Shown in pieces: positions 1 through 64,000 of a stretch of DNA of 64,000 bases. The notes under the pieces are model-generated. The model did no database searches and was not told the DNA's origin. It saw only the letters and a program-made list of their open reading frames with translations. The stretch's first letter is position 1. Each line of letters starts with the position of its first letter. Source of the DNA: Halorussus litoreus (lineage in GTDB: Archaea > Halobacteriota > Halobacteria > Halobacteriales > Haladaptataceae); contig NZ_QLVG01000031.1 in NCBI RefSeq assembly GCF_003382685.1, positions 1-64,000 on the forward strand. Reading direction: 5' to 3'. Position numbers and translations under genes: made by a program.

Positions 1-75
1 GGCGTCCACGGGCCGCGCGCAGCAAACGCTCGATTGGCGGGGAAGCTTATCAGGAATGCCGACGTAGGGAGTCCC

Positions 76-414
76 ATGAGTGGGCACGGCGAAACACCCG
101 CCGAAGAGGGCGACCAGCAGGCCGAGGACGCGGTCACGCGACTCGACCTCGGGCAAACAGTGTACGACGAGAACGGCGACGAACTCGGCAAGATCCGGGG
201 ATTCGAGGAGGGCGGCTTCTTCGTGACGACCCGCGACGGCGTCGAGAGTCTGAGTGTCGAGCACGCCCGGTCGGGCCACGACTTCGGCGAGGCCGAACTG
301 ATGTGGCGCTGCACCAACTGCGGGGAGATGGGCGAGATCGACGACGGCATTCCCGACGAGTGTCCGAACTGCGGCGAACCGAAAGAGGCGCTGATGTACT
401 GGACCGAGGACTAG
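76..414 (+). CDS. PRC-barrel-like / rubredoxin-like zinc ribbon protein
   Basis: Small soluble haloarchaeal protein of 112 aa. Residues about 25-70 read like a PRC-barrel-type beta domain (GQTVYDENGDELGKI), and the C-terminus carries a zinc ribbon with Cys79/Cys82 (CTNC) and Cys96/Cys99 (CPNC). It resembles the haloarchaeal rubredoxin-like family I recall as DUF7130; no enzymatic role is known to me. An earlier in-frame ATG exists at 34, but MSGHGETP at 76 gives the acidic N-terminus usual for the group, so I chose it. It stands alone, convergent with the lipoprotein gene that follows. Confidence 0.75.
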   Translation: MSGHGETPAEEGDQQAEDAVTRLDLGQTVYDENGDELGKIRGFEEGGFFVTTRDGVESLSVEHARSGHDFGEAELMWRCTNCGEMGEIDDGIPDECPNCGEPKEALMYWTED

Positions 415-475
415 CACGGCCACTCCCGGGCTCGGTGGAAGCCCGGGACGGCGTCCACGAGCGCCAGCCGCGGCC

Positions 476-1936
476 CTACTCGACGGTTCCGAGGGTGATC
501 GCCAGTTCGCCGGACTCGTAGCGTCCGGCGTCGGCCTCGCTGGCGAACTGGCTGCGGGCCGCGCTCTCGCTGGTCGCGGGGATGAACGTCCAGACGACGG
601 GACCGTCGGCGTCGGCGGGAATGGTCGCCGACACCGTCACCGTGCCCGACCCGCTCCCGGGCATCTCCGCTAGACCGTACAGGTCTCCGGAGGGGGTCCC
701 GACCGCACCGTAGACGATGTTGCCTCCTGCCGCAGATATCTCCGCAGTAATCTCGCCGGTGACCGAAACGGTCTCGCCAGCGCGAACGTCGTCCGGGGCG
801 TCGGTGACGGTGGCGGTCTGAAAGACATCTCCATCGTCATTCTCCCGGGCGATCTGGTCGGATCCGCTCGGCGTTTCGGTCTCCGTCTCGGTACCGGCGA
901 CGCTCCCGAGGTCGATTGCCAGTTCGCCGGACTCGTAGCGTCCGGCATCGGCCTCGCTGGCGAACTGGCTGCGGGCCGCGCTCTCGCTAGTCGCGGGGAC
1001 GAACGTCCAGATGACGGGGCCGTCGGCGTCGGCGGGAATCGTCGCCGACACCGTCACCGTGCCCGACCCGCTGCCGGGCATTCGAGCGAGGCCGAACAGA
1101 TCTCCGGTGGGGGTCCCGACCGCACCGTAGACGATGTTGCCTCCCGCCGCAGATATCTCCGCACTCACTTCTCCCGTCACGTTGACGGTCGTCCCGGCAC
1201 GGACCTCGTCCGGAGCGTCGGTGACGGTGGCGGTTTGGAAGGTCCTCCCGTCGTCGTTCTCCCGGGTGATTCGGTCGGGGTCGCTCGGAGTCTCCGTCTC
1301 GGTTTCGGTCTCGCCTCCGGCGACGCTCCCGAGGGCGACTGCGAGTTCGCCGGACTCGTAGCGTCCGGCGTCGGCCTCGCTGGCGAACTGGCTGCGGGCC
1401 GCGCTCTCGCTGGTCGCGGGGATGAACGTCCAGACGACGGGGCCGTCGGCGTCGGCGGGAATCGTCGCCGACACCGTCACGGTGCCCGACCCGCTGCCGG
1501 ACATCTCCGCCAGACCGTACAGGTCCCCGGACGGAGCGCCAATTGCACCGTAGACGATGTTGCCTCCTGCCGCAGATATCTCCGCGGTGATTTCGCCGGT
1601 GACAGAGATGGTCTCGCCAGCGCGAATCTCGTCCGGGGCGTCGGTGACGGTGGCGGTCTGGAAGACCTCCGCGTCGTCGTTCTCCCGGGCGATTCGGTCG
1701 GGGTCGCTCGGAGTCTCCGTCTCGGTTTCTGTTTCCGTTTCGGTCTCGGACGTCGTCCCGTCGACCTCCCGCTCCGTCTCGGCGGGCGTCGTCGCTTCGG
1801 TGTGCGTCTCCGTCTCGGTTGCTGGCGTGGACTCCGGCGACGTCGTGGTGTCGCCCGTCACTCCGTCGCCCGAACAGCCAGCGAGCGAGACCGCCGCTCC
1901 CGTCGTTAAAATCTTTAGCGCATTCCTCCGATTCAT
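476..1936 (-). CDS. Tat lipoprotein with three near-identical 126-aa repeats
   Basis: Secreted lipoprotein of 486 aa. The N-terminus has an RR pair (MNRRNALKIL) and the lipobox LAGC with Cys21, typical of haloarchaeal Tat-exported lipoproteins. A Thr/Glu-rich linker (residues 28-78) follows. Then come three copies of one domain, at residues about 81-206, 222-347 and 361-485, separated by TETETETP linkers. Each copy starts with RENDD and ends with a RYESGELA motif, and contains SAAGGNIVYGA and VWTF. I do not recognise the repeat family; its alternating hydrophobic pattern suggests a beta-sandwich. Probably cell-surface; ligand unknown. The repeats are also close to identical in DNA. Confidence 0.85.
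   Translation of the reverse strand: MNRRNALKILTTGAAVSLAGCSGDGVTGDTTTSPESTPATETETHTEATTPAETEREVDGTTSETETETETETETPSDPDRIARENDDAEVFQTATVTDAPDEIRAGETISVTGEITAEISAAGGNIVYGAIGAPSGDLYGLAEMSGSGSGTVTVSATIPADADGPVVWTFIPATSESAARSQFASEADAGRYESGELAVALGSVAGGETETETETPSDPDRITRENDDGRTFQTATVTDAPDEVRAGTTVNVTGEVSAEISAAGGNIVYGAVGTPTGDLFGLARMPGSGSGTVTVSATIPADADGPVIWTFVPATSESAARSQFASEADAGRYESGELAIDLGSVAGTETETETPSGSDQIARENDDGDVFQTATVTDAPDDVRAGETVSVTGEITAEISAAGGNIVYGAVGTPSGDLYGLAEMPGSGSGTVTVSATIPADADGPVVWTFIPATSESAARSQFASEADAGRYESGELAITLGTVE
482..1696 (-). repeat. three tandem intragenic repeats, about 380 bp each, period about 420 bp
   Basis: The lipoprotein gene contains three long direct repeats at about 1319-1696, 896-1273 and 482-856. 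Long stretches match base for base at synonymous sites, which points to recent duplication or ongoing homogenisation rather than ancient domain duplication. Confidence 0.85.
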
Positions 1937-2099
1937 CTGTGCCTATATTACTCAATCTCCCCAAAAAGTTACCGTTCGACAGTTCTCCGCGAGCGACGCC
2001 GGGACCCCGAGCCCTCGTCGTCGCGTCTATACCTCTCCAGACGCCGGTTTCGGCCCGCGATTCCGACATACTGATTAGTACAGACGGCCACCTCCGCGT

Positions 2100-3125
2100 A
2101 TGAACGGCGCGCAGTTGCGGACGACGATTCTCGGTTTTCTCGGGACGTTCGCGATCCTCGGGCTGCTCCTGTACTTCGTGGGCATCGAGGGCCTGGTCCG
2201 GGAGCTCCGCCGGGCCGACCCGGCCACGCTCGCGCTCGTGCTCGTCGTCACGCTCGGCTGGCTCGCGGCGTGGGGGTACGGCCTGCGGACCGTCCTCCAC
2301 GTGCTCGGCGCCGACGTCTCGTTCGTCCAGTCGTTTTTCATCCTCAACGGCGCGATGTTCTCGAACAACATCACGCCCTTCGGGCAGGCGGGCGGCGAGC
2401 CGGTCACCGCGCTGCTCATCTCGAAGGTGGCCGACACCGAGTACGAGCGCGGGCTTGCCGCCATCGCGAGCGTGGACTCGCTCAACTTCGTGCCCTCCAT
2501 CTCGCTCGCGCTGGCGGGCGCGGGGTTCTACGCGACCCAGACCTCGTTCGGCCGTCGGCTCCAATTCGCGACCGCGGTCATCGTCGGCCTCTCGGTCGCG
2601 GTTCCCGTCGTGGCGTTCGTCGGGTGGCGGAATCGCGTGAGACTTCGGCGGACCATCTCGAAGCTGCTCGCACCGGTCTTGCGCTTCGTCACGCGGATCG
2701 CGCCCGTAGACGTGGCACTCAGCCGCGAGACCATCGAGACGCGAGTCGCCGGGTTCTTCGACTCGATAGAACGCGTCGCGACCGACCGGCGGGGACTGAC
2801 CCTCGCGCTCACGGCCTCGACGGCTGGCTGGATGTTCCAGATGGTCGCGCTCTGGCTCGCCTTCCTCGCCATCGGCTCGCCGGTGTCGTTCGCGGTCCTG
2901 CTGTTCGTGGTCCCGGTCGGCGCTATCGCCGGGGTCACCCCGCTGCCGGGCGGCGCGGGCGGCATCGAGGCGGTGCTGGTCGGGGTACTTATCAGCCTCC
3001 CGGGTGCCGGCGTCGAGAAGGCGACCGCCTTTGCCGCGGTCGCCATCTTCCGCGGTGCGATCTACTGGGTCCCAATCGTCATCGGTGGCGGGGTGATGAG
3101 CGTGGTCGGCGTTGATTCGGTGTGA
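2100..3125 (+). CDS. flippase-like / lysylphosphatidylglycerol synthase TM-domain membrane protein
   Basis: Polytopic membrane protein of 341 aa with about eight hydrophobic segments. It begins with a TM helix (ILGLLLYFVGIEGL), has an early segment FFILNGAMFSNNITPFGQAGGEP typical of the UPF0104/LPG_synthase_TM family, and a late glycine-rich TPLPGGAGGIEA motif. Members of this family act in lipid or polyprenyl-phosphate handling; some haloarchaeal relatives take part in dolichol-linked glycosylation. The substrate here cannot be read from sequence. It is transcribed divergently from the lipoprotein gene. Confidence 0.85.
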   Translation: MNGAQLRTTILGFLGTFAILGLLLYFVGIEGLVRELRRADPATLALVLVVTLGWLAAWGYGLRTVLHVLGADVSFVQSFFILNGAMFSNNITPFGQAGGEPVTALLISKVADTEYERGLAAIASVDSLNFVPSISLALAGAGFYATQTSFGRRLQFATAVIVGLSVAVPVVAFVGWRNRVRLRRTISKLLAPVLRFVTRIAPVDVALSRETIETRVAGFFDSIERVATDRRGLTLALTASTAGWMFQMVALWLAFLAIGSPVSFAVLLFVVPVGAIAGVTPLPGGAGGIEAVLVGVLISLPGAGVEKATAFAAVAIFRGAIYWVPIVIGGGVMSVVGVDSV

Positions 3126-3205
3126 GAAGTGGATAACGGCGGTCGTACTGTAGCGTTTTGACGCGAAGCGAGACTGGAGAATACGTCCTCGAAAGCCCTC
3201 GGTGC

Positions 3206-3230
3206 GCTCGCGGGCCTGCGGCCTGCGAGC
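3206..3230. repeat. GC-rich hairpin downstream of the flippase-like gene
   Basis: GCTCGC and GCGAGC arms plus an inner GGCC/GGCC pairing form a compact hairpin in the intergenic space between convergent genes. The adjoining 3183-3205 stretch, read on the minus strand, shares CCGAGGGCTTTCG followed by a GACGT core with a site near 43115, so this looks like part of a dispersed intergenic repeat. It could also act as a terminator for either gene. Confidence 0.5.
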
Positions 3231-3317
3231 ACATCTCGCCCTTTCAGTCCACCAGGATGCGGTTGATTCACCGGGCGGTACTGGCGGATCCGACAGCTCC
3301 GCTAAAACAGCAGTTCC

Positions 3318-4839
3318 TCAGTCGATGTAGCCCAGATCCTGCAGCCGGTCCTTCGCGTCGTCGCTCATGTCGCCGAGCACGTCGTCGTCCTCGACCTCCT
3401 TCCACTCGCCGCCGACGTTCTCCTCGAACTCCGAGAGCGCGGCTTCGAGTTCGATCTCCTCGTCACTGCCCTCGCCGCGCGAGTCGTCGGTCTCGTCCGG
3501 GTCGTCGTCGAGGTGGTAGAACTCGTCGGTGATGCGCTCGTTGCGGACGTACTTGGCGTCGGGGCGGCGTGCGGCCCGCATCCGGGAGTAGAACCGGGAG
3601 TTCTCGTCCAGTTCGATGCCGGCGTCCGCGGCCTTCTGTTCGAGCTGCTTGAGTTCGACCACCGGTCGGTAGTATTCCACGAAGGCGAAGTCCCCGTCGC
3701 CCGGGTGACTCCCGGGCGACTTTTCCGAGGCGCTCCGCGCCTCGCTCTCCGCAAACTCCCGATAGTCCGCCGAGAGCAGCGACCGCGCTCGACTCGCGCG
3801 CCTCGACGCCGGCGTGGTCGAGCACCGTGTGATAGAGGTCGACGAGTTCGACCTGCTGGTCCTCTCGACGACCGGTCTCCATCTCGGGGTGTTTGACCAG
3901 CAGCGGGACGTTCACGAGGGGGTCGTAGATGCAGAACTCGTGGCCATACAGGCCGTGCTCGCCGTGGAGTTCGCCGTGGTCGGCGCAGACGACGACCATC
4001 GTGTCCTCCCACTCGCCGTTGTCCTTGAGCCACGAGAACAGCCGCTGGAGCTCGGCGTCGATGTGGCGGATCTCGGCGTCGTACAGCCCCTCGATGGCCT
4101 CCCACTCGTCGTCGTCGATGTCTCGGGCACCGCAGTTGTACTCCTTGGAGTTCTGGCAGACCTTCGTGGAATCGACGCCGGGCGCGAACTCCTGCTTGTA
4201 CTCCTCCGGCGGGTGGTACGGCAGGTGGGCGTCCATCAGGTTGACGAACGCGAAGTAGCCGTCGTCGGCGTCGTCGATGAACTCCATCGTGCGGTCGATC
4301 ACCTGCGGGGTCTTCGAGTCCGCGCCCTCGCCCGAGGCCGTGTACTCGTGGATCTTGTTGCCGACGCTTACGAGGTAGTCGGCGACCTTCCGGAGCGACT
4401 CGCTGTCGTTCATCGTCTTCCACGCCTTGGCCAGCGGGCCCGAGAGGAAGTCGCCGGGCATCACCTCGAAGAAGTTGTCCTGATCGTCGAAGCCGTCGGT
4501 GAGGTGGGTGTACGGCGTGATCCACGCGTTCGACGAGTAGCACGCGGTGTCGTAGCCCGCTCCCGAAAGCGTCTCGGCGAGCGTGGTCGCGCCTTCGAGG
4601 TACGGGTTCTCCTGACTCGCACCGTGTTCGCTGGGGTACATCCCCGTGAACAGTGAGGCGTGCACCGGGAGGGTCCACGGAGCGGGGGAGACCGCCTGCT
4701 CGAAGACGGCCGCCTCCTCGGCGAACCGCTCCAGTCCGGGCGTCGTCGGCCGGTCGTAGCCATAGACCGAGAGGTGGCTCTTGCGAACCGTGTCCATGAC
4801 CACGAACACGACGTTCCCCGCGGCGTCGTCGTTGGTCAT
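3318..4839 (-). pseudogene. sulfatase / alkaline-phosphatase-superfamily hydrolase, frameshifted
   Basis: The N-terminal 2/3 (from 4839) is a typical sulfatase-fold hydrolase: FVVMDTVR with metal ligand Asp16, the nucleophile region PAPWTLPVHASLFTG with Thr at position 56, and a CADHGELHGEHG metal site. The frame breaks at about 3781-3788. Shifting by one base restores a continuous family-like C-terminus ending DAKDRLQDLGYID at 3318, so one base (probably a C in a GCGCGG context) is missing. A repaired protein would be about 507 aa. Either the gene is genuinely inactivated or this is a sequencing error. The likely role would be sulfate or phosphate ester hydrolysis. Start at 4839 is supported by a TATA box 28 nt upstream. 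Confidence 0.8.
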
Positions 4840-4863
4840 ACAGGCTCGTCCAACCCGCGTCGG

Positions 4864-4871
4864 GATAAATA
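4864..4871 (-). promoter_or_regulatory. TATA box of the sulfatase gene
   Basis: TATTTATC on the minus strand, centred about 28 nt before the ATG at 4839, fits a leaderless archaeal promoter. Confidence 0.6.
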
Positions 4872-4913
4872 CCGTGATGTTAGCCGGGTTCTACGGGAAG
4901 AATCGGAGCCTTT

Positions 4914-4982
4914 CGGCAGCGAAAGCCGGAGTTAGTCGGGCGGAAAAGCCGGAGTTAGCCGGCAGCGAAAATCGGGATTAGA
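4914..4982. repeat. three tandem 23-bp repeats
   Basis: Three contiguous 23-bp units (4914-4936, 4937-4959, 4960-4982) share GGCRGCGAAAGCCGGAGTTAG-like sequence. The third has diverged and overlaps the stop codon of the NifU-like gene, so the array lies between the sulfatase promoter and the nifU 3' end. It is too short and has no spacers, so it is not a CRISPR. Confidence 0.8.
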
Positions 4983-5334
4983 AGGGTGCCTGCGGGCCTT
5001 CGTCGTCGTCGCCGTCGTCGCTGGTCTCGCCGGGGAACGACGGGCTCATGCCGCCGCCGCCGTGACCGCCGGCGTCCATGCCGGTGTCGGCGTGGACCGT
5101 CTCGATCTCGGGGATCTCCTTGACCATCCGGCTCTTGATGGCCTGGATTGTCATCGGCGAGATGCCACAGCCGCTGCACGCGCCGCCGAGCTGGATGCTG
5201 ACCTCGCCCGTCTCGCGGTCGATGTTCTGGATGGCCGCGCTGCCGCCGTGCATCTGGATCTGGGGGAAGTTCCTGCGGAGGAAGTTGCTGACGCGCTCCT
5301 CCAGGTCGTCCCCGTCCTGAGTGTCCGTGCTCAT
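4978..5334 (-). CDS. NifU-like C-terminal domain iron-sulfur scaffold protein
   Basis: Cytoplasmic protein of 118 aa. Residues about 8-80 form the NifU C-terminal domain: ERVSNFLRRNFPQIQMHGG followed by the conserved CSGC pair (GGACSGCGISP) that holds or transfers a 4Fe-4S cluster. The last 35 residues are a Gly/His then Asp-rich tail (GGHGGGGM) that I see as a disordered halophilic extension. Such proteins act as Fe-S carriers after cluster assembly. It is monocistronic here; its stop codon falls inside a tandem repeat. Confidence 0.9.
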   Translation of the reverse strand: MSTDTQDGDDLEERVSNFLRRNFPQIQMHGGSAAIQNIDRETGEVSIQLGGACSGCGISPMTIQAIKSRMVKEIPEIETVHADTGMDAGGHGGGGMSPSFPGETSDDGDDDEGPQAPF

Positions 5335-5405
5335 GATTCCGGATTGGTGGCGTGCGGTCTTAGGCCTTGCCCCTTACACCTCCTCGGCGGAATCGGTCGC
5401 AGTCC

Positions 5406-5461
5406 TCACGCCGGCATCGGGGGCGCGAGTGACGGCCCGTCACGCCGGCATCCGGAGCGCG
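5406..5461. repeat. 22-bp direct repeat duplicating a gene's 3' end
   Basis: TCACGCCGGCATC followed by a GGGCGCG-like run occurs at 5406-5427 and again at 5440-5461, period 34 bp. The second copy encodes the last codons and stop of the membrane protein gene, so the first is a stray copy of the gene end lying just past it. Confidence 0.65.
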
Positions 5462-5763
5462 TACAGTATCGCGAGCAGTCCCGACACCTGACTCAGCTGC
5501 GACCCGACGACGACCGCAGCCACGGGGAGCACCGAGAGGACCCCGTAGAGGACGAACAGACAGAACGGGATGGCGAGCACCAGGACGAACCCGATTGCGA
5601 TGAACAGCATCGGCCGACTCTCGTTGCGCTTGTACCCCCGGTACGCCTGATACGCGATGAACACGCCGATGACCACGCTCAGAATCTGCATCGCCTGCTG
5701 GAACGTGACGACCCAGTCCGGGAACGCCGCGGGCTGGGACAGCTGGAGGACGACTGGTCGCAT
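5440..5763 (-). CDS. small four-helix membrane protein paired with an HTH regulator
   Basis: Membrane protein of 107 aa with about three or four hydrophobic segments (ILSVVIGVFIAYQAY, MLFIAIGFVLVLAIPF, LSVLPVAAVVVGSQL). It resembles the haloarchaeal group I recall as DUF7521. It starts 1 nt after the stop codon of the upstream winged-helix gene, so the two are almost certainly cotranscribed and translationally coupled. This regulator-plus-membrane-protein arrangement suggests a sensor or output pair, but the signal is unknown. Confidence 0.8.
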   Translation of the reverse strand: MRPVVLQLSQPAAFPDWVVTFQQAMQILSVVIGVFIAYQAYRGYKRNESRPMLFIAIGFVLVLAIPFCLFVLYGVLSVLPVAAVVVGSQLSQVSGLLAILYALRMPA

Positions 5764-5764
5764 C

Positions 5765-6109
5765 TCACATCCCCTCCACGAGCCGGGTGAACCGGTCCGC
5801 CGGGTCTTCGCGGCGTTTCACTTGTAGCTCTAATTGGCCCTCTCGAAGCGCAACCGTTATATGTTCGAGGTTTGTCGAATACATGGTTCTGTGGTGGCCG
5901 CCGTCCGGGTCGAGTTTCGTCCGCTCGACGAGCAGGTCGCACTCTCGAAGGTCGTCCAGCCGTCGATAGATCGTCGGTTCGGAAACGCCACAGCGCTCGC
6001 TCAGGGTGGTCGCCGACACGGGCTCTCGACTCGCTTCGGTGAGGATGGTCCGTGCTGTCGGGTCTTCCAGCACGGCCGCCAGACGTTCGATTTCGTCGTC
6101 CTCACTCAC
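5765..6109 (-). CDS. winged-helix HTH transcriptional regulator
   Basis: Regulator of 114 aa. The core winged-helix reads PTARTILTEASREPVSATTL, then SERCGVSEPTIYRRLDDL, an ArsR/MarR-type recognition helix. A wing-like DPDGGHHRTMY and a short C-terminal helix rich in Arg/Glu follow. The start is GTG at 6109, chosen because a TATA box at 6133-6140 sits 26 nt upstream, whereas the longer open frame continues through it. It is divergent from the DUF1648-type gene and directly precedes the small membrane protein. Confidence 0.85.
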   Translation of the reverse strand: MSEDDEIERLAAVLEDPTARTILTEASREPVSATTLSERCGVSEPTIYRRLDDLRECDLLVERTKLDPDGGHHRTMYSTNLEHITVALREGQLELQVKRREDPADRFTRLVEGM

Positions 6110-6132
6110 AGTACGCTTGTTTCCTCCCCGGC

Positions 6133-6140
6133 CATTTAAA
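6133..6140 (-). promoter_or_regulatory. TATA box of the HTH gene
   Basis: TTTAAATG on the minus strand about 26 nt ahead of the GTG at 6109. It decides the start of the regulator gene and indicates a leaderless mRNA. Confidence 0.6.
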
Positions 6141-6211
6141 GAGATTAGTGAAACTACAGCGTCTGAAGTCGTGCTCGACCGGTTATGGGACTCCCTCTCC
6201 TCGCTTCTCAC

Positions 6212-6595
6212 ATGGGAGCACACACCGATTCGACGTCGACCGACCGCACCAACCCCTACTCTTCGCTCGGCAAGTGGGTCCTCGTTCTCGCCAGCGTCGC
6301 GACAAGCGTAGCCGCGTACGCCCGACTTCCGGAGACGATTCGCATCCGTTGGACCGTCGGCACCTACCCGCAGTACGGCCCCGAGCACGCCCCGACGCTG
6401 CTCGTGCTCGCGGCGTTTCCGGCGGTCGTCGTCGCACTGGCACTCGGCGCGCGCTGGCTCCGGACCTTCCTCGACCGGACGGGCGAGTTCGAGGAGTTCG
6501 ACGGCGAGTTCCGCGCCGTCTACGACGGCCTCGTTTTGCTCGGTCTCGTTCTCGTGGTGGGCGCCCAACTGCTGGTCGTCATTCTGAACCTCTGA
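6212..6595 (+). CDS. DUF1648 / SdpI-type membrane protein
   Basis: Membrane protein of 127 aa. TM1 (KWVLVLASVATSVAAYARLP) is followed by the DUF1648-style ETIRIRWTVGTYPQYGPEHAPT segment, where the family usually has P-hW-h-G-pxdg, and then two more TM helices. Related bacterial proteins are SdpI-type immunity or membrane factors; the function in haloarchaea is unknown. I chose the ATG at 6212 (MGAHTDS) rather than the in-frame ATG at 6185. It is divergent from the winged-helix regulator, which may control it. Confidence 0.75.
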   Translation: MGAHTDSTSTDRTNPYSSLGKWVLVLASVATSVAAYARLPETIRIRWTVGTYPQYGPEHAPTLLVLAAFPAVVVALALGARWLRTFLDRTGEFEEFDGEFRAVYDGLVLLGLVLVVGAQLLVVILNL

Positions 6596-6655
6596 GGCGG
6601 CCGTCTTGATCCGATTTGGTTGTGACCGAGACGCCCTCAGAGCTTGCCCAACTCT

Positions 6656-6680
6656 CGCACGAATTCGACCAGTTCGTGCG
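6656..6680. terminator. hairpin between convergent genes
   Basis: CGCACGAA (6656-6663) and TTCGTGCG (6673-6680) form an 8-bp perfect stem with a 9-nt loop, located between the ends of the DUF1648-type gene and the CBS-HEPN gene. It is a possible bidirectional terminator; no T-rich tract is obvious. Confidence 0.4.
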
Positions 6681-6700
6681 CCGACTCGATCTTTCAGGAG

Positions 6701-7435
6701 TCACACTGAGGAGAAGTACGACTGACCGAAGCGGAGCAGGTCCCGATCAAATTCGTCTGGGTCGTTGATTCGAAAGTGGAAGAGCCGATTTCGCATATCA
6801 CCGATTTCACGCACTAACTCGCGAATCACATCCTGTTGGTCGTCGAAGAGCGATTCGAATTCCTCCCAGTGGATAGAGATGAATTGAGCATAGTGTGCGT
6901 AGCTACAATGTTCGACCGACGCCGGCGTTGGCAGTGGATGATCATCATCGAACGTCTCGGCCAACTGCTCCGACAACGAATCACCAAACACTCGTGTGAA
7001 AATCTCGCGCAACTGCATCTCGATCGATTCAATCAACAAAAACGGCTCGAGCATCTGTTTCAGCTGCGTTAGAAGATCGTAGTCCGTCAGAATACGCCAC
7101 TCATCGTCTCGATTGACCACGATGTACGTGTACTCCGCGAGTGAATCGAATATCGCGAGAAGGTTCTCATCCTCGCTGATTGTGTGCGCATCTTCAACTG
7201 CTGCCCCGACCGATATCTTATCGAGTGTTTTGTGCCCGACCTCCAACTGGTGGAACGCAAGGAGTGTCCGGATGACTGACCGGTAGGTGACAATCCCGAC
7301 TAATTCGCCATCCCGCTCAACGCCGATCTGCGTGTAGCTATCCTGAAACATCCGACGAAGCGCCGTTTCAAGCTCGAGATCGTATTCGACGGTCCGGAGT
7401 TGGTTTTCGATAGGTAAATCTGCGATTGTGTACAT
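6701..7435 (-). CDS. CBS-domain pair fused to a HEPN-like domain
   Basis: Soluble protein of 244 aa. Residues 1-124 form two CBS motifs (TALRRMFQDSYTQIGVERDG and NLLAIFDSLAEYTYIVVNRD), which usually bind adenine nucleotides. Residues about 130-244 are all-helical and contain RNRLFH (Arg215-His220), matching the Rx4H motif of HEPN ribonucleases with the usual Asn after Arg. CBS-HEPN proteins with this layout occur in bacteria and archaea, sometimes in defence or stress settings. I infer an RNase gated by nucleotide binding. It stands alone, with lower GC than its neighbours. Confidence 0.8.
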   Translation of the reverse strand: MYTIADLPIENQLRTVEYDLELETALRRMFQDSYTQIGVERDGELVGIVTYRSVIRTLLAFHQLEVGHKTLDKISVGAAVEDAHTISEDENLLAIFDSLAEYTYIVVNRDDEWRILTDYDLLTQLKQMLEPFLLIESIEMQLREIFTRVFGDSLSEQLAETFDDDHPLPTPASVEHCSYAHYAQFISIHWEEFESLFDDQQDVIRELVREIGDMRNRLFHFRINDPDEFDRDLLRFGQSYFSSV

Positions 7436-7624
7436 CAGTGTCTGGATATTTGAGGCGTAGACAACTATGCGTTTCCGTGTGTATCAGAACTACTGGTAAG
7501 TACGCAGACTCCCGCGAAGCCTCTCGTGTGGGCCGCTCTTGCTATCGGAAGTGGTCTATAGAGCCGTTACCCAGGGAATCTCGAATGCTGTCATGAGCAC
7601 ATAACGCTGTCAGGCATCCAGATG

Positions 7625-8458
7625 TCAATCGAGTGCGTCACCATCGGTGGCTGAGCCCACCTCGTCCTGTACCGTTGTTGTAGCTTCGGCAAACGCCCGC
7701 AGACGCGTCACGTCGACGGTCTCTGACAGGGTGTCGAGAACTCGGTTCGCGTGGTCTTGCCGCCGTTCGGCGAGCGCACGGAGCTGTTCTTGGTCGATCG
7801 CGGGTGGAACGACCGTTGCTTCGCTCGGATCCGCATCGAGAATGAGACGGATTTGTCGTACGACGCTGAGTTCGCGTCCGAGTCGCTCGAAGTGCCGGTG
7901 ATTCGGCTCATCGAGACCAGCGAATGTCCCTCCAAGAATGGCAGCACCTTCACCGAGACTCCCTGCCGTCTCGTCGAGAAACACCGCTTTATCGTACTCG
8001 ACCGACTTATCTGGCGTGTAGGCGCGGGCAAATGTTCCTGTGATCGTTTCGAGAACCGCCGTCAGTATCTCGAAACAGTCGCCCGAGCGAGAGTCGGGTA
8101 CTGAGCGAAGTGACGAGAATGCGGCTGTGTAGAAATAATCCCCGGCAAGCAGCGCTGCTGTCGGCTCCAGTGTGAGCGAGTGCGCGTGTTTGTCGGTGAG
8201 CGTGACGAGCAATCGACTTCGGAGACGAACGGACTCCCTGAGTAGTTCGATAGCTGCGGCGGCAGGAAGGACGTCCTCGTAGTCTTTGTGCTCCGACAGT
8301 GAATCGTACACGCGAACCGCCAGTTGTCCGTACCATCTATCGCGGGGTTCCTGCAGTACATTACGGACAAGCGGGGGACCGACCTTGTCCGTGTCTCTGA
8401 GCTCTACCTCTATTTGATGCTCTATCTCTGAAGAGCCGATACGATCAAATTCACTCAT
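7625..8458 (-). CDS. polyprenyl-synthetase-like protein lacking catalytic aspartate motifs
   Basis: Protein of 277 aa with an all-helical pattern. LLAGDYFYTAAFSSL at about residues 104-118 matches the LxGDxLxxxAF helix of trans-isoprenyl diphosphate synthases, but neither DDxxD motif is present. This agrees with the haloarchaeal family I recall as DUF7114. It probably keeps the prenyltransferase fold without the classical activity. It lies 5 nt downstream of the MATE exporter gene, so the two are cotranscribed. A role in sensing or binding isoprenoid-like compounds alongside efflux is only inference. Confidence 0.75.
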   Translation of the reverse strand: MSEFDRIGSSEIEHQIEVELRDTDKVGPPLVRNVLQEPRDRWYGQLAVRVYDSLSEHKDYEDVLPAAAAIELLRESVRLRSRLLVTLTDKHAHSLTLEPTAALLAGDYFYTAAFSSLRSVPDSRSGDCFEILTAVLETITGTFARAYTPDKSVEYDKAVFLDETAGSLGEGAAILGGTFAGLDEPNHRHFERLGRELSVVRQIRLILDADPSEATVVPPAIDQEQLRALAERRQDHANRVLDTLSETVDVTRLRAFAEATTTVQDEVGSATDGDALD

Positions 8459-8463
8459 GGGTT

Positions 8464-9963
8464 TCAGTCGTCACCTGTTGCTCTCTCAACACTCGTCTCA
8501 TCACGGTCGACGTTCGATTCCGTGAGATTGCTCTCGCGCCACGTGCCGCGTCGGTACCACACGTACGCAATGAACGCCCCAAGGATGTTCGAGACGGCAA
8601 ACGACAGCCAGATCCCACGCTCACCGAGCGGTCCGGAGGCAACCCACGCGATAGGGAACCGAATAATCCCGAGCATCAGCACGGAGATAGCTGCCGCGGT
8701 GATCGTCTTCCCAGCGCCTCGGAAACTGCCCGTGTAGGCCCGCATAATACCGATGAACCCGAAGGTCAACGCGACGTAGCGAAGGAACTCCGCGGTGATG
8801 TCGACCACTTCGGGGTCGGTCGTGAACACGTCGGCGATCGGTGCGGCGACGAAGAAGACGAGGATTCCCGCGACTGTGAGGATGCCGAAGAGTAATTTTG
8901 CCGCCAGTCCCGCCGTTTGTTCGACACGGTCCGGCTTGTCAGCACCCATGTTTTGGCCAGTCATCGTCTCTACCCCACGAGCGATTGCGATGGCGGGGAG
9001 GAAAATAACAGAGAACACTCGCGTACCGATGCCGTACGCCGCGACGACCGCGTCGGGGAAGAACGCGACGATGAACAGCAGCAGGTTCATCGACAGCGCT
9101 CGGCCCATCCCTTCAATCGACGCTGGGAATCCGATCCGAACGAGGCGCCCCAGATAGGAGAGGTCCGGAACCATATCTCGGATGTGGATCTGGACACCGC
9201 GCGTCCCACGGAACATGACTGCAAGGCCGACGACGAGCGCGAGCGCGCGGGAAAAGACCGTTGCGAGAGCTGCACCAGTAATACCGGAGCCGGTATAGCC
9301 GGTTATGGCGAAAAGCGTGGATTCGAGGCCACCGAGGCCGACCATCCCGAAAACCGGGTTGTTCTCGAACCCGAAGATAAGGAAGGGGTCGATGACGATG
9401 TTCACGACGACCGACCCGAACATCACCAGCATCGGGGTGATGGTATCCCCGTATCCCCGCATCAGCGCGATGAACACTGCAAAACCGAACATGAACAGCA
9501 GGCCAAGCGAGATGACCTCCATGTAACTCGTCGCCAGCGGAAGCACGGCCTCGGACGCACCCATCACTGCGAGGAAATTCTCGATGGCGAAATATCCGAT
9601 GACGCCGAGGACCACCGACGCGATGACTGCGAACGTCACGGTTTGAGACGCCGCGTACTCGGCTTCACGCTCTTCGTCGGCACCGGTGAACTGGGCGACG
9701 AGAACGCTTCCTGCGACTGAAATCCCCATCCCCAGTGAGATGAGCAGGAACACCATCGGGAACGCGAAGCTGATTGCTGCGAGCGCATCCGTGCTGTACT
9801 GGCCCAGCCAGAACGTGTCCGCCAGATTGTACGCGGTCTGGAAGAGGTTCGTGACCACGATCGGCATCGAGAGGAAGAACAATGGCTTCGCGATTCCACC
9901 TGATGTGAGGTCGAAATCGTCCGGGCCCTTGAACAACGAACCAATACGGCTGAACAGGCCCAT
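8464..9963 (-). CDS. MATE-family multidrug/sodium antiporter
   Basis: Integral membrane protein of 499 aa with about 12 TM segments in two similar halves. The N-terminal half contains PLFFLSMPIVVTNLFQTAYNL and DTFWLGQYSTDALAAIS; the second contains RIGFPASIEGMGRALSMNLL and AYTGSFRGAGKT, all MATE/NorM signatures. It would export drugs or other cations against a Na+ or H+ gradient. It sits downstream of a TetR gene on the same strand and 5 nt ahead of the polyprenyl-synthetase-like gene, a classical regulator-exporter setting. Confidence 0.92.
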   Translation of the reverse strand: MGLFSRIGSLFKGPDDFDLTSGGIAKPLFFLSMPIVVTNLFQTAYNLADTFWLGQYSTDALAAISFAFPMVFLLISLGMGISVAGSVLVAQFTGADEEREAEYAASQTVTFAVIASVVLGVIGYFAIENFLAVMGASEAVLPLATSYMEVISLGLLFMFGFAVFIALMRGYGDTITPMLVMFGSVVVNIVIDPFLIFGFENNPVFGMVGLGGLESTLFAITGYTGSGITGAALATVFSRALALVVGLAVMFRGTRGVQIHIRDMVPDLSYLGRLVRIGFPASIEGMGRALSMNLLLFIVAFFPDAVVAAYGIGTRVFSVIFLPAIAIARGVETMTGQNMGADKPDRVEQTAGLAAKLLFGILTVAGILVFFVAAPIADVFTTDPEVVDITAEFLRYVALTFGFIGIMRAYTGSFRGAGKTITAAAISVLMLGIIRFPIAWVASGPLGERGIWLSFAVSNILGAFIAYVWYRRGTWRESNLTESNVDRDETSVERATGDD

Positions 9964-10022
9964 TACCGTCCGACCTCCGGTTGCTTGTCGACGAGCAGAT
10001 GTCGTTCGATATCTCTTGTCAT
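9963..10022 (-). CDS. possible 19-codon leader peptide before the MATE gene
   Basis: ATG at 10022 opens a 19-codon frame (MTRDIERHLLVDKQPEVGR) whose TAA overlaps the MATE start codon as TAATG. The overlap would allow translational coupling. No clear TATA box precedes it, and the rest of 10023-10230 shows no supported gene. It may equally be chance. Confidence 0.25.
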   Translation of the reverse strand: MTRDIERHLLVDKQPEVGR

Positions 10023-10230
10023 TGTGGCGTAGAGTCGATCAGAGGATTGGTTGCTGGCGAGCGATGGCGAGACGCCAGTGACTTCGACGACCATATCGAC
10101 GAAACTGGCGGAGACGCAGAGGCGTATCGTCTTCGTCTATTCGGCAAACAGTAACCTGGCTGGCCCGGGTATCGTGCCGACACCCAAGATGGACCACGGC
10201 CGAAGCGCGACCCCGAGTTACCACGCCGAC

Positions 10231-10839
10231 TCACGAGCGCCTCCTCAGTTCCGAGTCGATGTACGAGGCAAGCGAGACGCGTGCTGCCGCTGCGGCGCTT
10301 TTGCGGTCTGTCGTCGTGCGACCGTACATCGCGCCGTTGACTGTCGCTAAGATATGTTCCGCAACCCGCGAGGGGTCGACGTCACGGAACGCGCCCTCGT
10401 CGATGCCGCGTTCAATGATGCCTCGAATGGTGGCTGCCAGTCGCTCGTCGATTTGCGTGAATTGCTCGCGAAATACCTCGTTCGTTACGGCCTGTGACCG
10501 AAGGCCGACTAGTACCGCTTGGAGTTGCCGTTGCTCCGCGTCGGGCTGAAGTGGGAGGAGCTTCTCGGTGACATGCTCGAGATCTTCTGATGGTTCGTCG
10601 CCCGTCTCTGTATCGACCGTCTCTTCGAATCTATCGACAGCGAACTCCAGAAACGCAGCCAGAAGGTCGTCTTTTGTGTCGTAGTGATAGTAGATGGCGG
10701 CCTTCGATTTGTCGAGCTCGTTAGCTATTCGGGAGAGCGACAGGTCGGCGTAGCCGTGTTCGAGCAGTGCTCGATAGGTGGCCTCCATAATCTCTTCTTC
10801 GGCGGTGCTCCAGGTCGTTTCGGGTGAGTCGGTAGTCAT
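10231..10839 (-). CDS. TetR/AcrR-family transcriptional repressor
   Basis: Regulator of 202 aa. Residues about 15-60 are the TetR DNA-binding domain: EEEIMEATYRALLEHGYADL, then the HTH RIANELDKSKAAIYYHYDTK. A ligand-binding helical domain follows, ending in a long C-terminal helix. The ATG at 10839 overlaps the stop of the upstream zinc-ribbon membrane gene as ATGA, so the pair forms one operon with the repressor second. It likely controls the MATE genes downstream and its own operon through the two matching palindromic sites near 11.3 and 11.5 kb. Confidence 0.92.
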   Translation of the reverse strand: MTTDSPETTWSTAEEEIMEATYRALLEHGYADLSLSRIANELDKSKAAIYYHYDTKDDLLAAFLEFAVDRFEETVDTETGDEPSEDLEHVTEKLLPLQPDAEQRQLQAVLVGLRSQAVTNEVFREQFTQIDERLAATIRGIIERGIDEGAFRDVDPSRVAEHILATVNGAMYGRTTTDRKSAAAAARVSLASYIDSELRRRS

Positions 10840-11294
10840 CGTAGGTTCGAGTGGTTCTCGTCGAGTTGCTCCAGTTCGGTGACGTCCACGACATCGAACT
10901 CGGTCGTACACCAGTGGCAGAATCCGAGCTCAGGATCGAATGGCTTTCCACAGGCAGGACACGCTGGAGATTCATCAGCCTCTGTTGCGCCGACAGTACT
11001 GGTAGCTCGGGCTCCGTCGGTCTGCAATTTACTCTTCGCGATGAGGTACGCATCGAGAGCGCTGGCGGCACTGATGAGGACGATCAGCAGGATCGGGAGG
11101 GGGTCGGTGAGCGTCCCCGAACGAATCGCGGATATCGCTGATTCAGGGACGAACAAAACCGAAGCAGCGACCGTAACCCCCAGCCATCCCAGTGCCCGAA
11201 GCCAGCGCCGGAGATACAGGTGGCCGAGTCCGGTGACCGCCGTGCCCAAGAGCGCAGCGACCAGTGGGTTGTTTCGGAGCGAGGCCCGTACCAT
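10836..11294 (-). CDS. membrane protein with C-terminal zinc ribbon (DUF7575-like)
   Basis: Protein of 152 aa: two or three TM segments with the family-like GLGHLYLRRWLRALGWLG turn, then a cytoplasmic zinc ribbon CPACGKPFDP...FCHWC. Its stop overlaps the TetR start. I chose the ATG at 11294 over the in-frame ATG at 11321, because the TATA-like ATTTATGC (about 11322-11330) and a palindromic operator candidate (11299-11318) both lie in front of it, which gives a leaderless transcript. Function unknown; it is presumably part of the TetR-controlled response. Confidence 0.75.
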   Translation of the reverse strand: MVRASLRNNPLVAALLGTAVTGLGHLYLRRWLRALGWLGVTVAASVLFVPESAISAIRSGTLTDPLPILLIVLISAASALDAYLIAKSKLQTDGARATSTVGATEADESPACPACGKPFDPELGFCHWCTTEFDVVDVTELEQLDENHSNLR

Positions 11295-11298
11295 ACCA

Positions 11299-11318
11299 CT
11301 AACTGAACGTTCGGTAGG
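11299..11318. promoter_or_regulatory. TetR operator candidate 1
   Basis: CTAACTGAACGTTCGGTAGG, a pseudo-palindrome centred on GAACGTTC, lies between the TATA-like element and the chosen ATG (11294) of the zinc-ribbon/TetR operon. It matches 17 of 20 positions of the second site at 11501-11520. Location and symmetry suit an autoregulatory TetR site. Confidence 0.65.
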
Positions 11319-11500
11319 CATAAATCCTTCGCCCGACCCGTGGTGCCCTGTAATGAGAGAGAAATATCGGCTATTACTTGGAGTCCGGCAAATCGACGGC
11401 ATTAGGGTTCTATTTGGGTATCTGGCCGGGTATGACTGGGAGTGCCACCCGGGACGAAGCGACTCCGCTCTCCAGGGCGATTTGAGGCGAAAGGTTGATA

Positions 11501-11520
11501 CTAACCGAACGTTCAGTAAG
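11501..11520. promoter_or_regulatory. TetR operator candidate 2
   Basis: CTAACCGAACGTTCAGTAAG, the same pseudo-palindrome around GAACGTTC, about 35 bp before the ATG of the divergent HalOD1 gene. Together with site 1 it brackets the divergent promoter region, so one TetR could repress both directions. Confidence 0.65.
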
Positions 11521-11554
11521 CAATACAGCGCAAATCGAAGCGCCCCAACAAGCC

Positions 11555-11881
11555 ATGACCGATGAATCCCGACCCGCTGACGAACCAACAGCACCGTTGC
11601 ACGGCCGTTACCTCTCTCGCTGGGGTGATGAGACACCTCTCTACGAGGCTGTCACCGACGCCGTGTCGACCGTCACCGGCGATGCTCGCTCGGCAGTTGC
11701 TTCTCGATACGACCGGGCGCATGCGTTCGCGCTCAGTCAGCTGTTCGGCGGAGACGACGAACCATCGACGCCCTCGACTGGAGTTGTCAAGTTCCCAATC
11801 TCGGAGTGCGTTGTTTCGGTCCACAGTGATGGGCGACTCTCGGTCAGTCCCGCTGATCGTGGACGTAACGCGATTGACTAA
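11555..11881 (+). CDS. HalOD1 output-domain protein
   Basis: Small acidic protein of 108 aa. The central part fits the haloarchaea-specific HalOD1 output domain: TPLYEAVTDAVSTVTG, a middle helix, then the beta hairpin VVKFPISECVVSVHSDGRLSV. HalOD1 proteins are predicted signalling outputs of unknown activity. Start at 11555 follows the operator candidate. It is divergent from the zinc-ribbon/TetR operon and probably under the same repressor. Confidence 0.75.
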   Translation: MTDESRPADEPTAPLHGRYLSRWGDETPLYEAVTDAVSTVTGDARSAVASRYDRAHAFALSQLFGGDDEPSTPSTGVVKFPISECVVSVHSDGRLSVSPADRGRNAID

Positions 11882-12299
11882 CGACACGCGTATCGAAGGG
11901 TTCATCGAGAATGTCAGATCCAGCACAGAATTGTCGGCTACGGTTGGTAGAACCGGTGCTCAGGATGTACGGCTAAGCCCAAACCCTGTCGGGCTAGCCC
12001 AGCGGAAAGTCCCTACTGAACCTTGAGAGTGGTTCTGCTTTCGATTTTCGCTTGGAAACGGACTCTAACGGCGGAGCCAGCTTTTCTGACTGGGTAAAAC
12101 TGAGTTTGGCCCTCGACCAAGCTCGCTCTTCTCCGAATTTGGGGCGGTTCTCATGCACCTTCGCAACGACTGAATGCAGATTAGATATCGCGATAATTGA
12201 TTTATCAACCTGGGCGGCTCCGTGACCGTGTCATTGACGGCCGGACTGCACGATTTCGTAAAATCCTCCGAAGCGACGAGAACAGGTGCTTCAGCGACG
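11882..12299. other. 418-bp intergenic region, nothing recognised
   Basis: Stretch between the HalOD1 gene and the end of the minus-strand DUF5783-like gene. It is less GC-rich than the flanks, and stops break the frames. No RNA gene, hairpin terminator or conserved protein fragment could be identified. Confidence 0.5.
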
Positions 12300-12620
12300 C
12301 TACCCGTCGAATCCAAAGATCCGCCGCAGTTCCGTCTCGATCTCCTCGACGTAGATGTCCAGCAACTGCTCGACCTTCTCGTCGGCGGCGACGACGCCTT
12401 GCAAGCGGTCGGTCGGATCTTCCGGCAGCTCCACGCGGAACTCTCCATCACCGTCGTAGAACGGCTCGCTCTCGTTCAGCACCTGCTGGTCGATGGCGTG
12501 GACGAGCTCCGAGTCGTACTGCTCGTTGACGCGCTCGAAAGCGTTCTTGTACGCGCGTTGGAGCTCGTTGAAGTAGTGAACGTACTTGTCCTCGAACTTC
12601 TCGGGGTCGAAGTCGGCCAT
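12300..12620 (-). CDS. DUF5783-like small acidic protein
   Basis: Protein of 106 aa (MADFDPEKFEDKYVHYFNEL) that is mostly helical and very acidic, with an aromatic-rich N-terminal helix and the C-terminus ETELRRIFGFDG. It resembles the haloarchaeal family I recall as DUF5783; no function is known. The ATG at 12620 gives the usual family start. It is monocistronic. Confidence 0.7.
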   Translation of the reverse strand: MADFDPEKFEDKYVHYFNELQRAYKNAFERVNEQYDSELVHAIDQQVLNESEPFYDGDGEFRVELPEDPTDRLQGVVAADEKVEQLLDIYVEEIETELRRIFGFDG

Positions 12621-12743
12621 GCCCCGACGTTGGGCGAGCGCGGACAAAAGTCGGGCGGTGCGCGACGGCCTGCTTCGTACCTGCCCGCCTGCCCGCCTGC
12701 CCCGCCCGGGACTTCCGGCCAACTGGGGTAGGCCCGCCGGTGG

Positions 12744-13199
12744 TCACGTCCCGCTTGGGACGTACGACTGGTCGCGCGCGACCACTGTCTCCGGGTCGAC
12801 CCGGACGAGCGCCATCCGGTCGTCCCACGTCGCCGGGTCGGGGAAGCGGCTCTGGTCCCACTGCTCCTCGTCGGGGCCGAGATACCGGTGGAGGAGCCGC
12901 TTCGCGCGGGCGGGGTCGTGGGGTTCGACGGTCGCGCGCCCGCGCGCGCCGACGTGTTGGACTGTCCCCGTCGACGCGTCGAAGTCGACGACGGCGAGCG
13001 CGACGCTCGGATTCCGCCGGATTCGGTCGGGGTACGTCTTCTCGGTGTCCGCGACGATCCAGAACGCGTCGTTCTCCCAGAGGAACCACAGCGGCGAGAC
13101 GCGCGGTTCGCCGTCGTCGGTCGTCGCGAGGAAGCAGAACAGTGGTCGCGCGAGGAAGTCGTCCAGGTCCGTATCGAGGGTGTCTTCGACGAGTTTCAT
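12744..13199 (-). CDS. pyridoxamine 5'-phosphate oxidase-fold (PPOX) flavin-binding protein
   Basis: Protein of 151 aa with the split-barrel fold of PPOX/F420 or FMN-binding proteins: FLARPLFCFLATTDDGEPRV, then SPLWFLWENDAFWIVAD, a typical flavin-contact strand pair, followed by RNPSVALAVVDFDASTG. Such proteins act as FMN- or F420-linked oxidoreductases or haem/flavin scavengers; the substrate is unclear. I chose ATG 13199 (MKLVEDTL); an upstream in-frame ATG at 13247 would add 16 residues. Confidence 0.8.
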   Translation of the reverse strand: MKLVEDTLDTDLDDFLARPLFCFLATTDDGEPRVSPLWFLWENDAFWIVADTEKTYPDRIRRNPSVALAVVDFDASTGTVQHVGARGRATVEPHDPARAKRLLHRYLGPDEEQWDQSRFPDPATWDDRMALVRVDPETVVARDQSYVPSGT

Positions 13200-13766
13200 G
13201 CCCGAACCGACTGACTCGCCGGAAATGAACGTGTCGGGTGCTCTCACCCCCTCAAGCGCTCGCTTCGAAGACAGCGGTATTTGGCGTAACTCTCGCCATA
13301 AATCACATTCTGCTATAGGAATTCTCTCCCTCTCGGCGTGCGCACAGTTTCGGAAAGTAGGAGGCTACCAATCGCTTGATTTCCACCTCTAACGGCTCAA
13401 ACCTATCTTCTCGTGACTGTTCGCCGCGTATTATACTTGAACTGATACCTGATGGGGACAAGATGAGTCGGTCACACCTACGACAAATATCTTAGAATTT
13501 GTCGCACCCGAGTCGCCGTCGACGCCGACTCGGACAATCCCAGGTCGGGCAACGACTCTGATCTACAGGAGCAGTACGCTGAAGGACTGTATGGGAAGGG
13601 TCGCGAGTACCTGCTATGCAGGGTCACGGAAGGAAACTTCTCTCTGAATGGCGCTTCCTGCCGTCTGAACCGATCCATCCCTCCGCGTGTACTACCGGGG
13701 CGAATTAATAACTCAAACCAATTTAATTGTTAATCATTTTCTAACTTATGTGCATTATTAGCAGTT
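13200..13766. other. intergenic region with a decayed-looking open stretch
   Basis: About 570 bp without a supported gene. Plus-strand bases about 13455-13710 stay open in one frame and read plausibly protein-like (EQYAEGLYGKGREYLLCR) but have no start codon, so this may be a relic. The last 80 bp are AT-rich and contain CAATTTAATTG (13719-13729), a perfect small palindrome that may be an operator for the CDF operon. Confidence 0.45.
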
Positions 13767-13780
13767 ATTTTAATAAATAT
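13767..13780 (+). promoter_or_regulatory. TATA box of the CDF operon
   Basis: TTTTAATAAATA centred about 28 nt before the ATG at 13803. The alternative ATG at 13779 lies inside this element, which rules it out as the start. Confidence 0.65.
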
Positions 13781-13802
13781 GGCGGCCCCATATCGAGGTA
13801 CG

Positions 13803-14744
13803 ATGAGCGAACACGAGTCGCCGCACGCTCACGACGGTTCGCACGACGGGCATAGCCACGGACATGGTGGCTCGTCCACCAGCAGTCGCAAGCTTGCCGC
13901 TGTCTCCGTCATCAACCTCCTCGGCTTCGTCGCCGAACTCGCCGGCGGCCTGCTGTTCGGATCGGTCGCACTGCTCAGCGACGCCTTCCACATGCTGTTC
14001 GACGCGCTCGCGTACGTGATGGCGTTCGCTGCCGCGTACGTGGCCGACCACTACGGCGACGGCGACAGGTGGTCGTACGGCCTCCACCGACTGGAGCCGA
14101 CGGCAGCGTTTCTCAACGGCGTCCTGTTGTTGCCGATGGTCGGGTTCATCCTCTGGGAGTCCTACCAACGATTCCTCAACCCTATCGAGATCGGAACGGG
14201 GCCGACGTTGGCAATCGCGTTCGGTGGGCTGCTCATCAACGTTGGGTCGGTGTACGTCCTGCAGGGCGGGGAGATGAGCCTCAACGAGCGGGGCGCGTTC
14301 TACCACCTACTCGGCGACGCCGGCGGCTCGGTCGCCGTCATCGTCTCGACGGTCGTGATCGAAGTGACCGGCATCCGAATCGTCGATCCCATCACGGCTG
14401 CCCTCATTGCCGTCGTGGTGACGTGGTCGGCCCTGAAGGTGCTGCGCGGGAGCGGCGCTATCTTCTTCCACCGGACGCCGTTCGATACCGACGAAATCCG
14501 AACGCACCTCCTCGGTATCGAGGGCGTCGAGGCTGTCGACGACCTGCACGCGTGGCAGATCTGCAGCCAGATCACCGTGGCCACCACGCACGTCGAGACC
14601 GCCGTGGACACGATGGCGGAGGCCGAGGACGTGACGCGGCGCGTCCACGAGGAACTTGCCCACCACGGCGTCGACCACGCCACCGTCGAACTCTGTCCGG
14701 CGTACGACGACCGCAGCACCCACCTCAACGACCACGCCCACTAA
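13803..14744 (+). CDS. cation diffusion facilitator (zinc/divalent metal exporter)
   Basis: Membrane exporter of 313 aa of the CDF (CzcD/ZnT) family. The N-terminus is His-rich (HAHDGSHDGHSHGHG) and suited to metal capture. TM2 carries SDAFHMLFDA (HxxxD type) and TM5 has HLLGDAGGS, the paired His/Asp sites that transport Zn2+. The cytoplasmic C-terminal domain (GIEGVEAVDDLHAW) is the usual ferredoxin-like dimer domain. It heads a four-gene run with 2-11 nt gaps. Its AT-rich promoter with a small palindrome suggests metal-responsive control. Confidence 0.92.
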   Translation: MSEHESPHAHDGSHDGHSHGHGGSSTSSRKLAAVSVINLLGFVAELAGGLLFGSVALLSDAFHMLFDALAYVMAFAAAYVADHYGDGDRWSYGLHRLEPTAAFLNGVLLLPMVGFILWESYQRFLNPIEIGTGPTLAIAFGGLLINVGSVYVLQGGEMSLNERGAFYHLLGDAGGSVAVIVSTVVIEVTGIRIVDPITAALIAVVVTWSALKVLRGSGAIFFHRTPFDTDEIRTHLLGIEGVEAVDDLHAWQICSQITVATTHVETAVDTMAEAEDVTRRVHEELAHHGVDHATVELCPAYDDRSTHLNDHAH

Positions 14745-14746
14745 CG

Positions 14747-15121
14747 ATGATGCGAATCAGGGAGATCGACGAGAACATCGTTTATACCGAACTCACGACC
14801 GATGCGAGTGCCGCGGACTTGGAACAGTCCTACGAGCGGTTGATGGACGTCGCTGAAGAACACGACACGGTTCACGTCTACGAACGCGTCCGACTCTCCG
14901 GTACGGATTACCTTTCGATGCACACGAAGGCTTCGGGCGACCTCAAGCACGGAGATGTTGGTGATCTGGGGCGAGTCGTCGCCGTCGGAGGAGGGGTCTG
15001 GATGAAGCTCTTCATGACGCTCTGGAAGATTCCAGTGTGGCCGCTGTCTCCCGACGAGATTCGGCACCTCCCACCAGAACAGAGGGAAGAAGCAGAGGAG
15101 TGGATCAGGTCTAACGGGTAG
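14747..15121 (+). CDS. SpoIIAA-like (STAS-type) protein, copy 1
   Basis: Protein of 124 aa resembling the SpoIIAA-like/STAS_2 family: an alternating alpha/beta pattern with TVHVYERVRLSGTDY, then DLGRVVAVGGGVWMKL and a C-terminal PVWPLSPDEIRHL. Members occur as stand-alone domains in aerobic microbes; biochemical function is unsettled. It starts 2 nt after the CDF stop. It is paralogous to the next gene, with the motifs HVYE, AVG and PDE(I/M)R in the same order. Confidence 0.75.
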   Translation: MMRIREIDENIVYTELTTDASAADLEQSYERLMDVAEEHDTVHVYERVRLSGTDYLSMHTKASGDLKHGDVGDLGRVVAVGGGVWMKLFMTLWKIPVWPLSPDEIRHLPPEQREEAEEWIRSNG

Positions 15122-15132
15122 GAAACATACTC

Positions 15133-15600
15133 ATGACCACCAATTCTGACACCGAGTTCACGGCTACGGGACGGACGAGTTCCTCCATGTTCGAGATTCT
15201 TGAGGCGACCCGCGACGACGTCGTCGCAGTTCGGATGGGGCACGGCACGCCCGCCGGGTATCGGGAGTTCTACGACCTCCTCGTCGAGAAGACCGACGAG
15301 TACGGGACGGTACACGTCTACGAGGAGACGACGGGGTGGACGCTGGCGACGTATCTCTCGCACCTGCACGGCATCGTCCCCGACTTGCGAACCGGGCCGA
15401 AATTCGACATCGGCCGGTATGCCGCGGTCGGTGATTCCCGCTGGGCGAAGCTCCTCTATCACCAGTGGCGGGCCATCGCCCCCGTCTGGCCGGTCGCCCC
15501 GGACGAGATGCGCTACTACGAGCTGTCGAATCGTACCCGTGCCCTCGACTGGGTGACGGCGAGCAATGCCAACCCTGATAAGAAAACATCTAATAGTTGA
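15133..15600 (+). CDS. SpoIIAA-like (STAS-type) protein, copy 2
   Basis: Protein of 155 aa, paralogue of the preceding gene: TVHVYEETTGWTLATYLSHL, DIGRYAAVGDSRWAKLLY and APVWPVAPDEMRYYEL align in order with copy 1. It has an extra 25-residue N-terminus and a short C-terminal tail. Two adjacent diverged copies suggest a heteromeric unit or subfunctionalised pair. It is 11 nt after copy 1 and 6 nt before the amidohydrolase. Confidence 0.75.
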   Translation: MTTNSDTEFTATGRTSSSMFEILEATRDDVVAVRMGHGTPAGYREFYDLLVEKTDEYGTVHVYEETTGWTLATYLSHLHGIVPDLRTGPKFDIGRYAAVGDSRWAKLLYHQWRAIAPVWPVAPDEMRYYELSNRTRALDWVTASNANPDKKTSNS

Positions 15601-15606
15601 ACAACA

Positions 15607-17073
15607 ATGGACGCTGACATCGCGATTCACGACGCATACGTGTTCACGGTCGACGACAGCAATCGACTCTACGAACGAGGAACGGTACTCATCGAGGATG
15701 GTCGCATCACCGAGGTGCGAGCGTCTCGGGACGACGATGCGGACATCACGGCCGACCGCATTATCGACGGTGAGGGCAAGCTCGTGATGCCGGGGCTGGT
15801 CAACGCTCACACCCACCTCGAACTGACGCCGCTCATCGGCGCGTTCAGCGACCTCGACCTGATGGAGATGATGAGCGGGATGACCGCTATTTTCGGGCAC
15901 ATCGCCGAGGGCGAATACGGCTACCTCACCGAGGCGGGGTACGAACTCGCCGCGCTCAACTTCCTCGCCGGCGGCGTCACCACCGTCAACTCGATGGACG
16001 TTCGCCCGAGCTCAGGCGCAGAGACGTTCGGCGAGGCGGGCCTCCGCGGGTTCTTCGGGATGGCACTCTCCGACCTCTTCTGGGACGTGCCTGTCGATGA
16101 GCAGTTCGAACGCGCCCGTGGATTCATCGACGAGTACCACGACACCTACGACGGCCGCATCCGGGCGACGATCAACCCCCACGACGACTGGTCGTGTACC
16201 CGCGAGATGTGGGAGCGAACCGCCGACCTCGCCACCGAGTACCCCGATATGCTCGTCCACACGCACCTGCTCGAACTCGGAGCGAGTAACACGATGGCGC
16301 GGTCGAATGGCGCCGCGGACTCGCTCGACCTCCTCGACGACGTCGGCCTCCTCGACGACCGGTTGGTGGCCGCCCACTTCCGCCTCGCCGACGACGAGGA
16401 CATCCAGCGGACTGCCGACGCGGACGCGTCGGTCGCGCACTGTCCGTCCATCTTCTGCTACTGGAACACGGACGGCGACGTACAGTGGACGCCCGTACCG
16501 GAACTCCGAGAGGCAGGCGTCGACGTCGGCCTCGGAATCGACGACCACTACTGGCACGACTCCTACAACCTGTTCGGCGAGGCGCGACAGGCACGGCTCG
16601 CGGCCAATCTCAAGCGGTCGACCGGTCAGTACGACTCGATGGAGTTGGTGCGGATGCTCACTATTGAGGGCGCAGAAGCCCTCGGTGTTGGCGACGAGAT
16701 CGGCAGCATCGAGTCCGGCAAGCGGGCCGATGTCATCTTGCTCGACGTCGAGAAGCCCAAGTTCACACCCCTGACCAATATCCCGGCGCATGTCGCCAAC
16801 AACGCGGCGCCGAGCGATGTGGAGACAGTCATCGTCGACGGCGACGTGCTGATGGAGGATGGCGAGATCGAGACGATGGATGCCGACGATGTGCGCGAGC
16901 GGGCCGAATCCGCGGTCGACCGCTTCGCGTCGGAGACCGACTGGGAAGTCGGAATCGGTGGAAGTGAGCCGCCGAGCAATATTGATGTCGCTCGCGACCT
17001 GCCAAAGCGTGGCCCCGCCCAGTTGCTCGGGCGGCTTGCCTTCCAGTCGGTCAAGGACAAATACCTGTTCTAA
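15607..17073 (+). CDS. metal-dependent amidohydrolase (cytosine deaminase / chlorohydrolase-like)
   Basis: Enzyme of 488 aa of the amidohydrolase superfamily. The N-terminal beta domain leads to MPGLVNAHTHLELT with metal ligands His68/His70. A HTHLLE motif, later AHFRLADDEDI (His), and GLGIDDHYW with the metal/catalytic Asp follow, then the C-terminal SGKRADVILLDVE typical of deaminases such as TrzA/AtzA, guanine deaminase or SsnA. It presumably hydrolyses a C-N or C-Cl bond in a heterocycle or acts as a deaminase; the substrate is not readable. Last gene of the CDF run, so its metal may come from the same pool the exporter controls. Confidence 0.88.
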   Translation: MDADIAIHDAYVFTVDDSNRLYERGTVLIEDGRITEVRASRDDDADITADRIIDGEGKLVMPGLVNAHTHLELTPLIGAFSDLDLMEMMSGMTAIFGHIAEGEYGYLTEAGYELAALNFLAGGVTTVNSMDVRPSSGAETFGEAGLRGFFGMALSDLFWDVPVDEQFERARGFIDEYHDTYDGRIRATINPHDDWSCTREMWERTADLATEYPDMLVHTHLLELGASNTMARSNGAADSLDLLDDVGLLDDRLVAAHFRLADDEDIQRTADADASVAHCPSIFCYWNTDGDVQWTPVPELREAGVDVGLGIDDHYWHDSYNLFGEARQARLAANLKRSTGQYDSMELVRMLTIEGAEALGVGDEIGSIESGKRADVILLDVEKPKFTPLTNIPAHVANNAAPSDVETVIVDGDVLMEDGEIETMDADDVRERAESAVDRFASETDWEVGIGGSEPPSNIDVARDLPKRGPAQLLGRLAFQSVKDKYLF

Positions 17074-17186
17074 GATAAGTCGGTGGGGTCACCCCGGAAA
17101 CAATCACAACCGATGCACAGATTCTGACATTCGCAACTACAGTCTTCCTCTCGGTTCCGTCGGGCGCCTCGCCATCGTCGGTCTGG

Positions 17187-17232
17187 CGGCCGTTTCCGCC
17201 GGAAAACTGCAGTTTTCCGGCGGAAACGGCCG
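17187..17232. repeat. 46-bp perfect palindrome
   Basis: Two 23-nt halves are exact reverse complements with no loop, centred on CTGCAG (17207-17212). Outside this, TCGTCGG and CCGACGA extend the symmetry imperfectly. It lies between the convergent ends of the amidohydrolase and DHH genes. A long hairpin RNA could terminate both transcripts; a mobile miniature element is another possibility. Confidence 0.9.
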
Positions 17233-17378
17233 TTCTCGCCGACGAGCGCGTCGCTGGCACCGAACTGGTCGAGCCGCACCGCTGTTGGCTGTGTCCCTGA
17301 CTGCTGAGCCTCTGATCGGTACGTCCCGATTGCTGGACTCCAATCGAGAGTCTGAACGCGGCCAAGAACTACGAGAAG

Positions 17379-18890
17379 TCACGCCAACTGCTCGCCCACG
17401 AGTTCATCGGCGAGAGCCACGAATTCCTCCTCGGTACCTGCTGGTACCGTCGCGCCCGCGGCAACGTCGTGACCGCCGCCGTCGCCGCCGACCGCGCGGG
17501 AGGCCTCCCGCATCACCGTCGAGAGGTCGAGGCCGCGTCGCGTGAGCGAGGGCGTCCCGCGCGAGGAGACCTTCACCTCCGCCGCTTCGTCGCCCTCGTC
17601 GCCGTCGATGTCCTCGTCTCCGTTGCTATCGTCGGTCTTCTCGGCGAACGCGAGGATGGGCGTCCCGCGGTCGACGCCGTCCGCACCCATCGCCATGCCG
17701 GCGACGATGCCGACGATGGTCTCTCGGATGCGGTCGCCGGCGTGGAACCACTGGACGTGCTCTTCCTTCGTGACGCCCTCGGATTCGACCATCTCGATGC
17801 CCTGCGAGAGATTTCGGCGGTGGTTCTGGAGCAGTTCTCTGGCGCGGTCGAGCGCCTCCCCGCGGTCGCCGAGACAGACGGCGAGGCCGACGTCGGCGCG
17901 CTCGTAGCGCGCGGTGGCGTTCAGCAGGGTGGAGAACTCGCTCACGTCCCGAAGCTCGGTCCCCTCGATCTCGTCGGCGAGCACGTAGGTCGTCCCGAAC
18001 AGGCTGTCGATGCGGTCGGCCCTGACCTTCTTCTCGATGGCTCGCTGGGCGAGTGCCTCGAACACCGTCTGGCGCTCGTCGTCGGTCAGGTCGACCCAGC
18101 ACCGCCACTCGCCCTCGTCCTTGAGCTCCACGTCGAGGCCGTCGAGGAACCGGAGCGCGCCGTTCTCGTCGTTCGTGATCCCGGGGATGTCGACGTCGCT
18201 GGAGTACTCCAGCAGCTTGTGGAGCGGTCGAGTCTGGGTGCCGTACAGCGCGAGATCGACCGTCTCCTCGATCGCGCCCGCCGCGACGCCCTCGTCGACG
18301 ATGGACTGGTTCGCGCCGACGAGTTCCCCGTCGGTGGTCTGCATGTCGCCGACCGCGCCGACCACCGCGAGCGCCGCGAGGTCGCGGTTGTCTCCCTTTT
18401 CTGGTTCGAGTGCGCGCGCGAGGACGTACGCCGCGCCCGCGCCCGAGAGTTCCGAGGAGCCGTCGATGCCCTCCAGCAGCGGGTTGAGGTGGAACTGGGT
18501 GTCGGCGTAGCCGTCCACTTCCCGGACGACGGCCGGGTCGCAGTCCTCGGGGTCGGCCGGCTGGTGGTGGTCGGCCACGACCGGCGTGAAGTCGCCCGCG
18601 GCCGCGTGCCGGCTGATAATGTCGAGCTGGCCGCTCCCGAAGTCGGTGAACAGCACCGTGTCGTACTCGCCGGCGGCGATGGCGGCGACCTCCTCGGCGT
18701 CGAGCTGCTTGCTGAACACCGTCTCGAAGGGGATGCCCGCGCGTTCGAGCGCCTGGGAGGCGATTCCCGCGCTCGTCAACCCGTCGGCGTCGATGTGCGA
18801 GGCGAGCAGCACCGCCTCGGCCTCGCGGAGTCGGTCGGCGCACGTCGCAGCGCGCTCTGCGAGGTCGGGGACCGGACCAGCGGAAGCCAT
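17379..18890 (-). CDS. DHH/DHHA1-family (RecJ/GAN-like) phosphoesterase
   Basis: Protein of 503 aa. Residues about 27-120 hold DHH motifs: LLASHIDADGLTSAG (motif I), TVLFTDFGSGQ (motif II) and VVADHHQPADP (motif III, DHH). The C-terminal DHHA1 domain ends with GGDGGGHDVAAGATVP, the GGGH nucleic-acid-binding motif. Archaeal homologues include GAN, which binds the replicative GINS complex, and RecJ-like single-strand exonucleases. Expected role: 5'-3' exonuclease in replication or repair, needing Mn2+/Mg2+. Full length for the family. Confidence 0.88.
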   Translation of the reverse strand: MASAGPVPDLAERAATCADRLREAEAVLLASHIDADGLTSAGIASQALERAGIPFETVFSKQLDAEEVAAIAAGEYDTVLFTDFGSGQLDIISRHAAAGDFTPVVADHHQPADPEDCDPAVVREVDGYADTQFHLNPLLEGIDGSSELSGAGAAYVLARALEPEKGDNRDLAALAVVGAVGDMQTTDGELVGANQSIVDEGVAAGAIEETVDLALYGTQTRPLHKLLEYSSDVDIPGITNDENGALRFLDGLDVELKDEGEWRCWVDLTDDERQTVFEALAQRAIEKKVRADRIDSLFGTTYVLADEIEGTELRDVSEFSTLLNATARYERADVGLAVCLGDRGEALDRARELLQNHRRNLSQGIEMVESEGVTKEEHVQWFHAGDRIRETIVGIVAGMAMGADGVDRGTPILAFAEKTDDSNGDEDIDGDEGDEAAEVKVSSRGTPSLTRRGLDLSTVMREASRAVGGDGGGHDVAAGATVPAGTEEEFVALADELVGEQLA

Positions 18891-19243
18891 TCGGGCAGGG
18901 GTTAGTCGTTATCGTTTATAAACCTCTGTACTCGGCGGTTGGACGCAAGGTGGTCGTCGTTCGTCGAGCAGCCGACTGCTGTCGCGTGGTGGAATATTGC
19001 TCTAGCACGTGCTGGTTTGTCCGTTTATCCTGCGTACGCTTGCCTTTCTTGCCACCCGGCGCGTGCTGGCGCGGCGTCTCGGCGAGCGTCGCGAGCCGAG
19101 GCTCGTGGGAACTGTGCTCCCACGGCGCATTCATGCGCCGCGCGCATTGCTCGCGCGCGCCGAGCCTAAAATAGAGATAGCTCGTGCTGTAGATAACGGG
19201 ACCTCACCCCCGAGCCTTGAGAAAACCGTCTCTACCCTCTGAA
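18891..19243. repeat. 353-bp intergenic region with a cluster of four hairpins
   Basis: No supported gene. From 19092 to about 19158, four inverted repeats follow each other: CGAGC/GCTCG (19092-19105), CGTGGGA/TCCCACG (19104-19124), GGCGCAT/ATGCGCC (19124-19139) and GCGCG/CGCGC (about 19140-19156). The region separates the DHH gene's promoter from the hemD 3' end. It looks like a structured RNA end or a repetitive extragenic palindrome. Confidence 0.6.
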
Positions 19244-20002
19244 TCACTCGTGATACGTCGGCGCGGCGTCCTCCACCACGGCAGTCGCCAGCTTCTCGAA
19301 GTCCGCAACCGCTGGCACCACGTCCACCGAGATACCCTCGCTCTCGGCCGTCTCGCGGGTCGGCTCGCCGATGGCCCCGACGACCGCCTCGTTCAGCCCC
19401 GCGATGGCGTCCTCGCGGACCCCGCGCTCCTCGGCGGCGTCGAGAAAGTGAGACACCGTCAGCGAGGATGTAAACAGCGCGGCGTCGAGGTCGCCTTCGG
19501 CCGCGAGCGCCGCGGAGTCGCCCGAGCCCTCGGGCCGGGCCAATTGATATAGCACTGTTTCGTTTACGTCCGCGCCCGCCGCCGCGAGCCCCTCGGTGAG
19601 AACCTCGCTCCCGTGGTCGCTCCGGGCGACCTCGACTCGCCTCCCCTCGACCTCGCCTTCGAGCGCTTCGACCAGCCCGGTCGAGGTGAACTCCTCGGGT
19701 ACGATGTCCACGCTGTAGCCCGCCTCGCGGAGCACCTCGGCCGTACTCTCCCCGATGGCGCACACCGTCGCCTCGCCTCCGGAATCGTCGGTGGGCTCCC
19801 AGCCGGCCGCTGCGGCTAACTCGACGCCGGTCTTGCTCGTCAGCACGACGTACTCGCCCTCGCCGGGCGTCTCGCCCGTGGGTCGGACTTCGAGCATCGG
19901 GTCCGCGACAGGGTCGGCACCGAGCGAGGCGAGCAGTTCGATTGCGTCGGCGAGCCGTTCGTCGTCCGGGCGGAAGACGGCCACGCGCACGTCCCTACTC
20001 AT
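19244..20002 (-). CDS. hemD: uroporphyrinogen-III synthase
   Basis: Enzyme of 252 aa that closes and isomerises hydroxymethylbilane to uroporphyrinogen III, the branch point to sirohaem, haem and cobalamin. Two similar alpha/beta domains are visible. Family-typical stretches are VVLTSKTGVEL, CAIGESTAEVLREAGY, ALFTSSLTVSHF and GAIGEPTRETAESEG. Its start overlaps the hemC 3' end by 8 nt, so the two are translated together. Sequence conservation in HemD is always low; the context with hemC makes the call firm. Confidence 0.9.
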   Translation of the reverse strand: MSRDVRVAVFRPDDERLADAIELLASLGADPVADPMLEVRPTGETPGEGEYVVLTSKTGVELAAAAGWEPTDDSGGEATVCAIGESTAEVLREAGYSVDIVPEEFTSTGLVEALEGEVEGRRVEVARSDHGSEVLTEGLAAAGADVNETVLYQLARPEGSGDSAALAAEGDLDAALFTSSLTVSHFLDAAEERGVREDAIAGLNEAVVGAIGEPTRETAESEGISVDVVPAVADFEKLATAVVEDAAPTYHE

Positions 20003-21155
20003 CGCGGTCGCCCTCCTCGTCCTCCCGTTTGCCCTCCGTAGGCGGCTCGTCGGCCGTCGCGGCCGCGATGAGGTCGGCCGCGCCGCGATCGGCCAGATCC
20101 GCGGCGAACGACTTCGCGGCTGCGGCGTGGTTCTCGACCGGCAGATCCCGGCTGGCCTCGACGATTTCTGTGCCGTCCTGTGAGAACACCTGCACGTCGA
20201 CGTGGACGTTCTCCCCTTGGATCAGCGCGTGCGCGCCGATGGGCGCGACGCAGCCGCCGCCCAGTTCCGCGAGGATGGTTCGCTCGACCGTGGTCTCGAC
20301 CCGCGTTCTGGGGTGGTCGAGCACCGCGTGGAGGTCCTCGGCCGTGCCGCCGTCGAGCGCGGTCACCGCGAGCGCTCCCTGTCCCGGCGCGGGCACGAAC
20401 TCGCTGGCGGGCAGTTCGGCGTAGTCGAGGTGGTGGGCCAGTCCGCTACGTTCGAGCCCCGCCTGCGCGAGGACGATGGCGTCGAACTCGGTGTCGACCT
20501 CGCGTTCGAGCGCGCGGCGTTCGACCTCCGCGAGGTCGCTGAACCACTCCTCGACGGTCCGGTCGAACCTCCCTTCGTACTCCTTCTTGTGGCCCTTTTG
20601 GGCCATCGCCTTGTCGGACTGCTTCTCCTTCTTGGCCTCGGTGCGCTCCTCGTGCTCGCGCTGGAGCGCGGGCGCGAGCAGCTTCTCGGCGCGAGTGTCG
20701 ACGTTCCCCCGCAGGGGCTCGACGGTCAGGTCCGGCCGGTGGTGGAGCAGTTGGGCCTGCCGCCGCAGACTGGCCGTCCCCACCGTCGCGCCCTCCGGCA
20801 GGTCGTCGAACTCTGTGCCGTCGGGGGTCACCAGCACGTCGTTGGCGCTGGCGCGCTCGGGGATGGCCGCGACGACGAGTTCGTCCGGCCCTTCGGTCGG
20901 CATGTCCTTCATCGAGTGGACCGCGCCGTCGAGCTCCCCGTCCAGCACCTTCTCGTCGAGGCTCCGGACGAACGCCCCGGTCTTGCCGAGCCGGTGGATG
21001 AGTTCGTCCCGGATCTCGTCGCCCGTCGTCTCGACCTCCACGAGTTCGACCGCGCACCGCCGGTCCTCCAGCGCGGCCTTCACTTCGGCCGCCTGCCGGA
21101 GCGCCAGATCCGAACCTCGGGTGGCGAGCCGCATCTCCGTGCCTCGTTTGCTCAT
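19995..21155 (-). CDS. hemC: hydroxymethylbilane synthase (porphobilinogen deaminase)
   Basis: Enzyme of 386 aa that polymerises four porphobilinogens. Motifs: LATRGSDLALRQA, GAFVRSLDEKVLDGELDGAVH, SMKDMPTE, TASLRRQAQLL, LRGNVDTR and the dipyrromethane cofactor cysteine in ELGGGCVAPIGAH (Cys302). A highly charged insertion of about 40 residues (about 165-205, KKEKQSDKAMAQKGHKKEY) interrupts the usual core and makes it longer than bacterial HemC. I chose ATG 21155 (MSKRGTEMRLATRG). It overlaps hemD. Confidence 0.93.
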   Translation of the reverse strand: MSKRGTEMRLATRGSDLALRQAAEVKAALEDRRCAVELVEVETTGDEIRDELIHRLGKTGAFVRSLDEKVLDGELDGAVHSMKDMPTEGPDELVVAAIPERASANDVLVTPDGTEFDDLPEGATVGTASLRRQAQLLHHRPDLTVEPLRGNVDTRAEKLLAPALQREHEERTEAKKEKQSDKAMAQKGHKKEYEGRFDRTVEEWFSDLAEVERRALEREVDTEFDAIVLAQAGLERSGLAHHLDYAELPASEFVPAPGQGALAVTALDGGTAEDLHAVLDHPRTRVETTVERTILAELGGGCVAPIGAHALIQGENVHVDVQVFSQDGTEIVEASRDLPVENHAAAAKSFAADLADRGAADLIAAATADEPPTEGKREDEEGDRDE

Positions 21156-21253
21156 GCGTGACGGTCGGCGGCCGAGGTTGAAACACTTGTTCGTTCTCGC
21201 GGGAGGCCAGCGGCCGAGTGGCTTCTCGGGTCGCTCCCGAAGCCGTCTCCCGA

Positions 21254-21712
21254 CTACGGCGTCCCCACGGTCTCGTGTCGCCGACCCAGGTAGTACACCG
21301 CGAACGGCACGTCGACCACGAACCCGGCGATCACCGGCACCGCGGGGCTGAATCCGAGGACGATTGCCGCGACGCCGACCACGAGGAGCATCACGAGTCC
21401 GAGTCCGGCGACGAGCGCGTACTGCTGGGGGTTCGGTGCCCACTTCCCGCTGACCCGGTTCACGTAGTCCGAATCCCGGTACACCGCTATCGGGAAATAC
21501 GCGGTGAGGAAGACGAACGGCGCGCCGAGCGCGACCAGCGAGAGTTCGACGGTGGCCCCGCCGAAGCCGAACGCCTCCCACGTGGCGGCCAGTGCCAGCC
21601 ACGCGAGACTGGCGAGCCACAGTAGAAAGGCGGCGGGGATGGCGGCCACCCAGTACCAGTGGTGCGAGCGGCGGCGTCTCGTCCGCCCGCCGCTCGCTCG
21701 TTCGCTGCTCAT
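21254..21712 (-). CDS. four-TM haloarchaeal membrane protein
   Basis: Membrane protein of 152 aa. A basic N-terminus (RRRRSH) precedes TM1 (WVAAIPAAFLLWLASLAWLA), then TM2 with VFLTAYFPIAVYRD, a polar loop YVNRVSGKWAPNPQQYAL, and TM3/TM4 ending in PFAVYYLGRRH. The loop plus last helices resemble haloarchaeal membrane proteins of unknown function. It lies 98 nt upstream of hemC on the same strand, possibly cotranscribed. Confidence 0.75.
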   Translation of the reverse strand: MSSERASGGRTRRRRSHHWYWVAAIPAAFLLWLASLAWLALAATWEAFGFGGATVELSLVALGAPFVFLTAYFPIAVYRDSDYVNRVSGKWAPNPQQYALVAGLGLVMLLVVGVAAIVLGFSPAVPVIAGFVVDVPFAVYYLGRRHETVGTP

Positions 21713-21809
21713 GGTCCGCTGTTAGGAGCGAAGAACTAAACCGGTGTCGTCACGCACTGTGGAATCCGACCGCGATTCCGTCGGATGGGTTTCAATCGGG
21801 AATCTCCTC

Positions 21810-22370
21810 TCACGGTGCAAAGAACTCCCTGCGAAGCAGTTCGACGTACTGCTCGTCCCACCCTTTCGTCTCCACGTAGTAGGTCAGAGCGGCGTCGATG
21901 TAGTTCCTGTCCAGCACGTCGTGCTCGGCGAGTTCGCACAGGACGTGTGGCGTGGTGAACTGGACGTTCCGGTCGTCGAGAGCGATTCCGACGAAGAGGT
22001 AGTTCGTGTTGTTGAACTCGTCGGTGACGAACAGGTCTGCGTCGAGGTCGTTCGTCAGTCGAATCGCGCGGGATTCGCCCTCGTCAAGCCCGTCTTCGAG
22101 CGGTTCGTCGAGACCGCTCTCGACCTCGTGGACGGTGAGATGATGCGACGCTTTCACGACGGCCTCGGCCGCCGCCGAGAGCAGATCGTCGCTTCCCAAC
22201 GCGTCACTCACCTCGCCGAGCACGTACTCCGGTGTATGTACGTCGTACGTCGAGAGGAACGCCCGGAACGGGTCCCCGCCGGAGGGAGCTTTCGGGCGTC
22301 CATCGACCACAGGGGTCGCGAGATTTAACAGTACGTTGGCGTCGACGACGGCCGTTGCCTGTCGTGCCAT
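21810..22370 (-). CDS. PIN-domain toxin-like nuclease
   Basis: Protein of 186 aa with PIN-fold features: AVVDANVLLNLATP supplies the first acidic residue, EYVLGEVSDAL the Glu, and DEGESRAIRLTNDLDADLFVTDE the late Asp cluster. PIN toxins cleave tRNA, rRNA or mRNA. The start codon abuts the stop of the RHH-like gene just upstream (TAGATG), a standard antitoxin-toxin order. It is inserted between hem genes, which suggests lateral acquisition. Confidence 0.8.
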   Translation of the reverse strand: MARQATAVVDANVLLNLATPVVDGRPKAPSGGDPFRAFLSTYDVHTPEYVLGEVSDALGSDDLLSAAAEAVVKASHHLTVHEVESGLDEPLEDGLDEGESRAIRLTNDLDADLFVTDEFNNTNYLFVGIALDDRNVQFTTPHVLCELAEHDVLDRNYIDAALTYYVETKGWDEQYVELLRREFFAP

Positions 22371-22793
22371 CTATGAGCCGGAACGTTCTTCGTCGGGCTC
22401 CCGGTCGTCGGCCCGCCCGGTGCTGGACTTCTGGCCGTCGGGCGTCCACTCGGAGACGGGTTCGGCGTAGAACTCTTCCTGGGTCGGGAGTTCGCTCCCG
22501 TCCCGCGGTTCGGGGACGTCGCGATCTAACGACTCCCGGAGCATCCGCACACGCATCGCTTCCTCGGTCCCGAGCACCGTCTTCAGCGAGGAGAACTCTA
22601 CGCGGCGGTCATAGTAGGCCTCCCTCAGCTCCTTCTGGAACTGCTCGTCGTCGACAAACTCCTCTATCTCGTCCTGCAATGCCTCGACGAGTAACCGCGT
22701 CCGCGACACGTCGAGCAGGTCGGTCACGATATCGGCCTGCCGCACCAGGGGTTCGGGCGCGTTGAAGTTGACCCGCCGCTTTTCTTCTGGCAT
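22371..22793 (-). CDS. antitoxin-like DNA-binding partner of the PIN protein
   Basis: Protein of 140 aa. The N-terminal RRVNFNAPEPLVRQADIVTDLLDVSRTRLLVEAL pattern (a beta strand then two helices) is ribbon-helix-helix-like; the remainder is acidic and Pro-rich, as expected for a region that wraps a toxin. It abuts the PIN gene. Directly upstream of its ATG (22793) is a 9+9 bp inverted repeat, a likely autoregulatory operator. Confidence 0.75.
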   Translation of the reverse strand: MPEEKRRVNFNAPEPLVRQADIVTDLLDVSRTRLLVEALQDEIEEFVDDEQFQKELREAYYDRRVEFSSLKTVLGTEEAMRVRMLRESLDRDVPEPRDGSELPTQEEFYAEPVSEWTPDGQKSSTGRADDREPDEERSGS

Positions 22794-22798
22794 CGTAA

Positions 22799-22821
22799 CT
22801 ATGTGTACTATCTACACATAG
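22799..22821. promoter_or_regulatory. operator of the toxin-antitoxin operon
   Basis: CTATGTGTA (22799-22807) and TACACATAG (22813-22821) are perfect inverted 9-mers with a 5-bp spacer, 6 bp ahead of the antitoxin start. Position and symmetry fit binding of an RHH dimer pair that represses its own promoter. Confidence 0.75.
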
Positions 22822-22934
22822 ATAAGTCCGGCGCTCACTGGCGTGCGCGTCGGCCGTCACAACTGTCGCGTGAGACTCACGCATTAGTCGGTGCGTCAAA
22901 CCAAACGGGAGGGTTCCCTACCTGCTCCCGTTCG

Positions 22935-24275
22935 TCACAGCGCCTCCTCGTACGCCTCCAGCGTCTCTTCGACGTCCTCCTCGGTGTGGGCGTAGCTCAG
23001 GAACTGCGACTCGTACTGGTTCGCGGTGAGGAACACGCCCCGGTCGCGCATCGCGGGCCAGAACAGCCGCTCCCAGCGCTCGGTCTCGGCGGCATCCACG
23101 TCGGACTTGTTCTTCGGGCAGTAGTCGAACCGCGGGCAGTCGGGGTTCTGCCGGCAACCGGCCTCGCACTGGCCGTCGAGGTCTCGCGGCCCCTCGCGCG
23201 TGAACACGACCTTGAACATGCTGTCGTAGCCCGTGACCGTGTACTCCGGTGCGCGGTCTTCGAGAACGTCGGTGAGCCCCGAGCGCAACTGATCGCCGAG
23301 GTCGGCGAGGTAATCGTACACGTCGTTCTCGGCGGCGTAGCGCAGCATCTCCAGCCCGGCGGTCAGCGACAGCGGGTGGCCCGAGTAGGTGCCGGCCTCG
23401 AACACGTCGCCCGTGGGCGTGAGCGACTCCATGATCGTCGCGGGGCCGCCGACCGCACCGACCGGGAAGCCGCCGCCGACGACCTTCGCGAAGGTGGTGA
23501 GGTCGGGCGTGACGCCGAACTTGCCCTGGGCGCACTGGAGGCCGCCGACGCGGAAGCCGGTCATCACCTCGTCGAATATCAGGAGTGCGCCGTGGTCGTC
23601 GGTGATCTCCCGGAGCGCGTCGAGGTAGCCCTCCACCGGCCCGACCGACGCGCAGTTGCCGAGGATGGGCTCGGTCATGACGGCCGCGATCTCGTCGCCG
23701 CGCTCCTCGAACACCTCGCGAACGGCCTGCTCGTCGTTGAACGGGACGGTGATGGTCTCGCGGGCGAACGCCTCCGGAATTCCGTCCGAACTGGGCGAGC
23801 CCACGCCGCCGGACTTGCCCTCCACGAGCGTCGACTCCTGCGCGCCGTGGTAGCCGCCCTGCATCACGACGATCTTGTCCCGGCCGGTGTAGCCGCGGGC
23901 CAATCTGACTGCGGCCGTTGTCGCCTCGGTGCCGCTGTTGACGAACCGCACCATCTCGACGCTGGCGACGTGGCGCGCGATGAACTCCGCGAGTTCGACC
24001 TCGACCTCGGTCGGCGCGCCGTACATCGGGCCGTCGGCCAGCCGGGACTGGACGCGCGACTCGACCTCTTGGGGGAGGTCGTGACCGAGCAGCAGCGGGC
24101 CATACCCCATCGCGTAGTCGAGGTACTTGTTGCCGTCGGCGTCGACGACGTGCGCGCCGTCGCCGCGCTCGACGAAGAACGGGTAGGGTCGGACCGCCCG
24201 GACCGGCGAGTTGACGCCGCCGGGCAGCACCGACAGCGCGCGGTCGTAGAGCTCTCGGGAGTTCGCGTCGTGCAT
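22935..24275 (-). CDS. hemL: glutamate-1-semialdehyde 2,1-aminomutase
   Basis: PLP enzyme of 446 aa that forms 5-aminolevulinate in the C5 pathway. It has [11 protein letters not shown] at the N-terminus, [28 protein letters not shown] and [14 protein letters not shown] with the PLP lysine. Near the C-terminus (about residues 355-385) sits an insertion with four cysteines in a C-x3-C-x5-C-x6-C pattern (CEAGC, NPDC, DYC) that standard HemL lacks. It belongs with hemB, hemC and hemD in this neighbourhood. Confidence 0.93.
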
Positions 24276-24317
24276 GTCAGAGGGTTTCGGTTCCTGCGTG
24301 AAGTCGATTTCTGTCTG

Positions 24318-24452
<135 letters not shown>

Positions 24453-24524
24453 CCGGTTTCCAGTCCGAGGGGCCTCGCTACTGCCGAGTTCACGACCGCT
24501 GGCCAGTGCACGACTGCTGGCGGT

Positions 24525-24944
24525 TCACAGTTCCTTCTGGAGGTACGCCCCGGCCGCGCCACCGAGCGCGCTCGCACCGACGGTGTAGGCGGTCACGACG
24601 AGGAAGATCAGCAGCGCGAAGAGGCTCGAAAGCGCCATGAGGGGGTCCGCGCCGAGGAGTACGATGCCGACGAACAGCCAGACGACGATGAACGCCGGAA
24701 TCGACGCGGCCACGCCGGCGAGCGCGCCCACCTTCGCGCCCTCCGCGAGGTCGCTACGCCGAAGGTAGCCCGCCACGCCGCCGCCGACGATGGCGGCGAA
24801 CGGGAGCAGCGGGGCGGTCACCACCGTGACTCCGGCGCCGACGAAGGCGAGCAGGAGGATGCTGTGCTCTGGCTCGGCGGACCGACCGTCCCGGCTCAGG
24901 GACACCGTCTCCCGGTCGTCCGAAACCGTTCGTTCGTCTTCCAT
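24525..24944 (-). CDS. DUF5518-like membrane protein
   Basis: Membrane protein of 139 aa with a charged N-terminal tail of 28 residues, then four hydrophobic segments. The first pair contains FAAIVGGGVAGYLRRSDLAEGAK, a glycine-rich turn plus a charged loop characteristic of the family I recall as DUF5518, and the last segment ends AGAYLQKEL. Function unknown. It sits downstream of the amt-glnK relic on the same strand. Confidence 0.75.
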   Translation of the reverse strand: MEDERTVSDDRETVSLSRDGRSAEPEHSILLLAFVGAGVTVVTAPLLPFAAIVGGGVAGYLRRSDLAEGAKVGALAGVAASIPAFIVVWLFVGIVLLGADPLMALSSLFALLIFLVVTAYTVGASALGGAAGAYLQKEL

Positions 24945-25007
24945 ATCGGTCGTTGTCGACGGGAAAGCATATACTTTGGCAGACGACCGGAAAACGAGTT
25001 CGCGGAC

Positions 25008-25556
<549 letters not shown>

Positions 25557-26549
25557 CTACAGCGATTCGGCCACGTCCTCGGCGAAGTACGTCAGGATCA
25601 GGTCCGCACCCGCTCGCTTGATGGACAGCAGCGACTCCAGCGCAACTTCCTCCAGATCCAGCCAGCCCTTCTCGCTGGCCGCGTGGAGCATCGCGTACTC
25701 CCCGGAGACGTTGTACGCCGCGACCGGGTGGTCGAACTCCTCGCGAATCTCGCGCACGATATCGAGGTACGGGAGCGCGGGCTTGACCATCAGCACGTCC
25801 GCGCCCTGCTCGACGTCCCGGCGGACCTCCCGGACGGCCTCGCGCGCGTTCGCGGGATCCATCTGGTAGTGTCGCCGGTCGCCGAACGCGGGCGCGCCGT
25901 CCGCGGCGTCGCGGAAGGGGCCGTAGAACGCCGACTCGTACTTGGCGGCGTAGCTCATCACGGGCACGTCCGAGAAGCCCGCCGCGTCGAGCGACTCGCG
26001 GACCGCGCCGACCATCCCGTCGGTCATGCTCGAGGGAGCCACCATGTCCGCGCCCGCCGCGGCGTGGGAGGTCGCGATCTTTCCGAGCAGGTCGAGCGTC
26101 TCGTCGTTTCGGACCGTCAGTCTCGCGTCCGCGTCCTCGCTCGGCCCCGCTCCCTCCTCCAGCACGCCACAGTGCCCGTGGTCGGTGTACTCGCAGAGGC
26201 AGACGTCCGTGAGCACGTAGGCGTCGGTCTCGGCCGCGACTCGGCGGGTCGCCTCCTGGACGACGCCGTCCTCGGCCCACGCGCGGGTGCCCCGGGCGTT
26301 CTTCGACTCGGGGATGCCGAACAGCATGACGGCCTCGACGCCGGTGTCGAGGACCTCCTCGACGCGAGCGACGGCGTCGTCGACCGGGACGCGCTCGTGG
26401 CCGGGCATCGACTCGATGGGAATCCGCTCGTCGGCCGTCGCGTCCACGAACACGGGCGCGATCAGGTCCGAGGCGTTCACGTCCGTCTCGCTGACGAGCC
26501 CGCGGATTCCGTCGCGTCGGAGTCGCCGGGGCCGGTGAGAGAGGTTCAT
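25557..26549 (-). CDS. hemB: delta-aminolevulinic acid dehydratase (porphobilinogen synthase)
   Basis: Enzyme of 330 aa that condenses two 5-aminolevulinates. It has the zinc-type metal site TDVCLCEYTDHGHCG (Cys triad), MVAPSSMTDGMV, the active lysine in SYAAKYESAFYGPFRDA and the second Schiff-base lysine in MVKPALPYLDI. YNVSGEYAMLHAA closes the family signature. I chose ATG 26549 (MNLSHRPRRLRRD), the conserved N-terminus; the open frame continues 57 codons upstream without family similarity. It is divergent from the DedA gene. Confidence 0.94.
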   Translation of the reverse strand: MNLSHRPRRLRRDGIRGLVSETDVNASDLIAPVFVDATADERIPIESMPGHERVPVDDAVARVEEVLDTGVEAVMLFGIPESKNARGTRAWAEDGVVQEATRRVAAETDAYVLTDVCLCEYTDHGHCGVLEEGAGPSEDADARLTVRNDETLDLLGKIATSHAAAGADMVAPSSMTDGMVGAVRESLDAAGFSDVPVMSYAAKYESAFYGPFRDAADGAPAFGDRRHYQMDPANAREAVREVRRDVEQGADVLMVKPALPYLDIVREIREEFDHPVAAYNVSGEYAMLHAASEKGWLDLEEVALESLLSIKRAGADLILTYFAEDVAESL

Positions 26550-26751
26550 GTCGGCTCTTGCGGTTCGGGAGTCAAAACCGCGTCGTTCACGCTCACGGAC
26601 GCGACCGTCGTTCGGCCGACCGTCGCTCGCGCGAGCCGTCGCGGTCGGCAGTGTCAGAAGGGTCGCGGTCGGCAGCGAGCGGGCGATTGCGCTGACGGGC
26701 GAGAGCAGGTCAAAATGCATTTACCCCGGCCTGTCGATACGCCACTCACGA

Positions 26752-27483
26752 ATGCCGCCCTCGCTCGCCTTCGTTACGGACGCGTCGCTCGTCTCCGGGG
26801 TCGACCCGCTGGTCGCCGCCGTCGCCTCGCTGGTCGGTGCCGTCGTGCTGTCGAACGCGGCGGGCATCGGCACGGTCCGGGAGTTCCTCGCCGACAACGG
26901 CGTCCTGCTGCTCGCCGTGGGACTGGTCCTCGCCGCGGTGGTCGGCGTCGGCCTCTTCTTCGTCGGCAATCAGGAACTGGCGCGGGCGTGGCTCGACCAG
27001 TACGGGCTGCTCGCGCTGTTCCTCATCCTGATTCTGGAGGGCGCGATGTTGCTGTACTTCGCGCCGAGCGAGAGCCTCGTCCCCATCGGCGTCTCGCTGC
27101 TCGCCGACGGCCCGCGGGACTACCCCGCCATCGCGGCGGTCATCGGCGTCGCGGTGGTCGGTGCGACCATCGGGCAGTACGCGCTGTTCGCGCTCGCCAA
27201 GCGCGGCGGCCGGGAGTACCTGCTCGAGAAGCGCTGGTTCCGCATCGACGGAGACCAGCTCGACCGCTTCGACGGCTGGTTCCAGCGATGGGGCCGCGTC
27301 GTCGTCCCGGTGAGCAACGCCTTGCTGTTCACCCGCGGGATGCTCACGGTGCCCGCGGGCTTCGCGGAGATGGACGACGCGGAGTTCGTCGTCCTGTCGG
27401 CGGTCGGCACGCTGATATTCCAGGCGTGGCTCGCGGCCGCGGCGCTGTACGTCATCGACCTCGGACTGCTGGACTTCCTCTGA
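26752..27483 (+). CDS. DedA-family membrane protein
   Basis: Membrane protein of 243 aa. The core has LLALFLILILEGAMLLYFAPSE, a glycine-rich re-entrant VVGATIGQYALFALAKRGGR and the family FTRGMLTVPAGFAEM (an F-x-R-x2-P-x2-G-A variant), with TMs at the end. DedA proteins act in membrane homeostasis; some are phospholipid (C55-P or PE) translocases. I chose ATG 26752 because upstream codons in the same frame overlap the divergent hemB promoter. Confidence 0.85.
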   Translation: MPPSLAFVTDASLVSGVDPLVAAVASLVGAVVLSNAAGIGTVREFLADNGVLLLAVGLVLAAVVGVGLFFVGNQELARAWLDQYGLLALFLILILEGAMLLYFAPSESLVPIGVSLLADGPRDYPAIAAVIGVAVVGATIGQYALFALAKRGGREYLLEKRWFRIDGDQLDRFDGWFQRWGRVVVPVSNALLFTRGMLTVPAGFAEMDDAEFVVLSAVGTLIFQAWLAAAALYVIDLGLLDFL

Positions 27484-27616
27484 GATTGGGTTTTCGGATC
27501 ACCGACCTTTCCGGGCCGCCTGCTCTCCCCGATTTCGAGGCGTCCGAACCGCCGGAGGGCTCTCGGGAGCCGCTTACAGGCGTTAGACCTAAACGCGTTC
27601 GCCCCCGTAGCACTAG

Positions 27617-27673
27617 GTGCGTCCGCGTGCCGAATTCATCGCGTGCCATGCAATGAACTTCGCGCGGACGCAC
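27617..27673. repeat. 57-nt imperfect inverted repeat
   Basis: GTGCGTCCGCG (27617-27627) pairs perfectly with its complement at 27663-27673. The stem continues imperfectly with GAATTCAT opposite ATGAACTTC around a short loop. It lies 40 nt past the small minus-strand gene, between convergent genes, and could be a terminator or a structured RNA. Confidence 0.55.
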
Positions 27674-27712
27674 TTCCGCCGCGCCGGGAGCGGCGGTCGT
27701 TTTTCGAAGAAA

Positions 27713-27871
27713 TCAGTTTCGATAGTCGACGCTCTGTATCAGATTTTCCCCGGCTTCCCGAAAGTCCTCGTCAATCCGTTCCTTCACGTTCTCGACGCCA
27801 GTTTCGATGTCCACGTCGTCGTACTTGCCGACGAATCGGCGAACGGCTGCATCGGCGTCAGTCGTCATCAT
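27713..27871 (-). CDS. very small conserved-looking protein (52 aa)
   Basis: 52 codons (MMTTDADAAVRRFVGKYDDV to SVDYRN) with haloarchaeal codon usage and acidic composition, read as one or two amphipathic helices. It fits the size of haloarchaeal antitoxin-like proteins, but no toxin gene adjoins it. It starts 34 nt downstream-facing from the Hdr-like gene end on the same strand and precedes a hairpin. No family recognised. Confidence 0.5.
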   Translation of the reverse strand: MMTTDADAAVRRFVGKYDDVDIETGVENVKERIDEDFREAGENLIQSVDYRN

Positions 27872-27905
27872 TTGAGCTGAGGATTAACTTAACCGTACCG
27901 AGGAA

Positions 27906-30032
27906 TCAGTCCGCCGCGACCTCCACACTTTCCTTCCGCCCGATGGCCTTGACCAGCAGCTCCGACACGTCCACGATCTCGATGTCGTCCTCGTAGTCGC
28001 CGGTCTTCCGGCCGTCCTCGTACATCGTCATGCACATCGGGCAGGCGACGACGAACTTCTCGACCCGGCTTCCCGCGTCGGTGTCTTCGAGGGCTTCGCG
28101 CAGGCGTTCCTCGCTCGGCTTGGGGTCCTCGTCGAAGTCCATCCAGAGGCCGCCGCCGCCACCGCCACAACAGAACGAGTCCTCGCGGTTGCGTGGCATC
28201 TCCGAGAGTTCGCAGCCGGTGCCCGCGACGATCTCGCGCGGGGCCTCGAACTCGCCGTTGTACCGCCCGAGGTGACAGGGGTCGTGGTAGGTGACGGTGT
28301 AGTCGAGTTCCGTGCCCGAGAGGCCGAGCGCGCCGTCGCGGAACAACTCCTCGACGACCTGCGTGTAGTGGAACACGTCGTCTGCGGTCCACTCGCACTC
28401 GTCGAACTCGGGGTACTCGTTCTGGAACGTGTTGTAGCTGTGCGGGTCGGTGCAGACGATCTTCTCGTACTCGCAGTCCTGGATCGCCGTCGCGTTGTCC
28501 TCGACCAGCATCTCGTAGAGGCCCTCCTCGCCGACCCGGCGCACGTCGTTGCCCGCGGTCTGCTCGTCCTCGTAGAGGATGCCGTAGTCGACGCCCGATT
28601 CCTCCAGAATGGTCGCGAGCGACCGCGCGACCTTCCGATTGCGCTCGTCGAAGCTCGGGTAGTCGCCGACGTACCAGAGGTACTCGACGGGTTCGTCGCG
28701 GGCGTCGGGCACCTCGAAGTCGAGGTCTTCCACCCAGTCTGGGCGCTTGCGCTCGGGTTCGCCGAACGTGTTGCCGTTCTGGAACACGTTCATCATCGTG
28801 TCCTGGACGTTGGGGTCCATCTGGCCCGACTCGGTGAGCCGGCGGTTCATCTGCGTGAACTGCTCGACGTGCTCGATCTCGACCGGGCAGGCGTCCATGC
28901 ACGCCATGCAGGACATGCAGGACTCCATCGTCTCGCTGTTGATGACGGAGGCCCCGCCGTCGGCGATGATGGGTTTCTCGTCGGTGCGTCCCGCGTCGAG
29001 GTCCTCACGGTACTGCTTCAGATCGAGGATGACGTCGCGGGGGTCGAGCGGTCGCCCGGACGCCTTCGCGGGGCAGACCGACGAACACCGGCCGCACTTG
29101 GTGCAGGCGTCGTGGTCGAGCAGTTCCTTCCACGAGAAGTCCTCGATGGAGCCGTGGCCGATCTCCTCCGGGCTGGCGTCGTCCGGGACGCCGGGCAGGC
29201 GCTTGCCCGCCTTCTCGTCGCGGGTGACGACGTTGGCGAACGACGAGATCATGTGGAACGGCTTGGCGTACGGAACTGCGGCGACGAACGCCAGCGCGAG
29301 CAGCGAGTGGGACCACCAGACTGCGGGGTAGGCGGCCTCGGCCATGCCGGGCGTGACGCCCCCGACCTGGAGCACGTCGTAGACGAACCAGCCGACGAAG
29401 CTCACCGTCTCGAACGAGACGTCGCGGTACTGGCTCGTGCCGAGGATGCGGACGCCCTCGGTGAGGTAGCCGCCGACGCCCAGCAGGAACAGCGCCCAGA
29501 CGAACAGGTCGTCCTCGGTCGAGGTGTGCTTGCCCCAGAGCCGCCCCTCGCGCACCCAGTAGCGCCGGTAGATGGCCATGCCGACTCCGACCACGAACAG
29601 CAGGCCCATCGCGTCCATCACCAGCGAGTACGAGAGGTAGAAGTCGTCGACGAAGAACGACTCCTGACTGAGGAGCTTCGTCCAGATGTCCATGTCGATG
29701 GCGAGGATGGTCGTCCCGATGAGCAGCGTCAGGAAGCCCCACAGGATGAAGGCGTGCATCACGCCCGCGTAGAGGTCCCGGTCGAACTGCTTCTCGTTCG
29801 AGAAGACGATCTTCGCGCCGCCGAGCACCCGGCCCGGAAGGCCGTCGAGGCGGTCGAACCACGACTCGGTCCCCTGTGCGTAGGTCGTAAAGCGGTCGTA
29901 CACGCCGTACAGGAAGATGGCTATCGCCACGGCCGAGAGGTAGTAGAAGATGGCTTCGCCGAGGTGGCCGATGCGCCAGAGCGTCGGCCGGGTCACCTCG
30001 CCGCCCGCCTGTGCCAGCACGAGTGAGTCCAT
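27906..30032 (-). CDS. membrane-anchored HdrD-like iron-sulfur oxidoreductase
   Basis: Protein of 708 aa. The N-terminal 270 residues hold six or so TM helices resembling the nitrate-reductase-gamma/HdrE haem-b subunit. Then come two 4Fe-4S motifs, CTKCGRCSSVCP and CMSCMACMDACP. The C-terminal half has two CCG-type clusters, the second seen as HDPCHLGRYNG...SFCCGGGGGG. This is an HdrE-HdrD-type fusion; in non-methanogens such proteins pass electrons between the quinone pool and a soluble partner, for example acyl-CoA oxidation via ETF. No etf genes are in view. Monocistronic with its own TATA box. Confidence 0.85.
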   Translation of the reverse strand: MDSLVLAQAGGEVTRPTLWRIGHLGEAIFYYLSAVAIAIFLYGVYDRFTTYAQGTESWFDRLDGLPGRVLGGAKIVFSNEKQFDRDLYAGVMHAFILWGFLTLLIGTTILAIDMDIWTKLLSQESFFVDDFYLSYSLVMDAMGLLFVVGVGMAIYRRYWVREGRLWGKHTSTEDDLFVWALFLLGVGGYLTEGVRILGTSQYRDVSFETVSFVGWFVYDVLQVGGVTPGMAEAAYPAVWWSHSLLALAFVAAVPYAKPFHMISSFANVVTRDEKAGKRLPGVPDDASPEEIGHGSIEDFSWKELLDHDACTKCGRCSSVCPAKASGRPLDPRDVILDLKQYREDLDAGRTDEKPIIADGGASVINSETMESCMSCMACMDACPVEIEHVEQFTQMNRRLTESGQMDPNVQDTMMNVFQNGNTFGEPERKRPDWVEDLDFEVPDARDEPVEYLWYVGDYPSFDERNRKVARSLATILEESGVDYGILYEDEQTAGNDVRRVGEEGLYEMLVEDNATAIQDCEYEKIVCTDPHSYNTFQNEYPEFDECEWTADDVFHYTQVVEELFRDGALGLSGTELDYTVTYHDPCHLGRYNGEFEAPREIVAGTGCELSEMPRNREDSFCCGGGGGGLWMDFDEDPKPSEERLREALEDTDAGSRVEKFVVACPMCMTMYEDGRKTGDYEDDIEIVDVSELLVKAIGRKESVEVAAD

Positions 30033-30056
30033 GTCTTACAAGCGGGACAGGATTCG

Positions 30057-30066
30057 CATAAGTTTT
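30057..30066 (-). promoter_or_regulatory. TATA box of the Hdr-like gene
   Basis: AAAACTTATG on the minus strand, centred about 29 nt upstream of the ATG at 30032. Confidence 0.5.
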
Positions 30067-30145
30067 ACCGACTCTGGCGACTCCACTGCCAGAAAACGGA
30101 ACACGAGTTTATAGTTCACTCTCCCGTGGTTCGCGGTTCGCGAGC

Positions 30146-30853
30146 TCACGCGAGCGCCCACGCCACCAGCGCGAAGCTCGCCGCCCACGCCGGGAAGTCC
30201 GCCCGCGAGAACGACAGCGGCGGCAGCGTCGGGTTCCACGAGAAACACCGGGCGCGAAGCGCGAGCGCGAACCGGTCGGCCCGCGAGAGCGCCCGCGCGA
30301 CCCCCGCGATTCCGACGTGGCGGATTCGAGCGACCAGCGAGCGCTGGTCGCCCAGCCGGGCAGCCGAGGCGTCCCGGATCCGGCGCAGGTCCGACTGGAG
30401 CACCGGTAGGAACCGGAAGACGAACCCCACGCCGCTTCCGAGAAGCTGTCCGGTCTTCCCGGGAACGAGACGCTGGATGGCCGCCCGCGAGTCACGGACG
30501 GGGGTCGTCCGGAGGTACGCTGCACTGACCAGGAGGACCAGAACGACCCGATAGCTCGCGAGCAGGCTGGCGAACCCTCGCTCGGCGTCGATCCACGGCG
30601 GGCCGAGCGTCGCGGCCGCGACCAGCGGGCCCGCGAGCAGGAACGGGAACGCGAACCGGTACTCGACCAGCGCCGTGCGCGCAGACAGGTCCGACGCCCG
30701 AAGCACCGCGAGCGACAGGGCGGTCAGCGCGAGCAGTCCCCGCGGCGTGGTGTGAGCGAACGCCGCGGCCGCGAATGCGACCTGAAAAGCCAGCTTCGTC
30801 CGGGGGTCGAGCCCGTGAGCGAGCGAGTCGCCCGGTCGGTAGCCGAGGGTCAC
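30146..30853 (-). CDS. ECF transporter transmembrane subunit EcfT (BioN/CbiQ-like)
   Basis: Membrane subunit of 235 aa. It opens with DSLAHGLDPRTKLAFQVAF, the start of nearly every EcfT/CbiQ, and has the coupling helices with ARG-type motifs: DASAARLGDQ and a C-terminal RADRFALALRARCF. It couples the ATPase to the substrate-binding S subunit. Third gene of the bioY-ecfA-ecfT run, 22 nt after ecfA. Confidence 0.88.
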   Translation of the reverse strand: MTLGYRPGDSLAHGLDPRTKLAFQVAFAAAAFAHTTPRGLLALTALSLAVLRASDLSARTALVEYRFAFPFLLAGPLVAAATLGPPWIDAERGFASLLASYRVVLVLLVSAAYLRTTPVRDSRAAIQRLVPGKTGQLLGSGVGFVFRFLPVLQSDLRRIRDASAARLGDQRSLVARIRHVGIAGVARALSRADRFALALRARCFSWNPTLPPLSFSRADFPAWAASFALVAWALA

Positions 30854-30875
30854 GATCCGCTCCGGATTTCTCGAA

Positions 30876-31580
30876 TCACGGCGCTCGGACCCCCAGTTTC
30901 GGCAGTCGCTCGCGAGCGTCCCCGGGCGTCGCGTCCACGGCGACGCGACCGTCCGCCAGCGCGACGATCCGGTCTGCGAGGTCGAACGCGTCCCGGAGGT
31001 CGTGGGTCACGAGGACGACGCCGGTGCCAGACTCGTGGAGGTCCCGCAGGTGGTCCACGACCGACTCGCGCGCCGGCGCGTCCAGTCCGGTGAACGGTTC
31101 GTCGAGCACGAGGTGGTCGGGGTCCATCGCCAGCGCGCCCGCGATGGCGACGCGCTCGCGCTCGCCGCCCGAGAGTTCGTCGACGCGCTCGTCGCGCCGC
31201 CCCGCCATGTTCACCGCGGCCAGCGCGTCGCGGACCCGGCGGTCGATATCCTCGTGGGAGAGGCCGAGATTCTCCGGACCGAAGGCGACGTCCGTGCCGA
31301 CCGTCGCGGCGACGAACCCGTCGCGGGGGTCCTGAAACACCATGCCGACGCGGGTCCGCGCGCCAACAAGGTCCTCGGCGACCGGCGTCCCGTCGACCAG
31401 CACGTCGCCCCGGTCGGGTTCGAGCAGGCCGTTGAAGTGCCGGACCAGCGTGGACTTGCCCGAGCCGTTCGGTCCCGCCAGCACGACGAACTCGCCGTCG
31501 GGAATCGACAGCGAGACGCCGTCTACCGCCGCGGGGCCGTCGTCGCCGTAGCGGTGGACCAGATCTCTCGTCTCTATCAT
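30876..31580 (-). CDS. ECF transporter ATP-binding subunit (BioM/EcfA-like)
   Basis: ATPase of 234 aa with Walker A GPNGSGKST, Q-loop MVFQDPRDGFV, signature LSGGERERVAIAGAL, Walker B HLVLDEPF and switch THD. Energises biotin import with EcfT and BioY. Gap of 37 nt to bioY upstream. A single ATPase gene suggests a homodimer. Confidence 0.92.
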   Translation of the reverse strand: MIETRDLVHRYGDDGPAAVDGVSLSIPDGEFVVLAGPNGSGKSTLVRHFNGLLEPDRGDVLVDGTPVAEDLVGARTRVGMVFQDPRDGFVAATVGTDVAFGPENLGLSHEDIDRRVRDALAAVNMAGRRDERVDELSGGERERVAIAGALAMDPDHLVLDEPFTGLDAPARESVVDHLRDLHESGTGVVLVTHDLRDAFDLADRIVALADGRVAVDATPGDARERLPKLGVRAP

Positions 31581-31617
31581 CGGAGCTCCGTCGCTCGGCG
31601 GCCATCTGGTTGCGCCA

Positions 31618-32199
31618 TCACTCGGCGGCCAGCTGGTCGCTCCGGACCACGCCGACCGCAGCCGCGATCTTGAACGCCTCGGCAGGGACGAACGCGACCG
31701 CGGCAGTGAGGAACGCCTCCAGGAGGGTCATCTCGAGTACGATGGCAAACCCGACCACGCCGAAGGCGTAGATGACGACCGTGCCCGCGACCATCGCGCC
31801 GACGAGGCGGACGAGCCCCCGTGGAACGGGATTACGGAGCTGCAGGCCGCCGTGGACGATGGCTCCGACGAGGAACGCCGCGATGGGGTACGACCAGAGG
31901 TAGCCCCCGGTCGCCCCGACCAACTCGCCGAGTCCGGCCGATCCGCCGGAGAACACCGGCGCGCCGACCGCGCCGGCGAGCAGGTACAGCACCATCGAGA
32001 AACCTCCCCAGAGCGGGCCGAGCAGGATGCCGGCGAGGAACACCCCGAGTACCTGCATGCTGACAGGTGCTGGCGAGAACGGATTCGGGAACGACACGTA
32101 CGCGAACGCGCCCGTGAGGCCGGCCAGCAGCGCGGCCCGGGCGACGTTCTCGACCGTCTCTTCCCCGACTAACTCGACTGACGCGGCGTCGGTACTCAT
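31618..32199 (-). CDS. bioY: biotin transporter S component
   Basis: Membrane protein of 193 aa, BioY family: FSPAPVSMQVLGVFLAGILL near the N-terminus, LYLLAGAVGAPVFSGG, then GGYLWSYPIAAFLVG, the biotin-binding signature region. It captures biotin and works with the downstream ecfA and ecfT. I chose ATG 32199 (MSTDAASVEL); the longer open frame overlaps the divergent neighbour. Leads the three-gene operon. Confidence 0.92.
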   Translation of the reverse strand: MSTDAASVELVGEETVENVARAALLAGLTGAFAYVSFPNPFSPAPVSMQVLGVFLAGILLGPLWGGFSMVLYLLAGAVGAPVFSGGSAGLGELVGATGGYLWSYPIAAFLVGAIVHGGLQLRNPVPRGLVRLVGAMVAGTVVIYAFGVVGFAIVLEMTLLEAFLTAAVAFVPAEAFKIAAAVGVVRSDQLAAE

Positions 32200-32319
32200 G
32201 GTCGCCACTGCCCCGTCAACCGAAAAGAACGCTTCGGTTGACGACGCGTCCGACGCTCGCCCGTCTCTTCGCCGACAGGTTTTTGTACCGGGGTCGCGTC
32301 CGCCCCACACCATAGGAGA

Positions 32320-32922
32320 ATGGACGAGAAGACAGAGGAACTGCGCGACATCTTCATGGACGTCACCGACGAGTCCACCGTCACCGAGAGCCAGGAGGAG
32401 ACCCACGGCTCGCTCCAGTCCGAGGCGGAGGTCGAGGAGCGCCTCGCGGACGTGATCGCGGAGATGCGCGACCGCTACGACTTCGGGACGACGCTCTCGG
32501 ACGAACAGCTCGTCACGGTGGTTCGGGGCTACTACGCCGGCGACTCGGACGCCGAGATCGCCCGCGAACTCGGCGACGACTCGCTCGGCAAGACCGTCTC
32601 GCGCGCCCGCATCGACCTCCACCTCGTGCGCGACAGCGACACCGACGCCCCGTTCGACATCGACGCCCTCCGCGACCTGCTCGACGAGGACGCCTCGACG
32701 TCGGCGTGTGCGGCCGAACTCGACGTGAGCGAGTCGACGGTCCGGCGCTACCGCCGCGTGGTCGAGACCCAGCAGGAACGGCGCACGGTCAACGACCGCT
32801 ACCGCGACGAGTTCGAGAACGTACTGCAGGACCGGGAACTCGCCGAGCGGATGACCGAGGATATGCACGAGGACGGCCTCGACGACGCGACCGAGGGGAT
32901 GGAGACGAACGTTTCCTTCTGA
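32320..32922 (+). CDS. Cmi4-like helix-turn-helix protein
   Basis: Acidic protein of 200 aa that resembles haloarchaeal proteins annotated as conditioned-medium-induced protein 4. Residues about 70-100 (VRGYYAGDSDAEIARELGDD) and 125-150 (ASTSACAAELDVSESTVRRY) each read as HTH elements, so it may bind DNA. The C-terminus is charged and helical. Divergent from bioY. Followed by a very strong hairpin. Confidence 0.8.
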   Translation: MDEKTEELRDIFMDVTDESTVTESQEETHGSLQSEAEVEERLADVIAEMRDRYDFGTTLSDEQLVTVVRGYYAGDSDAEIARELGDDSLGKTVSRARIDLHLVRDSDTDAPFDIDALRDLLDEDASTSACAAELDVSESTVRRYRRVVETQQERRTVNDRYRDEFENVLQDRELAERMTEDMHEDGLDDATEGMETNVSF

Positions 32923-32942
32923 GACGACCTTTTTTCTCGTCG

Positions 32943-32989
32943 GGTGCGCGCCGGTGAGCGGCGCTCTGCGCCGCTCACCGGCGCGCACC
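32943..32989 (+). terminator. 22-bp perfect-stem hairpin
   Basis: Arms 32943-32964 and 32968-32989 are exact reverse complements around a TCT loop. It lies 20 nt after the Cmi4-like stop, with a T-run (CTTTTTTCT) just before it, consistent with a terminator; its length and perfection are unusual. A second, weaker GC-rich inverted repeat (CGGGAGCC/GGCTCCC) lies at about 33053-33070. Confidence 0.7.
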
Positions 32990-33120
32990 ACTTCTCGAAA
33001 AAAGCTCGGCCAAAAAAGCCGCTCGCATTCGCTCGCGGTACAACTGCTGGTGCGGGAGCCGTCGGCTCCCTGCCGGTGATTTGCGGAGGTAGCGCAAGCA
33101 GTGCAATGATTCGGCAGACT

Positions 33121-33146
33121 CGCCCTCGATTTTAAATACGAGGGCG
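33121..33146. promoter_or_regulatory. TATA box framed by a perfect 8-bp inverted repeat
   Basis: CGCCCTCG (33121-33128) and CGAGGGCG (33139-33146) flank ATTTTAAATA, whose TATA core is about 28 nt before the ATG of the Cas4-like gene. A dimeric repressor bound here would cover the TBP site. Confidence 0.75.
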
Positions 33147-33161
33147 GGACGAAACCCGGCC

Positions 33162-33830
33162 ATGTCCACGGTTCCGTTCAGCGAGGTCTCGACCGCGGCG
33201 TACTGCCCCCGAAAGCTCTACTACCGCCGGCAGGACGACGAACTGGAGGTTCCGGCGGAGGTCGCGGAGCGGCGGGACCTCGCGTTCCGGTACGAGGAAC
33301 TGCTGGCGGCGTCGGACGAGCGGCTCGCCGAGCTACCGCTGGCGGTCGGTCCCGCCGAGTTCCGCGCGAACCTCGACCGGGCGCGGCGGCGGTACGCCGA
33401 CGAGTGGCCCGCGCTGGCGGACCCCGACGCCCGCGAGCGACTCGTGGAGGGGAAGGACTGTCGGGGCATCGTCCACAAGGTACTGGGGCTCGACCCGCCG
33501 ACGCCGTCGATGGTGTTCACTGGCGACCCGCCGGAAGAGGGCGTCTGGGAGCCCCAGTCGGTCAGGGCCGTCGCGGCGGCCAAGGCGCTGGCGTGGGAGT
33601 ACGAACGGCCGGTCGAGCGCGCGTTCGTGGAGTACCCCACCCACGGCGTCGTCCGGGAACTCGACCTGACCGTCCGCCGGAAGGCCGCCTACCGCACGGC
33701 GGTCGAAGCTGCGCGGGCGCTCGACGGTCCCCCGCCGCGGCTCAGCAACGACGCGAAGTGCGACGCCTGCGACTACCGGACCGAGTGCGGCGTGAAGACG
33801 CGGTCGCTGCGGTCGCTACTCGGCTTCTGA
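33162..33830 (+). CDS. solo Cas4-like protein, nuclease residues apparently lost
   Basis: Protein of 222 aa with the Cas4/PD-(D/E)XK layout. One N-terminal cysteine in STAAYCPRKLYYRR and three C-terminal cysteines in KCDACDYRTECG form the 4Fe-4S site. Where Cas4 has GxIDR and DYK/EYK nuclease motifs, this protein has RGIVHKVL and SMVFTGDP, so Asp and Lys seem replaced. It would keep DNA binding or structure without cleavage. No cas genes or CRISPR in the window. Promoter lies inside an inverted repeat. Confidence 0.78.
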   Translation: MSTVPFSEVSTAAYCPRKLYYRRQDDELEVPAEVAERRDLAFRYEELLAASDERLAELPLAVGPAEFRANLDRARRRYADEWPALADPDARERLVEGKDCRGIVHKVLGLDPPTPSMVFTGDPPEEGVWEPQSVRAVAAAKALAWEYERPVERAFVEYPTHGVVRELDLTVRRKAAYRTAVEAARALDGPPPRLSNDAKCDACDYRTECGVKTRSLRSLLGF

Positions 33831-33915
33831 TGCGACGTTCGAGAGCGACTGTCCGCTACTGGAACGAACGAAAGTCACGCGGTTTCGGAGGCGACTCGTA
33901 GTCGCCTTCTTCCGA

Positions 33916-34230
33916 TCATCTGACGGCCGCGCTCGCCCCGCCTCGCTCGCGCACGAAGAAGTCCCCGTCGTCCGCGACGACGACCTCGTAGCCGCCGATA
34001 GTGAACGCGAGGCGGAGCCGTTCGGCGCGCTCCGCTGCGGTCTCGTAGAGGCTGTCGAGTGCCTCCGGATCGAAGCTGTCGTACAGCCGAGCGCCGAGTT
34101 CGTCCGCCTCGACGTTCTCGACCGCCGCGAGGGCCTCCACGATGGTCTCGCTCATCGGCCCGTCGCGGTCTCTGTCGTGACGCGCTCGGTACAGTATCTC
34201 CGATTCCGCGTCTGTGGTTGCGACCGCCAT
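33916..34230 (-). CDS. HalOD1 output-domain protein
   Basis: Protein of 104 aa matching HalOD1: SEILYRARHDRDRDGPMSE then ETIVEALAAVENVEADEL, LYDSFDPEALDSLY, and the beta hairpin LAFTIGGYEVVVADDGDFFV. Second HalOD1 gene in the window, more typical than the one at 11.5 kb. An in-frame ATG at 34260 would add 10 residues; the shorter form starts as most family members do. Predicted signalling output, activity unknown. Confidence 0.75.
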   Translation of the reverse strand: MAVATTDAESEILYRARHDRDRDGPMSETIVEALAAVENVEADELGARLYDSFDPEALDSLYETAAERAERLRLAFTIGGYEVVVADDGDFFVRERGGASAAVR

Positions 34231-34418
34231 TTTTGTTCTACCCACGCGAACGTTAGCCATCGACTTCCTTTGTTATGGCCCACCTGTACCGCGGCAGGGT
34301 GCATTTCGACTGGAAGTATACCGAGCCTGAAATGGGGCGAAAATGTAGTCAAGAGAGTTCAAGCGGCTCCAAAAATTGTTGAATTCGTTTATTTTCGAGT
34401 GGAAACGACAGCCACTTC

Positions 34419-35018
34419 TCAGTCGCGGAGCCACGCCGTCACGGCGTCGGCGTTCGCCCCTCGCCGGTGGATCTCCCCCGTCGCGACGTTCGCGACCGTA
34501 CTTCCGGTACCGCCGGTTTCGCCGCCGTCGATGATTGCTGCGGCGGCGTCACGAATCTCGTGGTCGAGATCTTCCGTCCTGGTCGCGCTCGGTCGACCGC
34601 TGACGTTCGCGCTCGTGCTGGTGACGGGCGCGACCGCACGCAGGAGCGCCAGTGCACCCTCGTGGTCGGGCACGCGCACCCCGACCCGGTCGCGCCCACC
34701 CGTCAGCGCGTCGGGCACTGCCGCGGTCTTCTCACAGAGGACCGTCACCGGGCCAGGGAGGAACTCGCGCATGACCCGCTCCTCGCGGTCGGTCGCCTCG
34801 ACCAGTTCGAGCGCGGCGTCCACGTCCGGCACCGCCAGCGATATCGGATCGTCTCGGGGGCGTCGCTTCGCCTCGAAGACGCGCTCGACAGCCGCCTCGC
34901 TCAGGGCGTCCGCCCCGAGCCCGTACACCGTCTCGGTCGGATAGACCACGAGCTCGCCGTTCCGGATCGCGGCCGCGGCGTCTTCGATCTCGGCGTCCCC
35001 GACCTCGCCGTCGCTCAT
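34419..35018 (-). CDS. threonylcarbamoyl-AMP synthase (Sua5/TsaC/YciO family)
   Basis: Enzyme of 199 aa: GELVVYPTETVYGLGADAL, FEAKRRPRDDPISLAV, LPGPVTVL and STSANVSGRPS are the Sua5/YrdC signatures that bind ATP and threonine to make threonylcarbamoyl-AMP for the t6A37 tRNA modification. It lacks the extra Sua5 C-terminal domain, so it is TsaC-sized. Its ATG overlaps the stop of the peroxiredoxin-like gene (ATGA). Third gene of the grx-prx-tsaC operon. Confidence 0.9.
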   Translation of the reverse strand: MSDGEVGDAEIEDAAAAIRNGELVVYPTETVYGLGADALSEAAVERVFEAKRRPRDDPISLAVPDVDAALELVEATDREERVMREFLPGPVTVLCEKTAAVPDALTGGRDRVGVRVPDHEGALALLRAVAPVTSTSANVSGRPSATRTEDLDHEIRDAAAAIIDGGETGGTGSTVANVATGEIHRRGANADAVTAWLRD

Positions 35019-35536
35019 CGTTCGGCGATGGCGGCCTCGACCTCGTCGTAGTCCGGGAAGTCGGGCCACTCGGCAGCGACCCACGCGTACTCGACCGTAC
35101 GGTCCTCGTCGAGGAGGAACACCGCCGGTCGGGGCTCGCTCACGCCGGCCATGCCGTCGAGGTCGTGGACGACACCGTATTCCTCGGCGACGCCGTTCTG
35201 GGGGTCCGAGAACAGCCGGTAGTCCATCCCGCGCTCCTCGATGAGCCGCTTGTGGGAGTACGGGTCCGAGATGGAGAGGCCGACGACGGTGAGGTCGCCG
35301 TCCTCCGTGGTCGTTCCCCAGTTTCGGTCGCGAATCTCGTTCCAGACGTACGTCGCGGGAAAGGCCCCGTCCATGGGGTGGAACACCAGCAGGACCGGCC
35401 CCTCGTCGGTCAACTCCGACAGCGAGACGTCCTCCCAGTACTCGTCGGTGACCAGCGGTCGGGTGAAATCCGGTGCAGTGTCGCCCTCCGCGACGTGGTC
35501 GGCGTCGGGCAGCGAAACGACCTCGAAGTCCACCAT
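35015..35536 (-). CDS. peroxiredoxin-fold protein without any cysteine
   Basis: Protein of 173 aa with the AhpC/TSA fold: GDTAPDFTRPLVTDEYWEDV, LLVFHPMDGAFPATYVWNEI, LTVVGLSISDPYSHKRLIEE, RPAVFLLDEDRTVEYAWVA. In the position of the peroxidatic cysteine (PLDFTFVCP in true peroxiredoxins) it has PMDGAFPAT, and the whole protein has no Cys. It cannot be a thiol peroxidase; a chaperone, sensor or binding role is inferred. Sits between glutaredoxin and Sua5-type genes with overlapping codons. Confidence 0.85.
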   Translation of the reverse strand: MVDFEVVSLPDADHVAEGDTAPDFTRPLVTDEYWEDVSLSELTDEGPVLLVFHPMDGAFPATYVWNEIRDRNWGTTTEDGDLTVVGLSISDPYSHKRLIEERGMDYRLFSDPQNGVAEEYGVVHDLDGMAGVSEPRPAVFLLDEDRTVEYAWVAAEWPDFPDYDEVEAAIAER

Positions 35537-35853
35537 CAGTTCGCACCTCCGTCTCGCTCGGCTTCGGCTCGCTGTCCGCCGTCGGTGCGAGCGCCGTCGC
35601 CGTAGGTGTTGTCCAGATAGTCGACGATGTTGGCGCTCTCGCTCATCGTGACACCGGTGTTCTCGTCCACGATGGCCGGTACGGTTCGCTTGCCCGAGAG
35701 GCGCTTGACGACGTTCCGGTCGCTGTGCATCGGTTCGACGAACCGCGACCGGTAGTCGAGGTCGTACTCCCGGAGCTTGCGGGTGACGCGCTCGCAGAAC
35801 GGACACGCCTGCAAGCGGTAGAACGTGATCGGCGGGTCGTCTGTCGCGCTCAT
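35536..35853 (-). CDS. glutaredoxin-like protein
   Basis: Protein of 105 aa with the thioredoxin fold and redox motif ACPFCERV (Cys17/Cys20), cis-Pro region TVPAIVDENTGV and C-terminal SANIVDYLDNTYG, as in glutaredoxin/GST-N domains. The last 17 residues are charged. It overlaps the peroxiredoxin-like start (TGATG). It is a paralogue of the glutaredoxin at 59.8-60.1 kb. Likely disulfide or gamma-glutamylcysteine-linked reductant. Confidence 0.88.
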   Translation of the reverse strand: MSATDDPPITFYRLQACPFCERVTRKLREYDLDYRSRFVEPMHSDRNVVKRLSGKRTVPAIVDENTGVTMSESANIVDYLDNTYGDGARTDGGQRAEAERDGGAN

Positions 35854-35984
35854 GTTCGAGTATTGGCCTGAAAGCGCCGTAAGGGCTTCGCTCGCGGCAG
35901 GGCCGCGCGACCGAGTTACCTCCCACTGAGCTGAGGGAAAAGAATAAAGAGTTAATCCCGCCGACCTTCAAGTTGGACCGTCGA

Positions 35985-37388
35985 ATGGTAGTCTCCCCGA
36001 CCTCCCCAGTCACGCCCGCAGGACTGACGCCCGCAGCGGAAGTGTTCGGCGTCTACCTCTCGGACGCCCTCATCACTTGGACCGGTGCGGCCGTCATCGT
36101 CCTCCTCATCGGGCTCTCGGCGTTCTTCTCCTCGTCGGAGATCGCCATGTTCTCGCTGCCGTCCCACCGTATCGACGCGCTCGTCGGAGACAACGTCCCC
36201 GGGGCCGACACGGTTGACGAACTCAAGTCGGACCCGCATCGACTGCTCATCACCATCCTCGTCGGCAACAACATCGTCAACATCGCCATGTCCTCCATCG
36301 CCACTGGCGTGCTGGCGATGCATCTCACGCAGGGTCAGGCCGTCGCCGTGGCGACGTTCGGTATCACGGCGCTCGTGTTGCTGTTCGGCGAGAGCGCGCC
36401 CAAGTCCTATGCGGTCGAGAACACCGAGTCGTGGGCGCTCCGCATCGCCCGACCCCTCAAGTACTCCGAGTATGCGCTGCTCCCGCTGGTGGTCACGTTC
36501 GACTACCTCACGCGCGTGGTCAACAAGGTGACCGGCGGCCGGTCGGCCATCGAGACCTCGTACGTGACCCGCGACGAGATCCAGGACATGATTGAGACGG
36601 GCGAGCGCGAGGGGGTTCTGGAGGAGGACGAGCGCGAGATGCTCCAGCGCATCTTCCGATTCAACAACACCATCGCAAAGGAGGTGATGACCCCCCGCCT
36701 CGACATGACCGCGGTCCCCAAGACCGCCGACGTCGAGGAGGCCATCGAGACGCTCGTCCAGAGCGGTCACGAGCGCGTGCCCGTCTACGAGGGGAGCCTC
36801 GACAACGTCATCGGGGTCATCCACATCCGCGACCTCGTCCGCGAGCAGACGTACGGCGAGCACGACAACCTCGAACTCGACGACGTCATTCAGCCGACGC
36901 TCCACGTGCCCGAGAGCAAGAACGTCGACGAGCTCCTGACCGAGATGCGCGAGAACCGGATGCAGATGGTCATCGTCATCGACGAGTTCGGCACCACCGA
37001 GGGGCTCGTCACGATGGAGGACATGGTCGAGGAGATCGTAGGCGACATCCTCGAAGGTGAGGAGGAGGAACCCATCGAGTTCGTCGACGACGACGTAGCC
37101 ATCGTGCAGGGCGAACTCAACATCGACGAGGTGAACGAGGCCCTCGACATCGACCTGCCCGAGGGCGAGGAGTTCGAGACCATCGCGGGCTTCATCTTCA
37201 ATCGCGCGGGCCGCCTCGTCGAGGAGGGCGAGGCCATCACCTACGACGGCGTTCGTCTCGACGTCGAGCAGGTCGAGAACACCCGCATTATGAAAGCCCG
37301 CGTGACGAAACTTGACGAGGCCGAGCGTGCCGAGGTCGAGGAGGTCGAGGACTCGGAGCTAGAAGACGGCGTCGAGACGGAGGGGTAG
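35985..37388 (+). CDS. CNNM/CorB-type membrane protein with CBS pair and transporter-associated domain
   Basis: Protein of 467 aa. N-terminal DUF21/CNNM transmembrane domain: FFSSSEIAMFSLPSHRIDAL, TILVGNNIVNIAMSSI, LFGESAPKSYAVEN. Then two CBS domains (VMTPRLDMTAVPKTADVEEA, VPVYEGSLDNVIGVIHIRDL, MVIVIDEFGTTEGLVTMEDM) and a C-terminal CorC_HlyC domain (GELNIDEVNEAL). Relatives export Mg2+ in a Na+-linked way. I chose ATG 35985 over an upstream TTG. Monocistronic. Confidence 0.92.
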   Translation: MVVSPTSPVTPAGLTPAAEVFGVYLSDALITWTGAAVIVLLIGLSAFFSSSEIAMFSLPSHRIDALVGDNVPGADTVDELKSDPHRLLITILVGNNIVNIAMSSIATGVLAMHLTQGQAVAVATFGITALVLLFGESAPKSYAVENTESWALRIARPLKYSEYALLPLVVTFDYLTRVVNKVTGGRSAIETSYVTRDEIQDMIETGEREGVLEEDEREMLQRIFRFNNTIAKEVMTPRLDMTAVPKTADVEEAIETLVQSGHERVPVYEGSLDNVIGVIHIRDLVREQTYGEHDNLELDDVIQPTLHVPESKNVDELLTEMRENRMQMVIVIDEFGTTEGLVTMEDMVEEIVGDILEGEEEEPIEFVDDDVAIVQGELNIDEVNEALDIDLPEGEEFETIAGFIFNRAGRLVEEGEAITYDGVRLDVEQVENTRIMKARVTKLDEAERAEVEEVEDSELEDGVETEG

Positions 37389-37641
37389 GCGTCCCCGTCA
37401 TCGGGCTTCTTCGCGACGTGTTTGCGAACGAGTGTCGCGAGTCACTCCGGTCCTCTGTCTCCTTTCTGGCATTCGAGCCCGTGCCCGGATTTAGATGACG
37501 CAACCATATTCGTCGTTTGCTGCTTCCGGACTAAAGACTGGCGTCGACTGCGGAAGACGCTTCCTCCCGCCGGAGCGAAGGGCCTCCACGTCGGACGCTA
37601 CCGCTCGGTCGTCATCGTACAAAAAATTCAGTCCGGAGTCC

Positions 37642-38829
37642 TCACACTATCTCGATGGCCGTGAAGATGCCGTACGCGACCCCGATGGCCAGCACGAGCG
37701 AGCCCAGCCACGCGAGTACCGTGTAGCCCATCTTCCCCCTGCTCACGCCGCCGCCCTCCGCGGCGTAGCCGCTCCCGACGATGGCGCTCACGATGATCTC
37801 GTTGAACGACACGGGGATGCCGAACAGGACGGCGGCCTGCGCGATGGCGAACGACGGGATGAGCGCCGCGATGGAGCGGCGCGGCCCGAGCGCCGAGTAG
37901 TCCTGCGCGATGGCCTTGATCATCCGGGGCGCGCCGGTCCACGAGCCGACGAGCAGCCCGAGGCCGCCGCCGACGAGCACCGGCACGAGCGGGATGTCGA
38001 ACGGGTCGAGCAGCGGGACCAGCGGCCCGATTGCGAGCCCGACCTGCGAGCCGCCGGCCGAGAACGCGACGAGGCTCCCGAGCGCGAGCAGGAAGTGTCG
38101 CTGCCCGGCTTCGAGGTCCCGTCGCACGTCCCACGCGAGGAGCGCGACGACGCCCCCGGCGACCGCGAGCGAGACGACCAGCGAGCCGAGTTCGAAGCCG
38201 CCGACCGGAGGGAGCCCCAGTGAGTTCCCGGCAGTCTCGGCGATAGACTGGCCGACGTCCGGCGGTCCGAGCACGACGAACTCCACGTTCGCGACGATGA
38301 GCCCGACCAGCCCGCCGAGTAGCGGGATGACCACCTGCTCGGCGGTGCGTTCCGAGCGGAGGAGCCGAGCGGTAGTGTACGCGATGGAACTGCCGACGAA
38401 CGGCGTCAGAATCCACAGCGCAGCGATCTGCTGGTACTTCGCCCACGCGGGGTCGCCGCCCATCGCCAGCCCGACGCCGACGATGGCCCCCGTGACCGTG
38501 AACGCCGTGGCGATGGGGTAGCCGGTAAACACGCCGAATGCGACGAGAGCCGCCGCCACGAGCAGCCCGGTGGTCGCCGCGATGGCGGTAAGTTCGACTC
38601 CGCCGATGAGCTCGGTCCCGACCGCCTCCGAGACGTTCGCGCCCTGCAATACGGCCCCGGCGAAGCCCAGCAGGCCGACGAGGAACCCTGCGCGCATCAC
38701 CGAGATGGCGTTCGCGCCGACCGCCGGAGCGAACGGCGTCGAGCCCGACGAGCCCGCGCCGATTGCCCACGCCATGAAGAGACTGGCGATGCCAGCGATA
38801 ACCAGCGTCACGACGCCACTTCCGACCAT
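37642..38829 (-). CDS. inorganic phosphate transporter (PiT family)
   Basis: Membrane protein of 395 aa with two PiT repeats. The first contains IGAGSSGSTPFAPAVGANA, IFVGAV-type FAGAVLQGANVSEAVG and VAFGVFTGYPIATAFTVTGAIVG; the second contains FSAGGSQVGLAIGPLVP and GIPVSFNEIIVSAIVGSG. Low-affinity Pi import driven by H+ or Na+. No associated PhoU-like gene next to it, though the DUF5828-like gene upstream is on the same strand. Confidence 0.9.
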   Translation of the reverse strand: MVGSGVVTLVIAGIASLFMAWAIGAGSSGSTPFAPAVGANAISVMRAGFLVGLLGFAGAVLQGANVSEAVGTELIGGVELTAIAATTGLLVAAALVAFGVFTGYPIATAFTVTGAIVGVGLAMGGDPAWAKYQQIAALWILTPFVGSSIAYTTARLLRSERTAEQVVIPLLGGLVGLIVANVEFVVLGPPDVGQSIAETAGNSLGLPPVGGFELGSLVVSLAVAGGVVALLAWDVRRDLEAGQRHFLLALGSLVAFSAGGSQVGLAIGPLVPLLDPFDIPLVPVLVGGGLGLLVGSWTGAPRMIKAIAQDYSALGPRRSIAALIPSFAIAQAAVLFGIPVSFNEIIVSAIVGSGYAAEGGGVSRGKMGYTVLAWLGSLVLAIGVAYGIFTAIEIV

Positions 38830-38923
38830 GCTCCGAACCTTTGGCCGACGATAGAATAGTGTACCGGCTCGGGCTCCCGATTTCGTGGCTCTCGTGTCGA
38901 TTCTTCCCGTGAATCTCGCCCGG

Positions 38924-39610
38924 TCAGGTGGTCTTCGAATGGGGCTTCTCGACTTCCTCTGGCGCTTCGACGCCCTCGGCGGCCTCCGCGGTGTCGGTGT
39001 GCTTCTCGGTGTCGACGTGCCACCGGCTGACCTCGTCCTCGTACTCGGCGAGTCGGCGGCTGACCTCCTGCTTGAGGTCGTCGTCGTTGACGTTGACCTC
39101 GAAGACGAACTCCTGCTCGCCGTCGCCGCGGCCGACCCGCTGGACGTTGGCGCTGATGAGGTCGTTGTCGAAGTAGTATGGCGCGACGCGGGTCATCACC
39201 TTCCGGTAGACGGTGTCCTCGACCTTCCGCAGCGCCTTTCGGCTGGCCGAATCGGCCGCGCGAGCCACGTAGCTCACCGAGTCCTGCCACTTGTCGACCG
39301 CCTCGTCGGTCTTCTCGTCTTCGAGCTTCTCGTAGGACTCGCTGATTTTCTCGCCGGCGGTCTTGAGGTCGTCGTCCGGCGCTTTCCCCTTCTTCTCGCC
39401 CTTGCCCTCGCCGACGGAGGCCTGCTCGGCGGTCTTCTCGGAGACGTCCTCGCCGAGCCGCTCGTGGTGCTTCGGTCGCCACTCCTCCCACTCCTCGTAG
39501 GCGTCGCCGCTGGCGTCGGCCTCGCGGAGGGCTTCGGTGATGCGCTCACCGTGTTCGACGATGTCGCCCCACGCGCCGCGGAGCTTGAATCCCGAAACGC
39601 TCTCTTCCAT
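38924..39610 (-). CDS. DUF5828-like charged helical protein
   Basis: Protein of 228 aa, highly charged and mostly helical (WEEWRPKHHERLGEDVSEKT, YEKLEDEKTDEAVDKWQDSV), with a central beta segment VAPYYFDNDLISANVQRVGR. It resembles the haloarchaeal family I recall as DUF5828. Function unknown. It lies 95 nt upstream of the phosphate permease on the same strand, so an operon is possible. Confidence 0.7.
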   Translation of the reverse strand: MEESVSGFKLRGAWGDIVEHGERITEALREADASGDAYEEWEEWRPKHHERLGEDVSEKTAEQASVGEGKGEKKGKAPDDDLKTAGEKISESYEKLEDEKTDEAVDKWQDSVSYVARAADSASRKALRKVEDTVYRKVMTRVAPYYFDNDLISANVQRVGRGDGEQEFVFEVNVNDDDLKQEVSRRLAEYEDEVSRWHVDTEKHTDTAEAAEGVEAPEEVEKPHSKTT

Positions 39611-39674
39611 TGGTGTGGTGTGCCTCCTAGTCCGGGTGGGTTAAACGCTTGTCGGGCGAGGCGGAACTGGCAGT

Positions 39675-39766
39675 TACCGGAAGGTGGTAGGTCGGCACTA
39701 CCGGAAGGTGGTGGGTCGGAATACCGGCAGGGGGTCGGTCGAAACCGCCGAAAGGCGGTCGGTGGC
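39675..39766. repeat. four degenerate tandem repeats of about 23 bp
   Basis: Units beginning TACCGGAAGGTGGT at 39675, TACCGGAAGGTGGT at 39699, TACCGGCAGGGGGT at 39722 and a diverged CCGCCGAAAGGCGGT at about 39745, each ending in a GGTCGG core. Located in the divergent intergenic region between the DUF5828-like and zinc-ribbon genes; the last unit forms a CCGCC/GGCGG hairpin. Could bind a regulator cooperatively or be slippage DNA. Confidence 0.8.
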
Positions 39767-39814
39767 TAGCTCTCCCACCGAACGTTGATAACGGCCGGCT
39801 GAAACGGCACACCG

Positions 39815-40357
39815 ATGGCGAAGTCGGAGGTCACCACCGCGGACTGCCCCTACTACGACGCGCCGGTCGACCATCTCCAGCGAGGCTGTCGCCGCTGTGG
39901 ACGACGCATCGCCTGGGAGTGGACCGTACCCTGTTCGACCTGCGGTCGTGATGCGGACTACACCGAAACGCGTTGCCGGCACTGCGACGCCCGACTCTCG
40001 CTCTGGGAGGGCATCGTCTCGCGCGTCCGTCGGGAGCGCCATCACGTCGACCTCCGGATCGCGAAGGACGCGGTGGTCCGTCCGCCCGGCGCGGGCTTCG
40101 TCGCCCACACCGGCGACCCGCGAGGCCAGCGCGCCGACTACCGGCGGCCGCTCCCCGACGGCGCGGGCGTCCACGTCAAGGCGTTCGCGGACCGCTACGA
40201 GGTCCACTGGGACAGGGTCGACCCGACCGAGGACTTCCTGGGTCACGTCCTCTTCGACGCGCCCCACTGGCTGCTGTTCGGCGGCGTCCTCGGGGTCAGA
40301 CTCGCGCGCTGGCCTGTCGGACTGGCGCTGACGCTGGCCGGTCATATCAAAAGATAA
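39815..40357 (+). CDS. multi-zinc-ribbon haloarchaeal protein
   Basis: Protein of 180 aa. The N-terminal 65 residues contain paired Cys motifs CRRC, CSTC and CRHC that would form zinc ribbons; the first expected CxxC reads CPYYDAP, with Tyr in place of the second Cys. The middle is a basic beta-rich region (RVRRERHHVDLRIAKDAVVR), and the C-terminal 30 residues are hydrophobic (HWLLFGGVLGVRLARW), likely membrane-associated. Family not recognised. It lies 30 nt before upp on the same strand. Confidence 0.7.
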   Translation: MAKSEVTTADCPYYDAPVDHLQRGCRRCGRRIAWEWTVPCSTCGRDADYTETRCRHCDARLSLWEGIVSRVRRERHHVDLRIAKDAVVRPPGAGFVAHTGDPRGQRADYRRPLPDGAGVHVKAFADRYEVHWDRVDPTEDFLGHVLFDAPHWLLFGGVLGVRLARWPVGLALTLAGHIKR

Positions 40358-40387
40358 GCCCCTACGCCCCCGTCTTCCGGACGAGCA

Positions 40388-41065
40388 ATGACCATCGAAG
40401 ACCGCGGGGACGCCAAACTCATCACCCACTCGCTGGCACAGGACACCCTCTCGAGGCTCCGGGACGTGGAGACCGAGCAGGTCAGTTTCCGGAAGGGACT
40501 CGTGAAGCTCGGCCGCATCTGCGGCTACGAGATCATCGACGGCGCGATGGAGACGGAGTTCGTCGAGATCGAGACGCCGCTGACCCAGACCACCGGCGAG
40601 CGCGTGAAGGGTCTCGACGACGTGGTCATCATCAACGTGCTCCGGGCCGCCACGCCGTTCGTGGAGGGGCTATTGAAGGCGTTCCCGCGGGCCAAGCAGG
40701 GCGTCATCAGCGCGGGCCGCGACGAGGAGGCGGGTCGCGACGACAACGGCACCTTCCCCATCACCATCGACTACGTGAAGCTCCCCGAGATCACCGAGGA
40801 CGACACCGTCATCGTCGCCGATCCGATGCTCGCCACCGGGTCGACCATGTGCGCGGTGCTCGAGGAGGTGCTGACCGAGCAGCCCGACCCCGAGGACCTG
40901 TTCGTCCTCTCGGCGGTCAGCGCGCCCGAGGGCCTGCTCCGGGTCGACGAGCAGGTCGAGACGGCCGACCTGCTGACGGTAGCCATCGACGACCACCTCG
41001 ACGACGACGGGTTCATCGTGCCCGGGCTGGGCGACGCCGGCGACCGGGCGTTCCGGACGACGTAG
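40388..41065 (+). CDS. upp: uracil phosphoribosyltransferase
   Basis: Enzyme of 225 aa that makes UMP from uracil and PRPP (pyrimidine salvage). The PRPP loop is [14 protein letters not shown]. Other family stretches are [21 protein letters not shown], the substrate hood SAGRDEE and the C-terminal uracil-binding [15 protein letters not shown]. Full length. Could be cotranscribed with the zinc-ribbon gene upstream. Confidence 0.94.
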
Positions 41066-41136
41066 TTACTCGCGAGGCAGCGACGCACCGATTTTGTCTC
41101 GGTGGCGATTTTCTCGATTTCTACAACCGACCCGGA

Positions 41137-42000
41137 TTACAGCCTGAACACCCGCGACAGCATCGACCCGCCACCCGCTCGCGCCATGATGACCGTCCCC
41201 TCAGCCCGCCGGCCGACCGCCCGCGGAACCGACCCGACGACCCGCCGTCGGATGGGACCGGTCCGGGTCGCGCCGAGCACCGTCACGTCGCGCTCGCGCG
41301 AGGCCGCGACGATCTCGTCCGCGGGGTCGCCGACCCGAACCTCGGACTCGACCGCGACGCCGGACAGCGAGTCGGCGGTCGTCGCGAGCAGGTCCCGCGC
41401 GGCAGACTCGTCGTCGGGCGGGTCGACCACCCGGAGGAGGTCCACGCGGGCGTCGTTGCTCGCCGCGATGGCGCGGGTCACTCGCGCCGCGAGTTCTGCG
41501 TGCGGGCTGTCCGCGACCGGGAGGAGCACGGCATCGACGCCGTTCGCGACTGCGCCGATCTTCTCGACCAGCACGTCGCAGTCGCCCCGGCGCACGATGC
41601 GGTCGACCTCGTTGCCGAGCACCGGCGACCCCCCGTCGCGCTCGCGCCAGCCGACGACGAGGCAATCGGAGTCGCGCTCGCGGACAGCGTGCAGGACGCC
41701 GCGAGCGACCGACGGCGCGACGAACAGCTTGCCGGAAACGGGCACGCCCGTTCCGGAGGCGACGGACATCGAGCGGTCGAGCACTGCCCGTCGCTCGCCG
41801 GCGAACTCCCGGGCGATGACCTCGTCGGTGAACATCGTGAACGGCGACTCGCTCGGGGTGACGCGGACGCCGACCACGAACACCTCGCCGTCCCGGTCGC
41901 GAGCCACGTCCACCGCAGTCCGGACCAGTTGCTCGGCGTGGTCGGGGTTGCCCACTGCGACAGCGACTCTGTACTGGTCAATGGCGTCGTCCGCCCCCAT
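41137..42000 (-). CDS. universal stress protein, two UspA domains
   Basis: Protein of 287 aa with two UspA-like halves. Half 1: RVAVAVGNPDHAEQLVRTAV...VVGWRERDGGSPVLGNEVDRIV; half 2: AVLLPVADSPHAELAARVTR...TVLGATRTGPIRRRVVGSVP. The G-x2-G-x9-G-S/T nucleotide motif is only partly kept, in the second half. Tandem Usps in haloarchaea accompany transporters or act in stress; here it stands alone. Confidence 0.88.
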   Translation of the reverse strand: MGADDAIDQYRVAVAVGNPDHAEQLVRTAVDVARDRDGEVFVVGVRVTPSESPFTMFTDEVIAREFAGERRAVLDRSMSVASGTGVPVSGKLFVAPSVARGVLHAVRERDSDCLVVGWRERDGGSPVLGNEVDRIVRRGDCDVLVEKIGAVANGVDAVLLPVADSPHAELAARVTRAIAASNDARVDLLRVVDPPDDESAARDLLATTADSLSGVAVESEVRVGDPADEIVAASRERDVTVLGATRTGPIRRRVVGSVPRAVGRRAEGTVIMARAGGGSMLSRVFRL

Positions 42001-42184
42001 CGTCGGGAATCACGCCGTGGGCGTGCAAAAGCGTTCGCGTCGTCCTGCTCGGCAGCGTTCAGCTATGCAGTCAGAACGAGTGTCGAGGACATCTCGCAGT
42101 TGTACTGGCTCGTCCGAACACGACCTTGCCGACAATCCCCAGTCCTACTTCCAACCCTAGTTCCGCCGGCAACCCTACCTTCAC

Positions 42185-42472
42185 CTACAGTCCGACCCAC
42201 GAAGTCGAGACGTCGCGGTCGGGGAAGTGCCACCGTTGTTCGGGCAGGCCGTTCGTCTCGCGGAGTTCGATGCGAACGTCGAACAGCGGTGCGAGTCGGC
42301 GGACCGCCTCGGCGTCGTCGGCGACCGGGAGGTGGAAGTGTGCCATCCCCCGCGCACCGCGGACGTGATCACCCAGCGCGCTCACGAACTGCTCGACAGT
42401 CTCCGAATCGTGTTGGGGGACGAGATACGAGAGGGTGAACACCGAGACGCGGAGCTGCGCCGGCTCGAATCC
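42185..42472 (-). repeat. inverted repeat arm A (gene-conversion tract)
   Basis: The 3' end of copy A matches copy B at 49615-49902 in the opposite orientation. The 44 bp at 42429-42472 look identical, then a 35-bp stretch differs, then about 213 bp differ by only about six bases by eye. Identity stops exactly at the stop codons. Confidence 0.85.
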
Positions 42473-42871
42473 GTTCTCGGCGCGCTTCAGCCTCGTGATG
42501 GCGTCGCAGATGCCCGTCCGGAATTCGTCGAGGTCCTGCCGGCCACAGTCGCCCGTGCCGTGCGAGGACTCGGTGCTGGCGGCGGCAGTCGCGGACCGGG
42601 TCCCGCAGTCGTAGTCGAGGAGATGGACGTTCCCGTCGTCCACCGAGGCGTCGTCGGGCAGGAGGTTGTCCACGTCCGCAGACGGGTAGTCGGTGAGTGC
42701 GAGGAGGCGCGTCCGGGAGCGGTCGGTCCGCCCCATCAGCTTGCGTGTGACGTGCTCGGACACCCGTTCGCGCACTTTCCCGGTCACCAGTACGGTACAG
42801 CCGTCCCGCTTCAGCGACGCCAACCGCTTCCGGAACGTCGGCGGGTCGACTGTGTCCCGGTCGCTGCCCAT
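42185..42871 (-). CDS. DUF7504-like protein, copy A
   Basis: Protein of 228 aa of a haloarchaeal family that looks RecA/KaiC-derived but lacks a Walker A: RLASLKRDGCTVLVTGKVRE, then RKLMGRTDRSRTRLLALTDY; the C-terminal 75 residues end HFPDRDVSTSWVGL. It is paralogous to copy B (49231-49902). The C-terminal coding DNA of the two is almost identical while the N-terminal halves have diverged. I chose ATG 42871 because the TATA box (42898-42905) is about 30 nt upstream; the ATG at 42889 is too close to it. Confidence 0.8.
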   Translation of the reverse strand: MGSDRDTVDPPTFRKRLASLKRDGCTVLVTGKVRERVSEHVTRKLMGRTDRSRTRLLALTDYPSADVDNLLPDDASVDDGNVHLLDYDCGTRSATAAASTESSHGTGDCGRQDLDEFRTGICDAITRLKRAENGFEPAQLRVSVFTLSYLVPQHDSETVEQFVSALGDHVRGARGMAHFHLPVADDAEAVRRLAPLFDVRIELRETNGLPEQRWHFPDRDVSTSWVGL

Positions 42872-42897
42872 GCTGATAGCGCATACCATCGTGAGGG

Positions 42898-42905
42898 ATT
42901 TAAAA
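42898..42905 (-). promoter_or_regulatory. TATA box of DUF7504-like copy A
   Basis: TTTTAAAT on the minus strand, embedded in CAAATTTTAAATCCC, about 30 nt before ATG 42871. Nearly the same element (CAAAATTTTAAACC) precedes copy B. Confidence 0.6.
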
Positions 42906-43212
42906 TTTGGTAATCTATATTCGATTCAACGAGTTCAGTCGTTTGAAATACATTGGCCATCCGTCACGATAGCGGCTCGGACCAGCGGTGTTCAGCTACG
43001 TGCGGTCAGATCCTGCTTCGCTCGGTGAATCAACTGATAGTTCTGGTGTCTGCGCGAGTGAAACGAGCACGTGCTCGTCACGAGCGAAGCGACGTGAGGG
43101 TGTCGAGCCCGCCGAGGGCTTTCGGAGACGTCTCACTGACTCCACTACCGTATCTGAATGCGATTCCGAACTATCGCCAACACCTATATGTCAGCCCCAC
43201 ACACCCACACGC
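42906..43212. other. 307-bp intergenic region with a dispersed repeat
   Basis: Divergent space between DUF7504-like copy A and the small zinc-finger gene. At about 43109-43135 it holds CCGAGGGCTTTCG followed by a GACGT core, shared with the minus strand near 3185-3206. CACGTGCTCGTCACGAG nearby is a small inverted repeat. The AT-rich first 60 bp belong to the copy A promoter. No gene supported. Confidence 0.5.
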
Positions 43213-43434
43213 ATGACCGACGACGAGGACGAGCCGTGCAACGACTGTCGCGAGCCCGTCTCTGATGCGCTGGCCCGGACCGTCCGGCTGACCGTCGACC
43301 GCTCGCAGATCGACAGCCAGCGGCTCTGCCCGGAGTGCTTCGCCGAGTGGATCGACCGCTACGAGTCCGAGATGCAACCCGACCCGGACCACACGCTCGT
43401 CGACGACCCGGACGCCGACATCATCGTGGACTGA
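43213..43434 (+). CDS. small zinc-finger protein (DUF7569-like)
   Basis: Acidic protein of 73 aa with two CxxC knuckles, PCNDC (Cys9/Cys12) and LCPEC (Cys39/Cys42), spaced as in a treble-clef or zinc-ribbon fold, followed by an acidic tail. Small single-domain zinc-finger proteins of this size are common in haloarchaea and several affect motility, biofilm or stress phenotypes; no specific role can be given. I chose the ATG at 43213; upstream codons in frame carry repeat sequence. Confidence 0.75.
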   Translation: MTDDEDEPCNDCREPVSDALARTVRLTVDRSQIDSQRLCPECFAEWIDRYESEMQPDPDHTLVDDPDADIIVD

Positions 43435-43645
43435 ACTAGCGGATTGCCGAACCCCTCTGTATCGAGTGGAAACCGCCCGACTGCGGGCCACTCCTCGCCA
43501 CACGTCTCCTCTCGAAAGGCACCTACCGACCGGAATATAGCTCTCTGGAGACGCCCCCTATCGGTCGGCCTCGACGGTCGTCGAACCCCCTCGTTTCGGG
43601 TGTACGATCGCAGTACGGCACCGGATTTGTGGGAATCGTGCGGTC
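43435..43645. other. intergenic stretch, nothing recognised
   Basis: About 210 bp after the zinc-finger gene. Open plus-strand codons exist through here but read as low-quality protein and overlap the MFS relic on the other strand, so I see no gene. Confidence 0.4.
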
Positions 43646-43849
43646 TTACGAAACCGACCCCTGTGTGGGAAGTAACAACACGGGTGGGTGACGAACTGCT
43701 TCGGAACTCGTGACCCTGACTGGTCGCTCGGCGCTCGGAACTGGGTGGACGATGCCCGACCCGAGGACGTTGACGAACCGCGCCGCGGCCACCACGAATA
43801 CAGCGCGGTCGAACTCGCGGACATCGGACAGTGAGGCCCGGAACGGCAT
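43646..43849 (-). pseudogene. N-terminal relic of an MFS transporter
   Basis: The first 35 codons (REFDRAVFVVAAARFVNVLG, then SGIVHPV) read like the first TM helix of haloarchaeal MFS exporters. After that the frame continues only into unrelated sequence (SAERPVRVTSSEAV) and stops, so everything past TM1 is missing. Truncation probably followed an insertion or deletion. An intact but different MFS gene is 1.4 kb away. Confidence 0.5.
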
Positions 43850-44017
43850 CTATGGGCCGGTAGCGACGGATAGAAGAAATGGATTCGAGAACCGGAACGG
43901 GTCGCTACTCGGCCATGTGGTATTGTACCGGGGTCGACCTGATAGCCCTTTGGCTTTTCAAGGGCACTCGCGCAGATCCATTGCTGCCCGCCTAGTCTAC
44001 TTGGTCCGCACGCCCGT

Positions 44018-44413
44018 TCACGGCGCAACGAGTGCGTCTCCGTAGATCGGGACCATGTACAGGAGCAGCAAAGACGCACCGACGAGTGCTGCAACCGTAG
44101 TCGCCCGTTCGACTCTGGAAGGGCTACTGTATCTGGACGTAACGAGGACGGACGTGACGAGACCGATCAACGCAACCTGCAGGACCATCTCTACGTACGA
44201 GGCGTAGATTCCGGGGCGCCCGGGTCGAAAGATCAACACCGTCAGAACCGCCGAGGAGAGGGTCACTACTCCTGCCGCTGCTGTTAACGGCGTTCGAAGA
44301 CCGGCCGCTCTAGCTATCGTGGCAGTTAGATAGCCGTTGAGAACGACTCGTAACCCGATTATCGTCGCGAGCACACCAGGGTTCGACGAGGTGGGGAAGA
44401 GCCAGTCAAGCAT
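44018..44413 (-). CDS. four-TM membrane protein of unknown function
   Basis: Protein of 131 aa from ATG 44413 (MLDWLFPTSSNPG). Four hydrophobic helices: ATIIGLRVVLNGYLTATIA, PLTAAAGVVTLSSAVLTVLI, ASYVEMVLQVALIGLVTSVLV and VAALVGASLLLLYMVPIY. The pattern N-G-Y in TM1 and a charged mid-loop FRPGRPG are notable. It resembles no family I can name. Base composition is lower in GC than the housekeeping genes nearby. Confidence 0.6.
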   Translation of the reverse strand: MLDWLFPTSSNPGVLATIIGLRVVLNGYLTATIARAAGLRTPLTAAAGVVTLSSAVLTVLIFRPGRPGIYASYVEMVLQVALIGLVTSVLVTSRYSSPSRVERATTVAALVGASLLLLYMVPIYGDALVAP

Positions 44414-44532
44414 CGTTCGAAGTTCCGATACGGGAGTCCGACAGTGCGCTCTCAGGGGCGTTCCTCGCCGCCCCATCACTCGAATATACAACTGTTCCGA
44501 TGTGTCTACTCATCTGATTGTTTTTCGTGGCG

Positions 44533-45111
44533 TCAGTATATAACCTCGAGGTCGCCGTCCGACGACGAGAAGTCATCACCGTTTCCGACGCTCTCGCTCG
44601 ACGACGAGTATCCAAGCCCTTCCCACGTGTCGACGAACTTGTCCCGGGCATCGTCGAACCGCCACTGCTCGTCACCGGGGGCGATACCGTGGTCCGCCGG
44701 ATCGCGGTGGGCGGCTCCGACGACTTCGTGACCACCGTAGTAATCGTCGGGGATGTTGTACAGTCTGCCGTGCCACTGTTCTCCGGGAACCAGCCCTGCT
44801 TCCTCTTTGATGTGCTTGTCCTCTGATTTTTCCACGTCGCCATTGCTCGTCTCGTATCCGACGTACGACGAGAAAGACGGGACGTAGATACTACCCCATC
44901 CGTCGTCGAGCATGTCCTGTTTGACGTTTTGGGCAGTAAAGTCACCGTCGTACCACGTGACGTTGATCGGCCCGGTCTTCTCGTCCAGATCTCCGCTACT
45001 GTACGTGTAGAGCGGCCCGTTGTAGGCCGATGGAGAACTGGCGACGGATGCGTCCCGATCTTCCGCTCGTTCGCTCGCGATTCGCTCTTTCTCCAATTTT
45101 TCGGCATGCAT
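44533..45111 (-). CDS. unknown acidic protein, possibly 5'-truncated
   Basis: Protein of 192 aa, rich in Asp/Glu/Ser/Tyr and with no TM helix. The middle holds an aromatic PINVTWYDGDFTAQNVKQDM segment followed by GPGEQWHGRLYNIPDDYYGG-like hydrophilic sequence; the tail is Ser/Asp-rich. The frame stays open and protein-like upstream of the only ATG (FEEYRNPDRAFTISYDDDAI) back to an in-frame stop near 45215, without ATG, GTG or TTG. So the true 5' end may have been lost. AT-richer than neighbours. No family recognised. Confidence 0.5.
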   Translation of the reverse strand: MHAEKLEKERIASERAEDRDASVASSPSAYNGPLYTYSSGDLDEKTGPINVTWYDGDFTAQNVKQDMLDDGWGSIYVPSFSSYVGYETSNGDVEKSEDKHIKEEAGLVPGEQWHGRLYNIPDDYYGGHEVVGAAHRDPADHGIAPGDEQWRFDDARDKFVDTWEGLGYSSSSESVGNGDDFSSSDGDLEVIY

Positions 45112-45283
45112 ATGTTGTTCGAACGTGCCGAGTATCGCGTCATCATCGTACGAGATCGTGAAGGCCCTATCGGGGTTGCGGTACTCCTCAAACGATAATT
45201 TTGATGGAAGTCACACAGCCCTACGTCGATGACTACGTAAAGAGCGACGGTGGCGCTTCGCACGAAACGGCCCACCCATCGGC

Positions 45284-46615
45284 CTACCGATACGCCTCGA
45301 ACTCCTCGCCGAACAGGAGGAAGTATCCCGTCCCGACCAGTCCGACCGCAGCGGCGATCGTAAAGGCGACGTCCGGGCTCACGAACTCCCAGAGGTAGCC
45401 CCCGAGCGCGGCGCTAGGGATGACCACGGTGTTTCGGAGCAGGTAGTACGTGCCCGTCACGCGACCGCCAGCGCCCCGTTCGGCGGGACCGACGATGAGC
45501 GCCTTGTGCGAGGGCAGACCCGCGAACCGGAGTCCGGAGAACGCGAACACGAGGACCATCGCGGTCGCGCTCGCCGGGGCGTTGATGAGCACGACCGGGA
45601 AGACGGCGTAGACCGCGAACCCGAGCGCGACCACGGGCTTGAGGCCAACGTACTCGGCGGCCTTCGCGGCGGGTGCCATCACCAAGAGCGCCACCAGCAT
45701 CTCCACGCCGAGCAGGTAGCCGAACAGGGCCTGGGGCGAGAGGTCGAGCGCGTAGGAGAACCCGGCCAGCGAGACGGTCGCGTTCAGGCCCACTTCGCGG
45801 AACTGGGTGACCACCAGCACGAAGAACACGTACACCATGCCGTTGGCGAACCGGACCAGCGTGTCACCGACCAGCAGCGGTCGGAGTTCGTCGGGCATCT
45901 CCCGGAGGTCGCGCCGAATTTGGTCGACGCCCCCGAACGAGTCACCGATGGTGTCCTCGCTGGCGTCGTAGCGGACGTGCTGGACGACCGTCCCGAGCGC
46001 GCCGAAGACGACCCCGACCGCGAGCACGTACTGGAAGCTGACCGTGAACTCGGGATGGAGGCCGATGAGGACCGCCGCGAGGACGGGGCCGACGAGGAAC
46101 GCGGTCCGGCGGAACGTCTCGGTGCTGGCGAAGCCCGCCGCGAGCCGCGAAGGGTCGGTCGCCTGCTTGACGACCGCGAAGGTGGCACCGAGGCCGAACG
46201 ACTTCCACGCTTGTGCGAGGAGCAGGCCGACGAAGATCCAGAGCCACGGCTCGACCGTCACCCCGCCAACGGTGAACGCGCCGACCGCGGGCGCGACGAG
46301 CCAGACGGCGAAGCCGACGGTCGAGAGGAGTCCGAACACCGTCAGCGCGTACCGCGAGCCGATCCTGTCCGAGACCGCGCCGCCCGGGTAGGGGTAGAGC
46401 GCGGAGACGACGTTCCCGAAGGTCCCGAACAGCCCGACGACGAATCCGGAGGCACCCAGTGCGACCATGTACTCCGGGAGGAACCGGCTGGTCATCTGGA
46501 AGCCGAGGCTGAAGGCGAACATCGCGAGCGAGAGCACCAGCACGTCGCGCTGGAGGCCGAGGAACTGCCGGAACGCGTCGATGGGTCCCGCGGCCTCCGC
46601 CTGCTCTCGGGCCAT
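45284..46615 (-). CDS. major facilitator superfamily transporter
   Basis: Transporter of 443 aa with 12 TM helices in two halves. The loop 2-3 motif appears as GGAVSDRIGSRYALTVFG, a good MFS motif A; the second half begins about residue 245 after a cytosolic linker (QIRRDLREMPDELRPLLVGD). Probably drug or metabolite efflux; substrate unknown. I chose ATG 46615 (MAREQAEAAG); an upstream in-frame ATG would add 22 unlikely residues. Divergent from the CHAT-like gene, 128 bp apart. Confidence 0.9.
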   Translation of the reverse strand: MAREQAEAAGPIDAFRQFLGLQRDVLVLSLAMFAFSLGFQMTSRFLPEYMVALGASGFVVGLFGTFGNVVSALYPYPGGAVSDRIGSRYALTVFGLLSTVGFAVWLVAPAVGAFTVGGVTVEPWLWIFVGLLLAQAWKSFGLGATFAVVKQATDPSRLAAGFASTETFRRTAFLVGPVLAAVLIGLHPEFTVSFQYVLAVGVVFGALGTVVQHVRYDASEDTIGDSFGGVDQIRRDLREMPDELRPLLVGDTLVRFANGMVYVFFVLVVTQFREVGLNATVSLAGFSYALDLSPQALFGYLLGVEMLVALLVMAPAAKAAEYVGLKPVVALGFAVYAVFPVVLINAPASATAMVLVFAFSGLRFAGLPSHKALIVGPAERGAGGRVTGTYYLLRNTVVIPSAALGGYLWEFVSPDVAFTIAAAVGLVGTGYFLLFGEEFEAYR

Positions 46616-46710
46616 GCGGGAGTAATTGGAAGGAGGTGTCAAAAACGGTGGGGTCGAGCGGTGGCCGGCGGGCCACAGCACCGGGCGATTTTGCCGGAAT
46701 GACGAGTGGG

Positions 46711-46720
46711 GTATAAGTAA
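46711..46720 (+). promoter_or_regulatory. TATA box of the CHAT-like gene
   Basis: GTATAAGTAA centred about 29 nt before the ATG at 46744; a clear leaderless-type promoter. Confidence 0.65.
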
Positions 46721-46743
46721 TTTCAGTCACTACGCGTTCGACA

Positions 46744-48777
46744 ATGAACCCGGAGTTTACGGCGCTCGTCGATTCCGACGGGGTCCGGATCACCGACCCC
46801 ATCGAGCGGACGCAGTTCGACCTCCACGCGCCGGCGGCCGTCTCGCCGGGGCGAACGGACACCGACGCGTTCTACTTCCCGGTCGACACCGCGATCTCGG
46901 TCCGGACGCCGTGGCTCCGGACCACGAAGGGACTCGACGTGTACGCTCGAGACACTGACGGGAACATGGTGGGCGAGTCCAGCGGCGGCTCTCGCCTCGA
47001 CCTCCCGGCCGACGCGTACAATCTCGAACTCGCCAGCACGCAGATGAAGGTGTACCTCGCGGTCGAGAGTGAGATCAGCGTCTCTGGCGACCCTTCGGCG
47101 GTCGACATCTCGTTCGGCGGAGAGACGCGGGTCGAGATCGGCGCGCGGTCGCTGCACGAGCAGCCGGCGGGAACGATTACTGTTCCAGATGACGTCGGCG
47201 CGACGATGGACGCCGTCTCGCTGCTCGGCTCCGCACTGAAGACGACCACGTGCGAGCGGTCGTTCCCCTCGCTGCGGGGGCACCCACCGCTGGTCGAACC
47301 CGGCGAGAGATTCACGGTGGAGGGTGACATCACTCGCCCGGAGACGGGCGTCAAGATTCAGGTCCCGGAGAAGCGCGAGGCCGTCTACGAGGTCGCGCCG
47401 CTGGCGTTCTACCTCGGCGCGGACGTGGTGCCGGGGCGCGAGCCACGGCTCATCACCGACGACTTCGAGTACGCGCTCGATGCGCCGGGCGACCTTCAGC
47501 AGGGCATCAATCAAGTGCTCCAGCAGGTGTTCTTCCTCGACTGCGTGACTCGCACCGAGGGCTACTATCAGGTCGACTTGCGGGAGCGGGCCGACCTCGA
47601 ACCACACGTGGACCTCGACTTCGCCACTCTCTACGGTGCGCCGCTGGCCGAGCAGCTCCGCCGGTACCTCGACGTTCCGTTCGAGGTGGTCGAACCCCAC
47701 CTCCCGCGGTGGAAGGTGACGATGGACGTGTCGCCGACCCACGAGAACGTCGCGGTGCTCCCGTTCGCCGCGGACGAACTCGCGGTGGTCCGCTGTCCGG
47801 ACGACCCGGACCCCTCGAAGGTCGAACCGGAGCCGGAGGTGTTCGAGACGTTCTACCGTGGCGCGGGCGACAGCACCCTGTCGGCGGACGTAATCCACCC
47901 CAAGCCGGCCAACTCCATCGAGCAGGTCTGGGTCGGTGAGGAGATGCCCATCGGCGCGAGCAAGGCGACGCCGGAGTCGCTGAAGCGCCGCCTCGACGTG
48001 ACGCCCAAGCACCAGATCACGGTGGACGTGGTCTGCAACGACGACCGCATGCGCGAGGAGGACGTGGTCGGCGACATCTACGGGACGCGGGACCTCTACG
48101 AGTTCAACGTCACGGTCCACAACGACGTGACGACTGCGGGGCTTCGGAACCTGCTCAAATCCGACACCGACTTCCTCCACTACATCGGTCACGTCGACGA
48201 CCACGGCATTCGCTGCATCGACGGCATGCTCGACGTGTCGACCATCGAGGAGTCGGGCGTTCGTGCGTTCATCCTGAACGGTTGTCGGTCGTACGAGCAA
48301 GGCGAGCAGTTGGTCGAGAAGGGGAGTCAGGTCGGCGTGGTCACGCTAACGAAGGTCGGGAACGAACCCGCAACGGACGTGGGAACAGAACTCGCGCGGT
48401 TGTTAAATTATGGGCTCACCTTTGCAGGAGCGGTTGCCGTGATTATGGAGGACAAGCAAAGACAGTACACTGTATTAGGGGATGGTGGGGTTGAGTTAGT
48501 AAAGACGAAGTGTGGGATACCACTTGTAATACACATCGAGCGAAATGGCAGTGGATACTCGACGGAATTCCACGCTCATGCGACCACGAACTACTCGATG
48601 GGGTCTCTCATGAGTAATAAGTTCGGCAACTCACCAGTTCGGACTCTGGGATCGAGCGTTCTACAGAAACAGTTCGATAGTGATGGCCTCCGCGAGTGCC
48701 TAAACAGCGGGAAGAATCCAGTTAAGGTTGATGGCGAACTCTTTTGGAGCGACGAGATTTCTATTGATACTATTTAG
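46744..48777 (+). CDS. CHAT-domain caspase-like protease with foreign-looking C-terminus
   Basis: Protein of 677 aa. The N-terminal 460 residues are beta-rich and of unknown family (starts FTALVDSDGVRITDPIERTQ). From about residue 465 it follows the CHAT protease plan: FLHYIGHVDDHG with catalytic His483 and RAFILNGCRSYEQG with Cys514, then GVVTLTKVGNEPATDVGTEL. CHAT enzymes cleave proteins and act in immunity and cell death (for example Craspase-type TPR-CHAT). From about base 48400 (residue 552) the DNA turns AT-rich, with rarer codons such as TTA, to the stop: the last 125 residues look exchanged. Own TATA box; neighbours are an MFS exporter and DUF7504-like copies. Confidence 0.8.
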   Translation: MNPEFTALVDSDGVRITDPIERTQFDLHAPAAVSPGRTDTDAFYFPVDTAISVRTPWLRTTKGLDVYARDTDGNMVGESSGGSRLDLPADAYNLELASTQMKVYLAVESEISVSGDPSAVDISFGGETRVEIGARSLHEQPAGTITVPDDVGATMDAVSLLGSALKTTTCERSFPSLRGHPPLVEPGERFTVEGDITRPETGVKIQVPEKREAVYEVAPLAFYLGADVVPGREPRLITDDFEYALDAPGDLQQGINQVLQQVFFLDCVTRTEGYYQVDLRERADLEPHVDLDFATLYGAPLAEQLRRYLDVPFEVVEPHLPRWKVTMDVSPTHENVAVLPFAADELAVVRCPDDPDPSKVEPEPEVFETFYRGAGDSTLSADVIHPKPANSIEQVWVGEEMPIGASKATPESLKRRLDVTPKHQITVDVVCNDDRMREEDVVGDIYGTRDLYEFNVTVHNDVTTAGLRNLLKSDTDFLHYIGHVDDHGIRCIDGMLDVSTIEESGVRAFILNGCRSYEQGEQLVEKGSQVGVVTLTKVGNEPATDVGTELARLLNYGLTFAGAVAVIMEDKQRQYTVLGDGGVELVKTKCGIPLVIHIERNGSGYSTEFHAHATTNYSMGSLMSNKFGNSPVRTLGSSVLQKQFDSDGLRECLNSGKNPVKVDGELFWSDEISIDTI

Positions 48778-49197
48778 GGGCCAGCTGTTCCGCACTGGAT
48801 GCAGTCGGATGGTGTTGGTGCTTCTGACAGATAAAAACCCATCAGGAACAGCATTTCCACTAACTTTGGGTGCCGTCTCAATCGTGCAAGAATCCAATCT
48901 TTCATCATATACCCATTCATCCCCCTGACCAAAAAATACTTTCATTAGAAAATATACTAAAAATTCTGTAGCTGTTTTATATCTGGTTTCGATCCACATC
49001 TCGACTAGCGATTTGTATTTTCTGTCAGCCGGTTACGGCCTCTACTCATCTTGCTGGCCGGGAAGCGTGGACGTTCAAATTCTGACGCGCAAGAGCGCCC
49101 CTGACTGGAAGACGGGCCAACACGCGCAGAGAAATCCACGCCTGCTTAAACGTATCTCAACTACCTCTGGCGCTTGATTGCCGAATTAGATACAAAA
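48778..49197. other. AT-rich region with decayed coding sequence
   Basis: About 420 bp after the CHAT-like gene. The first 220 bp are the most AT-rich of the window; a minus-strand frame of 99 codons (48700-48999) is open but overlaps the CHAT 3' end, and I do not trust it. At 49065-49200 the plus strand encodes SAPDWKTGQHAQRNPRLLKR and, one frame on, YLNYLWRLIAELDTKF then a stop, the look of a frameshifted gene end, possibly transposase-derived. Recombination junk next to a foreign gene tail. Confidence 0.5.
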
Positions 49198-49204
49198 TTT
49201 TAAA
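49198..49204 (+). promoter_or_regulatory. TATA box of DUF7504-like copy B
   Basis: TTTTAAA, about 30 nt before ATG 49231, in a context (CAAAATTTTAAACC) almost the same as copy A's promoter. Confidence 0.6.
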
Positions 49205-49230
49205 CCATTCGTCCGTCTCCGTGCTGGTGA

Positions 49231-49902
49231 ATGAACAACGGACCGGACGTTCCCCCTGCGGAGTTCACCGACCGGTTGCAGACACTGAAACAGCGCGGCT
49301 GTAACATCCTTGTGACCGGCACGGTCAGCGAGGAGGTCTCCCAGCGGATGACCCGGAAGCTCCTCGGCGAACCCGAGAACCCGCGAGCCCGCATCCTCGC
49401 GCTCACCGATCAGGACCGCGAGGACGCGCCGGATCTGCTGCCCGACAGCGTCGCACCGAGCGACGAGAGCGTGTCCGTCGTCGACGTCGGTGGCACTCGG
49501 TCGGCGACCGCCACGTCGCCGCCGGAGGCCGGGGCTGCGTGGCATCGGGATGGCATCGACGAGCTACGGAAGAGGGTCTGTGACGCCATCGCGACCGCGA
49601 AGATCTCCCAGTCCGGATTCGAGCCGGCGCAGCTCCGCGTCTCGGTGTTCACCCTCTCATCGCTCGTGAACCAGTACGATCCCGCGGCAATCGAGCAGTT
49701 CGTGAGCGCGCTGGGCGACCACGTCCGCGGTGCACGGGGGATGGCACACTTCCACCTCCCGGTCGCCGACGACGCCGAGGCGGTCCGCCGACTCGCGCCG
49801 CTGTTCGATGTTCGCATCGAACTCCGTGAGACGAACGGCCTGCCCGAACAACGGTGGCACTTCCCCGACCGCGACGTCTCGACTTCGTGGGTCGGACTGT
49901 AA
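49231..49902 (+). CDS. DUF7504-like protein, copy B
   Basis: Protein of 223 aa, paralogue of copy A. N-terminal half: DRLQTLKQRGCNILVTGTVS, RKLLGEPENPRARILALTDQ, alignable with copy A but clearly diverged; residues from FEPAQLRVSVFTLS to the end are nearly identical at protein and DNA level. RecA/KaiC-like remnant fold without Walker A; role unknown, possibly signalling. The two genes point away from each other across the 42-50 kb segment. Confidence 0.8.
   Translation: MNNGPDVPPAEFTDRLQTLKQRGCNILVTGTVSEEVSQRMTRKLLGEPENPRARILALTDQDREDAPDLLPDSVAPSDESVSVVDVGGTRSATATSPPEAGAAWHRDGIDELRKRVCDAIATAKISQSGFEPAQLRVSVFTLSSLVNQYDPAAIEQFVSALGDHVRGARGMAHFHLPVADDAEAVRRLAPLFDVRIELRETNGLPEQRWHFPDRDVSTSWVGL
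49615..49902 (+). repeat. inverted repeat arm B (gene-conversion tract)
   Basis: Partner of 42185-42472 in inverted orientation. Homologous recombination between the arms would invert everything from about 42.4 to 49.7 kb without damaging either gene's C-terminus. Confidence 0.85.
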
Positions 49903-50065
49903 CTTCTGGGCACCGTCGATACGCGTCGTGTTCTCCGAGCAGTCTCGACGGCGTGGTTCGACGCGGCTGCCCCAGTCTTCGTCTCTGTCCTCTCAACTGC
50001 GCGCCGCGCCACCCAGTTCGCCGAGACCGAACTGCTAAAGGGCGTGTGGGCGTCGGTTATGGGTA

Positions 50066-51022
50066 ATGAAGGCGCTCGGAACGGCGAGTGCGGCCCCCGG
50101 GGAGTTCGACACCGGGCGGCTGCAGGTCGGCGAAACGCGTGACGGGAGCGAGTTCGGGCTTCCCGTCGCTGTGCTCAACGGGGCGGCGGACGGACCCACG
50201 CTGTACGTACAGGCGGTCAGCGACGGCGACGAACTGAACGGGCTCGGCGTGCTCCAGCGGGCCATCCCACAGATCCCACCCGCAGAGCTGTCGGGCACCG
50301 TCCTCGTGACGGGCATCGTCAACTATCACGCGTTCCAGGTGGCCGAGCACCGCAATCCCATCGACGACACGAAGATGAATCGCACCTACCCCGGCGACGA
50401 GTCGGGCACCGCCAGCGAGCGCATCGCGGCCGCCACTTTCGACGCGGCCTCGCGGGCCGACCTCGTGCTCGACCTCCATCAGGGCTCGACCAGCCGGATG
50501 ATAAACGAGGTTCGAGTCCGCTGCGGGCAGCGTCACCGGCTCCACGACGAGTGTCTCGAACTCGCCAAGGTGTTCGGCTGCGGCAACGTCCTCGACCAGA
50601 AGGGCCCCGACGGTCAACTCGCCCGCGCCGGGCCCGACGAGGGCGTCCCGACCGTCGACCCCGAACTCGGCGGCTGCGTCGGCTGGGACGAGGAGAGCAT
50701 CCAGTACGGCGTCGACGGGCTGTTCAACGTCCTGCGCTACTACGACTTCCTCGACGGGGAGGTGGACCTCGAACCCCAGACCCGCGCGCAGGGGTTCGAC
50801 CGCTACGGCTCGCCGGTCGGCGGCCTCGTCGACTTCCAGCGGGACCTCGGCGACCGGGTCGAAAGCGGCGACGTGCTGTTCGAGGTGACCGACCCGTTCG
50901 GCCAGCGCAAGGCCGAGGTGACCGCCGACGACGACGGCGTGTTCTGGCGTTCGCGGCGGCTCCCGCAGGTGGCGACCGGCGAGTACGTCTGTTCGGTCGG
51001 CACCGACGTCGACGAGTACTGA
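50066..51022 (+). CDS. succinylglutamate desuccinylase / aspartoacylase-family hydrolase
   Basis: Zinc hydrolase-like protein of 318 aa. Family landmarks: AVSDGDELNG at residues 50-59 where classical members have HGDE (His replaced by Asp/Ser), MNRTYPGDESG (DLNR-x-FPG motif) and LVLDLHQGSTSR with the zinc His. The C-terminal beta domain follows. It may deacylate an N-acyl amino acid, but the altered first zinc ligand leaves the substrate open. First of three genes with gaps of 3 and about 20 nt. Confidence 0.85.
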   Translation: MKALGTASAAPGEFDTGRLQVGETRDGSEFGLPVAVLNGAADGPTLYVQAVSDGDELNGLGVLQRAIPQIPPAELSGTVLVTGIVNYHAFQVAEHRNPIDDTKMNRTYPGDESGTASERIAAATFDAASRADLVLDLHQGSTSRMINEVRVRCGQRHRLHDECLELAKVFGCGNVLDQKGPDGQLARAGPDEGVPTVDPELGGCVGWDEESIQYGVDGLFNVLRYYDFLDGEVDLEPQTRAQGFDRYGSPVGGLVDFQRDLGDRVESGDVLFEVTDPFGQRKAEVTADDDGVFWRSRRLPQVATGEYVCSVGTDVDEY

Positions 51023-51025
51023 CCG

Positions 51026-52171
51026 ATGGCAGCTGATCCTGACTCGCCGTCCGATCTCTCCTGCCCCGACTGCGGCCGCACCTATGCCGCCGGTCCCGAC
51101 GAGCCGTGGCGCTGCGACTGCGGCCATCCCCTCGAATTCGCGGACCACCCGCTCCCCGATTCCTCTGCCACCGACGGTTCCGCGCCCGACTTCGCGGACC
51201 TCGACACTCGCGAGGGGCTGTGGGCGTTCGCGGACTTCCTGCCAGTCTCGCCGGAGGTCACGCTCGGCGAGGGGTTCACTCCCCTGCAAGACGCCGAGGA
51301 GACCGACTGGGAACCGAACGTCCAGCTCAAGCTGGAGTACGTCTTCCCGTCGGGGAGCTTCAAGGACCGCGGCGCGACCGCGACGCTCTCGCGAGCCGCG
51401 GAGCTGGGCGTCGAGACGGTGGTCGAGGACTCGTCGGGCAACGCGGGCGCGGCCATCGCCCAGTACGCGGCGCGGGCCGGCATCGACGCCGAAATCTACG
51501 TGCCGGCCGACGCCAAGCAGTCGAAGCTCGCGGCCATCGAGCGCGTGGGCGCGACCCCGGTGAAGGTCGAAGGCTCGCGCCAGGACGTGACCGACGCCTG
51601 CGTGACTGCTGTCGAATCAGCCGACACCGACGCGTGGTACGCCAGCCACGCGTGGAACCCGGCCTTCTTCGCGGGCACCGCGACGTTCGCCTTCGAGGTG
51701 GCGGCCCAGGGCGACTGGGAGGTGCCGGACGCGGTGGTCACGCCGCTCGGGCACGGAACGCTGTTCCTCGGAGCGTATCGGGGCTTCCGCGCGCTGAAAG
51801 ACGCCGGCTGGACCGACCGGATGCCCCGACTGCTGGGCGCGCAGGCCGCCGGCTACGCGCCCATCGCTGCGGAACTCGGTGGTCCCGACGAAACGGCGGG
51901 CGACAACGCGGTCGCCGACGGCATCCAGATCAGAGAGCCAGTGCGGAAAGACCAGATCCTCGACGCCATCGAAGCGACCGACGGCGACGCCATCGCGCTC
52001 GGTGCCGATCCCGTCGCGGACGCGCTCGACCGACTCCGGCGCGGCGGATTCTACGTCGAGCCGACCTCGGCGGTCGCGCCCGCCGCGCTCGCAGCGTACC
52101 GCGAGCGCGGCGTGCTGGACGCCGAGGACGAGGTGGTCGTTCCGCTGACCGGGAGTGGTCTCAAGTCGTGA
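51026..52171 (+). CDS. threonine synthase-like PLP enzyme with zinc ribbon
   Basis: Fold-type II PLP enzyme of 381 aa. The N-terminal zinc ribbon has CPDCG and CDCGHP. The PLP lysine is Lys113 in SGSFKDRGA; DSSGNAGAAIAQYAARAG binds phosphate/PLP; a late VVPLTGSGLK is typical of threonine synthases. Converts O-phosphohomoserine to threonine, or a related eliminase reaction. It starts 3 nt after the AspA-like gene, so they are cotranscribed. Confidence 0.85.
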   Translation: MAADPDSPSDLSCPDCGRTYAAGPDEPWRCDCGHPLEFADHPLPDSSATDGSAPDFADLDTREGLWAFADFLPVSPEVTLGEGFTPLQDAEETDWEPNVQLKLEYVFPSGSFKDRGATATLSRAAELGVETVVEDSSGNAGAAIAQYAARAGIDAEIYVPADAKQSKLAAIERVGATPVKVEGSRQDVTDACVTAVESADTDAWYASHAWNPAFFAGTATFAFEVAAQGDWEVPDAVVTPLGHGTLFLGAYRGFRALKDAGWTDRMPRLLGAQAAGYAPIAAELGGPDETAGDNAVADGIQIREPVRKDQILDAIEATDGDAIALGADPVADALDRLRRGGFYVEPTSAVAPAALAAYRERGVLDAEDEVVVPLTGSGLKS

Positions 52172-52190
52172 TCCGGAGGACCGACGACCG

Positions 52191-52721
52191 ATGACCACCT
52201 ACGCCGCGAACTTCTGTCCGCAGTGCGGTACGGCGCTCGTCACCCGCGCGGTCGACGGCCGCGAGCGACAGTTCTGTCCGGACTGCGAGCGCGTGGTCTG
52301 GCGGAATCCGGTCCCGTGCGCCGGCGTCGCGGTCGTGTCGGACGAGGGCGTCCTGCTGACCGAGCGCGCGGTCGACCCCGGTCGCGGCGAGTGGGCCGCG
52401 CCCGGCGGCCACCTCGAATTCGACGAGTCGCTACGGGAGGGCGCGGCCCGCGAACTCCACGAGGAGGTCGGCGTCCGGGTCGACCCGGACGACGTGACCC
52501 CGCTCGACACGTTCGCGGTCGAACAGGCCGACGGCAAGCGCATCGTCTCCGTGGGATTCGCGGTCCGGCGTGAGGACACCGAGGGCGACCCCTACGCGGG
52601 ACCGGAGGTCGCCGCAGTCGAGTGGCTCACGCCCGAGTCGTTCGGTGAGAGCGGCGAGGTGTTCCACCCGCCCCACGGCGAGCGGTTCGAGAAGGCGTGG
52701 GATGAGTTCGGGCCCGAGTGA
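52191..52721 (+). CDS. NUDIX hydrolase with zinc ribbon (NudC-like)
   Basis: Protein of 176 aa. Zinc ribbon CPQCG...FCPDCERVVWRNP, then the Nudix box GGHLEFDESL...REGAARELHEEVGV matching GX5EX7REUXEEXGU in full. The zinc ribbon plus WRNP resembles NADH pyrophosphatase-like or ADP-ribose pyrophosphatase subfamilies. Hydrolyses a nucleoside diphosphate linked to another moiety. I chose ATG 52191 (MTTYAANF) 19 nt after the upstream stop. Confidence 0.9.
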   Translation: MTTYAANFCPQCGTALVTRAVDGRERQFCPDCERVVWRNPVPCAGVAVVSDEGVLLTERAVDPGRGEWAAPGGHLEFDESLREGAARELHEEVGVRVDPDDVTPLDTFAVEQADGKRIVSVGFAVRREDTEGDPYAGPEVAAVEWLTPESFGESGEVFHPPHGERFEKAWDEFGPE

Positions 52722-52833
52722 CCGCGGTTCGCTTCCACTTGGCTTTCTCGCGGCGCTATGCGGTGTGGTATCCCGTTAGCGTTGGAGTAGCTAACCCGGA
52801 GTTCCCGCAGGTGCGAGTGAACAGCAAGACGAT

Positions 52834-52883
52834 GCTATCTGCTGCTTGAGCCTCGGCGTAACCGCACAGCACCGCACCCGACC
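52834..52883. repeat. dispersed GC-rich repeat, copy 1
   Basis: CTGCTTGAGCCTCGGCGT, then ACCGCACAGCACCGCACCC. It closely matches 60199-60250 (CTGCTTGGCCTCGGCGT). Both copies sit just beyond the 3' end of a minus-strand gene. Confidence 0.65.
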
Positions 52884-52944
52884 CCGTTCGGCACGCACTG
52901 CACTCACACGCGCCCCGTTCAGCACCGCTTCTACGCGTCCCAAA

Positions 52945-54270
52945 TTACTTCTCCGGATGAATCGGCGCGTCGAACTCGCCCCGGACCAGCGGCTTGGCGA
53001 TGTGTCGCCGCGCTTCCGGGGGAACCTCGTACCACCCGACCTCCAACTCCCGCTCGACTTCGCGCTCGACCTTCCCGTCGGCGGTCGTTCCGCAGTCCCG
53101 ACACCGGTAGCCCTGCCCGGCCCCGGCGCTCTTCATCGACCGGTCGCAGTCTGGACAGTCGGGCGTGACGAGTTCGGTCCGGTTCAGCTCCCGTACCGCG
53201 AACTTCTCCAGCTTCAGGGTCCCCTCGCTCACCTCGCCGCAGGCCGTGATGCGGTCGCCGGGTCGGAGGTCCCGCACCCGGTCGCGGAAGCGCTTGGTGG
53301 GCTCGAAGGCGGCGCACTGGAGTTCGTCGCGCGCTCCGTCCTCGCCGTCGGTGCGGGCCGCGAGCCCGACGAACACGTGGCCACCACGTCGCGTCTCGGG
53401 CGCGGTCGCGACCGCGCCCGAGACGCGATAGCTTCGGCCGTCCTCGACGCCGGGAAACGTCGGATCCTGTCGGTCGGCATCCTGGAGGTGGGCGTCGGTG
53501 CCCTGGTTCGTCACGAAGACGGCTCGACGCTCGACCGGTTCGCTCTCGATCATGCGGGCGACGCGGCGGACGCAGTCCGCCGAGTCGCCCCTGATGCCGT
53601 GGAGGATGGGGCCGGGCGTGTGCGGTACGCAGACGAGTTCGCCCGTCTCGCGGTCGACGGTGTCCCACACCTCGGGGTAAGCCGCGTTTGCGGCCGCGAA
53701 GACGGATTCGGCGTCGACTTCACGCGGGGTGCCGACGCGCTCCGACTCGCGGTAGGAGATGCACTCGTAGGTCCAGTCGGGCGCGCCGATCTTCCCGCGG
53801 CCTCGCTTCCATCCCGCGCTCAGATAGCCCGCATCGGCGATTCGCGCGTCGGCCTCGGCCACCGAGAGATGGTCCCGGACCGCTTCGCGGGCGAAGTCGG
53901 CGACGGATTCGGGCACCGCCTCAGGATCGGTCGGCGCGATGACCTCGGTATCGCCCGGTGGGACAACCTCGGGGTCACCCGGTGCTACGACCAGCCCCGG
54001 GTTCGTCCTTGGGTCGTCGGTCTCCGCAACTGCGTCGATCTCCTCGCGAGCGATTTCGAAGGCGTCCTCGGGGTCGGCGTCGGTGTGAATCGCGAGCGCG
54101 GCGTTCCCGCGGGTCTTGTGCTCGACGGCTGGATTGAGCCGGACGAGGAGCAGTCGCTCGACGGCCGCCGCGGACTCCTCGCGGAGTCGCTCGGCGATGC
54201 GGGCCGCGAGGTAGGTCGTACACATTCCCCGCTCGCGCGAGTCGGTGTCGTCGACGCCGATGACGGTCAC
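52945..54270 (-). CDS. tiaS: tRNA(Ile2) 2-agmatinylcytidine synthetase
   Basis: Archaeal enzyme of 441 aa that attaches agmatine to C34 of the CAU-anticodon isoleucine tRNA. It opens with MTVIGVDDTDSRERGMCTTY (P-loop-free kinase-like start of TiaS), has SAGWKRGRGKIGAPDWTYEC in the tRNA-binding core and an OB-fold, and ends with a zinc ribbon CPDCDRSMKSAGAGQGYRC. Essential in archaea for AUA decoding. Full length. Confidence 0.94.
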   Translation of the reverse strand: MTVIGVDDTDSRERGMCTTYLAARIAERLREESAAAVERLLLVRLNPAVEHKTRGNAALAIHTDADPEDAFEIAREEIDAVAETDDPRTNPGLVVAPGDPEVVPPGDTEVIAPTDPEAVPESVADFAREAVRDHLSVAEADARIADAGYLSAGWKRGRGKIGAPDWTYECISYRESERVGTPREVDAESVFAAANAAYPEVWDTVDRETGELVCVPHTPGPILHGIRGDSADCVRRVARMIESEPVERRAVFVTNQGTDAHLQDADRQDPTFPGVEDGRSYRVSGAVATAPETRRGGHVFVGLAARTDGEDGARDELQCAAFEPTKRFRDRVRDLRPGDRITACGEVSEGTLKLEKFAVRELNRTELVTPDCPDCDRSMKSAGAGQGYRCRDCGTTADGKVEREVERELEVGWYEVPPEARRHIAKPLVRGEFDAPIHPEK

Positions 54271-54389
54271 GCCCGAGCGTACGCGCGTGGCGGATTAAAC
54301 GACTTTCGGAGCGCCCCCTCTTCTGGTATCAATGTATCGCTCGGTTCGTGGCGAATCGCAAGACTCCATCGGGTCACGGTTGGCGGAAC

Positions 54390-54398
54390 GTATATATA
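54390..54398 (+). promoter_or_regulatory. TATA box of the HTH regulator gene
   Basis: GTATATATAGG about 26 nt before the ATG at 54421; among the strongest TATA boxes in the window. Confidence 0.65.
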
Positions 54399-54420
54399 GG
54401 GGACTCACTTACATGCGGGT

Positions 54421-55380
54421 ATGTCCCGGTCTGCACTGGTCGGGAACGTGACCGCCATGCTGGAGGACGCGGGGTTCACCGTAAGCGACCGGTGCGCGAT
54501 CCGACCCAAGAGCTTCGACGTGGCCGCGCGGCGCGGTCGCGACCTGCTCTTGCTGAAGGTCCTGGCGAACGTGGATGCATTCGACGACGCGACGGGTTTG
54601 GAGATGCGCCGACTCGGGGAGTACCTCGACGCGACCCCGCTGGTCGTCGGGCTCCGGACCCGTGACGAGGAGCTGGAGCCGGGCGTAGTCTACTTCCGGC
54701 ACGGCGTCCCCGTGTTCAGTCCCGACACCGCGATGGAACTGTTCGTCGAGGGTATGTCGCCGCTGGTGTACGCTGCGCCGGGCGGCCTCTACGTCAACAT
54801 CGACGGCGACGTGCTCCGCGACGAGCGCGAGAAGCGCGACTGGAGCCTCGGCCAGCTCGCCAACGAACTCGGCGTCTCCCGGCGCACCGTCTCGAAGTAC
54901 GAGGACGGCATGAACGCCAGCGTCGAGGTCGCGCTCGAACTCGAAGACATGTTCGAGGACGACCTCACCAGCCCGGTCGAGGTGCTCGACGGTGCCGAGG
55001 AGGTCCGCGAGGGCGACCCCACGCCCGAGGACCCCGACCCCGAGGACGACGACGAGCGCATCGTCACGGTGCTTACCCGCGCCGGCTTCGAGGTCCACCC
55101 GACCGTCCGCGCGCCGTTCAAGACCGTGAGTGAGGACGACGACAACGAGAAGAGCGTCCTGACGGGCCACTCGGCGTTCACCAAGACCGCCGAGAAGCGC
55201 GCCCGCATCATGTCCTCCATCGGCGAAGTCGCCCACACCCGCTCGGTGTACTTCGTCGACGAGGCCAAGCGCGAGAGCGTCGACGGGACGGGACTGGTCG
55301 AGCGCGCGGAACTGGAGAACATCGACGACCCGGACGAGTTGCGGGACCTGATCCGCGAGCGCGGCGAAGAGCCCGCGTAA
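54421..55380 (+). CDS. archaeal HTH-type transcriptional regulator
   Basis: Protein of 319 aa. N-terminal half: a nuclease-fold-like domain ([35 protein letters not shown]). Residues about 130-190 hold an XRE-type HTH ([40 protein letters not shown]). The C-terminal domain contains [20 protein letters not shown] and [18 protein letters not shown]. This is the conserved archaeal HTH protein of the MF_00584 type; targets are unknown, though it is present in nearly all euryarchaea. Confidence 0.88.
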
Positions 55381-55594
55381 CGGCGTTCCCCGCTCCGTCT
55401 ACTGACTTCTTGAGCGAAACGTGGATTACCCCGTTCTAATCCTCGATTTATCGAGCGTATCCCGTTATTTTCCACCGACGGACGAACGCCCGACGGGTAC
55501 CGCTTCGATTACGAACCGTCGGACTGCACTATTGTCGTCTTACGGCGCTAAACGATAATCTCGGTTTTTGGCTCGATAGCTCGCACCCAGCGAC
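55381..55594. other. intergenic region with small palindrome
   Basis: 214 bp between the regulator and the Tat-signal gene. CTCGATTTATCGAG (55442-55455) is a perfect small inverted repeat about 140 bp ahead of the next ATG. The rest shows no gene; CGATAATC near 55553 may be a weak TATA. Confidence 0.4.
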
Positions 55595-56530
55595 ATGGCG
55601 TACGAGAACAGACAGCACGTAACCGACGAACAACGCCGGGACTTCCTGAAGGCCCTCGGCGTCGGTGGAGCGGTCGCCACGGGCGCGACACTGGCGGACG
55701 TTCGCCACGCGGTATCGGGGGAGTCGGCCACCGAGGAACTCGCGCCCGTCGGACAGGCGATACGCAGCAACCTCGGCGGACAGCTCGATTCCGGGGTAAT
55801 CCGGAGTCGGGAGACCGAACTCGTCGGGGCGCTGGAAGCGCTTCCTGCGCTCGCGGAGTCCGGCGTCGGCGAGGAGCCGGGCGACGATTTCGCGCGAATT
55901 GCCGCGGCGGGACGACCGCTGTACGACCACTTCGCGGAGGTGGGCTTCTTCGAGGCCACGAGCGACAACCTCCCGGCGTTCACGTACGACTACCTCACTG
56001 AGAGCGTGTCGGCGTTCGTCGGCTCCGAGGTGACGGCCGAACCGCTCTCGAAGGTCGGCCTCACCGAGCAGGAGGCGGTCGACCTCGTGGCGAGCGTCGT
56101 CACCGACGCCGACCAGCTCAGACACAACCACTGGGTGGTCAGCCCGGACATCTCCCGGGAGGACGTGGAGGATGCCGCCGCGCTCCCGCCGCTGACGAAG
56201 GGCGCGATGGGTGGCGCGATGCTCTGGCTGGAGGACCTCGACGCCAAACTCTGGCGCTGGCAGACCATGCTCACGGACGGGGCGCTCGCTGACGCCGAGT
56301 GGCACGCTCGGTCGATGGCGGCGGGCTTCCAGCTGGTGAACGAGGGCGCGAAGGCCATCGCCGACGAGTCGGCTGCCTTGTCGGACGGCGAACTCGGCGC
56401 GATACTCTCGACCGGGTTCGCGATGCAGGCGCTCGCTCAGAGCCTGCTCCCGCAGGACGTGTACTGGATAACCGAGGAGATGCGCGACGAACGGCGAACC
56501 GACCTCGAGATGGTAACAACGGAGTTCTAG
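55595..56530 (+). CDS. Tat-exported protein paired with a PQQ dehydrogenase-like protein
   Basis: Protein of 311 aa with a Tat signal: RRDFLKALGVGGAVATGATL after a 13-residue N-region. The mature part is helical and acidic (QQAVDLVASVVTDADQ-like, WLEDLDAKLWRWQTML); I recognise no family. It ends 4 nt before the PQQ-dehydrogenase-like gene and is the only one of the two with an export signal. I infer it is a subunit or chaperone that carries the dehydrogenase through the Tat pore. Confidence 0.75.
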   Translation: MAYENRQHVTDEQRRDFLKALGVGGAVATGATLADVRHAVSGESATEELAPVGQAIRSNLGGQLDSGVIRSRETELVGALEALPALAESGVGEEPGDDFARIAAAGRPLYDHFAEVGFFEATSDNLPAFTYDYLTESVSAFVGSEVTAEPLSKVGLTEQEAVDLVASVVTDADQLRHNHWVVSPDISREDVEDAAALPPLTKGAMGGAMLWLEDLDAKLWRWQTMLTDGALADAEWHARSMAAGFQLVNEGAKAIADESAALSDGELGAILSTGFAMQALAQSLLPQDVYWITEEMRDERRTDLEMVTTEF

Positions 56531-56534
56531 AACC

Positions 56535-58262
56535 ATGAGCGAAGAATTCGACTTCGACCGGGAACTCGACCCCTACGTCGACGCGATCGACATGGGCGCA
56601 CGACCGAACTACGTCGGTGTCGGCGAGGTTAGCTACGAGGAGCGAATCGTTCAGAACCGGCGACCGCCCGAACTGGCGGTCACCGACGAGATGATCGAGC
56701 AGGACGCGACCAACCCCGACTCGTGGCTGACCTACAACAAGGGACTCGAAGAGCAGGGCTTCTCGCCCGCGAACGGCCTCACGACGGACAACGTCGACCA
56801 GTTGAGCCGGGAGTGGGTACTGAGCACGGATAGCTCGGGCCTCCAGACCGACCCCATCGTCGTCCCGACCGACCCGCCGGCGATGTACGTCACCCAGAAC
56901 AACCAAGTCGTCCAGTGTCTCGACGCCCGAACGGGCGACACGTTCTGGCGGTACGAGTATCCGATGCCGGAGGACCCCGACTACGAGCCGCTGCCCCGCG
57001 ACCGCGGCGCGGTGGTGTACGGCGACAACGTGTACTTCGGCACCGCCGTGATGAGCATGCTCGCGCTGAACCGGTACACCGGCGAACCCGTCTGGGAGAC
57101 CGACGGCCTGACCGAAGAGCAGTACCGGAACTACCCGTATCCGTGGGTCGGCTACGGCTTCGCACAGGCACCGCTGGCGTACGACGGCAAGATATTCGCG
57201 GGTCAGTCGGGCGGCGATTCCTCGCCGCCGGGGTGGACGTACGCGCTGGCGTTCGACGCCGAGAGTGGCGAGGTGATGTGGGAGACCAACCTCGTGCCGA
57301 AAGACCAGTGGATCGGCGAGACGTGGCGTCACGGCAACGGGTCGGCGTGGATGACTGCTGCCTACGACACCGAGACCGACACGCTCCTGTGGAACACCGG
57401 CAACCCCGGACCGATGCTCAACGGACTGGTGCGTCCGGGACCCAACCAGATGACCGCCGGCATCGTCGCCATCGACGCGACCACCGGCGAGGTGAAGTGG
57501 AACGACCAGATGGTCGCTCACGACATCTGGGACTACGACGGCCAGTTCACCCCGCAGATCGCCGAGATGGAGGTCGACGGCGAGGCGACGCGGGTCGTCA
57601 TCGCACCGCACAAGACCGGCTGGGCGTTCGTCTACGACATCGAGACCGGCCAGCTTCTCACCCGTAGCGAGCCGTTCGCCAAGCAGGACGGCAACTTCCT
57701 CGGGATGCACCCCATCGGCGAGGAGAACGGGAGGGTCTTCTTCCCCGGGACCGCCGGCGGGGCCGAGTGGTCGCCCGACACCTACAGCCCGCGGACCGGG
57801 CTGGAGTACATCGGCGCGAACGACGCCGGTCACAAGGCCTGGATGGAACTCGGCTGGGAGTACGGCGTGGAAGCCACCACGGGCGGCGGCACCGACGTCC
57901 CGCCGGGGCTCGGCGAGGACGTGTTCCACGAGGCGTACGTCAGGGCGGTCGACCCCGCGAGCGGCAAGGTCGTGTGGGAACACCAGCTCCCGGACGTCAA
58001 CCCCGAGTGGGGCATGTGGCGGATGTGGACCGGCGGCACGACGGCCACGGCCGGCGGCCTAGTCTTCCACGGTTCCTCAGGCGGTGACCTCATCGCGCTC
58101 GACGACGAGTCGGGCGACCGCCTGTGGCGGGACGACACCGGCGGTCGCATCACCGCCTCACCCGTCACGTGGCTCGACCCCGACGTGGGCAAGCAGTACG
58201 TTTCGGTCGCGTCGGACGACGAGATCGTGACGTACTCGGCCGACGTGAGCGGCGACGGATAG
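56535..58262 (+). CDS. PQQ-dependent (methanol/alcohol) dehydrogenase-like beta-propeller, no signal peptide
   Basis: Protein of 575 aa forming an eight-bladed propeller with tryptophan-docking repeats (DARTGDTFWRYEYPM, DATTGEVKWNDQM, DPASGKVVWEHQL, DDESGDRLWRDDT). NPGPMLNGLVRPGPNQMT and HDIWDYDGQ (His329-Asp333) match the quinone-site and catalytic Asp region of methanol/ethanol dehydrogenases; the C-terminal GGLVFHGSSGGDLIALD is also typical. The vicinal disulfide Cys pair is absent. Usual members are periplasmic, yet this one starts with an acidic soluble N-terminus (MSEEFDFDRELD). Likely oxidises an alcohol or sugar, with the cupredoxin as acceptor. Confidence 0.85.
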   Translation: MSEEFDFDRELDPYVDAIDMGARPNYVGVGEVSYEERIVQNRRPPELAVTDEMIEQDATNPDSWLTYNKGLEEQGFSPANGLTTDNVDQLSREWVLSTDSSGLQTDPIVVPTDPPAMYVTQNNQVVQCLDARTGDTFWRYEYPMPEDPDYEPLPRDRGAVVYGDNVYFGTAVMSMLALNRYTGEPVWETDGLTEEQYRNYPYPWVGYGFAQAPLAYDGKIFAGQSGGDSSPPGWTYALAFDAESGEVMWETNLVPKDQWIGETWRHGNGSAWMTAAYDTETDTLLWNTGNPGPMLNGLVRPGPNQMTAGIVAIDATTGEVKWNDQMVAHDIWDYDGQFTPQIAEMEVDGEATRVVIAPHKTGWAFVYDIETGQLLTRSEPFAKQDGNFLGMHPIGEENGRVFFPGTAGGAEWSPDTYSPRTGLEYIGANDAGHKAWMELGWEYGVEATTGGGTDVPPGLGEDVFHEAYVRAVDPASGKVVWEHQLPDVNPEWGMWRMWTGGTTATAGGLVFHGSSGGDLIALDDESGDRLWRDDTGGRITASPVTWLDPDVGKQYVSVASDDEIVTYSADVSGDG

Positions 58263-58377
58263 CCACCGTCGGCGAAAGCGGCTGCCCGCGTTCCCTTCGT
58301 CGTCGCTCGCGTTCCGTTCGTCGTTGCTGTTCTTCGTCGCTCTTTCGGAACTAACGGTGAGAATCGAGGACTGGCGG

Positions 58378-59262
58378 TCAGTCGTCCGACTGGCGCGACA
58401 GCGCGGCCAGTCCCCCGAACACGCCACCGAGCGTGGCGAGAACGCCGAAGCCGGGGGCGCTCGCGACCTGCCGAACGTCGTTCGGCGAAACATCGCCCGC
58501 CCGGTTGTCTTGCGTTTCGTTGCCTTGCGTCTCGTTTCCGACTCCCCCGTTCTCCTGTCCGCCGACCTGCTGGGTGGTCTGCGTTCCGTTGGTCCCGTAC
58601 GTGAGATTGCCCCGAGCCGTTCCGTTCCCGGTCGAGTCGAACCGCTGCTGGCGGCTCTGCTGGAACTGCTGCAGCTGCGACGTGTTGTTGGGGTAGTCCT
58701 GCCCGCCGAGACCGACGGGTCGCGAGACCTCGATCTCCCCGGTGACGTTTCCGGTAGCGTTCTGGCCGCCCTCCGGTTCCATCTCGGTCTGGTTCGTCAA
58801 CTGCGTCTCGTTGACGGGTTCGAGCTGCTGTTCCTCGACGAGTTCGACGTTCCCTCGCATCGACGTGGGGTGGACCTCGCAGTAGTATTCGGCCATGTTC
58901 TCGCTGGCGGTGAACGACACCACCTGGGTCGCGTCCTGCGTGCCGATGATGTCCGAAGCGACGACGGCCTCGCCGTCCGAATCGAGTACCACGAAGTTGT
59001 GGGGCTGCCCGTCGACGTTCGTCCATCGGACCCGGTAGTCCTGTCCGGGGACGAGCGGAAGCGTCGGATTCGTCTCGCCCGCTATCGACTCCGGTGCCAC
59101 ACCCCGCCACCCCGGCGTTCGCCCGCCGAGGACGATCAGCTGTGGCCCGTCCTGCCGTGCGCCGACCAGCCCTGCCACCCCGCCGAGCGCGACGGCACCG
59201 GCCGTCGCTTGCAGGAACGTTCGACGAGTAGAGCCGTCGTGAGCGTCGGTGTCCCGTGTCAT
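58378..59262 (-). CDS. Tat-exported cupredoxin (halocyanin-like) with PGF-CTERM-like anchor
   Basis: Blue-copper-like protein of 294 aa. Tat signal STRRTFLQATAGAVALGGVA; the cupredoxin domain has QPHNFVV (His) and YYCEVHPTSMRGNV (Cys, His, Met), a complete type I copper set. Then comes a long Gln/Asn/Thr-rich stalk with many N-x-T/S sites, and the C-terminal APGFGVLATLGGVFGGLA of PGF-CTERM type, processed by archaeosortase. Cell-surface electron carrier. Convergent with the PQQ-dehydrogenase-like gene. I chose ATG 59262. Confidence 0.88.
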   Translation of the reverse strand: MTRDTDAHDGSTRRTFLQATAGAVALGGVAGLVGARQDGPQLIVLGGRTPGWRGVAPESIAGETNPTLPLVPGQDYRVRWTNVDGQPHNFVVLDSDGEAVVASDIIGTQDATQVVSFTASENMAEYYCEVHPTSMRGNVELVEEQQLEPVNETQLTNQTEMEPEGGQNATGNVTGEIEVSRPVGLGGQDYPNNTSQLQQFQQSRQQRFDSTGNGTARGNLTYGTNGTQTTQQVGGQENGGVGNETQGNETQDNRAGDVSPNDVRQVASAPGFGVLATLGGVFGGLAALSRQSDD

Positions 59263-59583
59263 GCTATCTCCCAAAAACCGTGTGTGGTAACGGCTCTGCC
59301 GTCCATAAACCGCCACCATCGTTTTCCCGGTTGTCGACTATTGAACTCGCAGACGCGTGACCGTTTAATCGTTCACGCGGGAGTGGGTGACGTATAGTGG
59401 AATTATCGATTCGCACGAACGGACGCCAAGCGAAAGCTCGTATTTCCGCGCCGAAACGGTCGCCGGTCGGACGAACTCATCGGCGTGGCGGACGGAACGT
59501 CTCCGTTCCGTCGGCGAGGTCGCGTCCGATAGCGCGGTAGACCGGGGTCGACATTTTTACGAGTCGCGTCCGAACCTCTCGTC

Positions 59584-59772
59584 GTGACTCGCAGTTGGCA
59601 CGAGGGTCCTGAGCAAGGCTGGAAACGAGCGGCCGTCGGTGGCATCAGCGGTGGGGCCGGATTCCTGATCGCGAAGTCCTTCGTCGGCGACGGCGGCTTG
59701 GAAATAGCGGTCGCCACCGGGGCGGTCACGCTCGTTCTGATGCTGGCTATCAGCGCTGCGGTGGCCCGATAG
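59584..59772 (+). CDS. small two-TM membrane protein
   Basis: Protein of 62 aa from a GTG start. A short basic N-terminus (RSWHEGPEQGWKRA), then VGGISGGAGFLIAKSF and IAVATGAVTLVLMLAISAAVA helices. No family recognised; small haloarchaeal membrane protein. It lies between the cupredoxin promoter and the glutaredoxin 3' end. Confidence 0.55.
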   Translation: MTRSWHEGPEQGWKRAAVGGISGGAGFLIAKSFVGDGGLEIAVATGAVTLVLMLAISAAVAR

Positions 59773-59794
59773 TTGACCTGATCGCTGGCCTTAG

Positions 59795-60052
59795 TTACGC
59801 CGCGCTCTCGCCGTACGTCTCTTCGAGGTACTCCAGGATGTCGTCGCTCTCGGGCATTCCCTCGACGCCGTTCTCCTCGTCGACCAGCACGGGGACGCCG
59901 GTCTGACCGCTGACCGCCTCGACCTCGTCGCGCTGGGCGTGCGAGGACGGGACCGAGTGAGATTCGTAGTCGAGGTCGAGTTCGTCGAGTTTGTCCACGA
60001 CCTTCGCGCAGTACGGGCAGCCGTCGAGTTCGTACAGTTCGAGGTTCGCCAT
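59795..60052 (-). CDS. glutaredoxin-like protein
   Basis: Protein of 85 aa with DGCPYCAKV (Cys11/Cys14), GVPVLVDEENG and DDILEYLEETYG. It is the shorter paralogue of the glutaredoxin at 35.5-35.9 kb; the CPYC motif is the classical dithiol type. I chose ATG 60052 (MANLELYELDG). Monocistronic. Confidence 0.88.
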   Translation of the reverse strand: MANLELYELDGCPYCAKVVDKLDELDLDYESHSVPSSHAQRDEVEAVSGQTGVPVLVDEENGVEGMPESDDILEYLEETYGESAA

Positions 60053-60198
60053 GTCCGTGCGTAGTGGTTTCTGCGGCAAGAACGTGGTGGTCGGGGAAGG
60101 GGTTGACGGGATTTCGTCGTTGGTCCCGTTGCGGTTACTCCTTTGTGTCGGTAGTAGTAATGTCAGAATTTCTCCGCGGAAATCGACGCTACCACGAA

Positions 60199-60250
60199 GC
60201 TAGCTACTGCTTGGCCTCGGCGTGACCGCACCGCAACCGCACCGCGACCG
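60199..60250. repeat. dispersed GC-rich repeat, copy 2
   Basis: CTACTGCTTGGCCTCGGCGT followed by alternating ACCGCACCGC. Partner of 52834-52883, differing by a few bases. It precedes the 3' end of the arylsulfotransferase-like gene by about 55 bp. Confidence 0.65.
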
Positions 60251-60304
60251 CGGGCCGCAGACCTCCCCAGCCTCCTGCGCTTCTCGGCCTTCGGCCTGCG
60301 ATTC

Positions 60305-61717
60305 TCACTCGCCGACCTTCCGCACCCGACTCACGGCGCGCGACACGCCGTTCCGAATCCGCTCGCGCTGGTACACCGCCTCGCCGAGTCCCCACGCGAC
60401 CAACAGGATGCCGCCGAAGATGGCGCTCAGGAACTCCCAGCCGGTCATCCACACCGGGCGGATCCACGGGGTGACGTGGGCCCACGTGCGGGCGAACGAC
60501 TCGGCCTGTCCGGCGACCGGCGTCCCCTCGAACGTCTCGACCAGCCAGAACGAGACGCCCTCGCTGTCCGAGACCGAGAGGCCGCTGCCGCTCAGGTCGT
60601 AGTTTCCGGACGCGTTCACGTCCGCGATGGTCGGCCCGCCGGGTTCGTCGCCGAGCTGGACGCGCTCGACGTCGTAGGGGGCCCACGGCGCGTGGAACTC
60701 CCAGACGATCTCGCCCTCCGGCGTGGTCTCGAACACGCGCTGGTTCATCGTGTCCACGACCAGGGTGTTGCCGTTCGGCAGCCGGTCGGCGTCGCGGGGC
60801 CAGCTCATTCCCGCCGAGCCGAGGTTCCACGTCCTGTTCCACTCGCCGTCCTCGCCGCCCTCACGCTCGTACTCCACGATGCGGTCGTTCTCGCTGTCGG
60901 CGACGAGCACGGTCGGGTTGCCCTCGTCACTCTCCATGTACATCGGATTGTGCTGCTCGTAGAGGGTGTCGTAGTCGCCGTCCGAGCCCAGTTGCATGTC
61001 GATCTCGTTCGTCGAGCGGTTCACGACGACGACCTGATCGAAGTTGCGCGGCGACACCAGATACTCGCCGTCGCCGATTTTGTCGATGTCGTTGACGTGG
61101 GTCCAGTCGTTCTCGGGCCCGCCCACGCTTCGGGGGTAGTGGTTCTCGAAGTGCCACTCCCAGACGATCTCGCTCTCGCCCCTGTCGTAGACGAAGATGC
61201 GGTCGCCCTTGTTCGACTCGCGCATGTTAGCGACCAGCAGCTGGTCGCCGTTGACGAGGTCCACGTCGTGAGTGTCGTGGATGTCGAGGCGCTCGGTCCA
61301 CACCCGCTCTTGGGTGTCGGGGTCGAGTTCGTACACCAGCGTCTCGCCCTCCGCGGTCGCGGTCACGAGCAGGTGCCCGTTCTCCAGCGGGTCCACGTCG
61401 TAGAACCACGTCGCGTCGAATCCGGAGCCGTTGTGGACCCACTCGACCTCTCCGCGCGGGCCGACAGCGACGAGGCGAGCGGGCTTGTTCTCGTTGGCCA
61501 TCCCCTGGAAGTGGAACCCTTGGATGGAGATGATGGTCGTCCCGTCCGCGGGCTCGTCGACCGACGCCCGGAGGTTGGTCGGGTCCTCAGTCGTGGTGAC
61601 GTACCCCACACCGGAGATGGTCGCGGGCGCGACCAGCGCCAGACAGAGGAGGGCGACGACGCCGCGGACGAACCACCTGCGGGGGAGCGAACGAATCGGA
61701 GTCACGTTCGGTTCCAC
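60305..61717 (-). CDS. arylsulfotransferase (ASST)-family membrane-anchored protein
   Basis: Protein of 470 aa. N-terminal TM/signal anchor (GVVALLCLALVAPATISG), then a beta-propeller with repeats such as NGHLLVTATAEGETLVYELD and ENDWTHVNDIDKIGDGEYLV, and RNFDQVVVVNRST plus HNPMYMESDEGNPTVLVADS, all as in the haloarchaeal ASST family. A C-terminal TM (FLSAIFGGILLVAWGLGEAV) and a basic tail anchor it. Propeller faces outside. Possibly sulfate transfer or a binding-only role; catalytic His is not clear to me. Confidence 0.8.
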   Translation of the reverse strand: MEPNVTPIRSLPRRWFVRGVVALLCLALVAPATISGVGYVTTTEDPTNLRASVDEPADGTTIISIQGFHFQGMANENKPARLVAVGPRGEVEWVHNGSGFDATWFYDVDPLENGHLLVTATAEGETLVYELDPDTQERVWTERLDIHDTHDVDLVNGDQLLVANMRESNKGDRIFVYDRGESEIVWEWHFENHYPRSVGGPENDWTHVNDIDKIGDGEYLVSPRNFDQVVVVNRSTNEIDMQLGSDGDYDTLYEQHNPMYMESDEGNPTVLVADSENDRIVEYEREGGEDGEWNRTWNLGSAGMSWPRDADRLPNGNTLVVDTMNQRVFETTPEGEIVWEFHAPWAPYDVERVQLGDEPGGPTIADVNASGNYDLSGSGLSVSDSEGVSFWLVETFEGTPVAGQAESFARTWAHVTPWIRPVWMTGWEFLSAIFGGILLVAWGLGEAVYQRERIRNGVSRAVSRVRKVGE

Positions 61718-61779
61718 GCGGGGGAGGGGGATTAAAATTGGTGGGACAGTTCGTGCTCAGACCGGTAGATGGCTCCGAA

Positions 61780-62073
61780 TCAGACCGGCAGCCGGTCCGC
61801 GAACGACTCGGCTTCCGCCTCGGTCACGCCGTAGCCGGTCACGCGTCGCCCGTTGCGGGTAAAGGAGGTGTACTCGGGCGACATCACGCCGACGACCTTC
61901 GAGACGGGGATGGAGACGTAGTCGTACTCGTCGGTCGCCACCTGGTCGAAGCCGACCACCCAGTCCCAGTCCTCGATGACGAACGCGGCGTCGACCTGCG
62001 TCGCCTCCTCGTCGGCGTAGTAGATCTTCGCGATGGGGTCGGCGTCGCTCGGGTAGCTCTCTGTATCGCTCAT
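61780..62073 (-). CDS. small haloarchaeal protein of unknown function
   Basis: Protein of 97 aa, acidic, alpha/beta: IAKIYYADEEATQVDAAFVI, EDWDWVVGFDQVATDEYDYV, SIPVSKVVGVMSPEYTSF. The aromatic-rich centre and VTGYGVTEAEAESFADRL end give a compact domain. No family name recalled. Starts at ATG 62073. Confidence 0.6.
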   Translation of the reverse strand: MSDTESYPSDADPIAKIYYADEEATQVDAAFVIEDWDWVVGFDQVATDEYDYVSIPVSKVVGVMSPEYTSFTRNGRRVTGYGVTEAEAESFADRLPV

Positions 62074-62192
62074 TGTCGAACAGACTATCGACAAGTGACG
62101 TAATAACTGTTTCCGAAGCGAGACAGAGACACGCACGTAGCGAAAGAGCGACACGAGCTGCGCCTCGCTTCCAAAACCGGAAGACGGCCCGA

Positions 62193-63665
62193 TTAGACGG
62201 CTCCCTGAAGGATGCCGCCCGTGCGGACGAAGAAGTAGAGGACGAACAGCGCCGCGAGCACCCAGTGGCCGAGGCGCGTGTCGTCGAGTTCGCCCGCGGC
62301 GAGCTTGACGACGGGGTACGAGACGATTCCCGCGGCGATGCCGTACGCGATTGAGAAGGTGAAGGGCATCACGAAGATGGTGAGGCCAGCTGGGATGGCG
62401 TAGGTGAGGTCGTTCCACGCGATCTCGGCGACGTTCGACAGCATGATGATGCCGACCACGACGAGCGCGAGGTGGGAGGCGTAGGATGGGACCGCGACCG
62501 CCAGCGGGACGAGCGCGAGCGAGGCCAGAAAGAGCAGCGCGACCACCAGCGCGGTCATGCCCGTCCGGCCGCCCTCGTCGACGCCCGTCGCGGACTCCAC
62601 GAAGGTCGTCACGGTCGAGGTACCGAGTATCCCGCCGATGGTGGTACCAATCGCGTCGGCCATCAGTGGCTTCTCGATCTCGGGGAGGTTGCCCTCCTCG
62701 TCGAGGAACCCGGCGGCCTGCGAGACGCCGGTGAGCGACCCGGCAGTGTCGAAGAAGTCGACGAAGAAGAACGTGAACACGACGAGCGCGAACGAGAACG
62801 CCTCGATGTTCGCCAGTCCGTCGAGGAACGCGCCAGCCAGCGGCGCGATGTTGTAGCTCGCGGCGTCGTAGGTGATCGGCGCATTCGGCGCGAGCGCCAC
62901 GTCGAGGAGGTTGACCCCCATCTCCTCCAGCGCGGGTGAGTCGGCGGGGTACGCCGAGTAGCCCAGTGCGGACGCGGCGTAGCCCAGCAGCGAGGTGAGG
63001 ACGATGCCAGCGATGATGGAGCCGCGGACGCCGCGGGCGTAGAGTGCGAGCGTCAGGAACAGGCCGAGGACCGAGACGACGGCCACGGGGTCGGACGCGA
63101 ACACCGGGTTGAACGTGACGAACGTCGCACCGTCGCCCGCGACGACCCGCATCTCCTCCAGTCCGATGATGGCGAGGAACAGGCCGATGCCCGCGCCGAC
63201 CGCGAGTTTGACCGGTTCGGGGAACAGCCGGATGATGTACTTTCGCGCGCCGATGGCGGTGAGCGCCATGAAGACGATGCCCTCCACGACGACCGCGGCG
63301 AGCGCGACCTGCCACTCGATGCCGAGGCCGAGGACCACGGTGAACGCGAAGAAAGCGTTGAGCCCGAGTCCGGGCGCTTGCGCGAACGGTCTGTTGGCGT
63401 ACAGCGCCATCACCAGCGTCGCGGTAGCGGCCGAGATGAGAGTGACGACCGCGATCATCTGGAAGGTTCGCTCGGGGCTGACGCCGTCCAACTGGATGGC
63501 CGCCGAGAGGATCTCCGGGTTGACCACGACGATGTAGCTCATCGTCAGGAACGTGGTCACGCCCGCGAGAATCTCCGTCCGTAAGTCTGTGCCGTGCTCG
63601 TCGAAGCCGAAGTACCCCGCGAGTCCGCCCGCGGAGTCTCCGCCGCTGGGGTCCTCAGTTCCCAT
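62193..63665 (-). CDS. NCS2-family purine/pyrimidine permease (AzgA-like)
   Basis: Membrane permease of 490 aa with 12-14 TM segments. GVTTFLTMSYIVVVNPEIL and PFAQAPGLGLNAFFAFTVV near the N-terminus, FVDFFDTAGSLTGVSQAAGF and TVTTFVESATGVDEGGRTG later are the hallmarks of the AzgA/GhxP subgroup for hypoxanthine, guanine or adenine uptake. H+ symport. Full length. Upstream TTAAGTAC is a weak TATA. Confidence 0.92.
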   Translation of the reverse strand: MGTEDPSGGDSAGGLAGYFGFDEHGTDLRTEILAGVTTFLTMSYIVVVNPEILSAAIQLDGVSPERTFQMIAVVTLISAATATLVMALYANRPFAQAPGLGLNAFFAFTVVLGLGIEWQVALAAVVVEGIVFMALTAIGARKYIIRLFPEPVKLAVGAGIGLFLAIIGLEEMRVVAGDGATFVTFNPVFASDPVAVVSVLGLFLTLALYARGVRGSIIAGIVLTSLLGYAASALGYSAYPADSPALEEMGVNLLDVALAPNAPITYDAASYNIAPLAGAFLDGLANIEAFSFALVVFTFFFVDFFDTAGSLTGVSQAAGFLDEEGNLPEIEKPLMADAIGTTIGGILGTSTVTTFVESATGVDEGGRTGMTALVVALLFLASLALVPLAVAVPSYASHLALVVVGIIMLSNVAEIAWNDLTYAIPAGLTIFVMPFTFSIAYGIAAGIVSYPVVKLAAGELDDTRLGHWVLAALFVLYFFVRTGGILQGAV

Positions 63666-63926
63666 GATACACGAACGGGCATACTCACCAAACCGTACTT
63701 AATGGTTCTCATCGAATTCGAGCAGATATGCACAAAAGTGCGTACCTACGCCGGATATGGCCGAAAATTAGACGCATTTTCTGCATAGTCGTGTCTAGCT
63801 TCCGGTCGATTGCCATCCGGGCGTCTGCGCGCAATCCCTTCTCGAAACTCCCGCAGATACTAACCAAAGATTCTAGAAGAAAATTTTAACTTTATTCAAA
63901 TAAAAATATCTGCCGCGCCTCTAACG
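63666..63926. other. AT-rich divergent promoter region
   Basis: 261 bp between the NCS2 gene and the partial last gene. The right half is AT-rich, with TTTTAACTTTATTCAAATAA (63885-63904) and AAAAATATC (63902-63910) offering a TATA box about 22-25 nt before the GTG at 63927. No other gene seen. Confidence 0.5.
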
Positions 63927-64000
63927 GTGCGTGACAACAACGTGCGCAACTCGATCAGAATCCTACTCGCGGTGACGGTCGTGGTATCGATACTGTCGCT
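63927..64000 (+). CDS. start of a membrane or secreted protein, cut by the window end
   Basis: GTG at 63927 opens RDNNVRNSIRILLAVTVVV and continues hydrophobic to the window edge: a basic N-region and a TM or signal helix. Start supported by the AT-rich promoter just upstream; a second GTG at 63942 is also possible. Identity cannot be told from 24 codons. Confidence 0.5.
   Translation, partial: MRDNNVRNSIRILLAVTVVVSILS

Follow-up and report, generated by a model that had tools for sequence, protein, structure and literature searches.

Gene organization of the locus

The window, a stretch of 64,000 nucleotides of Halorussus litoreus DNA (contig NZ_QLVG01000031.1, positions 1 to 64,000), contains a gene for a 677-residue protein of the CHAT family and, converging on it, a small gene whose stop codon (48774-48776) overlaps the stop codon of the larger one (48775-48777). 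The features of the locus are as follows.

46744-48777, plus strand: CHAT/caspase-fold protease gene with a hypervariable C-terminal domain, predicted from the open reading frame, Pfam matches in homologues and fold matches of an AlphaFold2 model
46744-47184, plus strand: N-terminal beta-rich region, residues ~1-147, from the secondary structure of the model; no match in Pfam or to another family
47701-48507, plus strand: predicted caspase/CHAT fold, residues ~320-588, from the ranges of VIA alignments (320-588, Z 12-16)
48190-48192, plus strand: codon of the predicted catalytic His483 (YIGHVDDHG)
48283-48285, plus strand: codon of the predicted catalytic Cys514 (LNGCRSYEQG)
48505-48774, plus strand: hypervariable AT-rich C-terminal beta domain, residues 588-677, a proposed peptide reader, delimited by steps in identity and in GC at third codon positions (GC3)
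48715-48720, plus strand: Asn658-Pro659, the site before an invariant proline; the residue at this site in Halorubrum co-varies with residue 36 of the peptide
48774-48908, minus strand: DUF7503-like gene, MMKDWILARLRRHPKLVEMLFLMGFYLSEAPTPSDCIQCGTAGP, from downstream alignments and a weak Pfam match, with a family search finding the same place
48777-48803, minus strand: variable peptide end CIQCGTAGP, adjoining the variable CHAT tail in the DNA, from comparison with L002-L007, loci of the same genus
48909-49010, minus strand: AT-rich stretch 5' of the peptide gene, a probable promoter region; homologous loci dip to AT-rich sequence at an equal distance

The larger gene encodes a predicted caspase-fold protease

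By itself, the product of the larger gene gave no above-threshold match in Pfam (including CHAT, PF12770), in NCBIfam, in PADLOC or, by sequence, in the PDB. PF12770 was, in turn, matched by 21 of 61 homologues (E<=0.1; best 2.1e-5). An AlphaFold2 model of the protein (pLDDT 86, pTM 0.88) retrieved SAVED-CHAT 8tl0 in a Foldseek search (E 1.5e-6), and VIA alignment of residues 320-588 gave Z scores of 15-16 to gingipain, separase and SAVED-CHAT, which together with Craspase are the nearest folds to this region. Neither Pfam nor the model revealed TPR repeats in the protein. His483 and Cys514 are unchanged in all 61 aligned homologues. The preliminary description of this DNA had proposed a CHAT protease from the two motifs; both lie in the open reading frame, and the Pfam hits of the homologues and the model comparisons bear the fold out. 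The gene product is accordingly described here as a CHAT/caspase-fold protease, proteolysis itself being a prediction. Homologues, mostly of full length, are present in 83 of 99 related genomes, and the 13 matching stretches in the genome of the window come from eight CHAT copies.

A convergent DUF7503-type gene accompanies the protease gene

The sequence following the CHAT gene had been read as decayed coding sequence; it holds instead an intact, convergent small gene of the DUF7503 type, a partner that the preliminary description missed. As a divergent copy, it matches DUF7503 (PF24335; E 0.023, 13-15 bits) under the curated cut-off of 27 bits, relatives scoring 72-74 bits, and the encoded peptide shares with these relatives its position, its length (43-44 amino acids in the family), an HP motif and a GP end. 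A tiny open reading frame on the opposite strand is conserved downstream of CHAT loci, and its stop codon often overlaps that of the CHAT gene. In 71 non-redundant sequences the leader of the peptide has Val or Ala at position -3 (96%), any residue at -2 and Ala or Gly at -1 (100%), and is followed by 7-10, mostly nine, variable residues closing with GP. In the Halorubrum peptides Ala32 and Ala34 hardly ever change, and the variation lies in residues 36-40. The peptides of the genus of the window (L001-L007) end in C..C...GP and are without the AxA site; their CxxC motif may point to another mode of maturation, to a disulfide or to a metal site.

The two genes are nearly constant partners. A DUF7503-type reading frame adjoins nearly all of 72 CHAT-family members examined, and a CHAT gene is present at all 40 further DUF7503 loci sampled, in convergent orientation at 39 of them (36 by automatic scoring and three by the strands given in a genome-wide DUF7503 search). 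For two of the 36 the automatic scoring showed an incorrect small reading frame; the strands from the search make these convergent too. At the sole non-convergent locus (L185, G089:C3) the peptide gene is on the same strand as the CHAT gene, 1.4 kb away. At the CHAT-family locus L018 (G080:C1:486534-486796) two tandem DUF7503 genes with the identical end SNTSSISGP stand behind one CHAT gene. Each DUF7503 match in the genome of the window adjoins a CHAT copy. Among 393 genomes of the phylum DUF7503 is confined to the order of the window, and of 14 control genomes only Haloferax volcanii contains it. The module of CHAT and DUF7503 genes is present in several copies in this genome and is widespread over the Halobacteriales.

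Two groups of CHAT genes serve as contrasts. A second Halorubrum paralogue (L188-L207, 20 genomes), possibly a pseudoprotease, has lost the catalytic His and Cys motifs; no DUF7503 gene was detected beside it in any of the 20 genomes, and it displays no sharp conservation step and a smaller GC3 change. In orthologues from Natrialbaceae the tail is milder, at a distance of 0.42 vs 0.28 for the core; the peptide end varies less (mostly G..SQ[IV]GP), the drop in GC3 is small, and the peptide tracks the core as much as the tail.

The C-terminal tail is a hypervariable domain of shifted composition

Between 48200 and 49200 the GC content falls from ~0.66 to 0.45, and the GC3 of the CHAT gene falls from ~0.90 to 0.51-0.56 in its final fifth. 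The shift to AT-rich sequence that the preliminary description placed at about 48400 is real. It is not unique to this copy, and the variable domain starts at about residue 588 (48505), after the caspase fold, with GC3 in the window copy beginning to drop ~35 codons earlier. In most CHAT-family members, from several haloarchaeal families, GC3 falls over the final 90-100 codons. The difference in GC3 between body and tail averages 0.29 in 40 family members; in ~190 neighbouring control genes it is -0.007 +/- 0.08, with a maximum of 0.18 once three CHAT-family members are removed from the control list. The drop in the CHAT family is therefore far beyond chance, and the flatness of the control genes led us to reject a GC artefact as its source. 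In Halorubrum the two ten-codon bins that precede the boundary have a GC3 of 0.89 and 0.69 and an amino-acid identity of 0.96 and 0.88; beyond it GC3 is 0.50 and identity 0.31. Both steps coincide, directly after ...TICQSRSG. Exceptions exist: tails are GC-rich in L046 and L080, both without a detected peptide, and in the copy L031 of the genome of the window, and the peptide-bearing members L018 and L034 have little or no GC3 drop. The AT-richness might stem from the divergence of the cassette, which would prevent heteroduplex formation and thereby spare it GC-biased gene conversion.

The tail keeps a framework (PNG..G.GS, NYYVP, LE..PVF and L.WSD) within which the remaining residues vary. 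The domain alone is predicted to fold (pLDDT 85); compared with solved structures it gave no clear fold match. The gingipain alignments extend into the first tail residues, and do not establish an Ig fold. Because homologous tails with the same framework, mostly AT-rich, occur throughout the family, the proposal that the last 125 residues are a foreign graft is rejected. The same tail at uniform GC in many haloarchaea was not seen either; the tail domain is common, but it is hypervariable and its GC is shifted.

Tail and peptide end are replaced as one cassette

Among 41 Halorubrum orthologues the mean distance is 0.17 in the core and 0.60 in the tail. Sixteen pairs with cores less than 6% apart have tails that are 19-67% apart, and, conversely, L109 and L132 are 19% apart in the core and only 13% in the tail. 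In AU tests, run with fewer replicates than recommended, the core tree and the tail tree were each rejected by the data of the other. Within an allele class the dN/dS of the tail is 0.06-0.23, and between sequences with close cores that belong to different classes its dS is mostly saturated; these values indicate replacement between old alleles rather than rapid mutation. At the nucleotide level, pairs with close cores have identities of 0.91-0.93 for the core and 0.96 for the leader, against 0.53 for the tail and 0.60 for the variable codons of the peptide. The tail and the peptide end are thus one cassette between conserved arms, and the CHAT tail is a homologous domain, usually AT-rich and predicted to fold separately, that is swapped as a cassette across haloarchaea. 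Tail replacement and diversifying specificity, both anticipated in the preliminary description, are upheld by these distances, tree tests and nucleotide identities.

Other sources of the diversity were considered. Hypermutation is rejected by the low dN/dS within allele classes, and a diversity-generating retroelement by the lack of an RVT_1 match in the genome, in a search whose positive controls worked. As for silent tail cassettes, the tail matches in the same genome all lie inside CHAT copies, except for a weak one (C52, E 0.03).

The two ends of the cassette co-vary. A partial Mantel test of tail against peptide given the core gave r 0.21 (p=0.0012), and that of core against peptide given the tail was not significant (p=0.13). 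Tail-nearest partners whose cores are more than 10% apart have a peptide-end distance of 0.36 vs 0.53 expected (p=0.0002). At the level of residues, Leu or Phe before the conserved proline of the Halorubrum tail goes with Ala36 in the peptide, and other tail residues go with Val, Ile, Met or Gln; this pairing, with ten changes on the tail tree, holds in 40 of 40 sequences, a count that omits the frameshifted tail of L117. Since the grouping of residues had been picked after viewing the data, the pair was retested against the best of all tail columns with traits simulated on the tree, where it gave p=0.0007, with nothing comparable in the core. None of the other five peptide traits (positions 38, 39 and 40; the Q and M states of position 36) reached significance once the tree was taken into account. 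Beyond this pair the coupling is statistical and of modest size (r about 0.2), and part of the association is linkage, since tail and peptide, being neighbours, are transferred together in any case.

A candidate peptide-matched protease module

That the CHAT tail and the peptide end are swapped jointly between species points to a peptide-matched protease system not previously described in archaea. We propose, with a probability of roughly 0.5, that the two genes constitute a cognate peptide/protease recognition module with a caspase-like reader. The small gene would produce a DUF7503 precursor consisting of a conserved leader and a variable Gly-Pro end of about nine residues, the putative code; in most lineages the leader appears to be laid out as a signal peptide, with a candidate signal-peptidase site just before the code. 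The last ~90 residues of the CHAT protein would form a separate hypervariable beta domain that reads this code. With the genes converging, the reader domain and the code are neighbours in the DNA, and homologous recombination between the conserved core of the protease and the conserved leader could replace both jointly, a process that would keep lock and key matched and maintain old, diverse alleles. The nonapeptide may be released or membrane-held and then recognized by the tail domain. Binding would presumably turn the protease on or off, and the outcome could be growth arrest, death or regulated cleavage. Cognate binding between tail and peptide is the firmest prediction, common to the signal, inhibitor and substrate readings of the module.

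As to its function, the module may, at somewhat below even odds, serve archaeal peptide communication or self-recognition. An exported hypervariable nonapeptide with a Gly-Pro end would be read by the swappable protease tail, and a private code in each lineage would gate proteolysis; old alleles would persist in several species, like those of MHC or pherotype loci. Export, direct binding, control of proteolysis and a part in sensing kin or cell density are inferred. The case for export is weakest in the window copy, since the peptides of its genus are without AxA and carry CxxC. A plain signal peptide is seldom so strongly conserved as this leader, which counts against the module reading, as does the Natrialbaceae peptide that tracks core and tail alike.

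The same pairing and co-variation would fit a toxin-immunity or securin-like pair, in which a membrane-anchored DUF7503 peptide is an inhibitor or guard whose variable end, seated on the variable domain, holds the protease off, and loss or displacement of the peptide, for example upon infection, frees it. DUF7503 has a single hydrophobic segment, and the fold resembles that of separase, an inhibitor-held enzyme. We nonetheless regard such a pair as unlikely: the -3/-1 pattern suggests cleavage over a stable anchor, and no defence genes lie nearby. PADLOC gave no defence match in the CHAT protein or its eight neighbours, and the defence-linked hotspot of the preliminary description finds no support in this result. 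Alternatively, the CHAT protein might cut its own DUF7503 peptide and thereby free a membrane-active or signalling fragment, as in protease/gasdermin or Craspase/Csx30 pairs, with the variable tail as an exosite. The invariance of the catalytic dyad and the lack of DUF7503 beside the dyad-less paralogue in its 20 genomes are consistent with a substrate role, but no conserved cleavage motif was found beyond the signal-peptidase-like site, and the peptide varies at its very C-terminus, directly before an invariant final GP; a protease-substrate pair seems distinctly improbable. It is mainly the -3/-1 pattern that places the peptide-signal reading above both the inhibitor/immunity and the substrate pair.

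A further account, to which we give very little credence, is that conflict with viruses or other factors diversifies the tail, and that the peptide end varies by linkage only. The two variable parts do adjoin, and both VARTIG (PMC8416519) and a CHAT protein diversified by a retroelement (PMC10907252) offer precedents for a variable C-terminal sensor with no peptide. Hitch-hiking, however, leaves unexplained the residue-level match of tail and peptide, the constant partnership of CHAT and DUF7503 genes and the parallel drop of tail and peptide variability in Natrialbaceae, and the low dN/dS within classes speaks against an ongoing arms race. No viral homologues were found.

Relation to known systems

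The proposed peptide-signal module shares several traits with the RRNPP, Rap-Phr and arbitrium systems of Firmicutes: an adjacent gene pair, a small propeptide (~43 amino acids here) whose short C-terminal code follows a leader resembling, in most lineages, a secretion signal, a cytoplasmic partner, and many paralogous pairs per genome. It differs from them in that the partner is a predicted caspase-fold protease of ~690 amino acids with a beta domain and no TPR, the genes converge, the hosts are archaea and binding is proposed here. RRNPP systems are defined by a Sec-secreted propeptide of 10-100 amino acids beside the gene of a receptor of 250-500 amino acids with TPR repeats (PMC10075063). 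DUF7503/CHAT loci have a propeptide of that size adjoining the putative receptor gene; because this receptor is a protease without TPR repeats, the module is not an RRNPP member.

Among archaea, the closest parallel for a C-terminal domain that recombines is VARTIG of Thermococcales, a large multi-Ig protein with changing downstream genes and a C-terminal Ig domain made hypervariable by recombination (PMC8416519); here the modelled fold is that of a caspase, not multi-Ig, and there is one constant small partner. In the CHAT-TIR-CLec protein of Thiohalocapsa PB-PSB1, a C-terminal sensor domain is diversified by error-prone reverse transcription (PMC10907252). That protein is likewise a CHAT protein with a diversified C-terminal domain; in the haloarchaeal genome, unlike there, no RVT_1 reverse transcriptase was found, and selection within allele classes is purifying. 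SAVED-CHAT and Craspase (TPR-CHAT/Csx29), the best structural matches, have the caspase fold and the His/Cys dyad in common with the window protein, which differs from them in that it contains neither a SAVED nor a TPR region, has no CRISPR or CBASS genes around it and is proposed to be regulated by a paired peptide. At the pherotype loci comQXP and agr, a contiguous hypervariable stretch that includes the peptide and the receptor domain is exchanged as a cassette between conserved arms. The module described here is also a single hypervariable cassette of peptide and putative reader; no histidine kinase or modification enzyme was found in it, and there is no homology.

CHAT and DUF7503 are each already catalogued as families. 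In the open-access papers searched DUF7503 is unmentioned, and neither a link between CHAT and DUF7503 nor CHAT domains in connection with haloarchaea or Haloferax appear; subscription journals and preprints lay outside this scope, so novelty is provisional. To our knowledge, peptide signalling and kin recognition have hardly been described in archaea, and a caspase-fold enzyme that reads a peptide code would be new. With its AT-rich hypervariable stretch flanked by strongly conserved arms, the module represents a clean natural lock-and-key cassette, and the presence of a DUF7503 gene in the genetic model Haloferax volcanii makes the system directly testable.

Other observations

Some copies of the family are disrupted. 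At L072/L117 the tail is frameshifted and the peptide gene is intact, and at L079 the reading frame stops after 151 codons. In the window, the only other gene with an apparent GC3 drop (0.45) is a sulfatase-like gene at 3466-4839 on the minus strand, in which GC is unchanged and the last ~110 codons appear to be out of frame owing to a frameshift; a region at ~6600-7700 has a lower GC content (~0.50-0.53) in a background of 0.65. The module of the window is followed by a DUF7504 (PF24336) gene at 49231-49902 on the plus strand, and a similar gene start lies behind several of the loci L002-L007.
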